This document shows positions 1 to 34,991 of a DNA stretch of 34,991 nt, one piece after another. Every line of letters begins with the position of its first letter. The first letter of the stretch is position 1. Position numbers and translations under genes: made by a program. The notes below the pieces were generated by a model. The model saw nothing but the letters and a program-made list of their open reading frames with translations. It searched no databases and had not been told where the DNA came from. The DNA is from Chloroflexota bacterium. GTDB lineage: Bacteria > Chloroflexota > Dehalococcoidia > SM23-28-2 > RBG-16-64-32. Where the stretch lies: assembly GCA_022561635.1 (NCBI GenBank), contig JADFQV010000017.1, positions 1-34,991 on the forward strand. Reading direction: 5' to 3'.

Positions 1-459
1 GCCTTACCCCCCCGGCCCCCTCTCCCGTGCGCGGGCGAGGGGGGAGACGACCGGGGCCGGTTCCGTATTTGGCGTTTGATTGTTTGGCGGCGTTTGTATT
101 GTCGTCTGATTGTTTGGCGGAATAACTTCGTTTTTCGGCTGGTTTCGTGTTGGCGGCGCGGCGTTCTGTTTGATTGATGCTGCTCAGCCCTGGGCCAGCA
201 TTCAAGGACGGGGACACGCCGACGGCGGCGGGGTAGGCTGAAGCCGATTGGCGGCAGCGAGAGGTCACGCGGGGGCTGCAGAAGGTCCGCGGGTAGCAGG
301 GGTGCAGCCAGACGGGATGAGTGGCATGGGACGCCTCCAGTTGGAGGGTAACGGAAACCGGCCGCAGGTCTGAGGGGTCAGTGGCGGTGGTCCGGGAGGT
401 AGGGTAAGCCTCGACTGCATCCGTCGACATCCTCACCGAGCGGGTGTAGCCTGAGCGCG
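1..459. other. Intergenic stretch, no gene recognised
   Basis: No open frame here looks like a protein. What can be seen is a GC-rich imperfect hairpin at 16-43 (arms CCCCCTC/GAGGGGG and CCCG/CGGG around TGCG, one mismatch), a short direct repeat at 77-90 and 107-120, and a small inverted repeat ATGCTG (177-182) with CAGCAT (196-201). The T- and G-rich composition of 60-170 differs from the surrounding coding DNA. The hairpin has no T-tract, so it is not a clear intrinsic terminator. The promoter of the following gene could not be identified. Confidence 0.5.
77..120. repeat. Two-copy 14-bp direct repeat
   Basis: TGATTGTTTGGCGG occurs exactly at 77-90 and 107-120, a period of 30 bases. A degraded partial copy (GTTTGATTGATG) lies near 168-179. 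Two copies are too few for a CRISPR or an iteron cluster, so this is a minor local duplication. Confidence 0.6.
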
Positions 460-738
460 ATGACTCAGAGCGCCAGCGCCGATGAACGAGTGACCGAAGC
501 ACGGGCTGCCTTCGCGAGACATGACTGGCAAGCAGCGGTTGACGGTCTTACGCAGGCGGACGTTGAAACAGGCCTGTCTGCGCCGGACCTGGTCGATCTC
601 GCTGAGTCAAACTGGTGGATTGGCCGCGTCGATGAGACTCTTGGCGTCTACGAGCGAGCCTACTCTGCGGCGCTGGACGGCGGTGACGCAACGCTAGCGG
701 CACACGCCAGCCATATGGCTGGCGTGGTCCTATCCTGA
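460..738 (+). CDS. N-terminal fragment of TPR/class III cyclase (frameshifted)
   Basis: This 92-codon frame reads as the start of a TPR-type regulator. Helical repeats (residues 8-35 and 46-75, with NWWIGRVDETLGVYERAY typical of a TPR) lead toward what should be a continuing repeat domain, but the frame stops at 738. Reading the +1-shifted frame from about 716 gives WLAWSYPEKSS, then GWLAKARRLL, and runs without a stop into the 806-2419 frame. The two frames therefore look like one gene split by a single-base insertion or two-base deletion near 712-720. That point lies inside a 24-bp perfect palindrome. No good ribosome-binding site precedes the ATG. It may be a true pseudogene, a sequencing error at a hairpin, or a programmed shift; the first two are more likely. 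Confidence 0.6.
   Translation: MTQSASADERVTEARAAFARHDWQAAVDGLTQADVETGLSAPDLVDLAESNWWIGRVDETLGVYERAYSAALDGGDATLAAHASHMAGVVLS
703..726. repeat. 24-bp perfect palindrome at the frameshift point
   Basis: CACGCCAGCCAT (703-714) is followed directly by its exact reverse complement ATGGCTGGCGTG (715-726), with no spacer. It sits in the coding region where the cyclase gene changes frame. Long perfect palindromes are prone to replication slippage and to sequencing error. Confidence 0.85.
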
Positions 739-805
739 GAAGAGCTCCGTCTCCTATGGCTGGCTGGCGAAGGCGCGACGGCTGCTCAAGGACAAAGCGC
801 TGTGT

Positions 806-2419
806 GTGGAGCATGGCATGATCTCGCAAGCCGACACGAATCTCGCGGTCGGGAAGGGTGACCTCGAACTCGCCCTGGAGCATGCGGGGCGCACCTACGA
901 CATTGGCGAAACCGTGGGCAGTGCCGACCTTCTAGCCTTCGGTCTTTTCGACCAGGGCAACGTTCTGATCGCGATGGGCAAGGTCGACGAAGGATTTCCG
1001 CTGTTGGATGAGGCGATGGTTGCCGCTGTGAGCGGAGATCTCCACCCCCGGGTCATGGGCTATATCTATTGCTCCATGATCACGACCTGCACGCGCCTGG
1101 CTGACTACAAGCGCGCTAGCGAGTGGACGGATGCTGCCGACCGCTGGTGCGGCCGAAATTCGATAACTGTCTTTCCGGGTCTGTGCCGCGTCTATCGAGC
1201 CGCGATCATGCGCCTTCGCGGCGTCTGGGATCAAGCCGAGAAGGAAGCCCGGCTCGCGCAGGAGACAGTCGGAAAGGTCAGCACCTCCGCGTTAGGCGAA
1301 GCCTTCTACGAGATCGGCGAAATTCGTTCGCGGGTGGGAGATACTAAGGCCGCGGAGGAAGCTTTTCATCAGGCGCATCAGCTCGGTCGCGACCCTAACC
1401 CCGGATTGGCCCATCTGTGCCTTCGGCAAGGGGACGTTCAAGGTGCACGCAGCATGATCGACCGCGCGGCCGCCAACGCAGGCTGGGATCAGCTTACGCT
1501 CGGTCGCCTCCTTCCCACGCAGATCGAGATACGCATCGCTGCGGGTGATCCCACTGGCGCGCAGGAAGCTTCGCAGGCGCTTGAGAAGATCGCGGAGACC
1601 TATGGCACCACCGCACTCAAGGCGGAGGCCGCCAGCGGTTCAGGTCTCGTCGCTATCGCCCAAGGCGACCTGGAATCCGCCATCTCCTTGTTGCGGTCCG
1701 GCATCCGTCTATGGCAGGAGGTCGACGCCCCATTCGAAGGTGCTTTGGCGAGGCTCGATTTGGGTCGCGCCTACGTGGCCATCGGTGACCGAGCAACGGC
1801 TGCCCTCGAACTGGACGCCGCACGCGCCACCTTCGAGCAACTAGGCGCCCGCCCGGATCTGCTCCGAGCCGAACGCCTTATTGAAGATTCGGTTCCGGGC
1901 GATGCAGTGGTCGAGACCACGCGCCAGGAACGAACATTCATGTTCACCGACATCTGCCGCTCTACTGACCTCATGGAGGCGATGGGCGACGAAGCCTGGG
2001 AAGTTCTCCTGCAGTGGCACGATAGGAGGCTCCGTTCACTATTCGCGCAGCACTCCGGGGAGGAGATTAAGCACAGCGGCGACGGCTTCTTCATCGCCTT
2101 TCCCGCTCCCTCCGACGCAGCCGAATGCGCCGTAGCCGTCCAGCGAGCTTTGGACGAGCATCGCCGCACGGCCGGTTTCGCACCGCAGGTTAGGATCGGC
2201 TTCCATCAGGGTAAGGCCAGGCGCCGCGGCAGCGACTATTTCGGCAGAGGTGTCAACATCGCCGCCCGCATCGGCGCCGAGGGCGAAGCCGGCCAGATCT
2301 TGGCCAGCAGCGAAACTCTCAGCGCGTGTGGCAACGGCTACCACACCTCTGAGCCTCGCACTGTCCGCCTCAAGGGCATCTCGGAACCTGTCGAAATCGT
2401 CTCAGTAGACTGGCACTAG
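806..2419 (+). CDS. TPR protein with C-terminal class III adenylate/guanylate cyclase domain
   Basis: The first ~350 residues are helical TPR-like repeats (for example GEAFYEIGEIRSRVGDTKAA). Residues ~375-537 form a class III nucleotide cyclase homology domain. Both metal-binding aspartates are visible: D382 in FMFTDICRS and D426 in HSGDGFFIAF. K422 (EIKHSGDG) and D477 (DYFGRG) fit the adenine-specifying pair, and VNIAAR supplies the transition-state Asn and Arg. The domain therefore looks catalytically competent and ATP-directed by family rules. The usual arrangement has a longer N-terminal sensor, here cut off: the GTG at 806 is only the first start in this frame, and the true N-terminus lies in the other frame at 460-738. 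A decayed copy of this gene's 3' end occurs at 3701-3742. Confidence 0.85.
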   Translation: MEHGMISQADTNLAVGKGDLELALEHAGRTYDIGETVGSADLLAFGLFDQGNVLIAMGKVDEGFPLLDEAMVAAVSGDLHPRVMGYIYCSMITTCTRLADYKRASEWTDAADRWCGRNSITVFPGLCRVYRAAIMRLRGVWDQAEKEARLAQETVGKVSTSALGEAFYEIGEIRSRVGDTKAAEEAFHQAHQLGRDPNPGLAHLCLRQGDVQGARSMIDRAAANAGWDQLTLGRLLPTQIEIRIAAGDPTGAQEASQALEKIAETYGTTALKAEAASGSGLVAIAQGDLESAISLLRSGIRLWQEVDAPFEGALARLDLGRAYVAIGDRATAALELDAARATFEQLGARPDLLRAERLIEDSVPGDAVVETTRQERTFMFTDICRSTDLMEAMGDEAWEVLLQWHDRRLRSLFAQHSGEEIKHSGDGFFIAFPAPSDAAECAVAVQRALDEHRRTAGFAPQVRIGFHQGKARRRGSDYFGRGVNIAARIGAEGEAGQILASSETLSACGNGYHTSEPRTVRLKGISEPVEIVSVDWH

Positions 2420-2595
2420 CGGACGCCTTGCTGGCGGAGCGTTCAATAAGCAGAGTGCGGGTCAGGACCGACGTTCGGTCGTCCCGCAGGACGGCTTCGC
2501 CGAAGGCGCGCTCACGGAGGCGTTCGACTCGGCCTTACCCTTGCGCTTTAGGCGGGGGAACGCCGGCTAGCGAACACACGTTGTCCCGGGCCGTG
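2420..2595. other. Spacer downstream of the cyclase gene
   Basis: No convincing gene is seen. A 129-codon open frame from 2428 on the plus strand is Arg/Ser-rich with no recognisable domain and runs antisense over the small gene at 2596-2694. A short inverted repeat GACCGA/TCGGTC lies near 2467-2481. Confidence 0.4.
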
Positions 2596-2694
2596 TTACC
2601 GCTGGGCCGGACGCGCCTTCGCCGCTTTCGCCGCCTTGGCCTTCATCGCAGTCTTCTGCTTCTTGTCCTTGTTCTTCTGACTCTTGTCACCCAT
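2596..2694 (-). CDS. 32-residue lysine/alanine-rich small protein
   Basis: On the minus strand an ATG at 2694 opens a 32-residue frame beginning MGDKSQKNKDKKQK, continuing with Ala/Lys repeats (AKAAKAAKA) and ending RPAQR before TAA. A good ribosome-binding site, GAAAGGA (reverse complement of 2702-2708), stands 7 bases upstream, which argues that the frame is translated. The peptide has no acidic balance and no membrane segment. Short lysine-rich hypothetical proteins of this style (MxDKSxKDKxKxQK) are known in many bacteria, but I know of no function. Nucleic-acid or ribosome association is a guess from charge alone. It is too short for usual gene finders. Confidence 0.6.
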   Translation of the reverse strand: MGDKSQKNKDKKQKTAMKAKAAKAAKARPAQR

Positions 2695-2888
2695 CACGCA
2701 GTCCTTTCGCAAGGCCCTATCCGGGGTGCCGCTATCGGTCGTGGCCGCGTGGTGTGCGGCTTCGAGCGGATCGTGAGGCGCTGCACTCAGTATATCTCCG
2801 ATCCATCGATCCCGTGAGGATCGGCCGGGAAAGACAACTTCCGCGATCTATGCCACTAACCGGTGTTAGTGTCATGTGCGCTGTCTCC
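2695..2888. other. Spacer with two inverted repeats
   Basis: This spacer lies upstream of the small Lys-rich gene and downstream of the secreted-protein gene. It contains a perfect 7-bp inverted repeat CCGATCC (2798-2804) with GGATCGG (2818-2824), and a tighter palindrome at 2854-2871 described separately. No open frame is supported. Confidence 0.4.
2854..2871. repeat. Perfect palindrome CACTAAC-CGGT-GTTAGTG
   Basis: Seven-base arms (2854-2860 and 2865-2871) flank CGGT. The site lies 17 bases beyond the stop of the minus-strand secreted-protein gene. No T-tract follows on either strand, so a Rho-independent terminator is doubtful. It could be an RNA 3'-end stabilising hairpin or a repressor operator. 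Confidence 0.6.
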
Positions 2889-3365
2889 TTATTCGAAATT
2901 AATTATCGGCGCAGGCTCGCAGGCCAGTAGGAAATCATCGAATGTCGGAGTGGCAATTCCAGCCCGGAGTACCACGAAATCCAGCCTGTAAATCCCCGCC
3001 TCAGGGAGGCCGAGGTCAAAGCCTCTGATATCAAACTTAATTTTGCCGTTCTTGTCACTGGTTGTTGGGAAGATATCGAATTCAAAGAAGCCGTCGCCAC
3101 CAAATTCAGTCCCACTACCAACGACTACGTGGACTTCGAGGGCCGTATTAGTTGGCAGGCCTTTTGCTACTAGGTGGAGGCTCAACTCGCCGTCATCTAC
3201 CTTAGAAACGGCACGGCCGCTGGCACCCATTTCTGTCGCAAACCTGTCGTTCATATCCATCGAGCTGTTGTTTCGTCCGCCGGCCTGCACGACTGCGGTA
3301 CCCAATAGCAGGGCTATCAGTACCGCGAAGCAAAGCGTTATCCCTCGATGCTTAAGACTGAGCAT
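2889..3365 (-). CDS. Secreted protein of unknown function, lower-GC gene
   Basis: The 158-residue product starts MLSLKHRG followed by a hydrophobic stretch (about residues 9-25) and a signal-peptidase-like VVQA site before GGRNN, so it is probably exported. The ATG at 3365 is preferred over an upstream in-frame codon at 3494 because AGGAGG (complement of 3374-3379) sits 8 bases before it and the signal peptide then begins at the N-terminus. The mature part looks beta-rich (alternating ELSLHLVAKG, ALEVHVVVG, FEFDIFPTT, IKFDIRGFDLG, YRLDFVVL) and has one Cys near the C-terminus. I do not recognise the family. Base composition is visibly more AT-rich than the neighbours, which may mean recent acquisition. 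A near-consensus promoter lies upstream. Confidence 0.75.
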   Translation of the reverse strand: MLSLKHRGITLCFAVLIALLLGTAVVQAGGRNNSSMDMNDRFATEMGASGRAVSKVDDGELSLHLVAKGLPTNTALEVHVVVGSGTEFGGDGFFEFDIFPTTSDKNGKIKFDIRGFDLGLPEAGIYRLDFVVLRAGIATPTFDDFLLACEPAPIINFE

Positions 3366-3402
3366 TGGTATATCCTCCTTCTCGGTCAGTTTCGCGGGCA
3401 CA

Positions 3403-3431
3403 ATTGTGATGCCGCTGTCGATTATTGTCAA
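3403..3431 (-). promoter_or_regulatory. Sigma-70-type promoter for the secreted-protein gene
   Basis: On the minus strand a perfect -35 TTGACA (complement of 3426-3431) is followed after 17 bases by CACAAT (complement of 3403-3408, 4 of 6 match to TATAAT). It stands about 40 bases upstream of the ATG at 3365. The -10 lies within the 10-bp palindrome CACAATTGTG (3399-3408), a possible regulator site. Confidence 0.55.
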
Positions 3432-3494
3432 GCAAAGCCATAAAGACCGGCGCTCGCTCCTAGTAGGGGGTATCGAAATGCGGCCTCGGGCCAA

Positions 3495-3700
3495 CTGACC
3501 CGCTACCTAGGTCTGCGCTCGTTGGTTGCCGACGGCGAGGCTGGACCAGCGGGCGAGGGCGCTGAGATTGCGCCGGGACGCTTGCTGAAATCAGAGAGAG
3601 AAGGTTGCTATTGCGGCGGCGCCGGCGTCGCTGTCGCGCAGTGGGCCGATGGGCCGGGGCATTGTGGAACCGCTGACACCGACCGCTCTGACGCTCCTCC
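3495..3700. other. Non-coding stretch before the gene fossils
   Basis: No coding frame is recognisable on either strand. The sequence leads into two gene-tail fossils at 3701-3829, so it may be decayed coding DNA, but I could not align it with any other part of the window. Confidence 0.4.
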
Positions 3701-3742
3701 TCGCAACCTGTCGAAGTCGTCTCCGTCGACTGGCACCAGTAG
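3701..3742 (+). pseudogene. Fossil 3' end of a class III cyclase gene
   Basis: These 42 bases translate to SQPVEVVSVDWHQ and a stop, matching the end of the live cyclase at 2381-2419 (EPVEIVSVDWH). At the DNA level 3701-3739 matches 2381-2419 at 34 of 39 positions, and weaker similarity continues a few bases past the stop (GCGCCTT against ACGCCTT). In-frame sequence just upstream meets a TGA at 3689-3691 and no longer resembles a cyclase. It is a leftover of a second, deleted cyclase paralogue. Confidence 0.75.
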
Positions 3743-3829
3743 GCGCCTTCGGACACGATCGAGGGCGGCACCAGCGAGATCCAGCGCAACATCGTCGCCA
3801 CCCGCGGCCTCGGTCTTCCCCGCGAGTAA
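3743..3829 (+). pseudogene. Fossil 3' end of an acyl-CoA dehydrogenase gene
   Basis: Directly after the cyclase fossil and in the same frame, the sequence reads APSDTIEGGTSEIQRN and on through IVATRGLGLPRE to TAA at 3827-3829. This is the hallmark C-terminus of acyl-CoA dehydrogenases. Over the last 24 residues it agrees at 19 with the live gene ending at 6233. The fossil keeps the family-typical QRN where the live gene has NRG, so it comes from a paralogue rather than from a recent copy. Nothing upstream of 3743 continues the dehydrogenase. Confidence 0.8.
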
Positions 3830-3851
3830 GCGGCAGCCGCTTCGGTGTGAG

Positions 3852-4895
3852 CTAGTCGGGAAGCTGCAGGTAGTAAGAGTTGCCGGCGGACTGCCACTCT
3901 TCGAGCATCTTGGCGAAGACCGGCCCCATCGGGTCGATGCCGCGCATGGGCATCGAGCCGCGGCGAATCATGAAGTCGTCGGGCGCCAGTTCGCCGCCAC
4001 GCAGGAAGTGCCGCTCAGCTGCCTCGTTGCGACCTTGCTCGTAAAGCCAGAACGCCAGTCCGAACTCTGCGCGGGCCTCCTGGTGCTTCCCGGTCGGCAG
4101 CGAGCGCAGGGAGCGAACCTCGTCAGGAGTCATCGCCTGGGCCTCGCCGCGGACCCAGGCTCGGAGGGCGTTCATGTGTTTCGCCGAGTCGACGCCGGTG
4201 ATCGCTTTGAAAGTGTCCCGGCCGAAGGCGACATCGTTGGGGCGCGCAATACGCCCGTCTTCGTCGATCCAGACGATGGTGGGCACGTTGACCATGTTGT
4301 AGAGATCGGCCACGAGATGCTGGGTGTCGATGAGGCTGGGATGCGTAGGCTTGGCCGCTTCAATCCAGGGCCGCGCGTCGTCGGCAGTCTTGTCCATAGC
4401 CACGCTGATAACCACGAAGTTGGAGTCCGCAAGCTCCTCGTACAGCGCCTGCCACACGGGCAGATCGTAGCGGCAGCCTCACCATGAGGCGTAGGCGACG
4501 AGCAGGATCTTCTGCCCTCTGTAGTCGGACAGCGAGTGAAGCTTGCCCTCAACGTCGGGCAGCGTGAAGTCCGGCGCTTGCAGCGTTGCGAGTGCTTCGC
4601 CGCGGTCCCCGGCCGACGTCCCCAGGTAGGCAGCTCGCTCCTCCGCATCCAGGGCCAGCGGGCGGTCTATCAGACGAGCGAACTGCAGAAGATCGACGCC
4701 CGCGTCGGTGACGACCGAGCTGGCTTCGGGTACTGGAACACAGGCAGCCTCGCGGCAAAATCCCTCGGATTTTAGCTCCCAGCCCAGAGCGCGCTTGATG
4801 TCTGCGTGGTCCAGCCGGATCTGATCGTCCCGGACCGTGGCGGGCACCGAGGCGGCGCTCCCGTCATCGATTATCGTGAAGTTTTCTTCTCGCAT
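3852..4895 (-). CDS. Thioredoxin-fold redoxin with in-frame UGA at the catalytic Cys (candidate selenoprotein)
   Basis: Read through one TGA (4481-4479), this is a single 347-residue protein. Residues 1-105 form an N-terminal domain with Cys47 and Cys52; APDFTLPDVEGKLHSLSDYRG begins a TlpA/AhpC-type thioredoxin fold near 106. The active site reads YASW-[TGA139]-GCRYDLPVW, where redoxins have Trp-Cys. Cys141 is kept and the cis-Pro is P205 (VNVPTIVW). A TPR-like C-terminal tail (about 255-345) follows. Homology runs unbroken on both sides and TGA replaces exactly the expected Cys codon, so selenocysteine is the simplest reading. A SECIS-like hairpin follows (see 4449-4481). The alternatives are a nonsense mutation or two separate gene pieces. 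Membrane anchoring is not evident. Conventional callers would report 4479-4895 and 3852-4457 separately. Confidence 0.72.
4449..4481 (-). promoter_or_regulatory. UGA codon with candidate bacterial SECIS hairpin
   Basis: On the minus strand the TGA (4481-4479) is followed, 15 bases later, by CTGCC-CGTGT-GGCAG (4463-4449): five perfect pairs, extendable by a U-G pair, with a 5-base loop. The loop's second base is G, 22 bases after the UGA. Published bacterial SECIS rules ask for a small apical loop with G among its first two bases at roughly this distance. In GC-rich DNA such a hairpin can arise by chance, so it is supporting evidence only. Confidence 0.5.
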
Positions 4896-5033
4896 CAGCT
4901 CTCACCGCGCCTTTCAGATGCCCCATTCTACAGGCGCACCTCATGTGCGACCAGCGCAGCAGCTCTGACGGCCCGAGGCGCACTGGCGGAACCTTGACGT
5001 GCGCGTTAGAATGGCGCGCGGAGGACACGAATC

Positions 5034-6233
5034 ATGGACTTTCGAGACAACCCCGAAGAAGCGGCCTTTCGCAAGGACGTGCAAACGTTCATTAGCGCCG
5101 AGTACAAGAAGGACGACGACGGCGGCACAGTGAGCGCCGCCCAGGCCGCCTCGGCCGGCGGACCGGACGCGTTGAAGCGCTACAACGACTGGATCAAGAA
5201 GCTGGCGAAGAAGGGTTGGGTGGCTCCGGCCTGGCCTACGGAGTACGGCGGCGCCGGCCTCAGCGTCATGCAGCAGTTCGTGTTCAACGAGGAGCTGGCT
5301 TTGGCGCGCGCGCCGCGGCCCGGCGGCATCGGCATCACGATGGCCGGCCCGACGATCATCGTCTACGGCACGGACGAGCAGAAGAAGCAGCACCTTTCCG
5401 GGATGCTCCAGGGCGAGGTCTGGTGCCAGGGCTTCTCGGAGCCCGGTTCCGGGTCGGACCTGGCGTCGCTGCAGACGAAGGCCGAGAAGGACGGCGACGA
5501 CTACATCGTCAACGGCCAGAAGATCTGGATCACGGGCGCGCAGTACGCCGAGCGAATGATCCTCCTGGCGCGCACCGATCCCGAGGCCCCGAAGCACAAG
5601 GGCATCTCATACTTCCTGCTCGACATGAAGACGCCCGGCGTTACGGTGAAGCCGCTGGTCAACATGGCCGGCACGTCCGGCTTCAACGAGGTGTTCTTTG
5701 ATAACGTGCGCGTCCCCCGCAAGGACCTCCTGGGCGAGGAGAACCGCGGCTGGTACGTGGGCACGACGACGCTGGACTTCGAGCGCTCGTCGATCGGCAC
5801 CTCGATCGCCCAGGGCCAGTCAGTCGAGAACCTGGTGCTGTGGGTGCAGGAGCACCGCCGCGGCACGCTGCCAGAGACGGCGAAGATGGTGCTGGCCGAG
5901 CGCTCGATCGAGGCGGAGACGGCGCGCCTGATGTCGTACCGCGTGATATCGCTCCAGAACCGCGGCCAGGTCCCGAACCACGAGGCTTCCGCGGTCAAGA
6001 TTTACGCCGGTGAGCTGAACCAGCGCATCGCCAACACGGCGATGAACATCATGGGGCTGCCGGGACTGCTCACTCGCGGCGAAAAAGGATCGGCCAACGA
6101 CCGCCACGCGCCGAACAAAGGCCGCTTCGGGCGCGTCTACCTCCAGTCCGTCGCCTCGACGATCGCCGGCGGCACGAGTGAGATCAACCGGGGCATCATC
6201 GCCACCCGTGGGCTCGGACTCCCGCGCGGCTAG
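5034..6233 (+). CDS. Acyl-CoA dehydrogenase
   Basis: The product is a 399-residue FAD-dependent acyl-CoA dehydrogenase, which introduces a 2,3-double bond into acyl-CoA thioesters and passes electrons to ETF. The N-terminal helical domain (residues 1-125) is followed by the beta-domain signature FSEPGSGSDLASL (about 134-146) and KIWITGAQYAERM, then the C-terminal helical domain ending in GGTSEINRGIIATRGLG. Length fits the family. GGAGGA at 5020-5025, 8 bases before the ATG, fixes the start. It lies 114 bases upstream of the Ccr-type reductase, and a shared role in short-chain or branched acyl-CoA conversion is plausible; at 399 residues it is shorter than typical methylsuccinyl-CoA dehydrogenases (~550). 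The substrate cannot be told from sequence. A decayed paralogue tail lies at 3743-3829. Confidence 0.92.
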   Translation: MDFRDNPEEAAFRKDVQTFISAEYKKDDDGGTVSAAQAASAGGPDALKRYNDWIKKLAKKGWVAPAWPTEYGGAGLSVMQQFVFNEELALARAPRPGGIGITMAGPTIIVYGTDEQKKQHLSGMLQGEVWCQGFSEPGSGSDLASLQTKAEKDGDDYIVNGQKIWITGAQYAERMILLARTDPEAPKHKGISYFLLDMKTPGVTVKPLVNMAGTSGFNEVFFDNVRVPRKDLLGEENRGWYVGTTTLDFERSSIGTSIAQGQSVENLVLWVQEHRRGTLPETAKMVLAERSIEAETARLMSYRVISLQNRGQVPNHEASAVKIYAGELNQRIANTAMNIMGLPGLLTRGEKGSANDRHAPNKGRFGRVYLQSVASTIAGGTSEINRGIIATRGLGLPRG

Positions 6234-6347
6234 GCGTTAGACCACCCCGGAGCCGGAGCGTCGCATCGCCCACCGTACGCGAGCCTGATACCGTAGTCTG
6301 CGCCCAGGCAGGCCCAGCGCCTGCACCATTACTCGAGGAGGAGCCCA

Positions 6348-7601
6348 GTGGTCTTGACGAAGAACATCTACGAGATCGGCGAGATTCCGCCGCTCGGCGA
6401 AGTGCCGGACCAGATGTACGCGCAGGTGATCCGCCCGGAGCGCTTCGGCGAGCCAAAAGATGCGTTCAAGGTCGAGAAGGTGGAAACGCCGAAGGACCTG
6501 AAGCCGAACGAGGCGCTGATCCTGAGCATGGCCGCCGGCATCAACTTCAACAACGTCTGGGCGTCACGCGGTATCCCCGTCAACGTCATCAAGGCGCGCG
6601 AGAAAGAAGGCGACACGACGGGCTTCCACATCGGCGGCAGCGACTCTGCCGGCATCGTTTACGCCGTCGGGGACAACGTCACCAACATCAAGATCGGCGA
6701 CCGCGTGGTCGTCCACTGCGGCATGTGGGACGAAGACGACCCGTTCGTAAAGGCCGGCAACGACCCGATGTTCTCGAGCTCGTTCAGGATCTGGGGCTAC
6801 GAGTCGAACTGGGGCAGCTTCGCGCAGTTCACGAAGGTGCAGGCGCACCAGTGTCTGCCCAAGGCTGAGCACCTGACCTGGGAAGAGGCCGCGGCACCGA
6901 CGCTCGTGGGCGCCACCGCCTACCGCATGCTCATGGGTTGGCCGCCGAACACTGTGAAAGAGGGCGACGTCGTGCTCATCTGGGGCGGTTCAGGCGGCCT
7001 CGGCTCGATGGCGATCCAGATCGTCCGGGAGATGGGCGGCATCCCCATCGCCGTTGTGTCCAGCGAGGAAAAGTTCGAGTACTGCATGAACCTGGGCGCC
7101 AAGGGCTGCATCAACCGCAAGGACTTCGACCACTGGGGCATCATGCCGCACTGGACCGACGACGAGGCCTACGGTAAGTGGGCGAAGGGCGCGCGAGCGT
7201 TCGGCGCCAAGATCTGGGAGATCGTCGGCGAGCGCAAGAGCCCGGCGATCGTCTTCGACCACCCGGGCGAGGACACGGTGCCAACCTCGATCTTCATCTG
7301 CGACACCGGCGGCATGGTGGCGATCTGCGCCGGCACGAGCGGCTTCAACGCCGTCGTCGACCTGCGTTACCTGTGGATGCGCCAGAAGCGCTTTCAGGGT
7401 TCGCACTTCGCCAACGACGAGCAGGCGGGCGCGTTCAACCAGCTGGTGCTGGACAAGCGGATCAACCCCTGCCTCGGCCAGACGTATTCGTTCGAGGAGA
7501 TCGGGCACACGCACCAGATGATGTACGAAGGCCGGCAGCCGCTGGGCGTGATGGCGGCGCTCGTCAGCGCCCCGAAGGCCGGCCTCCTCGACCTGCCGTA
7601 G
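6348..7601 (+). CDS. ccr: Crotonyl-CoA carboxylase/reductase-type enoyl-CoA reductase
   Basis: A 417-residue MDR-superfamily protein with the long Ccr-type layout. The catalytic domain covers about residues 25-185, with the family stretches INFNNVW and [15 protein letters not shown]. The Rossmann domain has [12 protein letters not shown] at about 209-220, followed by [16 protein letters not shown] (341-356). Enzymes of this family reduce crotonyl-CoA with NADPH, with CO2 to ethylmalonyl-CoA or without it to butyryl-CoA. Of four CO2-pocket residues known from the Kitasatospora enzyme (Asn81, Phe170, Glu171, His365), Asn69, Glu152 and His353 appear kept while Phe is Tyr151. Carboxylation is therefore likely but not assured; an acrylyl-CoA reductase role is the main alternative. 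GAGGAGGAG before the GTG at 6348 supports that start. Confidence 0.88.
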
Positions 7602-7604
7602 CGC

Positions 7605-9116
7605 CTACGCCGGATCGAGACCAGACGAGCGAGCGAATTCGGCGCCGATCTCAGCACTCGCCTGGACGATCGCCTCTACGTCCTGAGGGCGCGTTCGGAA
7701 GTTCGTAATACAGGCCCGAAGCGCAGCCCGCCCATCCCGCAGCTGCGCGTTCGAGATCATCGCGATGCCGCGGTCCTCAAGCGCCTCTATCACATCGGAC
7801 TGGAGTTGCTCCAACTCCTCTCCGTGCAGGCCCTCCGGCTCAACTCGCCAGCAGACGATTGAAAGACCCCGCGGGGCAGCGAGGGTCAGGCCGGGCGTCG
7901 TTAGCACCAGCTCCTCCATCAAGGCGGCGAGGCGAATGTTGTAGTCGATCATGGCGGCGTAGCCGTCTCGGCCGATCGCCTGGAGCGACAACCAGACCTT
8001 CAGCGCTCGTTGCGGCCGGGTATTTTCAGGCGAGCGTTCGAGCAGATCGACCCGGGCGCCGCGGTCCGCCGTCTCGAGGTAAGAGGCATGGAAAGCGAAT
8101 GAGTGCTCCAATCGCCCGGGCTCGCGCACCAGCACGACACCGGCGTCGATGGCAGCGTAGAGCCATTTGTGCGGATCACAGGCCACCGAGTCAGCCTCGG
8201 CGAGGGCGCGCAGCTCCGGCGGGCAGCTCTCGGCCAGCGCAGCGAACGCGCCGTACGCCCCGTCAACGTGCAACCAGAGCTGTTCCCGCCGTGCCACCTC
8301 GACCAGCTCCGGAATCGGATCGATCGCTCCTGTGCCAACGGTTCCAGCGGTGCCGACGATCGCGATGGGCAGATCACCACGCGCCCGGTCCTCAGCGATC
8401 ATCTGTGTCAGGGAGTCGAGGCGCATCCGGTACCGTTCGTCGACGGGTACGTTGCGCACGGCTTCGCGCCCCATGCCGAGAATCTCGGCCGCCTGCTCGT
8501 GGCAGTAGTGCAACTCGCTGCTGGCGTAGATGCGGACCTGCGGCGCACTGCCTTCGGGGCCGCGCATGCCGAAGCGCCTGACGTCCCAGGGCACCTTCGC
8601 GTCGCGCATCACCGCGTGGGCCACCATGTTCGCCATCTGGCCGCCGCTGACGAAGATGCCCTCGGCGGTCTCCGGGAGGCCGAGCATGCCCGCGATCCAG
8701 CCCAACGTCTGTACTTCGATGGCGGTGGCACCAGGTGCGATTCGCCAAAGCGCCGTGTTCTGGTTCAGGGCCGCCTCAGCCAGACTCCCCAGCACCGAGA
8801 CCGGCGCCGGTGAGGCCGTGATGTAGGCCAGCCAGCGTGGATGGCCGTTGTAGGCGCTGGTGGGGATGAGTTCGCGCTCGATCCGGTCCACCAGCGCCTC
8901 GAAGGACACCGGCGAATCAGGCAGCGGGCCCTGGAATAGATCCAACGCGTCGTCTGGGCGCTCAGGTGAGGGCCGCCGGGACTCCCATTCAGTCGACGCC
9001 TTGACGACAACGTCGAGCAAGCGCGAGCCCGCCTCCCGCCAGGTCGCTGCGTCCCAATCAAAACCGCTCGGCGCCTGCTCCACGCTGCGGCGGAGCTCCG
9101 CCAGGCGATCGCTCAC
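7605..9116 (-). CDS. PLP-dependent group II amino acid decarboxylase
   Basis: The 503-residue protein belongs to the pyridoxal-phosphate group II decarboxylases (aromatic-L-amino-acid/tyrosine decarboxylase and glutamate decarboxylase relatives). The PLP lysine is K317 in DPHKWLY and the ring-nitrogen aspartate is D285 in LHVDGAYG. YITASPAPVSVLGSLAEAAL and SGGQMANMVA are typical of the aromatic-type branch. It removes the carboxylate of an amino acid to give the amine; which amino acid is not decidable here. The GTG start at 9116 overlaps the preceding PIG-L stop as GTGA, so the two are translationally coupled. It is the last gene of a three-gene minus-strand unit. It ends three bases from the convergent Ccr gene with no room for a separate terminator. 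Confidence 0.9.
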   Translation of the reverse strand: MSDRLAELRRSVEQAPSGFDWDAATWREAGSRLLDVVVKASTEWESRRPSPERPDDALDLFQGPLPDSPVSFEALVDRIERELIPTSAYNGHPRWLAYITASPAPVSVLGSLAEAALNQNTALWRIAPGATAIEVQTLGWIAGMLGLPETAEGIFVSGGQMANMVAHAVMRDAKVPWDVRRFGMRGPEGSAPQVRIYASSELHYCHEQAAEILGMGREAVRNVPVDERYRMRLDSLTQMIAEDRARGDLPIAIVGTAGTVGTGAIDPIPELVEVARREQLWLHVDGAYGAFAALAESCPPELRALAEADSVACDPHKWLYAAIDAGVVLVREPGRLEHSFAFHASYLETADRGARVDLLERSPENTRPQRALKVWLSLQAIGRDGYAAMIDYNIRLAALMEELVLTTPGLTLAAPRGLSIVCWRVEPEGLHGEELEQLQSDVIEALEDRGIAMISNAQLRDGRAALRACITNFRTRPQDVEAIVQASAEIGAEFARSSGLDPA

Positions 9117-9928
9117 TGCGACTGCCCCCCGCGAAGGCCGTCGAAGAGGTCGTCTTCTTTATCGCTGGTCGGCACGAGGCTAAAGACCCTGTGGAACGTG
9201 AGCCGCCCCCATAGCGTCTGGTGGTATTTGTCAGGCAGGTCAAGCAACTTCTGGTACCCGGGCAGCTGCGAACGATGGCACCTGATCGCCTCCCAGACGG
9301 TCTCCCAGTATGCCGAGGTGTCGACCCATGTCGAGACGGTCCAGTGGGGCCACGGAACCGCGCGGCGCTCGACTCCGTCTACCTGCATGACGAGCTCACC
9401 AAAGGCCAATTCGTACGCTTCCTGAACCTCCCGCGTCCAGGCAAAGTAGTAGAGCTTCGAGACTGCGTGCGGAGCGAGCCCGTCAGGTTCGCTGAAATCG
9501 GCATCGACGGCGGCGAAGGCTGCCGCCGTCGTGGCCCGGGTAGCAGCGATATGGTCTGGATGTCCGTAGACGCCGTTGTGGTCGAACGTCACGATGACAT
9601 CGGGCCGAATCCGCCGGATGTGCCCGACGAGCTGCCGGATGAGCACCGCCTGATTCGCCTTGTCCAGCTCGCCGTCACAGTAGCCGAGCAGGTTAACTTC
9701 GCGAATGCCCAGAACCTTAGCTGCTTCTCCCAACTCCTGCTCTCGGATCTTTCCGAGCTCCGTTGGGCCGGGGTTCTCTTCCGCCGGGCCGAACCAGCCC
9801 TGCTCACCACGCGTCGCGGTCACCAGGTAGGTTTCTACGCCTTCGGCGCCGTATCTGGCGATGATGCCGCCCAGGCCAAGCGACTCGTCGTCAGGGTGCG
9901 CCAGGATGCAGAGGAGCTTCAGGGTCAT
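9113..9928 (-). CDS. PIG-L family zinc deacetylase
   Basis: This is a 271-residue LmbE/PIG-L deacetylase of the type that removes N-acyl groups from sugar amines (MshB, Bca and GlcNAc-PI de-N-acetylases). The zinc motif is AHPDDE at residues 10-15 (His11 and Asp14), and the third ligand is the His in GHPDHIA. The start at 9928 (MTLKLLCILAHPDDE) is chosen because family members begin a few residues before this motif. An upstream in-frame start at 9988 would overlap the previous gene and add an unstructured stretch. It follows the ABM-domain gene by 14 bases and overlaps the decarboxylase start by four. The acceptor substrate is unknown, but operon membership points to a small-molecule pathway rather than cell-wall work. 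Confidence 0.88.
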   Translation of the reverse strand: MTLKLLCILAHPDDESLGLGGIIARYGAEGVETYLVTATRGEQGWFGPAEENPGPTELGKIREQELGEAAKVLGIREVNLLGYCDGELDKANQAVLIRQLVGHIRRIRPDVIVTFDHNGVYGHPDHIAATRATTAAAFAAVDADFSEPDGLAPHAVSKLYYFAWTREVQEAYELAFGELVMQVDGVERRAVPWPHWTVSTWVDTSAYWETVWEAIRCHRSQLPGYQKLLDLPDKYHQTLWGRLTFHRVFSLVPTSDKEDDLFDGLRGGQSQ

Positions 9929-9942
9929 CCGGCGGTCGCAGT

Positions 9943-10257
9943 TTAGACCTGGCCCATTCGCTGGAGCTCGCAAGTGCCATCGAACCACTCTGGTTCGGAA
10001 ACGAGATGCGACCGCAGCGTCTCATACCAGGCGTCTTGCGCGGGGTCGTTCGAGTTGGCATCACACGTAGCCTTGTCCGCGAACATCGCGTAGGCCATGA
10101 ACTCGTCAGGATCCTTGACGTTGGAGGAGAGGACAACGCGGATAAAACCACCAACATCCGGGCGACGATCGGTCAGCCAGAGATGGAAGTGGTTGATGAC
10201 CTCCTGGCGCTCGCCGGGCTTGGCCCGCATCTTGAAGTAGGTGAGGTGTGGCGCCAT
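9943..10257 (-). CDS. ABM-like (antibiotic biosynthesis monooxygenase fold) small protein
   Basis: The 104-residue protein (MAPHLTYFKMRAKPGERQ) has the dimeric alpha/beta ferredoxin-like look of ABM-domain proteins. It opens with a strand, then a helix with Arg/Glu, then FIRVVLSSNVKDPDEFMAYAMFADKATCDA, the usual 'conditions of daily deviation' layout. These proteins act as cofactor-less monooxygenases or as small-molecule binders; a specific reaction cannot be assigned. The start at 10257 has AAAGGGGAT upstream, better supported than the in-frame start at 10344. It is the first gene of the unit with the PIG-L deacetylase and the decarboxylase. Confidence 0.65.
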   Translation of the reverse strand: MAPHLTYFKMRAKPGERQEVINHFHLWLTDRRPDVGGFIRVVLSSNVKDPDEFMAYAMFADKATCDANSNDPAQDAWYETLRSHLVSEPEWFDGTCELQRMGQV

Positions 10258-10438
10258 TGCGATCCCCTTTCGCCGGTAGGTAGGTATGCGAATCAAGCGC
10301 ATCGGTGCTGCCCACTGGGCTGGGTTTGCATCGAAGCATAGCATGAGCTCTTCAGCCCAACGACGGCCGGTTCACAGGACCGTCTCCAGCCCACCGCACG
10401 TCAGAAATGGCCGGCGACCGCTCTCCTTAAAGGTCGCG

Positions 10439-11032
10439 TCAGCCCGTGTCGAGCTCGACGCCGCAGAGGCGCGTGTAGACGGGGCCTTCCCGGCGCAGTT
10501 CACTGCGCATGAGCACGACTTCGCGCACGGGGATCGGCGTATCCGGCACCTTCACGGCTTCGATCGCCTCCGCAAGCGGCCTCGCAACCTTCCTGGCGAG
10601 GTCCTGGGGCACGCGAGCGAGCGTCAGATGGACCGCAAACGGCCTCTCGTCGGCAGGGAAGCCCAACCGTGCGATTCTGGCATCCACGCGCTTCTGGAGC
10701 GCCTTGAGCGCGTCTACGTCCCCCCGAACGTCCACCCAGAGCACGCGCGGGTTCTGACGCCCGCCGAATTTTCCCAGCTCGCCCAGCGTCAGTTCGTGTG
10801 GCGCGACGCCTTCCGCGGCAGTACGCAAGGCTTCTTCGATCTGTGGCCGGCGTTCGGCCGGCGTTTCGCCGAGGAACTTCAGCGTGACGTGGATGTTCTC
10901 CGGCCGCACCCAGCGCAGGCGCTCGAGACCCATCCCTCGCAGCTCATCGGCCACGTCGGCGAGGCGCTGCCGCACGTTCGCCGGCAACTCAACGGCGACG
11001 AACAGCCGCAGGACGGCCGGCTCGTCGCTCAC
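10439..11032 (-). CDS. thpR: RNA 2',3'-cyclic phosphodiesterase (LigT-like 2H phosphoesterase)
   Basis: At 197 residues, this is the normal length for ThpR/LigT. Both 2H-superfamily catalytic motifs are present: HVTLKFLG (His48, Thr50) and HLTLAR (His135, Thr137). The family hydrolyses 2',3'-cyclic phosphate ends, and some members ligate tRNA halves in vitro; its cell role is unsettled. The N-terminus LRLFVAVELP is typical. It starts with GTG at 11032, overlapping the stop of the amidohydrolase gene as GTGA, so the two are co-translated. No functional tie between them is evident. Confidence 0.9.
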   Translation of the reverse strand: MSDEPAVLRLFVAVELPANVRQRLADVADELRGMGLERLRWVRPENIHVTLKFLGETPAERRPQIEEALRTAAEGVAPHELTLGELGKFGGRQNPRVLWVDVRGDVDALKALQKRVDARIARLGFPADERPFAVHLTLARVPQDLARKVARPLAEAIEAVKVPDTPIPVREVVLMRSELRREGPVYTRLCGVELDTG

Positions 11033-11859
11033 GAGGCCGACTCGGCTGAGACCGGACCGAGAAGCGCCTCAGCGTTGCCCTGAACGGCACGGCTCACGCG
11101 CTCATCGCTGGTGACCGCCGCCCGTAGTTCGTCGAGCGCTCGCGCCTGGCTGATCAGCGGGTAGTCGCTGCCGAAGAGCAGGCGATCTGCTGGCACGGCT
11201 GCCAGCGCGTCCTTGGCCTCCTTATCGCGGTAGAGGAACGGCTGGGCGGCGGTGTCGACGTAGACGGGTGAGGGACCGTCGCGGTAGACGTCACCGCCGA
11301 GATGGGCCCCAACGATCACCAGGTCCTTATGGCGGTGGGCGAACTCCCGAAACGCGGCGAGCGAACAGCCGCGCTTGCCCGGGTACTCGCGGCCGCCTTC
11401 TTCCGTGACGTGCACGAGGAGGATCAGGCCGTGCTCACGGGCCCCGGCGGCCAGGCGTTCGCCTTCGCCGCCGTTGAGGTCCCAGCCCTGGCTGTCCGGC
11501 CGCAGCTCGCCCAGGCCGCGGGCGCCTGCTGCCACGCAGCGCGCGATCTCGGATTCGGCGGCGGCGCTCGCCATGTTGACGGTCGTGAACGGAACGATGC
11601 GGCCCTTGCTCCTGGCCGCGGCCTCGAGCAAGTAGTCGTTGTGGCGGGAGACGTCATCGTCGTCGCGCCAGGCGAAGCCCAGGGCGACACAGACGTCAAC
11701 ACCGGCGGCGTCCATGCTGGCGAGAAGATCATCCGCGGTCGCGATCTTCGCCTTCGGATCAGAATACATCTCAGCGAACGCGGGATCGCGGCGGGCATAG
11801 TCGTCTCGCCGGTCGCGTACGTCGGGGCCAAAGATATGCGTGTGGAAGTCGATGATCAC
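11029..11859 (-). CDS. Metal-dependent amidohydrolase (Amidohydro_2 TIM barrel)
   Basis: The 276-residue protein opens MIIDFHTHIFGP, the strand-1 metal motif (His6, His8) of the amidohydrolase superfamily. GAHLGGD and LLFGSDYPLIS carry the later barrel-end histidine and the conserved aspartate. Length and motifs fit the Amidohydro_2 group, which includes decarboxylases such as ACMSD and gamma-resorcylate decarboxylase as well as lactonases and hydrolases. The substrate is not predictable. It is first in a two-gene unit with thpR, and no strong ribosome-binding site precedes the ATG. It is divergent from the transketolase genes, and the 118-base gap holds the transketolase promoter. Confidence 0.85.
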   Translation of the reverse strand: MIIDFHTHIFGPDVRDRRDDYARRDPAFAEMYSDPKAKIATADDLLASMDAAGVDVCVALGFAWRDDDDVSRHNDYLLEAAARSKGRIVPFTTVNMASAAAESEIARCVAAGARGLGELRPDSQGWDLNGGEGERLAAGAREHGLILLVHVTEEGGREYPGKRGCSLAAFREFAHRHKDLVIVGAHLGGDVYRDGPSPVYVDTAAQPFLYRDKEAKDALAAVPADRLLFGSDYPLISQARALDELRAAVTSDERVSRAVQGNAEALLGPVSAESAS

Positions 11860-11923
11860 GCGTTACTCGCCCCGGATGATAGCACGCACGAGGGCCGTGT
11901 CCGCTGGCGTAATCGAGGTAACG

Positions 11924-11951
11924 TTGCGAGTGACCGCGCGCCACGTATAAT
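11924..11951 (+). promoter_or_regulatory. Promoter of the transketolase operon
   Basis: TTGCGA (11924-11929), a 16-base spacer and a perfect TATAAT (11946-11951) lie just upstream of the first transketolase gene. AGGAGG at 11961-11966 then serves the GTG at 11978. If transcription begins about 7 bases after the -10, the leader is only ~20 bases long. Confidence 0.6.
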
Positions 11952-11977
11952 CGTGCCAGAAGGAGGGAGCAAGCAGC

Positions 11978-12892
11978 GTGGTACAGGCCCCAACGGCAAC
12001 CAACGAAGAGCTGCAGGAGATCGCCCGCAGCGTCCGCCGCAACATCGTGCGCATGACGCACGCGGCGAAGTCCGGGCATCCCGGCGGGTCTCTCTCCAGC
12101 GTCGAGATTCTGACGGCGCTCTACTTCCGCATCATGCGCCACGACCCGAAGAACCCGTCGTGGCCGGACCGTGACCGCTTCGTCCTGAGCAAGGGCCACG
12201 CGACGCCCTTGATGTACAGCGTGCTCGCCGAGGCCGGCTACATCGACCCGGACGACCTGCTTACGTTCCGCCAACTGGGCACGAAGCTCCAGGGGCACAC
12301 GATCATGGGCAAGCCGCCGGGCGTCGAAATGTCAGCGGGTGCGCTGGGCATGGGCCTGTCGTTTTCGCTGGGCGTGGCGCTGGCGGGGCGGCTGGACGGG
12401 CGTGACTACCACGTGTTCTGTCTGCTCTCCGACGGCGACAGCCAGGAGGGCCAGACGTGGGAAGCGGTGATGTCGGCCGGCCACTACAAAACGGCCAACC
12501 TGACGGCGATCATCGACCGCAACCACATCCAGAACGACGGCTACTCAGACTACCAACGCTACGACGACGACGAAGCCCAATCTCCTGACAGACCGGGCGG
12601 CTGGGTGATGGAAGACAACCACACGGCGAACATCATGAACCTAGAGCCGTTCGAGGATAGGTGGCGCGCCTTCGGCTGGGACACGAAGCACATCGAGGGC
12701 CACGATTTCGACGCGATCACCGCCGCCCTGCAGAACGCCCGAGAGGATGGCGATCAGCCGACGGCGATCATCTGCGAGACGACCAAGGGCAAGGGCGTAA
12801 GCTTCATGGAGAACAATCCGGACTTCCACGGCAAGGCGCCCAGCGACGAGCAGCTGGCACAAGCGCTGCAGGAGCTGGGGTTCAAGGAGTAA
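11978..12892 (+). CDS. Transketolase, N-terminal subunit
   Basis: The 304-residue protein is the thiamine-diphosphate-binding half of a split transketolase. Family marks are HAAKSGHPGGSLSS (phosphate/ThDP contact His), LSKGHATPLMYSVLAEAG, and the ThDP-Mg motif GDSQEGQTWEA ending at DRNHIQNDG. It works as a heterodimer with the next gene, moving two-carbon ketol groups in the non-oxidative pentose phosphate pathway. Split transketolases are common in archaea, Firmicutes and Chloroflexi. The GTG start is preceded by AGGAGG and a good promoter. A short insertion after the ThDP motif (about residues 190-200, acidic YDDDEAQ) is the only unusual part seen. Confidence 0.93.
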   Translation: MVQAPTATNEELQEIARSVRRNIVRMTHAAKSGHPGGSLSSVEILTALYFRIMRHDPKNPSWPDRDRFVLSKGHATPLMYSVLAEAGYIDPDDLLTFRQLGTKLQGHTIMGKPPGVEMSAGALGMGLSFSLGVALAGRLDGRDYHVFCLLSDGDSQEGQTWEAVMSAGHYKTANLTAIIDRNHIQNDGYSDYQRYDDDEAQSPDRPGGWVMEDNHTANIMNLEPFEDRWRAFGWDTKHIEGHDFDAITAALQNAREDGDQPTAIICETTKGKGVSFMENNPDFHGKAPSDEQLAQALQELGFKE

Positions 12893-12895
12893 CCG

Positions 12896-13846
12896 ATGGT
12901 CCAGACAGCAGCCGACAAGGCGACGCGCGAGGTCCTGGGGCCGACGCTGGCGAGGCTGGCGCGTGAGGGCCTCGACATCGTCTGCGTCGACGCTGACCTC
13001 GGCTACTCCACGTCGGCAGTGAAGTTCGGGCACGAGTTCCCTGATCGCTTCTTCCCGGTCGGCGTTGCCGAACAGAACATGATCGGCGTCGCGGCTGGCC
13101 TGGCCTCCTGCGGCAAGGTGGCGTTCTGCTCCAGCTTCGCCGTCTTCGCGCCCGGCCACTGCTTCGACCAGCTGAGGATGGCCGTCGCCCAGCCGCGAAC
13201 CAACGTCAAGCTGTTCGCCAGCCACGCCGGCGTCGTCACCGGCGAGGACGGCGCGTCCGCCGAAGCCCTCGAAGACCTGACGTTGATGCTCTCGATGCCG
13301 ACGTTTACCGTCCTCTTCCCGGCCGACGCCGTCGAATGCGAGCAGATGATCGAGGTCGCCGCGCGCACGGATGGCCCGTTCTACATCCGCTCAATGCGCC
13401 CGAAGATACCGATCCTCTTCGACGACTCGTACCGCTTCGAGCTCGGCAAGTGGCCGCTGATGCGAGACGGCAAGGACGTGACGCTGATCGCCTGTGGCGA
13501 GCTCGTGAAGGCCGCTCTCGACGCCGCAGAGACCCTGGCCGGCCAGGGCGTCGACGCGCGGGTGCTGAACGCCTCGTCGCTGCGACCGTTCGACCTCGAG
13601 GCGCTACTGGCAGCGGCGCGCGAGACCGGCGCGATTGTCACCGCGGAAGACCACTTCATACAGGGCGGCCTCGGCGGCCTCGTCTCCCAGGCGCTGGCCG
13701 CAGAGCAGCCAACGCCGGTCGAATTCGTCGGCATGGAAGGATACGGCACAAGCGGCACGTGGAAGCAGTTGCTACAACACTTTGACCTGACGCCGGAAGC
13801 GATAGCCCGGGCCGCCGGCAATGTCATCTCTCGGAAGTCCCGATAG
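12896..13846 (+). CDS. Transketolase, C-terminal subunit
   Basis: The 316-residue partner carries the pyrimidine-binding domain, with the catalytic Glu in GVAEQNMIGVAAGLA, and the C-terminal domain (EDHFIQGGLGGLVSQAL). Together with the preceding gene it makes one active transketolase, each active site lying at the subunit interface. The gap is three bases and AAGGAG overlaps the end of the upstream gene, so the pair is co-translated in equal amounts. The last 26 bases overlap the CDF transporter start at 13821. Confidence 0.93.
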   Translation: MVQTAADKATREVLGPTLARLAREGLDIVCVDADLGYSTSAVKFGHEFPDRFFPVGVAEQNMIGVAAGLASCGKVAFCSSFAVFAPGHCFDQLRMAVAQPRTNVKLFASHAGVVTGEDGASAEALEDLTLMLSMPTFTVLFPADAVECEQMIEVAARTDGPFYIRSMRPKIPILFDDSYRFELGKWPLMRDGKDVTLIACGELVKAALDAAETLAGQGVDARVLNASSLRPFDLEALLAAARETGAIVTAEDHFIQGGLGGLVSQALAAEQPTPVEFVGMEGYGTSGTWKQLLQHFDLTPEAIARAAGNVISRKSR

Positions 13847-14768
13847 CCGCGGCGGCCACACACACGCCGAGGCCCACTCAGCCGTTGCCCTGGCCTCGCG
13901 GCGCATCGCCGCCGTTTCGCTTTTAGTCACAATCTGCCTGCTGGCACTCAAGCTGGCCGTCGGCATTATCAGCGACAGCATCGCGGTGCTCTCCGACGCG
14001 GTGGACAGCGCGACCGATCTGGTCGGCGGCGCAGCAGCGCTGATCAGCCTGCGCATCGCCGCCCGGCCGGCAGACGAGGACCACCCGTATGGACACGGCA
14101 AAGTCGAGGCCGTATCGGCGTCGGTCGCGGCGACAGTCGTTGGCCTCGGCGGCGGCCTGATCACCTTCCAGGCAGTGCGAAGGCTGATCGAGGGCTCGCC
14201 GGACATCGACGTTGGCATCGGGCTGGTGGCGATGGCGATCGCCGCCGTGGCGAACCTCGTGATGGCCGTGCTGATGCGGCGGGAGGCCCGGCGGTCCGGG
14301 TCGATGGCGCTGTCGGCGGAATCGACACACCTGCAGACGAACGTGGTTCAGGCCAGCGCAATCATCCTGGGCCTGACGCTGGTCGGGGTTACGGGCCAGA
14401 ACGTGTTCGACCCGCTAACGGCGCTGCTGCTGGCCGCTTACATGGGGTGGACAGCGATCGGGCTCGCGCGGACGGCGCTGGAGGACATCATGGACCAGTC
14501 GCTGCCCGCCGCCGACCTTATGGCGATCGAGGAAGTGCTCAGGGCGCACAAGGACGAGGTGCTGGGCTACCACCGCCTGCGCACGCGGCGCTCCGGCGCG
14601 ACCCGCCACATCGACATGCATCTGATCTTTGAGGCCGACCGCACCGTCGTCGACGTACACGACGCTTCCGACCATATCGAGTCTGACATCCAGGCGCGGC
14701 TGCCCGGCGCTGAGGTTGTGATACACCCGGAGCCCGATGAGGGGCAGGAGCGCACCCCGCTTACGTGA
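13821..14768 (+). CDS. Cation diffusion facilitator (metal efflux) transporter
   Basis: A 315-residue CDF protein: a His-bearing N-terminus (GGHTHAEAHS), about six membrane segments, and a cytosolic C-terminal ferredoxin-like domain (residues ~230-310). The TM2 metal motif is D62-xxx-D66 (SDAVDSATDL), followed by the loop HPYGHGK. The TM5 motif is H170-LQT-N174, where most family members have HxxxD, so one of four transport-site ligands is changed. CDF proteins export Zn, Mn, Fe or Co in exchange for protons; which metal is not clear, and the DxxxD/HxxxN combination may point away from Zn. The start overlaps the transketolase end by 26 bases, so it probably shares that transcript. Confidence 0.88.
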   Translation: MSSLGSPDSRGGHTHAEAHSAVALASRRIAAVSLLVTICLLALKLAVGIISDSIAVLSDAVDSATDLVGGAAALISLRIAARPADEDHPYGHGKVEAVSASVAATVVGLGGGLITFQAVRRLIEGSPDIDVGIGLVAMAIAAVANLVMAVLMRREARRSGSMALSAESTHLQTNVVQASAIILGLTLVGVTGQNVFDPLTALLLAAYMGWTAIGLARTALEDIMDQSLPAADLMAIEEVLRAHKDEVLGYHRLRTRRSGATRHIDMHLIFEADRTVVDVHDASDHIESDIQARLPGAEVVIHPEPDEGQERTPLT

Positions 14769-14771
14769 ATC

Positions 14772-14791
14772 TTCGGGCAATATTGTCCGAA
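14772..14791. repeat. 20-bp near-perfect palindrome after the CDF gene
   Basis: TTCGGgCAAT (14772-14781) faces ATTGtCCGAA (14782-14791), with one mismatched pair. It lies 3 bases after the transporter stop. There is no T-tract, so it may be a transcript-end hairpin for the transketolase/CDF unit or an operator in the leader region of the c-di-GMP genes. Confidence 0.5.
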
Positions 14792-14892
14792 AGCGGCGTT
14801 CCGAGCACTAACACGCCCCGATCACACGTAACTGCCAAGCGGAGGGGCCGTCTTAGGTACTGTGGGACGCGAATAGCGCCGTACACGACTAC

Positions 14893-14990
14893 CGAAGGGC
14901 GAACCGCGCCGAAAGGGCGGGGCGCAAAGCTACGGGCCTAAGTCCGCTGAAGGTGGATACGGTCGCCTGGCCGCCGGTGAGACAGGCGAC
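14893..14990 (+). promoter_or_regulatory. c-di-GMP-I (GEMM) riboswitch with expression platform
   Basis: The class I cyclic-di-GMP aptamer core is readable in order: AGGGCGAACC (14896-14905), a GAAA-type loop hairpin CGCC-GAAAG-GGCG (14907-14919), GGCGCAAAGC (14921-14930), CGGGCCTAAG (14933-14942), then the second hairpin and GGTCGCC (14961-14967). GGCGAACC (14898-14905) pairs with GGTCGCC to close the aptamer, with one bulged A. The AGGGC keeps the G that favours c-di-GMP over cGAMP in this class. GTCGCCTG (14962-14969) is also the exact complement of CAGGCGAC (14983-14990), so the closing helix and a downstream hairpin exclude each other, as expected of a switch. No U-tract follows, so control may be by translation or Rho. 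The downstream genes are a GGDEF and an HD-GYP protein. Confidence 0.88.
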
Positions 14991-15061
14991 AAGAGTGGAG
15001 GCCCAGGTGGCTGTTTCGGCAGAACAAACGAAGCGCACGGGAATCAGGTGGAACGAGTCGT

Positions 15062-15919
15062 ATGCCAAACGGAACGAGTCTGGCGACTTTGGAACGCGAT
15101 CTGGCGCGCGAAGAAGCCAGCATCAGCCGCATAGCCTGGACAGGCGGAATCGCGGTCACGATCGTCACGGTCGCAGCCCTGATCGCCTTGTCGGTGGGCG
15201 TCGGCGGACAGTGGTGGCACTACGCCCTCTACTCGACAGCGGCGGGCGTACCCCTGGCTTACGCATTCTTCTGCATCGAGGTCATTCGGCGGATGCAACT
15301 CTCCGCCTACCATCGCTTCAAGGCAAGGCTGGTGATGCAGTTGACTGATCTCCAGGAACTAGTCTACAGGGACGAAATGACCGGTCTCTTCAACCGCCGG
15401 CACTTCTACGAAGTCCTCAAGATAGAGGTCGAGAAGACCCGCCTCTCCAGGCAACCGCTGGCGATCTTGATGATGGACCTCGACGGGCTGAAGGCGATCA
15501 ACGACGAGTACGGCCACAGCATCGGTGACGAGATCTTGACCAACCTCGGCAAGGCGATGGCCCGGCACACGCGCACGCACGACGTTGCGGCCCGCCTGGG
15601 CGGCGACGAGTTCGGTATCGTGATGCCGGGGACTGACAAGCGGGGCGCCTTCGCACTGGCGCAGCGCCTGTGGGAAGACCTGGAGCGGACGCCGATGTAC
15701 CAGGACGGCGACACGTCGATCGTGGTCACGATCTCCGTCGGCCTTGCGGGCTACCCGTGGGGCGGCGAAGAAGTCGAAGAACTGATCCAGTGGGCGGACG
15801 CGGACATGTACGCCAACAAGGTATCGCGAAAACTCGCCAAGAGCGGCGACGCCCTGATACAGCCCGTTGCCTCTCAGGGCATCGAATCCGCGCCTGGCGA
15901 CGAATACGGAAACGCTTAG
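15062..15919 (+). CDS. Membrane-anchored GGDEF diguanylate cyclase
   Basis: The 285-residue protein has two membrane helices (about 23-46 and 52-74), a coiled linker, and a complete GGDEF domain (about 100-265). The active-site motif GGDEF is intact (180-184). The inhibitory I-site RTHD (171-174) lies exactly five residues before it, so product inhibition by c-di-GMP is expected. Other signatures are DEMTGLFNRRHF and MMDLDGLKAINDEYGH. It should join two GTP into c-di-GMP at the membrane; no extracytoplasmic sensor of any size is present. AGGTGG lies about 10 bases before the ATG. It follows a c-di-GMP riboswitch and is 11 bases ahead of the HD-GYP gene, with which it surely forms an operon. 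Confidence 0.92.
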   Translation: MPNGTSLATLERDLAREEASISRIAWTGGIAVTIVTVAALIALSVGVGGQWWHYALYSTAAGVPLAYAFFCIEVIRRMQLSAYHRFKARLVMQLTDLQELVYRDEMTGLFNRRHFYEVLKIEVEKTRLSRQPLAILMMDLDGLKAINDEYGHSIGDEILTNLGKAMARHTRTHDVAARLGGDEFGIVMPGTDKRGAFALAQRLWEDLERTPMYQDGDTSIVVTISVGLAGYPWGGEEVEELIQWADADMYANKVSRKLAKSGDALIQPVASQGIESAPGDEYGNA

Positions 15920-15930
15920 GGGGCTCCGAC

Positions 15931-16782
15931 ATGTTGCAAGCAACCAGTCGACCAACCGGGCCGCGCCGCCTGATCGCGACGATTGCGTGGCTGATTCTCT
16001 TTGGCCTAACGCTGACTGTGACCGCGCTGGCCATCAACGCACTTGCCGCTACGACCGTTGGCTGCATGATCCTCTCGGCGACGCTGCTGCTAACGCTGCG
16101 CTCTCTGCGCCGCGAAAGAGAGATGGCGGAGAAGAGCGTCCAACGAGTGCATCAGAAGTACAACTCGATCGTCTCCGCCCTGACGGTGGCGATGGGGCTG
16201 CGCGATGACATGTCGGCCAGCCATGCGCGGCGTGTCAGCGACCTATCTTTCATCCTCGCCCAACAGATGAGAGTGGGCCACGAGGAAACACAGCTCATCC
16301 AGCGCGCCGCCGTTCTCGCGGACATCGGCAAGATGGAGATCGCTGAGGGGATTCTGTCCAAGGCAGGTGAACTGAGCGAACCGGAGTGGGCTGAAATGCG
16401 ACGCCATCCGGAACTCGGTTCCAGGATGCTGGCGGATATCCTCAACTTCGACGACGCCGCAGCGATCGTACTCGCCCACCATGAGCGGTTCGACGGCCAG
16501 GGCTACCCGCACGGGCTGAGGGGCGACGCCATCCCAATGGGATCGCGGATTTACGCCGTGGCCGACGCCTATATCGCGATGACGAGCGACCGGCCGCACC
16601 GCAAGAAACAGTCGCACGAGATGGCGCTCAGGGAGATACTCAGAAACTCGCTCACACAGTTCGACCCCGCGGTCGTGCGGGCGTTCGTGCGCGCCGAGGA
16701 GATGGACCTGTTCGGCGAGCGCGACGTTGCGGTGAACGGCCCCGAAGTCGCCGACTCGAGACCGGCTGCGGTCGCCGGGTAG
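15931..16782 (+). CDS. Membrane-anchored HD-GYP domain protein with degenerate HD motif
   Basis: The 283-residue protein has two N-terminal membrane helices (about 13-35 and 37-56), then an HD-GYP domain (about 75-260). The GYP signature HHERFDGQGYPHGLRGDAIP is complete (H183, H184, G191-Y192-P193) and H98 and H159 (RRHPELG) are kept. The HD pair, normally LHDIGK, reads LADIGK (A130, D131), so one metal-ligand histidine is gone. HD-GYP enzymes hydrolyse c-di-GMP to pGpG or GMP using two or three metals. Loss of this His could weaken or abolish catalysis, leaving a c-di-GMP-binding or partner role. The start at 15931 has AGGGGG 7 bases upstream; an in-frame extension to 15670 only overlaps the GGDEF gene. 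Confidence 0.9.
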   Translation: MLQATSRPTGPRRLIATIAWLILFGLTLTVTALAINALAATTVGCMILSATLLLTLRSLRREREMAEKSVQRVHQKYNSIVSALTVAMGLRDDMSASHARRVSDLSFILAQQMRVGHEETQLIQRAAVLADIGKMEIAEGILSKAGELSEPEWAEMRRHPELGSRMLADILNFDDAAAIVLAHHERFDGQGYPHGLRGDAIPMGSRIYAVADAYIAMTSDRPHRKKQSHEMALREILRNSLTQFDPAVVRAFVRAEEMDLFGERDVAVNGPEVADSRPAAVAG

Positions 16783-16836
16783 CTCTCGCCAGCCCCTGGC
16801 AGGCGACCGCAAGCGCACGCCCGTGCCGCGCTCCGG

Positions 16837-17658
16837 CTAAACGTCGTCCGGCAATCCCTCGCCGCCGCGCAGCCACCGCTCCACGCCACCGAAGCGCTGG
16901 CGACGAAACTCCTCGCCGTAAGCAAACCCAGCACGCTTGCCGACTGATGCCGCCCAGGCCTGGATCTGTGCCTCGATCACTGGCCGATAGTCGCTCGGGT
17001 CGGCGTCCCGGATGAAGGGCACGTCGATGCCGGCAGCGGCCACTGCGGCCTGCGCCTCCATCACCGTCATCTCCATCTGGCAAACGTGCTCGCAGAGGGC
17101 GTCGATCTTGCGCTCGATCTGCTCGCTGATGTCAACGGTCTTGTTCGCGTTCCGGGGCGACTTGGCAAAGAAGTAGCGCTCACCGACGTAGTGTGGCTGG
17201 AGACCGTCTTCTGCGTGCTCCGGGTGATAGAGCGGAAAGTGCGAGAAGCTGGCCGCCTCTGTCGCTGCCATGGCGATGCTGCGGTGGTCGCCGTGTTCCT
17301 CGTACGGCGCGAACGGATCCCACGTGAAGAGCACATCGGGACGACGGGCGCGGATCTCGCGCATACACCGTTCGCGGAGCTCGTTGAGCGGCGTGTCGCT
17401 GAGACAGCCGTCTTCGTAGCCCAGGAACTCGACCTCGGGGTCGACGCCCAGAACCGTGGCGCCTCGGCGGGCCTCCTCGCGTCGCGTCTCCGCCGTGAAG
17501 CGCTTGTCCCAGGCGGGATCAAGCGTGCCCCGCTCGTTGTTCGTCGCGATGACCTCGCGGATCTCGTAGCCCATTCCGGCCATCCTGGCGATCGTGCCGC
17601 CGGCCATGAACTCCATGTCGTCGGCATGCGCGACGATGACGAGCACCTTCTTCGTCAC
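16837..17658 (-). CDS. PIG-L family zinc deacetylase (second copy)
   Basis: A 273-residue LmbE/PIG-L deacetylase. The N-terminal zinc motif reads VAHADDMEF (variant of AHPDDE, keeping His and the second Asp), and the third ligand is in EEHGDHRSIA. ATNNERGTLDP and TWDPFAPYEEHGDH are typical of the family. The GTG at 17658 is chosen since it falls one base after the stop of the upstream hydrolase gene and places the motif near the N-terminus; an in-frame start at 17703 would add unrelated residues. Being coupled to a ceramidase-like gene suggests that both act on N-acylated substrates. It is only distantly similar to the PIG-L at 9113-9928, so the two are not recent duplicates. Confidence 0.88.
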   Translation of the reverse strand: MTKKVLVIVAHADDMEFMAGGTIARMAGMGYEIREVIATNNERGTLDPAWDKRFTAETRREEARRGATVLGVDPEVEFLGYEDGCLSDTPLNELRERCMREIRARRPDVLFTWDPFAPYEEHGDHRSIAMAATEAASFSHFPLYHPEHAEDGLQPHYVGERYFFAKSPRNANKTVDISEQIERKIDALCEHVCQMEMTVMEAQAAVAAAGIDVPFIRDADPSDYRPVIEAQIQAWAASVGKRAGFAYGEEFRRQRFGGVERWLRGGEGLPDDV

Positions 17659-17659
17659 G

Positions 17660-18991
17660 TTACCCGCGGCCGACCTCCGCCAGCAGACGCCTCGCAGCAT
17701 CACGGATCATTGAGTCAGCTGCGGGCGCGTGAGGCGTCATTCCGGCCTCGTAGCCACCCTCTTCGTAGGCGTGCTCCGGGACAACGTAGCCCACGTAATC
17801 GTTGGCGTAACAGGCCATGAGCACGTCCGCGAACGGCGCCGCCTCGCGGATGGCCGCCGCCGTCTCGGCGAAGACTTCACCCGGCAGGCCGAGCAACGCC
17901 AGCCCGTCGCCGAGCCGGATCGCCTGCACCTCTGTGTGAGCCGGGCCAGATGCATGCTGCGCCCAGGCAGCCGCCCAGCGCTCGACCTTGACGCGGGTGA
18001 GACTGGCGGTGACCGCTCGCCGTTCGGGTGAGCCGTTCTGAGCTGCCGTCGCCGCCGCTCCCAACTCCTTGATGCGGGCCTCGTAGGCGCCATCTGAGTC
18101 GAACTCGCGCGGCGGCAGCGTGATCTCGTCGCGGACGACGCGCAGTGACGGCGCAACGAGGCGGCCGAGCGGCGTGACCTCGGGGAATTCGTCCCAACGG
18201 ATGTTGTGCGAGCGCTGTCCCGGCCCGAGCGCGCGCATCTCGGCGATGAGCCTCAGCGCCTGCGCACCGATGATCTGCCCGGCGCGCTCGACGCCGGCGA
18301 AGTCTTGCGCGATCCAGACCGGATTGACGTCGCCGCAGGCACCGTTCAGGTAGACGCAGGGCGCAGCGGTCTCGCGCTGAACGAGGCGGCAGGCGGCGCC
18401 CGGGAACTCGCCGGAGAGCATCAGGTTCGTCTGATTAAGCACCGTCGCGTGGCAGGCGAAGTTGAGCAGGGTGGCGATCAGGCCGTCCTCGCCCTCTACC
18501 GAAACGACGTGGAGCGCCGCATCCTTCTCCCACTCCGGATCGCGGCGATTGAGGCTGATCGTATCAACGGTCGCGCTGGCGTGCTTGAGCGACGCCGGGC
18601 GACGTGCCTTCCAGGCCCGCTCGATGGCGCCGCAGATCTGGCCGACGAGCGTTTCGGCCAACGACTGATCGAGCTGGGCCAGCGTGCCGGAGCGCAGGCC
18701 CACGGGCCCCGCGTGATTGTGCGTGGCGGCCACGAGCACACCGTCCTGGCGGACGCCCGTCGCCGCGGCCGCGCGAGCCCGCACCTCGGAGACGATCCAC
18801 GGGTGCACGGCGAGCAGATCGCAGCTGACGATGACGGCGGTCTGATCGCCCTGCTCGAAGACGAGGACGCGCGCCACCAGCTCGTCGTGGACGCCCTGCG
18901 ACGATTGTTCACGCGCGCCATAGCCGTCCAGTTGGACGCCGACGGGAGGCGTGATGTCGACGATGGCGGCGCCAGCGACCAAATCGGGCAT
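17660..18991 (-). CDS. Neutral/alkaline ceramidase-like hydrolase
   Basis: The 443-residue protein matches the N-terminal domain of neutral/alkaline non-lysosomal ceramidases: VGAAIVDITPP-type opening (here AGAAIVDITPPVGVQL), THNHAGPVG (zinc His), LLNFACHATVL, and GACGDVNPVW. Ceramidases cleave the amide of ceramide. Many bacterial proteins with this fold have unknown substrates, and the family's C-terminal immunoglobulin-like domain is missing here. No signal peptide is evident, so it is probably cytosolic. The start at 18991 has AGGGGG upstream; an in-frame extension to 19318 is Arg-rich, runs over the PPOX gene and is rejected. It is 47 bases downstream of the PPOX-like gene and one base ahead of the PIG-L deacetylase. 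Confidence 0.82.
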   Translation of the reverse strand: MPDLVAGAAIVDITPPVGVQLDGYGAREQSSQGVHDELVARVLVFEQGDQTAVIVSCDLLAVHPWIVSEVRARAAAATGVRQDGVLVAATHNHAGPVGLRSGTLAQLDQSLAETLVGQICGAIERAWKARRPASLKHASATVDTISLNRRDPEWEKDAALHVVSVEGEDGLIATLLNFACHATVLNQTNLMLSGEFPGAACRLVQRETAAPCVYLNGACGDVNPVWIAQDFAGVERAGQIIGAQALRLIAEMRALGPGQRSHNIRWDEFPEVTPLGRLVAPSLRVVRDEITLPPREFDSDGAYEARIKELGAAATAAQNGSPERRAVTASLTRVKVERWAAAWAQHASGPAHTEVQAIRLGDGLALLGLPGEVFAETAAAIREAAPFADVLMACYANDYVGYVVPEHAYEEGGYEAGMTPHAPAADSMIRDAARRLLAEVGRG

Positions 18992-19038
18992 AACGCCCCC
19001 TATCTTACGGGATGCGAGCGGTGCTGGGCTCCGACCGG

Positions 19039-19488
19039 TCAGGGCCAGGTCTGGACGGTCTTCTCCTCGCCCTCGAAGGCGATGAGTGCGACATGCTCGA
19101 TATCGATGGCGAAGAGGTGCCACTCCGTCCCCTCCGGCCGAAAGCCGATCTTCTCGAATAGCGCTTTCGAATATGTCTCGCGGACATCGAGGTCCGCGAT
19201 GTCGCGGGCCGTGCCGCGCAGCTTGAACTCGCCTTCGCTGCCGTCCTTGTTCGTGATGATGCTGTGGACGAGGCAGCGCGGCTCGCGCAGAAGGTCGAGC
19301 GCCTTCTTCGACTGCCACATCATGCCGAGCATCAGCTCTCCGCCGACGATCAGCGGCTCAACCGGGCTGATACGCGGGGTGCCGTCCTTGCGCACTGAGC
19401 CCAGCAGGATCAGGCCCCAGCGTTCGAAGCGCTCCTCGCCCGCCTGAGCCAGGTCCAGAGCAGCCCGCGCGAATTCGTGCCAGTTCAA
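19039..19488 (-). CDS. Pyridoxamine 5'-phosphate oxidase-like flavoprotein
   Basis: The 149-residue protein has the split-barrel FMN-binding fold of the PPOX/F420-dependent reductase superfamily: LILLGSVRKDGTPRISPVEP, then ELMLGMMWQSKKALDLLREP and CLVHSIITNKDGSEGEFKLRG. These are small flavin or deazaflavin oxidoreductases; the cofactor and substrate are not decidable. The start is a TTG at 19488, supported by AGGAGG (complement of 19494-19499) 5 bases upstream. It lies 71 bases after lon in the same direction. Confidence 0.82.
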   Translation of the reverse strand: MNWHEFARAALDLAQAGEERFERWGLILLGSVRKDGTPRISPVEPLIVGGELMLGMMWQSKKALDLLREPRCLVHSIITNKDGSEGEFKLRGTARDIADLDVRETYSKALFEKIGFRPEGTEWHLFAIDIEHVALIAFEGEEKTVQTWP

Positions 19489-19559
19489 AGCTTCCTCCTC
19501 TGTGAAGTGACCAGCGAAGCTTCTCGTCCGTGCGCACAGCGGGGTTTCAGGAGTGCGGA

Positions 19560-21980
19560 CTAGTTTTCCGCGACGAGTTGCTCGACCCTGGGCTCGTCGT
19601 CGGATGCTTTTTCGTGGAGGGCCGCGGCCAGCACCTCGTCCACGCTGTCGACGAGCACGAACTCAAGGTCGCGTCGGACCTCTTCGCGGACGTCGAGCAG
19701 GTCGTTCTCGTTGTCCCGCGGAAGGATGATGCGCTTGCTGCCGGCACGGTGTGCAGCGAGAATCTTGTCGCGGACGGCGCCGACGGGCAACACCTTGCCG
19801 CGCAGCGTTATTTCGCCGGTCATCGCTACGTCCTTGCGGACGGGCCGGCGCGTCATCGCCGAGACGAGTGCGGTGGCCATCGTGACGCCGGCCGAGGGGC
19901 CGTCTTTGGGCACGGCGCCGGCGGGGACGTGGATGTGCAGGTCGTTACGGTCGAAAAAGGCCGGCGCGATTCCCAGCGCGTCGGCACGCGAACGGGCGTA
20001 GGTGAGAGCCGCCTGCGCGGACTCCTGCATGACGTCACCGAGCTTTCCCGTGAGCGTGAGGCGGCCTTTGCCGGGGACAACCGTCGCCTCGACGAAGAGG
20101 ACGTCACCGCCGGCGGCCGTCGCGGCAAGGCCAGTCGCCACGCCGACCTCGTCCTTCTGAGCCGCCAGCTCCCAGCGGAAGCGCGCCGGCCCCAGGAACT
20201 CGGAGACGTTTTCCTGGGTGACCGAGATCTGGTCCTTCTCGCCCTCTACCACAAGGCGCGCGACGCGGCGGCAGACGCTACCCAGCTCGCGTTCCAGGTT
20301 GCGGACGCCGGCTTCGCGCGTGTAGGAGCGGATGATCTCCCGAATCGCTCCTTCGCTCATCCGCAGGGCGCTCTTCGAGATGCCGTTCTCCTCGAGCTGA
20401 CGCGGGAGCAGATAGCGCTTGCCGATCTCCAGCTTCTCGTACTCTGTGTAGCCGGGCAGCTCGATGACCTCCATGCGATCGAGCAGCGGGGGCGGGATCG
20501 TGTCGGTCAGGTTGGCGGTGGCGATGAAGAAGACCCGCGAGAGGTCGAAGGCGATGTCGAGGTAGTGGTCCGTGAAAGTGAAGTTCTGTGCCGGGTCGAG
20601 GACTTCGAGCAGCGCCGCGGCCGGGTCCCCCCGGAAGTCCGTGCCTAGCTTGTCGACCTCGTCCAGCATCATCAGCGGATTGGCGGAAGCGGCGCGGCGC
20701 ATCTCCTGGATGATGCGGCCGGGCATGGCGCCCACGTACGTGCGGCGGTGACCGCGGATCTCGGCCTCGTCCCGCATGCCGCCGAGCGAAACGTGGATAA
20801 AGTTACGGTTGAGCGCACGGGCGATCGATTGCCCGAGCGAGGTCTTGCCGGTGCCGGGCGGGCCGACGAAGCAGAGGATCGGCCCACGGGTTTCACCGCC
20901 CTTCAGGTTGAGCACCGCGAGGAACTCCAGGATGCGCGTCTTCACTTTCTCCAGGCCGTAGTGATCCTCGTCCAGGATGCCCGCCGCGCGTTCGATGTCC
21001 AGCTGGTCAACCGTTGTGACGTTCCACGGCAGGTCGGCGATCCACTCCAGGTACGTGCGCACGACCTGGTACTCGGGCGAGACCGCCGGGATCTGTTCCA
21101 GGCGTGCGATCTCACGATCGGCCTCCTGGCGTGCGACTTCGGGGAGGTCGGCGTTCTGCAAGCGCTCCCTCAACTCGGCCAGCTCTGGTGCGGCCTCCTC
21201 GCCCAGCTCCTTCTGGATCGCCTTCAGCTGCTCGCGCAGTATAAAGTCACGCTGGCGCTTGTCCAGCTCGCCCTTGACGTCCGACTGTATCTGACTCCGC
21301 ACCTCGAGGACTTCAAGCTCATGCTTGAGGAGCGAGTTGACGAGGGACAGCCGGCGGCCAACGTTCAACTCGGCCAGCACCTGGTAGCGCTCGTCCGGCT
21401 TCAGCGGCAGGTTGGCTGCGATAAAGTCCGCCAGCGCGGCGGGCTCACCGATGTCGCCAACCGCGGCAGCGATCTCCGAAGGCATCGTGTCTGAGAGGTT
21501 GGCGGCGCGGACGAACGCTGCGGAGGCTTCGCGCATGACGGCCTCGGCCTTGAGGTCAGCGCCGCCTTCGTCGTCGAGCGCCTTGACGCGGGCGTGGACC
21601 GGCGGGCCCTCGCCCTCGACAGAGACGAGGCGGACGCGCGCCTGCCCTTGAAGGATGGCGTGGATGGAGCCGTCGGGCGCCTTAGCCATGCGGATGATGC
21701 TGGCGACGGTGCCGACGTCGCGCAGGCGCAGTCCGCCCTTCGAGCCTTCGTCTTCGTCCGCTTCGCTGAAGATAGCGACGAGCTTGCCTTCGGAGGAGGC
21801 AGCTTCGTCGATCGCCCGCTTGTCGCGCTCCTCGACGGCCATGACGGGCATGAGCTGCTGCGGATAGACGACGTTCGTCCCGCTGGGTATCACCGGCATC
21901 ACGTCCGGGAGGACAAGCTCCTCGGAACGCGGTTCCGGCGCTGCTGCCGGCTTCTTCTTGCGCTTCGGTTTGTCAGTCAT
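19560..21980 (-). CDS. lon: ATP-dependent Lon protease
   Basis: The 806-residue product has the full LonA layout: an N-terminal substrate domain (about 23-215), a coiled-coil stretch, and an AAA+ module with Walker A GPPGTGKT (373-380) and Walker B LMMLDEVDK (436-444). The protease domain carries the Ser-Lys dyad S696 (KDGPSAG) and K739 (VRDKILAAHRAG). The 43-residue spacing matches E. coli S679/K722. Lon degrades misfolded and regulatory proteins. The N-terminus is Lys/Pro/Ala-rich (KPKRKKKPAAAPEP). It follows the Hsp20 gene by 10 bases, a natural protein-quality-control pairing: the small heat-shock protein holds unfolded clients and Lon removes them. Confidence 0.96.
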   Translation of the reverse strand: MTDKPKRKKKPAAAPEPRSEELVLPDVMPVIPSGTNVVYPQQLMPVMAVEERDKRAIDEAASSEGKLVAIFSEADEDEGSKGGLRLRDVGTVASIIRMAKAPDGSIHAILQGQARVRLVSVEGEGPPVHARVKALDDEGGADLKAEAVMREASAAFVRAANLSDTMPSEIAAAVGDIGEPAALADFIAANLPLKPDERYQVLAELNVGRRLSLVNSLLKHELEVLEVRSQIQSDVKGELDKRQRDFILREQLKAIQKELGEEAAPELAELRERLQNADLPEVARQEADREIARLEQIPAVSPEYQVVRTYLEWIADLPWNVTTVDQLDIERAAGILDEDHYGLEKVKTRILEFLAVLNLKGGETRGPILCFVGPPGTGKTSLGQSIARALNRNFIHVSLGGMRDEAEIRGHRRTYVGAMPGRIIQEMRRAASANPLMMLDEVDKLGTDFRGDPAAALLEVLDPAQNFTFTDHYLDIAFDLSRVFFIATANLTDTIPPPLLDRMEVIELPGYTEYEKLEIGKRYLLPRQLEENGISKSALRMSEGAIREIIRSYTREAGVRNLERELGSVCRRVARLVVEGEKDQISVTQENVSEFLGPARFRWELAAQKDEVGVATGLAATAAGGDVLFVEATVVPGKGRLTLTGKLGDVMQESAQAALTYARSRADALGIAPAFFDRNDLHIHVPAGAVPKDGPSAGVTMATALVSAMTRRPVRKDVAMTGEITLRGKVLPVGAVRDKILAAHRAGSKRIILPRDNENDLLDVREEVRRDLEFVLVDSVDEVLAAALHEKASDDEPRVEQLVAEN

Positions 21981-21990
21981 CTGAGGGTGG

Positions 21991-22434
21991 TCAGCGGACG
22001 ACGATCGTGAGGTGGCGGCCGCTGTGGGGTCTGGTCACGGGAAGCGTGATCTCCAGGATGCCGTCTTTATAGACGGCCTTCGCCGCTTCGGCGTTGACCT
22101 CGGAAGGCAGGAGAAGATCGCGCTGGAAGGCGCCGTGCGTGATCTCCATCTGGGAATAGACGCGGTTCGGGCGCCCGCCGAGGGGCTTACGCCGGCCGCG
22201 GACGACCATCGAACGGCCCTCGACCTCAAGCTCGATCTCCTCTTCGGGGATGCCGGCGATCTCCATGAGGACGACAACTTCCTTGTCCGTGTGGTAGATG
22301 TCGACCGGCGGCTCCATGTAGGGCCGTCCAAAGCCGGGATTGGCCGGAGAGCCGAAGACACGCTGGTAGGCCCGGCTCATGCGCTCCTGAATATGCTGCT
22401 CAAAGTCCGACATCTCGACGTCCTGCCTTGCCAT
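21991..22434 (-). CDS. Small heat-shock protein, Hsp20/alpha-crystallin family
   Basis: The 147-residue protein has an alpha-crystallin domain (PPVDIYHTDKEVVVLMEIAG to the C-terminus) with the GILEITLPV strand and the IxV-like tail LTIVV. It is an ATP-independent holdase that forms oligomers. The start at 22434 (MARQDVEMSDF) is taken; MSDF at 22413, with AGGA upstream, is equally possible, while 22485 overlaps the RidA gene and is unlikely. It sits between the RidA-like gene and lon, probably one transcript. Confidence 0.9.
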   Translation of the reverse strand: MARQDVEMSDFEQHIQERMSRAYQRVFGSPANPGFGRPYMEPPVDIYHTDKEVVVLMEIAGIPEEEIELEVEGRSMVVRGRRKPLGGRPNRVYSQMEITHGAFQRDLLLPSEVNAEAAKAVYKDGILEITLPVTRPHSGRHLTIVVR

Positions 22435-22453
22435 GGAGAACCTGTGGAGGCCG

Positions 22454-22909
22454 TCAGGCCACCTGCACCACCATCTCCACCTCAACCGCGATGTTGAACG
22501 GGAGTTCGGCCATGCCGACGGCGCTGCGGGCGTGCCGGCCGCGGTCTCCGAACAACGATATCAGCAGCTTGGAAGCGCCGTCTATAACCGCGGGCTGCTG
22601 GTTGAAGCCCGGCGCGCTGTTGACGAAGCCAAGCAGCTTGACGATGGGCCCTACGCGATCCAGGTCGCCGATCTCGCCCTGGAGGGCGGTCAGAGACGCC
22701 AGGGCGCAGAGACGTGCGGCCTCTTCCGCCTGATCAACGTCGACGTCGGCGCCAACCTTGCCCGTGACGAAGCCACCATCGGGCAGCTGCGGCCCGGAGC
22801 CGGAGACGAATACGAGGTCGCCCGCGGTGACCGCCGACACATAGTTGCCAGCGGAGAAGGGAGGCGGTAGCTCCAGGCCCATTTCGCGCAGCCGGCCGGC
22901 GACGGTCAT
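22454..22909 (-). CDS. RidA/YjgF/Rid-family protein
   Basis: The 151-residue protein belongs to the Rid (YjgF/YER057c/UK114) superfamily, in the longer branch with N-terminus RLREMGLELPPP, then LVFVSGSGP and the C-terminal signature RHARSAVGMAELPFNIAVEVE. RidA proper deaminates reactive enamine/imine intermediates from PLP enzymes using a conserved Arg; the Arg in HARSAVG fits that position. The specific activity of this branch is less studied. It starts three bases after the gyrA stop and is therefore coupled to it. Confidence 0.87.
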   Translation of the reverse strand: MTVAGRLREMGLELPPPFSAGNYVSAVTAGDLVFVSGSGPQLPDGGFVTGKVGADVDVDQAEEAARLCALASLTALQGEIGDLDRVGPIVKLLGFVNSAPGFNQQPAVIDGASKLLISLFGDRGRHARSAVGMAELPFNIAVEVEMVVQVA

Positions 22910-22912
22910 CGC

Positions 22913-25630
22913 TTACTTGGGCTTCTTGCCGCCGCCGGAGCGCGGTTTCGGCTTCGCGCTGTTACCGGACGCTTTCGGCTCGGCCTTCTTCGCTTTCGGC
23001 TTTGCAGCCGGCTTCGCCTTTGCTTTCGCGGCGGGCTTGGCCGTGGCCTTGGCCTCGCCCTTCGCCTTCTCGCCGTTTTCGCCTTGCTCTGCTCCGGTCG
23101 GAAGGTCGTCACCGGCCTCCAAGTAGTCCCGGCGCATGTCGACGATGGCGATGGCTGCCACCCGGTCGTCGTCGCCGACGTCCATCAGCTTGACGCCCTG
23201 CGTCGGGCGGCCTTGCTTCGAGATGTGCATCACCGGCGTGCGGAGCATGATCCCGTTCTCGGAGATCATCATCAGTTCGTGTTCGGGGTCTACGGCGCGG
23301 GCGTGGACCAGGGGGCCGCTCTTGGCATGAGTCTTGAACGTGATCACGCCCTGGCCGCCGCGGTTATGGCGCGGGTATTCTTCCACAGGCGTGCGCTTGC
23401 CGTGCCCTTGCGCGCTGGCGACGAGGAGGTTGTGGCCTTCACGGGCGATTTCAAGCCCGATGACGGCGTCGCCGGCCTTGAGCTTGATGCCGCGCACGCC
23501 ACCCGAAAGGCGCGAGGCCGACCGCAGCGCCCTGACCGCGAAACGAATCGCCTGGCCGTTTGCCGTGACCATGATGACGTCGTCGTCGTCGCTGCAGATG
23601 TGTGCGCTGACGAGCTCGTCGGCGGCTTCGAGGTCCATCGCGATCAGCCCGTCTCGACGCACGTTGGCGAAGTTCTTCATCGGCGTCTTCTTTGCCTCGC
23701 CCAGTTTGGTGCCCATGACCATGAACTCGTTCTCCACGCCCTTGGGCGTACGGACGACGGCGGTGATGCGCTCGCTCTGGTCCAGCATGAGCAGCTGCAT
23801 CACGGAGGCGCCGCGCGCCTCACGCTTGCCTTCGTCCACTTCCCAGGTCTTGACCTGGAAGCAGCGGCCGCGGTCGGTGAAGAAGATCAGGCGGTCGTGG
23901 GTGTCGGCGACGACGAGATGGCGGATGTCGTCATCGTCTTTGGTGCGGGCACCGATGATGCCGACGCCGCCACGCCGCTGGGACCGATATGTGTCGAGCG
24001 GGATGCGCTTGATGTAGCCACGCGAGGAGATCGTCACGACGACCTCCTGGTGAGCGACCATGTCCTCCTCGGAGAACTCCTCCGGTTCCTGGTCCATGAT
24101 CAGCGTGCGCCGCTCGTCGCCGAACTTGTCCTTTACGTCTTCGGCGTCGTCGCGGATCAGGAAGTCGATCTTGCGCGGGTTGGCCAAAAGGTCTTCGAGG
24201 TAGTTGATCTGCTTCAACAGCTCCGCGTACTCCGACTTGATCTTGTCGCGCTCCAGGCGCGCCAGACGGCGCAGCTGCAGGTCCAGCACAGCCTGAGCCT
24301 GGCGGTCCGTCAGCTCGAACGGCTTCGCCATCAGCTTGGTCTTGGCGTCATCGGCGGAAGCGGCGCCGCGGATCGTCTTGATCACTTCGTCCAGCATGTC
24401 GATCGCCTTGAGCAGACCCTCCAGGATGTGCGCCCGCTCCTGCGCTTTATTGAGTTCGAATTCGGAGCGGCGGCGGATAACGTCGCGGCGGTGGTCGATG
24501 AAGGACTCAAGGATCTTCTTGAGGCTGACGGTGCGCGGCTGACCGTCAACGAGGGCGAGCATGTTGACGGCGAACGCCGACTGCATCGCCGTGTGCTTGT
24601 AGAGAGCGTTCAGTAGCTGCTTCGGCTGAGCCTCGCGCTTGAGTTCGATGACGATGCGCATGCCGTGGCGGTCGGACTCGTCGCGCAGGTCGGAGATGCC
24701 GTCGATCTTCTTGGCGCGTACGAGGTTGGCGATCTTTTCGACCAGCGCCGCCTTGTTCGTCTGATAAGGCAGCTCGGTGACGATGATCTGGTTGCGGCTG
24801 CCCTTCGCTGTCTCCTCGACGTGAACCCGCGCCCGCACGACAACACGGCCCCTTCCCTCGGCATAGGCCGTGCGGATGGCGTCGCGCTTCTCCGTCGTTG
24901 GTCCTTCACCGTCGACGCCCGGAATCCTGTGCGTCTCGAAGCGAAAGGCGACGCCGCCGGTGGGAAAGTCCGGCCCCGTGACGATGTCCGCCAGGTCGGC
25001 GCCGGTGGTCTCCGAATCGTCGATCAGGCGGATTACGGCGTCGCAGAGTTCGGTCAGGTTGTGGGGCGGGATGTTCGTCGCCATTCCGACGGCGATGCCG
25101 GAGGCGCCGTTGGCGAGCAAGTTGGGCAGGCGGGCCGGCAGCGGCAGTGGCTCCTTAAGCGAGCCGTCGAAGTTTTCGAACATGTCGACGGTGTCCTTGT
25201 CGAGGTCGACGAGGAGTTCCATCGCGACGGCGCTCAGCCGCGCCTCCGTGTAGCGCATGGCGGCCGGCGGGTCGTTGTCCATCGATCCGAAGTTGCCCTG
25301 GCCGTCGACGAGCGGATAGCGCAGCGAGAACGGCTGGGCGAGGCGGACCATCGCCTCGTACACCGGGCTGTCGCCGTGCGGGTGGTACTTGCCGAGCACC
25401 TCACCGACGATACGGGCGCTCTTCTTGTAGGAGGAAGTCGCAGTCAGGCCCATGTCAGACATGGCGTAGAGGATTCGCCGCTGTACGGGCTTAAGGCCGT
25501 CCCGGATGTCCGGGAGCGCCCGGGAGACGATGACAGACATCGCGTAGTCGAGGTAGGAGGTGCGCATCTCCTCTTCGATCTTGATCGGGCGGCTGTTGCC
25601 CAGAGGAAATACGGGAGGTTCGATAGTCAT
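22913..25630 (-). CDS. gyrA: DNA gyrase subunit A
   Basis: The 905-residue protein cuts and passes DNA as the A subunit of gyrase. The catalytic tyrosine is Y127 ([11 protein letters not shown]). The quinolone-determining region reads [17 protein letters not shown], with Ser88 and Glu92 at the positions of E. coli Ser83 and Asp87. The C-terminal beta-pinwheel carries the GyrA box QRRGGVG, which separates gyrase from topoisomerase IV. After the pinwheel comes a ~60-residue Lys/Ala/Pro tail ([18 protein letters not shown]) ending in GGGKKPK, unlike the acidic tail of E. coli. AGGAG lies about 7 bases before the ATG. No gyrB is in view. It is the first gene of the long minus-strand run through RidA, Hsp20 and lon. 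Confidence 0.96.
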
Positions 25631-25814
25631 GAGGGCTCCTGGTGAAGGGCGCTTGTGTGGGACGCAGGCCAGAGTAGCGCAGAGTGACGATGAGACGGCT
25701 GTTCTGGCACGTATCTATTTTACAATATTCAGGCACCGATTACACGCAAATCGATACGCTAAGTTAGCAGATTTCCCTGGCGAAGATTGAGCCTGAATCC
25801 TGCGCAAATCTATG

Positions 25815-25844
25815 TTGACGTTAGCCGGGGATAGCATCGATTAT
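25815..25844 (+). promoter_or_regulatory. Promoter of the iron-importer operon
   Basis: TTGACG (25815-25820), an 18-base spacer and GATTAT (25839-25844) lie about 45 bases upstream of the GTG start. The inverted repeat at 25844-25857 falls just downstream, at the probable transcription start. Confidence 0.45.
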
Positions 25845-25857
25845 TAGTACACACTAA
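25844..25857. promoter_or_regulatory. Candidate metalloregulator operator TTAGT-ACAC-ACTAA
   Basis: A perfect 5-bp inverted repeat with a 4-base spacer overlaps the probable start of transcription of the iron importer. TTAG...CTAA arms resemble the core of DtxR/IdeR-type iron boxes, but the site is shorter than the full consensus, so assignment to that family is an inference. Confidence 0.35.
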
Positions 25858-25888
25858 CTTTCATACCTGAAGAAGGAGCCCCCTCCCA

Positions 25889-26893
25889 GTGATCCGACTC
25901 GTCGTTCCCCTCCTCGCCCTCCTCGCGCTGTCGGCCATCGTGGCCTGCGGCGGAGACGACGCGGAGACACTGACCATCTACTCCGGCCGCTCAGAGACCC
26001 TCGTGAAGCCGATTCTGGACCAGTTCGCGGAGGAAAGCGGCGTCAAGGTCAGGGTGCGCTACGGCGACACCGCGGAGCTGGCCGCTACGATCCTCGAAGA
26101 AGGTGGCAACAGCCCCGCCGACGTCTTCTTCGCGCAAGACGCCGGCGCCCTCGGCGCACTGGCCGACGCCGGCCTGCTCAAGACGCTGCCGAACATGATT
26201 CTCGATCTTGCGCCATCCCAATATCGCTCGCGGGCCGACCTCTGGGTCGGCATCTCGGGCCGGGCGCGTGTGGTCGCTTACAACACCGACGTGCTTTCGC
26301 CCGACGACCTTCCAGACTCCATCTTCGGCTTCACGGACCCGGAATGGGAAGGACGCATCGGCTGGGCGCCGCAGAACGGCTCGTTCCAGGCCTTCGTCAC
26401 GGGCCTCCGCGTGCTGGAAGGTGACGATGCCGCCCGAGACTGGTTGGAAGGCATACTGGCGAACGACCCCACCGAGTACCCGAACAACACGACCTCGGTC
26501 GAAGGCGTGGCGAACGGCGAAGTCGACGTGGCCTTCGTCAACCACTACTACCTCTACCGCTTCCTCGATGAGGAGGGCGATGGCTTCAAAGCTCGCAACT
26601 ACTACACGGGGCCCGGAGACGCCGGCTCCCTCGTCAACATCGCCGGCGCCGGTATCCTCAAGACGACGAACAGCAACGACCTCGCCGAGCAGTTCCTCAA
26701 GTACATGCTGGGCACGACTGCCCAGCAGTACTTCGCGGACGAGACTTACGAATACCCGGTCATCGCCGGCATCGCGATCCAGGAGGGCCTGGTCCCGCTG
26801 GCCGAGGTTCGGCCACCCGACATCGACCTCAGCGACCTGTCGGACCTGAACGGCACGCTGGACCTGCTGAGAGAAACGGGCGCGCTGCCATAG
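25889..26893 (+). CDS. Iron(III)-type ABC transporter substrate-binding lipoprotein
   Basis: The 334-residue protein has a lipoprotein signal ending LSAIVAC (acylated Cys20) and then the FbpA/FutA/AfuA-type fold, starting LTIYSGRSETLVKPILDQF. The tyrosine cluster NHYYLYRF (Y220, Y221, Y223) matches the paired iron-binding tyrosines of ferric-binding proteins. It should capture ferric iron outside the membrane and hand it to the permease. The mature N-terminus is acidic (GGDDAETL). The GTG start follows GGAG by 10 bases. First gene of a three-gene operon with permease and ATPase. Confidence 0.9.
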   Translation: MIRLVVPLLALLALSAIVACGGDDAETLTIYSGRSETLVKPILDQFAEESGVKVRVRYGDTAELAATILEEGGNSPADVFFAQDAGALGALADAGLLKTLPNMILDLAPSQYRSRADLWVGISGRARVVAYNTDVLSPDDLPDSIFGFTDPEWEGRIGWAPQNGSFQAFVTGLRVLEGDDAARDWLEGILANDPTEYPNNTTSVEGVANGEVDVAFVNHYYLYRFLDEEGDGFKARNYYTGPGDAGSLVNIAGAGILKTTNSNDLAEQFLKYMLGTTAQQYFADETYEYPVIAGIAIQEGLVPLAEVRPPDIDLSDLSDLNGTLDLLRETGALP

Positions 26894-26903
26894 CAGGACA
26901 ACG

Positions 26904-28496
26904 ATGGCGCTAACGTTCGGCGCCTTCCGGCGATCGTACACTCTGCGGGCGCCGCCCCTTGTGGGGGTGCTGGCAGCCGGCGTTGGCGCGGCGATGCTGC
27001 TGCCTCTCGTCTACCTGGTGATACGCGCCAGCGAGCACGGCACCGTCTTCGAAACGCTGACCCGTGCGAGCACGATTGAGACGCTGATCCGGACGTGTCT
27101 GCTGGCGGCGGCGGTGACGGCAGCGGCGATCCTCATTTCACTACCCGCCGCCTGGCTGACCACGCGCACCGACCTGCCGTTCCGCGGCGTCTGGTCCGTG
27201 CTGTTCTCGCTGCCGCTGGTGTTCCCGTCCTACGTCGGGGCGTTCGTGCTGGTGGCGGCGTTGGGGCCGCGCGGCATCGTCCAGAACTGGCTCGAGCCGT
27301 TGGGGGTCGACCGCCTGCCGGAGATCTACGGTTTCTGGGGCGCCTGGCTGGCGATCACGCTGTTCACCTTCCCCTATGTCCTCATCCCGCTGCGCGCTGC
27401 CATGAAGGGCCTCGACCAGTCGATGGACGACGCGGCGCGCTCGCTCGGCGCTTCATCGTTCGGCACCTTCTTCCGCGTAACGCTTCCGCAGCTTCGTCCG
27501 GCGCTGGCCGCCGGCGGTCTCCTCGTCGCGCTGTACACGTTGAGCGACTTCGGCGCCGTCTCGATTCTGCGCTTCGACTCGCTGACGCGCGTCATCTTCA
27601 TCCAGTACAAGTCGGCGTTCGACCGCTCCGAGGCGGCGTCGCTCGCGCTTCTGCTGGCGGCCGTGGCGCTGGCCGCCGTCTGGATCGAGTCGATGACGCG
27701 GGGCAAGGCACGCTACCATTCGGAGGCCGTGCGCAGGACGCCGAAGATCGTGCGTCTGGGCGGCTGGCGTTGGCCGGCGCTGGTGTTCTGCGTCTCCCTG
27801 GTGATGATCTCGCTGGTGCTGCCGGCATCGGTGCTCGTCTACTGGCTCGTGCGGGGCCTGGACGCGGGCCAGTCGGTGAGCTTCATCGGCTCGGCGGCCG
27901 TGAACTCGGTGCAGGTGTCATCGCTGGCGGCGGCCGCGGCGATCCTCTTCGCTCTGCCGGTGGCCGTGTTCTCCGTCCGCTACCCGGGCGCCCTCTCGCG
28001 GCTGATCGAGCGAGCGAGCTACACGGGATTCGCGCTGCCGGGGATCAGCATCGCGCTGGCGCTGGTGTTCTTCGGGGCGAACTACGCGCCCTGGATCTAC
28101 CAGACGCTGCCGCTGCTGGTGTTCGCTTATGTTGTGCGCTTCATGCCGCAGGCGCTGGGAGCGTCGCGGGCGTCTCTCCTGCAGACGAATCCGAAGACTG
28201 AGGAAGCGGCCCGCGGCCTGGGCAAGGGCAAGCTCGCCGTCTTCCGCCGGATCACGCTGCCCCAGCTTCTGCCGGGGCTGTCGACTGGCGCCCTGCTGGT
28301 CTTCCTGACGGCGATCAAGGAGCTGCCGGCCACTCTCCTCCTCAGCCCGATCGGCTTCAGCACCCTGGCGACGGAGATCTGGGCGAGCACGAACGAGGCG
28401 ATGTTCGCGCGCGCGGCCGCAGCCGCCATCCTGCTCGTGCTCATCGCCGCGATACCGACTACCATAGTCGTCCTGAGAGAGCAGCGAGCGCGATGA
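26904..28496 (+). CDS. Iron ABC transporter permease, two fused halves
   Basis: The 530-residue integral membrane protein has two homologous BPD_transp_1 halves with about twelve membrane segments, as in FbpB. Each half carries an EAA loop that docks the ATPase: DDAARSLGASSFGTFFRVTLP (about 173-193) and EEAARGLGKGKLAVFRRITLP (about 432-452). AGGA sits 7 bases before the ATG, 10 bases after the binding-protein gene, and the end overlaps the ATPase start as ATGA. One polypeptide can thus supply the whole membrane channel. Confidence 0.93.
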   Translation: MALTFGAFRRSYTLRAPPLVGVLAAGVGAAMLLPLVYLVIRASEHGTVFETLTRASTIETLIRTCLLAAAVTAAAILISLPAAWLTTRTDLPFRGVWSVLFSLPLVFPSYVGAFVLVAALGPRGIVQNWLEPLGVDRLPEIYGFWGAWLAITLFTFPYVLIPLRAAMKGLDQSMDDAARSLGASSFGTFFRVTLPQLRPALAAGGLLVALYTLSDFGAVSILRFDSLTRVIFIQYKSAFDRSEAASLALLLAAVALAAVWIESMTRGKARYHSEAVRRTPKIVRLGGWRWPALVFCVSLVMISLVLPASVLVYWLVRGLDAGQSVSFIGSAAVNSVQVSSLAAAAAILFALPVAVFSVRYPGALSRLIERASYTGFALPGISIALALVFFGANYAPWIYQTLPLLVFAYVVRFMPQALGASRASLLQTNPKTEEAARGLGKGKLAVFRRITLPQLLPGLSTGALLVFLTAIKELPATLLLSPIGFSTLATEIWASTNEAMFARAAAAAILLVLIAAIPTTIVVLREQRAR

Positions 28497-29512
28497 GCGA
28501 AGCATTCGTCCACTGCCGGGGCGTCACGAAGCGGTTCGGCGAGACGACCGCGGTGAACGACGTGTCCCTCGAGGTCGAGCGCGGCCAGACGCTGGCGCTG
28601 CTGGGCCCCAGCGGCTGTGGCAAGACGACGCTGCTGCGCCTGATCTCCGGCCTGGAGCGGCCCGACGCCGGCACGATCTCGATCGACGGCGTGCAGGTCT
28701 CCGGCGATGGCAAGTACGTGGCGCCGGAGAAGCGGCGCGTCGGCATGGTGTTCCAGGACTACGCCCTCTTCCCGCACCTCAGCGTGCGCGACAACATCGC
28801 CTTCGGCATGAGCGGCGGCGGGCGCAACGAGCGCGTGGACAGGCTGCTCGCGGGTACGGGTCTCACGGGGCTCGGCTCCCGGATGCCGCAAGAGCTTTCC
28901 GGCGGGCAGCAGCAACGCGTGGCGCTGGCCCGATCGCTGGCCGCCGGGCCGCGGGTGATGCTCCTGGACGAGCCGTTTTCCAACCTCGACCCGGAGCTAC
29001 GTCACCGCCTGCGCGAGGCCGGTCGGGCGATCCTGGAGTCGCTGCAGCTGACGGCGATCTTCGTTTCGCACGACCAGGAGGAGGCCCTCAGCCTCTCCGG
29101 GCGCCTGGCGATCATGATGAACGGCCGCATTGAGCAGGTCGGTGCCCCGTCGCAGGTTTACAATCACCCGGCCACGCGCGCGGTAGCGAGCTTCCTCGGC
29201 GACGCCAACTTCCTGCCGGGTGAGTTCCGCGACGGCAGGCTGCAGTTCGAGCTTGGCAGCGTGACCGCGAAGAGCGATCTCAGTGGCGCCGTTGAGGTGA
29301 TGGTGCGGCCCGAGCGCTTGAGGCTCGATGGCGACACCGGCATACCCGTCGAGGTCGTGCACTCCGACTACTTCGGGCACGACCAGCTAGCGACGGTCCG
29401 CCTGCCTAGCGGGGACGTGGTGAAGGTGCGCCTTCAGCCCGGCCGCAACTTCGAGATCGGCAGTCGCACGAGCCTCAGCCTCGCCGGCGACGTCGTGCTC
29501 TTCCCCGCCTGA
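28493..29512 (+). CDS. Iron ABC transporter ATP-binding protein
   Basis: The 339-residue ATPase shows Walker A GPSGCGKT (38-45), Q-loop VFQDYALFPH, signature LSGGQQQR (135-142), Walker B VMLLDEP (155-161) and the switch His in FVSHDQEEA. A ~100-residue C-terminal TOBE-type regulatory domain (VEVMVRPERLRLDG) matches FbpC-like and MalK-like proteins, and may bind iron or another signal. The ATG overlaps the permease stop by four bases. Energises ferric uptake with the two preceding genes. Confidence 0.93.
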   Translation: MSEAFVHCRGVTKRFGETTAVNDVSLEVERGQTLALLGPSGCGKTTLLRLISGLERPDAGTISIDGVQVSGDGKYVAPEKRRVGMVFQDYALFPHLSVRDNIAFGMSGGGRNERVDRLLAGTGLTGLGSRMPQELSGGQQQRVALARSLAAGPRVMLLDEPFSNLDPELRHRLREAGRAILESLQLTAIFVSHDQEEALSLSGRLAIMMNGRIEQVGAPSQVYNHPATRAVASFLGDANFLPGEFRDGRLQFELGSVTAKSDLSGAVEVMVRPERLRLDGDTGIPVEVVHSDYFGHDQLATVRLPSGDVVKVRLQPGRNFEIGSRTSLSLAGDVVLFPA

Positions 29513-29563
29513 CCGGCCGCTAAGGAGCGCCGCGGAAGCTGCCGGCGCGAATGCGAGAAGGCG

Positions 29564-30241
29564 TCACTGCGCGCAAGCCGCGACGAAGGCCCGGAAGAGC
29601 GCACCGGCATCGGACCGCATCTCCGGCCGCTCCGGGTGCCACTGCACGCCCACTGTCCAGCGGTGCGCCGCGCTCTCTACCGCCTCGACATAGCTATCGT
29701 GTGACGACGCCACGCAGCGCAGGCCCTCGGCCAGCAGCGGTTCCGTCACGCCCTGGTGGTGGCGCGAGTTGACGTGAATCTTGTCCTCGCCCTCGTAAGC
29801 ACCGGCCAACCGGCTGGCCTTGTCCGAGACGATGACTTCGTGCCAGGCGGACACGTCTTTCCGCGCGCGGTGAGAGTCGTCGTCGATGTGCTGAAGGAGC
29901 GAGCCGCCCATCGTCACGTTTAGCAGCTGGAAGCCGCGACAGATCGCCAGCACCGGCACGTCGCGCGCCAGCGCGTCCTCCAACAGGCCCGCCTCGTGTT
30001 CATCGCGGTCGTTCTGTGGCGACTGGGTGTGCTCGCCGCGCTTCTCATCGTAGAGCTTCGGGTTGACGTCGACACCGCCCATCAGCAGCAGGCCGTCTGC
30101 GTCCTGCGGCAGCTTCTTCCCCTCGATCAGGCGGCAGCGGCCGGCTGCGGCTTCGACGGAGTCCATGTAGTAGCCGGTGCGCTCCCAGGTCGGCGCCTTC
30201 CAGCGCGGGATAGCGATGAGGGGGCCGGAGCCGTTGTCCAT
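29564..30241 (-). CDS. Class I glutamine amidotransferase-like (peptidase C26, PuuD-like) hydrolase
   Basis: The 225-residue protein has the glutamine-amidotransferase fold. The nucleophile is Cys101 in AICRGFQLLNV, and the His-Glu partners are in VGVQWHPE (about 202-204). DGLLLMGGVDVNPKLYDE and GSLLQHI are typical of gamma-glutamyl-GABA hydrolase (PuuD) relatives. PuuD frees GABA in putrescine breakdown. Its place 9 bases after an agmatinase-family gene, which would make putrescine, supports but does not prove that role. It is at the short end for PuuD (about 250). Confidence 0.85.
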   Translation of the reverse strand: MDNGSGPLIAIPRWKAPTWERTGYYMDSVEAAAGRCRLIEGKKLPQDADGLLLMGGVDVNPKLYDEKRGEHTQSPQNDRDEHEAGLLEDALARDVPVLAICRGFQLLNVTMGGSLLQHIDDDSHRARKDVSAWHEVIVSDKASRLAGAYEGEDKIHVNSRHHQGVTEPLLAEGLRCVASSHDSYVEAVESAAHRWTVGVQWHPERPEMRSDAGALFRAFVAACAQ

Positions 30242-30250
30242 GCAGCGATG

Positions 30251-31225
30251 TTATGACTTGTGGGAGACGCGAGACAAGCGCTCGCGGCCGGCCGCGAGGA
30301 CGAGCAGGAACTCGTAGACGAGGTTCGCCGCGAGGAGCGCAGTGATCTCCGCCTGGTCGTAGGCCGGAGCCACTTCGACGACGTCGAAGCCAACGACGGA
30401 GGCCGCCGGCAGGCCTCGCACGAGATCGACGATCTCGCGGCTGGTCAGCCCCGCGACTTCAGGCGTCCCGGTGCCGGGCGCGTACGCAGGGTCCACGCAG
30501 TCGATGTCGAGCGAGACGTAGACCGGCGCCCGGGCGATGCGGCCGATGTCTTCGAGCGTGCCGCTGACGCCGCGGGCGGCGAACTCGGAGGCGGTAAGCA
30601 GGTGGAAGCCGGCGGCGCGCGCCTCCTCGATCAGGTTGGCGGAGAGCGAGCCGCGGATGCCGATCTGCACGGAGGCGGCCGGGTCGATCAGGCCCTCTTC
30701 GACGGCGATGCGGAAGGTAGTGCCGTGATGGTAGGGACGCCCGGGCGGCCCCGGCCAGAAGTCCGGGTGTGCATCGAAGTGCACGAGCGACATCTTGCCG
30801 TGGCGCTCAGCCAGAGCGCGCAGGACGGGAAGCGACGTCGCGTGATCGCCGCCGAGGACGACCGGTATCACACCCGCCCCGACGATACGCTTGAACTCGC
30901 TCGTCAGGTGGTCCATCGTCTGCTCGATGTAGCCGGGAAAGACGTCGAGGTCGCCGTAGTCGACGACGCGGAGCTTGTCGAACGGCGCTTCGAGAGCGTC
31001 CGGCTCCCAGCCGTGTGGCCGCAGCTGGCCGGAGGCGTCGCGGATGCCGCGGGGGCCGAAGCGAGCGCCGGCGCGATAGAGCACGGCCATGTCCATCGGC
31101 ACGCCCACGATGGCGACATCAGCGAGGGAGAGGTCGCGGCTGGCGGGGCAGCGGGCGAAGGTGTAAGCACCGCCATAGCGCGGCCCGCGCTGCCATTCGT
31201 CCGGGAGGAGACGATCGCCGCTCAC
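30251..31225 (-). CDS. speB: Agmatinase/arginase-family ureohydrolase
   Basis: The 324-residue protein has the binuclear manganese motifs of ureohydrolases: VVLGGDHAT, VHFDAHPDFW and SLDIDCVDPAYAPGTGTPE. Agmatinases turn agmatine into putrescine and urea; guanidinobutyrase, formiminoglutamase and related enzymes share the same fold, and the segment PGPPGRPYHHGTTF between motifs, rather than the canonical agmatinase loop, keeps the substrate open. The neighbouring PuuD-like hydrolase favours a polyamine or guanidino compound. GTG start with no clear ribosome-binding site. Confidence 0.85.
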   Translation of the reverse strand: MSGDRLLPDEWQRGPRYGGAYTFARCPASRDLSLADVAIVGVPMDMAVLYRAGARFGPRGIRDASGQLRPHGWEPDALEAPFDKLRVVDYGDLDVFPGYIEQTMDHLTSEFKRIVGAGVIPVVLGGDHATSLPVLRALAERHGKMSLVHFDAHPDFWPGPPGRPYHHGTTFRIAVEEGLIDPAASVQIGIRGSLSANLIEEARAAGFHLLTASEFAARGVSGTLEDIGRIARAPVYVSLDIDCVDPAYAPGTGTPEVAGLTSREIVDLVRGLPAASVVGFDVVEVAPAYDQAEITALLAANLVYEFLLVLAAGRERLSRVSHKS

Positions 31226-31251
31226 GCCGCGATGATAGCAGCGCCGAGGGG

Positions 31252-31285
31252 GGAAAGAAAAAGGCCGGGCGTGCGGCCCGGCCTT
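31252..31285 (-). terminator. Rho-independent terminator of the TPR gene
   Basis: AAGGCCGGGC (31261-31270), loop GTGCG, and the exact complement GCCCGGCCTT (31276-31285) form a 10-bp stem. On the minus strand it is followed by TTTTTCTTT. It lies 19 bases after the stop of the gene ending at 31304, and separates that gene from the ureohydrolase. Confidence 0.9.
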
Positions 31286-31303
31286 CGCTAGCGTCTGTCG
31301 GAG

Positions 31304-32149
31304 TTAGTCGTCGTGCTCGTCATCGCCGTCAGCGCCGGGCAACCTGCCCCGCGCGCGGGTCTTGAGAGCGCCTTCGTCCGTGCCGTCGCTGTCGTCGTCG
31401 CCGCCGGCGACCACGTCGTCGGTTTCGTCCAGAGCCGAAGCATCGTCTTCGACGCTGCGGCCGGTGCGCCGTTCGCCGTTCGGCGAGGGCGACTCAGTGA
31501 CCGTCGTAGGGAAGGAGAGCTTGCCGGCCTGCGACGCGCCCTGGCGAGTCTCTCGAATGAAGAGCTTGACGCCGTCTTCGTGCAAGCTGGAGATGGCAGT
31601 GACGTACTCATTGCCGCCTTCCAGAAGCTTGACGAGCCGCTGCGAGAGGCGGGACTCGACGTCGCCGAAACGCTCGCCGGCCATCGTCTGTGCGAAGACG
31701 TTGCCCTTCTTGTCTGGCGCCAGCTCAACGAGGTCACCCGCGGTGAGCCGGTTGGCGACGTCCATGTCGGGATGCACGAGCGCGGTGATCGTCGTCTTGC
31801 CTCTCTCCTCGATGAACATCTCAGGAGACAGCTTCTGGCTGGCAGCCTTCTTGCTCTTCGGCGCGTTCTTGCCCAGCGTCGCCAGGCGGCTGAGGTTCTT
31901 GCGGGCGATAAGGCTGAGCGGATCGATTTCCATGGCCTTCATGTAGGAATCTCTGGCGTCGGCGTAGCGGCCGAGCTCCGTCAGCGCCTTGCCCAGCCGG
32001 TTGCACGCATCGACGTCAGCCGGGAACGATTCGAGGATCGCCCGATTAAGGTCCACGGCCTGCTCCCACTGACCCTGAAGGGCCATGTGGATCGCAACGT
32101 CGGCCTGCTGCGTCTTCGTTCCCGTCCCACGTTCTGCCTGAAAAACCAT
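31304..32149 (-). CDS. TPR protein with acidic C-terminal tail
   Basis: The 281-residue protein has two to three TPR-type repeats in residues 10-95 (ALQGQWEQAVDLNRAIL, LGKALTELGRYADARDSYMKAMEIDP). A basic linker (KNAPKSKKAASQK) leads to a compact middle domain with beta character (TALVHPDMDVANRLTAGDLVEL to FIRETRQ, about 118-205) that I do not recognise. A disordered Asp/Glu-rich tail follows. No signal peptide or membrane segment is seen. The ATG at 32149 is preferred since CAGGG lies 6 bases before it; the in-frame ATG at 32164 has no ribosome-binding site. It is a single-gene unit with its own promoter and terminator. Confidence 0.75.
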   Translation of the reverse strand: MVFQAERGTGTKTQQADVAIHMALQGQWEQAVDLNRAILESFPADVDACNRLGKALTELGRYADARDSYMKAMEIDPLSLIARKNLSRLATLGKNAPKSKKAASQKLSPEMFIEERGKTTITALVHPDMDVANRLTAGDLVELAPDKKGNVFAQTMAGERFGDVESRLSQRLVKLLEGGNEYVTAISSLHEDGVKLFIRETRQGASQAGKLSFPTTVTESPSPNGERRTGRSVEDDASALDETDDVVAGGDDDSDGTDEGALKTRARGRLPGADGDDEHDD

Positions 32150-32195
32150 ATTTACCCTGCTCATCTAGTGCCGTTCTAGCTTCCCTGGACGCTGC

Positions 32196-32225
32196 ATTTT
32201 AGGGGAGCCCGCGGCGTATCTGCAA
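32196..32225 (-). promoter_or_regulatory. Candidate promoter of the TPR gene
   Basis: On the minus strand TTGCAG (complement of 32220-32225) is followed after 18 bases by TAAAAT (complement of 32196-32201), about 45 bases before the ATG at 32149. Farther upstream, 32257-32269 holds a tight palindrome CCCCTT-T-AAGGGG. Confidence 0.4.
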
Positions 32226-32454
32226 CAAGAACTCGTTTATCTCGTATAACGTCTTTCCCCTTTAAGGGGTTCTCCTCCGGTAAGGGTAAGACGACACACG
32301 GTCGCCATTGTTACTGCATCGGGCCGGCTAAATCGAAGGGGTAAAGAGGTGAAATTGGGGATAAGATCTCTTTGCTGAGCCGACGGGTGTCAGCGGCGGC
32401 CACAAATTGTGCGCGCCTGCCCTCGATGAGGCAGCACAAGGGCGCAGTGGGAGA
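32226..32454. other. Spacer between TPR gene promoter and tRNA-Pro
   Basis: No gene is seen. An inverted repeat AAAGAG (32343-32348) with CTCTTT (32368-32373), and CTGCC...GGCAG near 32416-32433, lie downstream of the tRNA on its strand and could form transcript-end hairpins; neither is followed by a convincing T-tract. Confidence 0.4.
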
Positions 32455-32532
32455 TGGTCGGGGTGGGCGGATTCGAACCGCCGACCTCACGGTCCCGAAC
32501 CGTGCGCTCTAGCCTGACTGAGCTACACCCCG
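32455..32532 (-). tRNA. tRNA-Pro (anticodon CGG)
   Basis: The minus strand folds into a full cloverleaf: acceptor CGGGGTG/CACCCCG, D-stem GCTC/GAGC, anticodon stem CACGG/CCGTG around loop TTCGGGA (anticodon CGG, reading CCG), variable loop AGGTC, and T-arm GGCGG-TTCGAAT-CCGCC. The discriminator base is A and the CCA end is encoded (32455-32457). The body is 75 bases long. Confidence 0.97.
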
Positions 32533-32577
32533 AATCAGCGTTCTGGCAGCGCTGGTGCGCGCCTTCACAAGCGAAAC

Positions 32578-32677
32578 CGCCGGTCGCACCGGCGGCAACG
32601 CAAGGTTACCAGACCACCTATGGGCTGTCGAGGCCTATTGCTGGCTCCGGGGGCGCCGGTTACACTGGCGGCAACGC
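32578..32677. repeat. Two copies of a 24-bp hairpin unit
   Basis: Copies at 32578-32601 and 32654-32677 agree at 21 of 24 bases. Each holds a small hairpin, CGCCGGT-NNN-AC(C/T)GGCG, followed by GCAACGC. In copy one the arms are perfect (CCGCCGGT/ACCGGCGG, 32577-32595). In copy two the one arm change turns a G-C pair into G-U, so pairing is kept. They lie between the tRNA 5' end and the flippase gene. Confidence 0.6.
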
Positions 32678-32707
32678 CTCGCCCGGGCGGGGCAGGCCGG
32701 ACGGCGA

Positions 32708-34096
32708 ATGCAGTCAACGATTTCAGGCCGCGGCTTCCTCTTCAACGTAAATCTCGTCTTCCTATCGCAGGTAGCGATATACGGGCTCGCCTTCATCCTG
32801 CGCATCATCCTGGCGCGCGGCCTGGGCGACGACGGCCTGGGCACTTACTCGCTCTTCTTCGTCGCCGTGCTGGTGGCGGGCGGCATCGGCAACCTGGGCA
32901 TCGGCCTCGGCAACGTCTACTTCCTCAATAAGGGCACGTACTCCTACCGCACGCTGCTTGCGGGCAGCCTCAGCACCTTCGGCGTGATGTCGATCGTCGG
33001 CTGGGTGGTAATCGGCGCCTGGGGCCTGGCCAGCGGCGCCGATCTCTTCGTCGAGGACGAGGCGTACTGGCTCTACGGCGCCGCGCTGCCGGCGATCATC
33101 GGCTACACGATCTTCACTTCGTTCCTGCACGGTTCCAGCCGCTTCGTGGCGCTCAGCCTGGTCGCCATCACCCAGGGCGTCTTCGCAGTGATCGGCACGG
33201 GCGTACTGCTGGCGGTGGACGACCTCGACGTCGGCAGCGCGATCGCGGTCTGGTCCGTGTCGTTCCTCGTCGCGGACGTCGTCACGCTGGCCTTGATCTT
33301 GCCGGGAAATCTGGACATCGGCCGGGTCATCCGGCCACCGTTGGACGTGCTCTGGGAGCAGATCAAGTACGGCGCGCAGGGACAGGCCGCGAACATGGCG
33401 GCGCTCTTCAACTACCGCTTTGATCTGTTCCTCGTCGCCGCCTTCGTCTCGACGGCCGGCGTCGGCCAATATGCCGTCGCCGTGGGGCTCGCCGAGAGCG
33501 TGTGGTGGATCTCGTCGGCGATATCGATGGTGCTGCTGCCACGGCTGACCGCGATGGACAAGGCCGACGCCGATGAAGTGACGCCGATCATCAGCCGTAA
33601 CACGCTGCTAATCAGCGTGCTGGCGGCGATCGGCCTGATCGCCGTGTCGCCAGTGGCGATCCAGATGCTCTTCGGGAGCGATTTCTATCCGGAGTCGTTC
33701 CTGCCGCTGGTGCTGCTGATGCCGGGGATCATCGCCGCCAGCGCAACGCGCGTGCTGGGAAGCTACCTCTTCAGCCGGGGCAAGATCATCTTCACGACGT
33801 TCGCGACATTCATCGCGCTGGGGGTGACCATCGGGGCGGACCTAGCGCTGATCCCGCTCTGGGGGATCGAGGGCGCGGCTGTCGCTTCGTCGATCGCCTA
33901 CACCGTGGCGCTGGTGGCAACCGTGTACTGGTACCGGCGAGAATCAGGACGGGGCATCGCCGAGGCGCTCCTCTGGCGGCCAAGCGACATCGGCTACTAC
34001 ACGGCCGCCCTCAAGCGCGCGCTGGGCCGGCGCACCGAGGACGAGGCATCAGGCACCGAGACGCTGGCGCAGGACGAGCCAAACGAAGACGGGTAG
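32708..34096 (+). CDS. Polysaccharide flippase (MOP/Wzx-like membrane protein)
   Basis: The 462-residue integral membrane protein shows about 12-14 hydrophobic segments and the opening of polysaccharide biosynthesis flippases (NLVFLSQVAIYGLAFILRIILARGLG, about 12-37, then GTYSLFF and GIGNLGIGLG). These proteins move lipid-linked oligosaccharide across the membrane. The ATG at 32708 starts just before the first membrane helix; an in-frame extension to 32555 reads through repeat DNA and is rejected. The C-terminal tail (ALGRRTEDEASGTETLAQDE) is hydrophilic. The last 48 bases overlap the convergent WecG-type gene. Together they indicate a surface glycan pathway. Confidence 0.87.
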   Translation: MQSTISGRGFLFNVNLVFLSQVAIYGLAFILRIILARGLGDDGLGTYSLFFVAVLVAGGIGNLGIGLGNVYFLNKGTYSYRTLLAGSLSTFGVMSIVGWVVIGAWGLASGADLFVEDEAYWLYGAALPAIIGYTIFTSFLHGSSRFVALSLVAITQGVFAVIGTGVLLAVDDLDVGSAIAVWSVSFLVADVVTLALILPGNLDIGRVIRPPLDVLWEQIKYGAQGQAANMAALFNYRFDLFLVAAFVSTAGVGQYAVAVGLAESVWWISSAISMVLLPRLTAMDKADADEVTPIISRNTLLISVLAAIGLIAVSPVAIQMLFGSDFYPESFLPLVLLMPGIIAASATRVLGSYLFSRGKIIFTTFATFIALGVTIGADLALIPLWGIEGAAVASSIAYTVALVATVYWYRRESGRGIAEALLWRPSDIGYYTAALKRALGRRTEDEASGTETLAQDEPNEDG

Positions 34097-34864
34097 CGCC
34101 AGCTGCCGCCGCAACCGAGAAGGCTGGCGCAGCAGACGAAAGAGCCACTCCAGACCGGCACGCCGCATCCAGCGGGGAGCGCGTGGCGTCGCGCCCGAGA
34201 GAAACGAGAACGACCCGCCCTCGGCGACGGCGACGCGCACGTTCAGCCGCGGCAGGTTCCTGGCGATCCATTCCTCCTGACGGGGGAAGCCCATGGCGAC
34301 GAGCAGGACGTCCGGCGACGCTGCGTTGATCGCCTCGATCACAGCCTCTGTGTCCGAGCGCCGGAAGTAGCCGTCGCGCGCCCCAGTGATCGTCAGCGAC
34401 GGCAGGCGCTCACCGATCGCCTGCGCCGCGCCCGCCGCTTCTTCCGCCGTGCCGCCGAGCAGGTGCACGCTGCGGCCTGAGCCAGCGAGCGCTCCCAGCA
34501 TCTCCCACGTAAAGTCGACGCCGGCCATCGCCTCAGGCAGCGGCCGCCTTAGCGCCGAGGGGCGAAGCACGACCGAGGCGAGCGACAACGGGAACTGCAA
34601 AAGCGCCTGCAGGCGGCCGCCGGGCAGCGACAGGTAGTTGGCCGCCCAAAGGATGCCAGCGCCGTCGGCAAGGCGCATCGCAGCGCCGTTCAGCATGGCA
34701 CGGACTCGCTCGTCGTCATGGGCGCGCGGCATGAACTCCGAGTACGGCTTGACGACGTAGGTCCTGGACTCTTCCCCGGCGAGCCTGGCGACTTCGGCGG
34801 CGGCTTCGCGACGGGTCAGACCCTGAAAGAGGACGCCGAGGACATCAACAGGCTCAGCGGTCAC
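34049..34864 (-). CDS. WecG/TagA/CpsF family glycosyltransferase (GT26)
   Basis: The 271-residue protein fits the WecG/TagA/CpsF family, which adds UDP-ManNAc(A)-type sugars to undecaprenyl-linked acceptors. The marks are YVVKPYSEFMPRAHDD (usual T.N.....a..d), RLADGAGILWAA, VHLLGGT, LLVAMGFPRQEEWI, and the C-terminal signature RAPRWMRRAGLEWLFRLL followed by QPSRLRR. The canonical GGAFD appears as GGSFSF. The C-terminal hydrophobic stretch may hold it on the membrane. The GTG start overlaps a probable upstream stop as GTGA. It converges on and overlaps the flippase by 48 bases. Confidence 0.88.
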   Translation of the reverse strand: MTAEPVDVLGVLFQGLTRREAAAEVARLAGEESRTYVVKPYSEFMPRAHDDERVRAMLNGAAMRLADGAGILWAANYLSLPGGRLQALLQFPLSLASVVLRPSALRRPLPEAMAGVDFTWEMLGALAGSGRSVHLLGGTAEEAAGAAQAIGERLPSLTITGARDGYFRRSDTEAVIEAINAASPDVLLVAMGFPRQEEWIARNLPRLNVRVAVAEGGSFSFLSGATPRAPRWMRRAGLEWLFRLLRQPSRLRRQLALPVFVWLVLRQRLGA

Positions 34865-34991
34865 GGCCGTCGCCGGCCGCGGCCACCACGCCGTCCCCGG
34901 CGTTGGCCACGGCGCTGTCCGCCGCCTCTGCCAGGGTGCCCGTTCGGCGGCGGCTCGTCCTCAGCGAGGATACGGTCGAGCGACTGGAACG
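34861..34991 (-). CDS. Partial C-terminus of an unknown gene, Arg/Gly-rich tail
   Basis: One minus-strand frame enters from the right edge as FQSLDRILAEDEPPPNG and ends with an RGG/RRG-rich tail (GQRRGQRRGRRGG) at the TGA in 34863-34861. That stop overlaps the WecG-type GTG start as GTGA, the same coupling seen twice elsewhere in this window, which is the main reason to believe this frame. A second frame is also open, stopping a few bases inside the next gene. With only 43 residues the protein cannot be named; a basic RGG tail often means RNA or DNA contact. Confidence 0.4.
   Translation of the reverse strand, partial: FQSLDRILAEDEPPPNGHPGRGGGQRRGQRRGRRGGRGRRRP

Follow-up and report, generated by a model that had tools for sequence, protein, structure and literature searches.

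The stretch of DNA analysed here (34,991 nucleotides from a Chloroflexota bacterium, hereafter the window) contains on its minus strand a frame of 347 codons at 3852-4895, with ATG at 4895 and TAG at 3852, which is interrupted by exactly one internal stop, a TGA at 4481-4479 (codon 139) within the motif AYASW*GCRYDLPVWQ. The question raised by this locus is whether the UGA terminates a protein, results from a damaged codon or is read as an amino acid, and in the latter case which one. An earlier note on this DNA had proposed a selenoprotein from the single TGA of the SW-[UGA]-GC motif in an otherwise clean frame and from two flanks belonging to one domain, and both observations were reproduced. 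When searched separately, the N-terminal flank matched the AhpC-TSA family PF00578 at 6e-7 (profile positions 4-38) and the C-terminal flank at 1e-7 (positions 40-122). These two half-matches abut in the profile and are joined at 2e-19 by reading through the TGA, with a score for the UGC protein of 70 bits against a cut-off of 26. GC content by codon position indicated that the coding frame is unchanged across the TGA.

Homologues occur in 63 of 393 genomes from the class, almost always with a single TGA, and a scan of GTDB species genomes yielded 79 loci distributed among Rokubacteria, Chloroflexota, Actinomycetota, Myxococcota, Pseudomonadota, Acidobacteriota and Planctomycetota. The comparison of the same codon in 96 distinct members revealed TGA in 72 and TGC in 24, always followed by x-Cys, and no further stop in any of them. 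The Cys homologues aligned with the UGA, its recurrence in relatives and the search for further stops were the checks that the earlier note had considered informative, and all of them came out in favour of its reading. Cys was the only residue alternating with UGA, and the Sec/Cys label has changed at least seven times on the tree. The window gene thus carries an in-frame UGA at a redox position that is occupied by Cys or UGA in its relatives, and the location of both flanks in one AhpC-TSA/ResA domain, together with the same single TGA in the relatives, supports readthrough. The 3852-4895 gene very probably encodes a selenoprotein in which the UGA is read as selenocysteine (Sec139). If the UGA were instead a true stop, the locus would consist of a gene for a 138-aa protein and a second gene with its start at GTG 4457, an in-frame codon 21 nt downstream of the stop; this arrangement is highly improbable, since it cuts one thioredoxin domain in two and removes the catalytic residue, whereas the Cys homologues are encoded by one continuous frame.

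Tandem pairs of this selenoprotein gene, with TGA and an intact hairpin in both copies, were observed in L025, L026, L028, L030, L031 and L032.

Readthrough as Sec in bacteria involves a SECIS hairpin, and the putative element CUGCC-CGUGU-GGCAG is located at 4449-4463 (minus strand). Its stem begins 15 nt and its loop, CGUGU, 20 nt downstream of the UGA, the loop G is the 22nd base, and the energy is -10.3 kcal/mol; the hairpin with a 5-base loop and G at its second position previously noticed was found again at 4463-4449. The bacterial SECIS model comprises a loop of 3-9 nt with G in the first two loop bases, a stem of 4-16 bp, a distance of 16-37 nt from the UGA and an energy of at most -7.5 kcal/mol (PMC13188914), and the window hairpin lies within these limits. 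In the single-sequence fold, this stretch was no better than its shuffles (z = 0.01), so the hairpin alone proves nothing and the evidence comes from comparison.

The family hairpin, CUGCC-N-G[U/G]-N'-U-GGCAG, is encoded by Leu-Pro-Val/Gly-Trp-Gln, and protein conservation alone would therefore keep much of it. Synonymous bases were used to tell RNA constraint from protein constraint. The Leu codon is xTG in all 72 Sec genes and in 14 of the 24 Cys genes. The N-N' pair that flanks the loop GU, formed by the third bases of Pro146 and Val147 in the window protein, is complementary in 70/72 Sec genes (G-C 33, C-G 31, A-T 6), with a mean of 30.5 and a maximum of 48 after shuffling. Complementarity was found in only 8 of 24 Cys genes (8.6 by chance), and the Fisher test of Sec versus Cys genes gave p = 1e-10, a value that is only indicative because the sequences are related. 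When 268 pairs of variable columns were ranked, the N-N' pair came first (z = 9.4, the next being 3.5), and in Cys genes it fell to chance (z = -0.25). After thinning to less than 80% identity, pairing was kept in 13/14 Sec genes, but also in 7/14 Cys genes. On the tree, the type of pair changed at least 15 times without loss of pairing. The contrast between Sec and Cys genes and these repeated double changes are drawn from the pattern and do not depend on the p-values. These comparisons support a predicted SECIS hairpin under RNA-level selection in the Sec genes.

A pair closing the loop, with G and U extruded, fits the SelB-SECIS structures. A literature search on SelB-SECIS loop geometry retrieved nothing on point, and the Pro3:Val3 loop-closing pair is similar to the loop rule given in PMC13188914. 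Covariation that is present in Sec versions and gone in Cys versions constitutes an unusually clean demonstration of a SECIS element at the RNA level, and the same test can be applied to further candidates. A Cys member from Deltaproteobacteria (TGC; L058:2452-3477), which is outside the 96 counted rows, still keeps the perfect hairpin CTGCCGGTCTGGCAG and has apparently undergone a recent Sec-to-Cys change.

The machinery for Sec incorporation has been searched in the source genome, a 1.8-Mb Chloroflexota draft that is 84% complete, as the earlier note had recommended, and selA, selB, selD and tRNA-Sec were all found. The tRNA-Sec has a UCA anticodon, SelB (614 aa) aligns from end to end with the E. 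coli SelB on the ribosome (5lzb), SelA is encoded by two genes that are 59% identical, and SelD is also present. SelB was above the cut-off in 21 of the 31 genomes of the relatives search, which indicates that Sec use is old in the group. Readthrough by itself does not give the identity of the residue, and the UGA could be read as another amino acid by general recoding or by a suppressor tRNA. This is also very unlikely, because UGA is an ordinary stop elsewhere (TGA terminates 9 of the 24 window genes), a genuine tRNA-Sec and SelB are present, only Cys alternates with UGA in relatives and the SECIS pairing is under selection. A pseudogene or sequencing error, with the TGA as a broken TGC or TGG codon, would suit a draft assembly and a codon one base away from Cys, but it is refuted by the recurrence of the same single TGA, without any other stop, in independent assemblies of dozens of genomes from many phyla and by hairpin covariation restricted to the TGA versions, and its probability is negligible. 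We infer from sequence comparison that Sec is actually inserted at the UGA, and comparative genomics could hardly make the selenoprotein reading more secure.

Further observations were made on Sec-related genes of this genome. An AhpC/TSA-type gene on another contig (L138, C53:4419-4856) has a single in-frame TGA in HW*PYC (UxxC type), and this W-U-PYC redoxin is a probable second selenoprotein of the same genome. Both SelA genes are full-length (L016, C62:156-1487; L017, C48:42142-43494), and L016, on a 3.1-kb contig, might be a contaminant. Identical tRNA-Sec sequences at the start of C40 (L001) and at the end of C54 (L002), with nearly identical flanks that differ by one mismatch, probably represent one locus at an assembly break.

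The protein has three parts. A ResA/TlpA-like thioredoxin domain (about residues 105-220, 4236-4583, minus strand) is preceded by an N-terminal domain without known family (residues 1-104, 4584-4895) and followed by a helical C-terminal tail (about residues 230-347, 3855-4208) that is weakly TPR-like, with a TPR_12 score of 17.9 bits below the cut-off of 30.1 and helices in the model. The AlphaFold2 model obtained with 69 homologues reached a pLDDT of 96.9, and Foldseek retrieved matches only for the central domain, to ResA (2f9s/1st9, E about 4e-11). In the model U139 (4479-4481) is placed directly before the active-site helix (residues 140-154). In the alignment to solved ResA-like proteins, U139 falls on the first Cys of CxxC and C141 on the second, with one residue missing. 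Cys141 (4473-4475), the likely resolving Cys of the U-G-C, is invariant in the 69-sequence alignment, and N203-V204-P205 is invariant as well and places Pro205 where the cis-Pro loop normally lies.

In the N-terminal domain, Cys47 and Cys52 (C-x4-C) are invariant in both Sec and Cys versions and lie in the model on two strands of a tight hairpin. A profile search of this domain against the PDB gave no match, the comparison with Pfam gave scattered single matches, none of them confident, and the fold search gave nothing below E = 0.1. The very weak fold matches were to beta-grasp domains, ferredoxin types included, and serve as a lead only. Several Rokubacteria genes (L071, L076, L077, L079 and L088) are devoid of the N-terminal Cys-x4-Cys segment and keep the UGA and the hairpin.

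According to the proposed mechanism, the hairpin, 15 nt downstream, would bind SelB, which would bring Sec-tRNA-Sec to the UGA to yield the full 347-aa protein, with Sec139 at the N-terminal end of the active-site helix in the ResA/TlpA-like domain. From its position and chemistry, Sec139 would be the nucleophile that attacks a disulfide, a peroxide or a similar oxidised substrate, and Cys141 would resolve the intermediate through a Se-S bond, the U-G-C being the usual CGPC minus one residue. Cys47 and Cys52 would form a second thiol pair with a possible role in electron relay or metal binding, and the probable task of the helical tail is to bind a partner. A speculative and rather doubtful proposal sees in the N-terminal domain a novel module for redox chemistry or metal binding that feeds the U-G-C centre; the protein would then be a self-contained selenoenzyme with two centres, acting on a substrate unlike those of known thioredoxins. 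Confidence in the catalytic part of the mechanism is much lower than in the reading of the UGA as Sec, since no gene conserved next to the locus hints at a substrate.

The N-terminal Cys domain and the tail had been taken in the earlier note as a hint of novelty, a suggestion that does not hold, since both are part of the named NCBIfam model NF041054.1, WAxxUGC_long (ResA-like WAxxUGC motif-containing protein, 354 positions). The homology extends over the N-terminal and thioredoxin domains and, in the closest members, also over the tail, and the W/Y-A-S-W-U-G-C motif and the architecture are common to both. All of the 69 aligned members match NF041054. The window protein scores 257.2 bits, below the cut-off of 300. 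Among ten relatives, four from Chloroflexota pass (310-368), one from Chloroflexota is just short (298) and the other five, from the wider clade of the window protein, score 216-276. With the window protein at 257 and its wider clade at 216-276, all below 300, this group forms a sister branch outside the curated cut-off.

U-G-C selenoproteins with PF00578 have been listed since 2008, when 46 'Prx-like (UGC-containing)' selenoproteins and 855 Cys homologues were described in the GOS metagenomes (PMC2398784), and a 2026 review lists the family as 'UGC-containing TlpA disulfide reductase' (PMC13188914). Published examples of the UGC family include MBL6689828.1 (PMC9312934) and MDE0950781.1 (PMC13188914). 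As in the window protein, a PF00578/TlpA-like domain is combined with U-G-C, and the subfamily of the window protein is likely this Prx-like (UGC-containing) family, to judge by domain and motif. A literature search for the motif name WAxxUGC retrieved no papers. The listings of 2008 and 2026 and the NF041054 model indicate that this kind of selenoprotein is not new; the window protein is a further member, on a sister branch, of an already known selenoprotein family. The ResA/TlpA/DsbE oxidoreductases (2f9s, 1st9, 3gl3, 1jfu) resemble the window protein in its thioredoxin domain (residues 105-220; fold match at E = 4e-11), but they have a CxxC with Cys, are exported or membrane-anchored and are without extra domains. 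The window protein has U-G-C in place of CxxC, extra N- and C-terminal domains and, by eye, no evident export signal at its N-terminus. Automatic annotation is likely to split such genes, and a well-supported selenoprotein is added here for uncultured Chloroflexota.

No neighbour was conserved across the 79 loci, where only lineage-specific neighbours were found; those of Rokubacteria, identified by visual inspection of their sequences, were an SDR, an aldolase-like and a NUDIX-like gene. The neighbour search gave no matches at E 1e-10 and only two weak matches at 1e-5. A contaminating contig was considered and rejected, since the neighbouring gene (6348-7601) shares 91-93% identity with its counterparts in three congeners, which argues for a native contig. 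In the scan of the 393 class genomes, the selenoprotein gene was absent from three genomes assigned to the same genus, and it is consequently not essential there. Just beyond the selenoprotein gene, 80 nt at 3755-3834 are a relic of the 3' end of an acyl-CoA dehydrogenase gene, with 85% identity to the end of such a gene in a congener, and the full acyl-CoA dehydrogenase gene is at 5034-6233. In one same-genus genome without the selenoprotein gene (L131), a different gene adjoins the acyl-CoA dehydrogenase. The relic, the same-genus genomes without the gene and this arrangement together suggest gene gain or exchange at the selenoprotein locus. Elsewhere in the window, a c-di-GMP-I riboswitch aptamer (14888-14978, plus strand, 55.3 bits) was located upstream of an ORF at 15062-15916, which encodes an apparent membrane protein of 285 aa.

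Follow-up and report, generated by a model that had tools for sequence, protein, structure and literature searches.

When a c-di-GMP riboswitch stands before genes for both a GGDEF protein and an HD-GYP protein, does the same switch set the synthesis and the breakdown of its own ligand? This question is raised by a locus in a 34,991-nucleotide stretch of DNA from an uncultured Chloroflexota bacterium (contig JADFQV010000017.1; hereafter the window, meaning the whole stretch analysed). An earlier note on this DNA had proposed such wiring, on the condition that the HD-GYP protein, taken as a putative hydrolase, is active.

A conserved c-di-GMP-I aptamer precedes a GGDEF/HD-GYP gene pair

A cmscan search (Infernal) against all Rfam families identified positions 14888-14978 (+) of the window as a c-di-GMP-I (GEMM-I) aptamer (RF01051), matching the full model (1-87) with 55.3 bits (gathering cut-off 35; E = 2.4e-8). 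The GEMM-I core that the earlier note had seen was thereby borne out, its start at 14893 lying inside this interval. It is the sole c-di-GMP-I match in the genome assembly (1.81 Mb, 83 contigs), which is an estimated 84% complete, and the missing part could hold another. The order aptamer, GGDEF gene, HD-GYP gene was shared by every one of the four species sampled in the genus, and the three other genomes also share with the window a cation-efflux gene before the aptamer. Their proteins show 80-86% (GGDEF) and 67-76% (HD-GYP) identity to those of the window over the alignment. A scan of genome contigs, in which the close relatives are metagenome genomes of Chloroflexi/Chloroflexota, gave only those three orthologues again and a single distant match.

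Across the four species, 84 of the 91 aptamer positions (92%) were invariant, compared with 56/97 and 7/18 (i.e. 39-58%) in two stretches upstream of it and 65/100 third codon positions in the first 100 codons of the GGDEF gene. The 5' strand of P1 (UACCG, 14890-14894, +), which by reading of the sequence pairs with CGGUG at 14975-14979, is invariant, and P2 carries one compensatory pair (C-G/U-G/U-A). In the aptamer helices, 92.6% of the cells were paired, a value that shuffles do not separate from chance with only four rows. The riboswitch observation therefore holds and is far better than chance would give. Position 14898 (+), which we take to be the equivalent of the ligand-contacting G20 of Vc2, is a G in all four orthologues according to the Rfam and ortholog alignments. 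In GEMM-I aptamers, a G at position 20 marks the c-di-GMP type and an A the cGAMP type.

The first gene encodes a predicted diguanylate cyclase

The gene at 15062-15919 (+) encodes a 285-aa membrane GGDEF protein, a predicted diguanylate cyclase (PF00990, 141 bits; TIGR00254, 155.7 bits against a cut-off of 37.4), with two N-terminal hydrophobic segments read from the sequence. An I-site, RTHD (RxxD; 15572-15583, +), stands five residues before the GGDEF active-site motif (15599-15613, +), just as the earlier note had described, and RxxD is kept in all four orthologues, being RAHD in one. By sequence and ortholog alignment, the window protein has the GGDEF motif, the metal Asp and the canonical substrate Asp (Asp156), and both the motif and Asp156 recur in every orthologue; Hypr enzymes have Ser at the place of this Asp156 (PMC6456294). 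The G at the position-20 equivalent and the substrate Asp of the canonical type both speak for c-di-GMP over cGAMP as the nucleotide of this operon. As a side observation, the start codon of the window's GGDEF gene is replaced by ACG in one orthologous locus (L030, near 6128), which has an ATG in the same frame 9 bases further upstream.

The HD-GYP protein has a degenerate metal site

The second gene (15931-16782, +) starts 11 bases past the GGDEF stop codon (gap 15920-15930), a spacing that had been noted correctly, and encodes a 283-aa membrane protein with an HD-GYP domain (PF13487, 108.5 bits). Pfam detected no PAS or Cache domain in it, only N-terminal transmembrane segments and the HD-GYP domain being present. 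The residues were compared with those of PmGH, using a numbering set from chain 4MCW (offset 6), which agrees with the naming of D308 in PMC4212101. At the dyad (16318-16323, +) the protein reads LADIGK, so that the catalytic HD histidine (H221) is an alanine; this Ala-Asp is shared by all four orthologues and three same-genus paralogues. In the window protein, E185 is also replaced, by Met, and D308, an aspartate needed for PmGH activity, by Ile, the latter being Ile, Thr or Val in the four orthologues. H189, D222, H250, H276, H277 and D305 are retained, as are R314 and the GYP motif. In one genome (G008), D305 is Glu in addition to the change of H221 to Ala. The intact GYP motif, HHERFDGQGYP (16477-16509, +), is identical in the four orthologues, and HHER..G.GYP is invariant in 13 aligned relatives. 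The HDIG model TIGR00277 was absent from the window protein, below cut-off in two orthologues and above it in a relative that keeps the HD (L112). A single-sequence structure prediction of the HD-GYP protein was too poor to be used (mean pLDDT 56).

Two Vibrio cholerae HD-GYP proteins without an intact HD motif are inactive, and VCA0681 is active despite replacement of its D308 equivalent (PMC4212101). The loss of both the dyad histidine and D308 makes breakdown of c-di-GMP by the window protein unlikely, although partial metal binding and weak activity may persist because D305, D222, H189, H250, H276 and H277 remain. Since the V. cholerae proteins lacking HD are inactive and DvhD, discussed below, binds the nucleotide without hydrolysing it, the window protein is most likely a catalytically dead c-di-GMP receptor and/or a partner of the cyclase. 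The label of putative hydrolase in the earlier note had overlooked the Ala-Asp dyad.

Four other HD-GYP proteins encoded in the genome keep all scored metal ligands except E185, and c-di-GMP can therefore be degraded elsewhere in this organism; EAL, PilZ and MshEN domains were not found. Several further proteins were recorded alongside. Motif inspection alone revealed two HD-GYP-like stretches in a 474-aa protein of the genome (G000:C76:5235-6659, L119), one without a recognisable HD motif and the other reading HDVGL. A second HD-GYP paralogue in the genus (L109, L110, L111) has AD for HD and no GGDEF neighbour, adjoining a nitroreductase-family gene in L109. In two HD-GYP orthologues (L029:3064-4146, -; L030:6994-8067, +), the N-terminal membrane segment (~76 aa) occurs twice in tandem; the window protein and L031 lack this duplication.

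Ligand losses and riboswitch wiring among relatives

The GGDEF/HD-GYP pair was also found in six genomes from another four genera of the family, giving five genera in all, and the four of these loci that were tested have an amidohydrolase gene in front of the pair. Three genomes of one other genus have Arg for H221 and Glu for H189, and two other pair-bearing genomes have Tyr or Asn for H189, while G014 has no such ligand loss; D308 is lost in all HD-GYP proteins of the gene pair but that of G014. Thus, metal ligands were lost repeatedly and at different places in the family's pair, with the GYP face intact. In a tree whose root serves for drawing only, twelve degenerate HD-GYP proteins grouped together (support 97/93), as did those with AD (100/99) and those with RD (100/100). 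The simplest account of this pattern is that catalysis was relaxed once and that ligands were then lost independently. No riboswitch was detected upstream of the pair in the other four genera down to E = 1, so that, within the family, the sampled genomes show riboswitch wiring in one genus only.

In a sample of the phylum, the aptamer was present in 90 of 400 genomes. Among 80 aptamer sites chosen from the best-scoring ones and each read 3 kb downstream, a GGDEF or HD-GYP domain was encoded at four, each in a genome of the window's class, and the HD dyad was intact in all four HD-GYP domains. In three genomes of another family of this class (L164, L165, L166), the aptamer is followed by a sigma-70-family factor with regions 2, 3 and 4, FliA/WhiG-like by eye, and then by a MASE9/HD-GYP protein that retains every metal ligand; here, c-di-GMP may control the sigma factor and a phosphodiesterase together. 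In L151 (G380:C1), the aptamer is followed by a 214-aa protein without a Pfam match, an HD-GYP protein with an intact HD, and then a GGDEF protein.

Competing helices in the leader and the sign of control

The 3' strand of P3, GUCGCCUG (14962-14969, +), is also the 5' arm of an anti-P3 hairpin, whose 3' arm is CAGGCGAC (14983-14990, +). All 8 pairs of this hairpin are kept in the four species, and it appears in the free MFE structure of three of them. Further downstream, a second anti-aptamer strand (14999-15012, +) can pair with the 5' strand of P3 (14928-14939); 95.7% of its cells are paired, with two pairs broken in one species. Taken together, both helices keep 97.5% of their cells over the four species, among which neither helix has compensatory changes. 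Once the transcript extends past the second strand, the ensemble without the aptamer P1 is favoured by ~8-10 kcal/mol in all four species, and any switching would therefore be kinetic.

No intrinsic terminator or U-tract was found in the leader, and no sigma-70 promoter was found upstream of it by consensus. Access to the Shine-Dalgarno-like AGGTGG of the GGDEF gene (15046-15051, +; read from the sequence), folded with and without the aptamer, did not change consistently over the four species, and the attempt to call ON or OFF from folding was dropped for this reason. By topology and analogy, c-di-GMP would somewhat more probably switch the operon ON, because the mutual exclusion of aptamer and hairpin resembles that of the pilM ON switch and because, in a locus of the same family (L039), one aptamer overlaps a perfect 12-bp terminator with TTTT in an ON layout. 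In the two aptamers of L039 (2179-2266 and 4660-4747, -), the position-20 equivalent is an A (TCAGAGC), the base found in cGAMP-type GEMM-Ib. An overlapping frame that starts with GTG (15007-15348, +) and is preceded by a G-rich stretch runs uninterrupted for 104-113 codons in each of the four species; it was considered as a leader peptide and rejected for want of a clear coding signature, and is probably an artefact of GC-rich sequence.

A proposed self-sensing module without its own hydrolase

With a c-di-GMP-I aptamer at the head of the transcript and a predicted cyclase, its I-site intact, encoded behind it, the plainest reading of this locus would be self-sensing of one messenger in two steps, one at the RNA and one at the protein level. 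The favoured interpretation, which we hold with moderate confidence, is of an operon that senses its own c-di-GMP and encodes no hydrolase for it, made up of a riboswitch, an I-site cyclase and a pseudo-HD-GYP receptor or partner. In the proposed mechanism, the nascent leader would fold into the c-di-GMP-I aptamer, and if c-di-GMP were bound in the short time before ~15000-15012 is transcribed, P1 and P3 would hold; if not, both P3 strands would be taken by the downstream anti-aptamer helices. The switch would thus set the expression of the membrane diguanylate cyclase, which is predicted to be product-inhibited at its own I-site, and of the membrane HD-GYP protein, which has lost catalytic metal ligands and kept its GYP face and would act as a c-di-GMP receptor and/or cyclase partner, not as a phosphodiesterase. 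With regard to the earlier note, its observation is confirmed and its interpretation partly supported. The self-sensing steps of its RNA-level and protein-level loops fit the synteny in four species, and these parts stand as a reading of the RNA and the cyclase, but the word feedback has to be used without a sign. Its proposal that the same switch also sets breakdown does not stand, given the Ala-Asp dyad in all four orthologues, the replaced D308 and the inactive V. cholerae proteins.

That last proposal, in which the cyclase and the HD-GYP phosphodiesterase are both active and one switch sets synthesis and breakdown, is in our view unlikely. It could draw on the HD_5 Pfam match, the GYP motif and most metal ligands being kept, as well as on the existence of such wiring with an intact HD-GYP in the same class (L151, L164-L166), yet the dyad histidine is Ala in the orthologues and three paralogues alike, and the V. 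cholerae precedents (PMC4212101) argue against activity. We regard it as similarly improbable that the aptamer is real and the HD-GYP protein a decaying remnant, with only the loop between riboswitch and cyclase mattering. The HD-GYP gene does evolve faster (whole-gene dN/dS 0.29-0.74, vs 0.21-0.26 for the cyclase gene), and its metal ligands were lost again and again; however, the dN/dS of 0.14-0.58 in its HD domain indicates that this domain is constrained, the reading frame is intact in all four species, the GYP residues do not vary in the 13 relatives, and the pairing with the cyclase has been kept in five genera.

Very unlikely, finally, is the reading in which the aptamer lies between cistrons and responds mainly to a different cyclic dinucleotide (cGAMP), or in which it controls another leader frame. 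The conserved openness of the GTG frame and the G-rich stretch upstream of it would favour such a frame, but open frames over GC-rich genes are common and the changes inside 15007-15348 are not mostly synonymous; against another ligand stand the position-20 equivalent, which is G and not A in each of the four species, and the cyclase with its canonical Asp rather than the Hypr Ser. Returning to the module without its own hydrolase, a more specific version is possible though rather doubtful: the leader RNA, the I-site and a cyclase-tuning pseudo-HD-GYP would be three sensors of the operon's own product, and a family gene pair already devoid of catalysis would have acquired a riboswitch in a single genus. 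With an ON switch, such an arrangement could lock c-di-GMP at a high level, up to the limit set by the I-site. If true, the locus would be a case of an HD-GYP enzyme that has probably become a receptor within the very operon responsible for its ligand, with the steps dated in sequence: first the pair, then the loss of catalysis, then the riboswitch. It would offer a compact natural system for testing RNA-level against protein-level feedback on one messenger. It also cautions against equating riboswitch, GGDEF and HD-GYP with synthesis and breakdown before the HD dyad has been checked.

Comparison with known systems

The window leader is like other RF01051 riboswitches in aptamer sequence, structure and 5' leader position, and differs in that the genes paired with the aptamer encode a cyclase and a degenerate HD-GYP protein and in that no intrinsic terminator was found. 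In the pilM riboswitch of Geobacter metallireducens, an ON switch with cGAMP as the ligand, the competing hairpin is a terminator (PMC9262584); aptamer fold and hairpin are mutually exclusive there, as they would be with the anti-P3 hairpin, whereas the window hairpin has no U-tract after it. The predicted cyclase has the GGDEF active site and RxxD I-site in common with PleD/WspR-type cyclases, with two N-terminal transmembrane helices instead of their receiver domains. The HD-GYP domain matches PmGH, the Persephonella marina HD-GYP phosphodiesterase (PDB 4MCW; 98.9 bits, E 3.5e-27), and has the domain and GYP motif of such phosphodiesterases without their HD dyad and full set of metal ligands, Met, Ala and Ile replacing three PmGH residues as described above. 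A parallel for the HD-GYP protein is DvhD of Desulfovibrio vulgaris, in which HD is replaced by SQ and c-di-GMP is bound and not hydrolysed (PMC13090378). Both are membrane proteins that lost the HD dyad and kept the nucleotide-binding fold and nucleotide-facing residues, binding by the window protein being predicted. DvhD lost more ligands (SQ for HD, MN for HH), has a dCache-PAS-HD-GYP architecture, of which dCache and PAS are absent from the window protein, and works with an adhesin protease (PMC13090378). GEMM aptamers upstream of diguanylate cyclase and phosphodiesterase genes, among others, have already been described (review PMC3971182, citing Sudarsan 2008); what is new here is the conserved pairing of such an aptamer with a degenerate HD-GYP.
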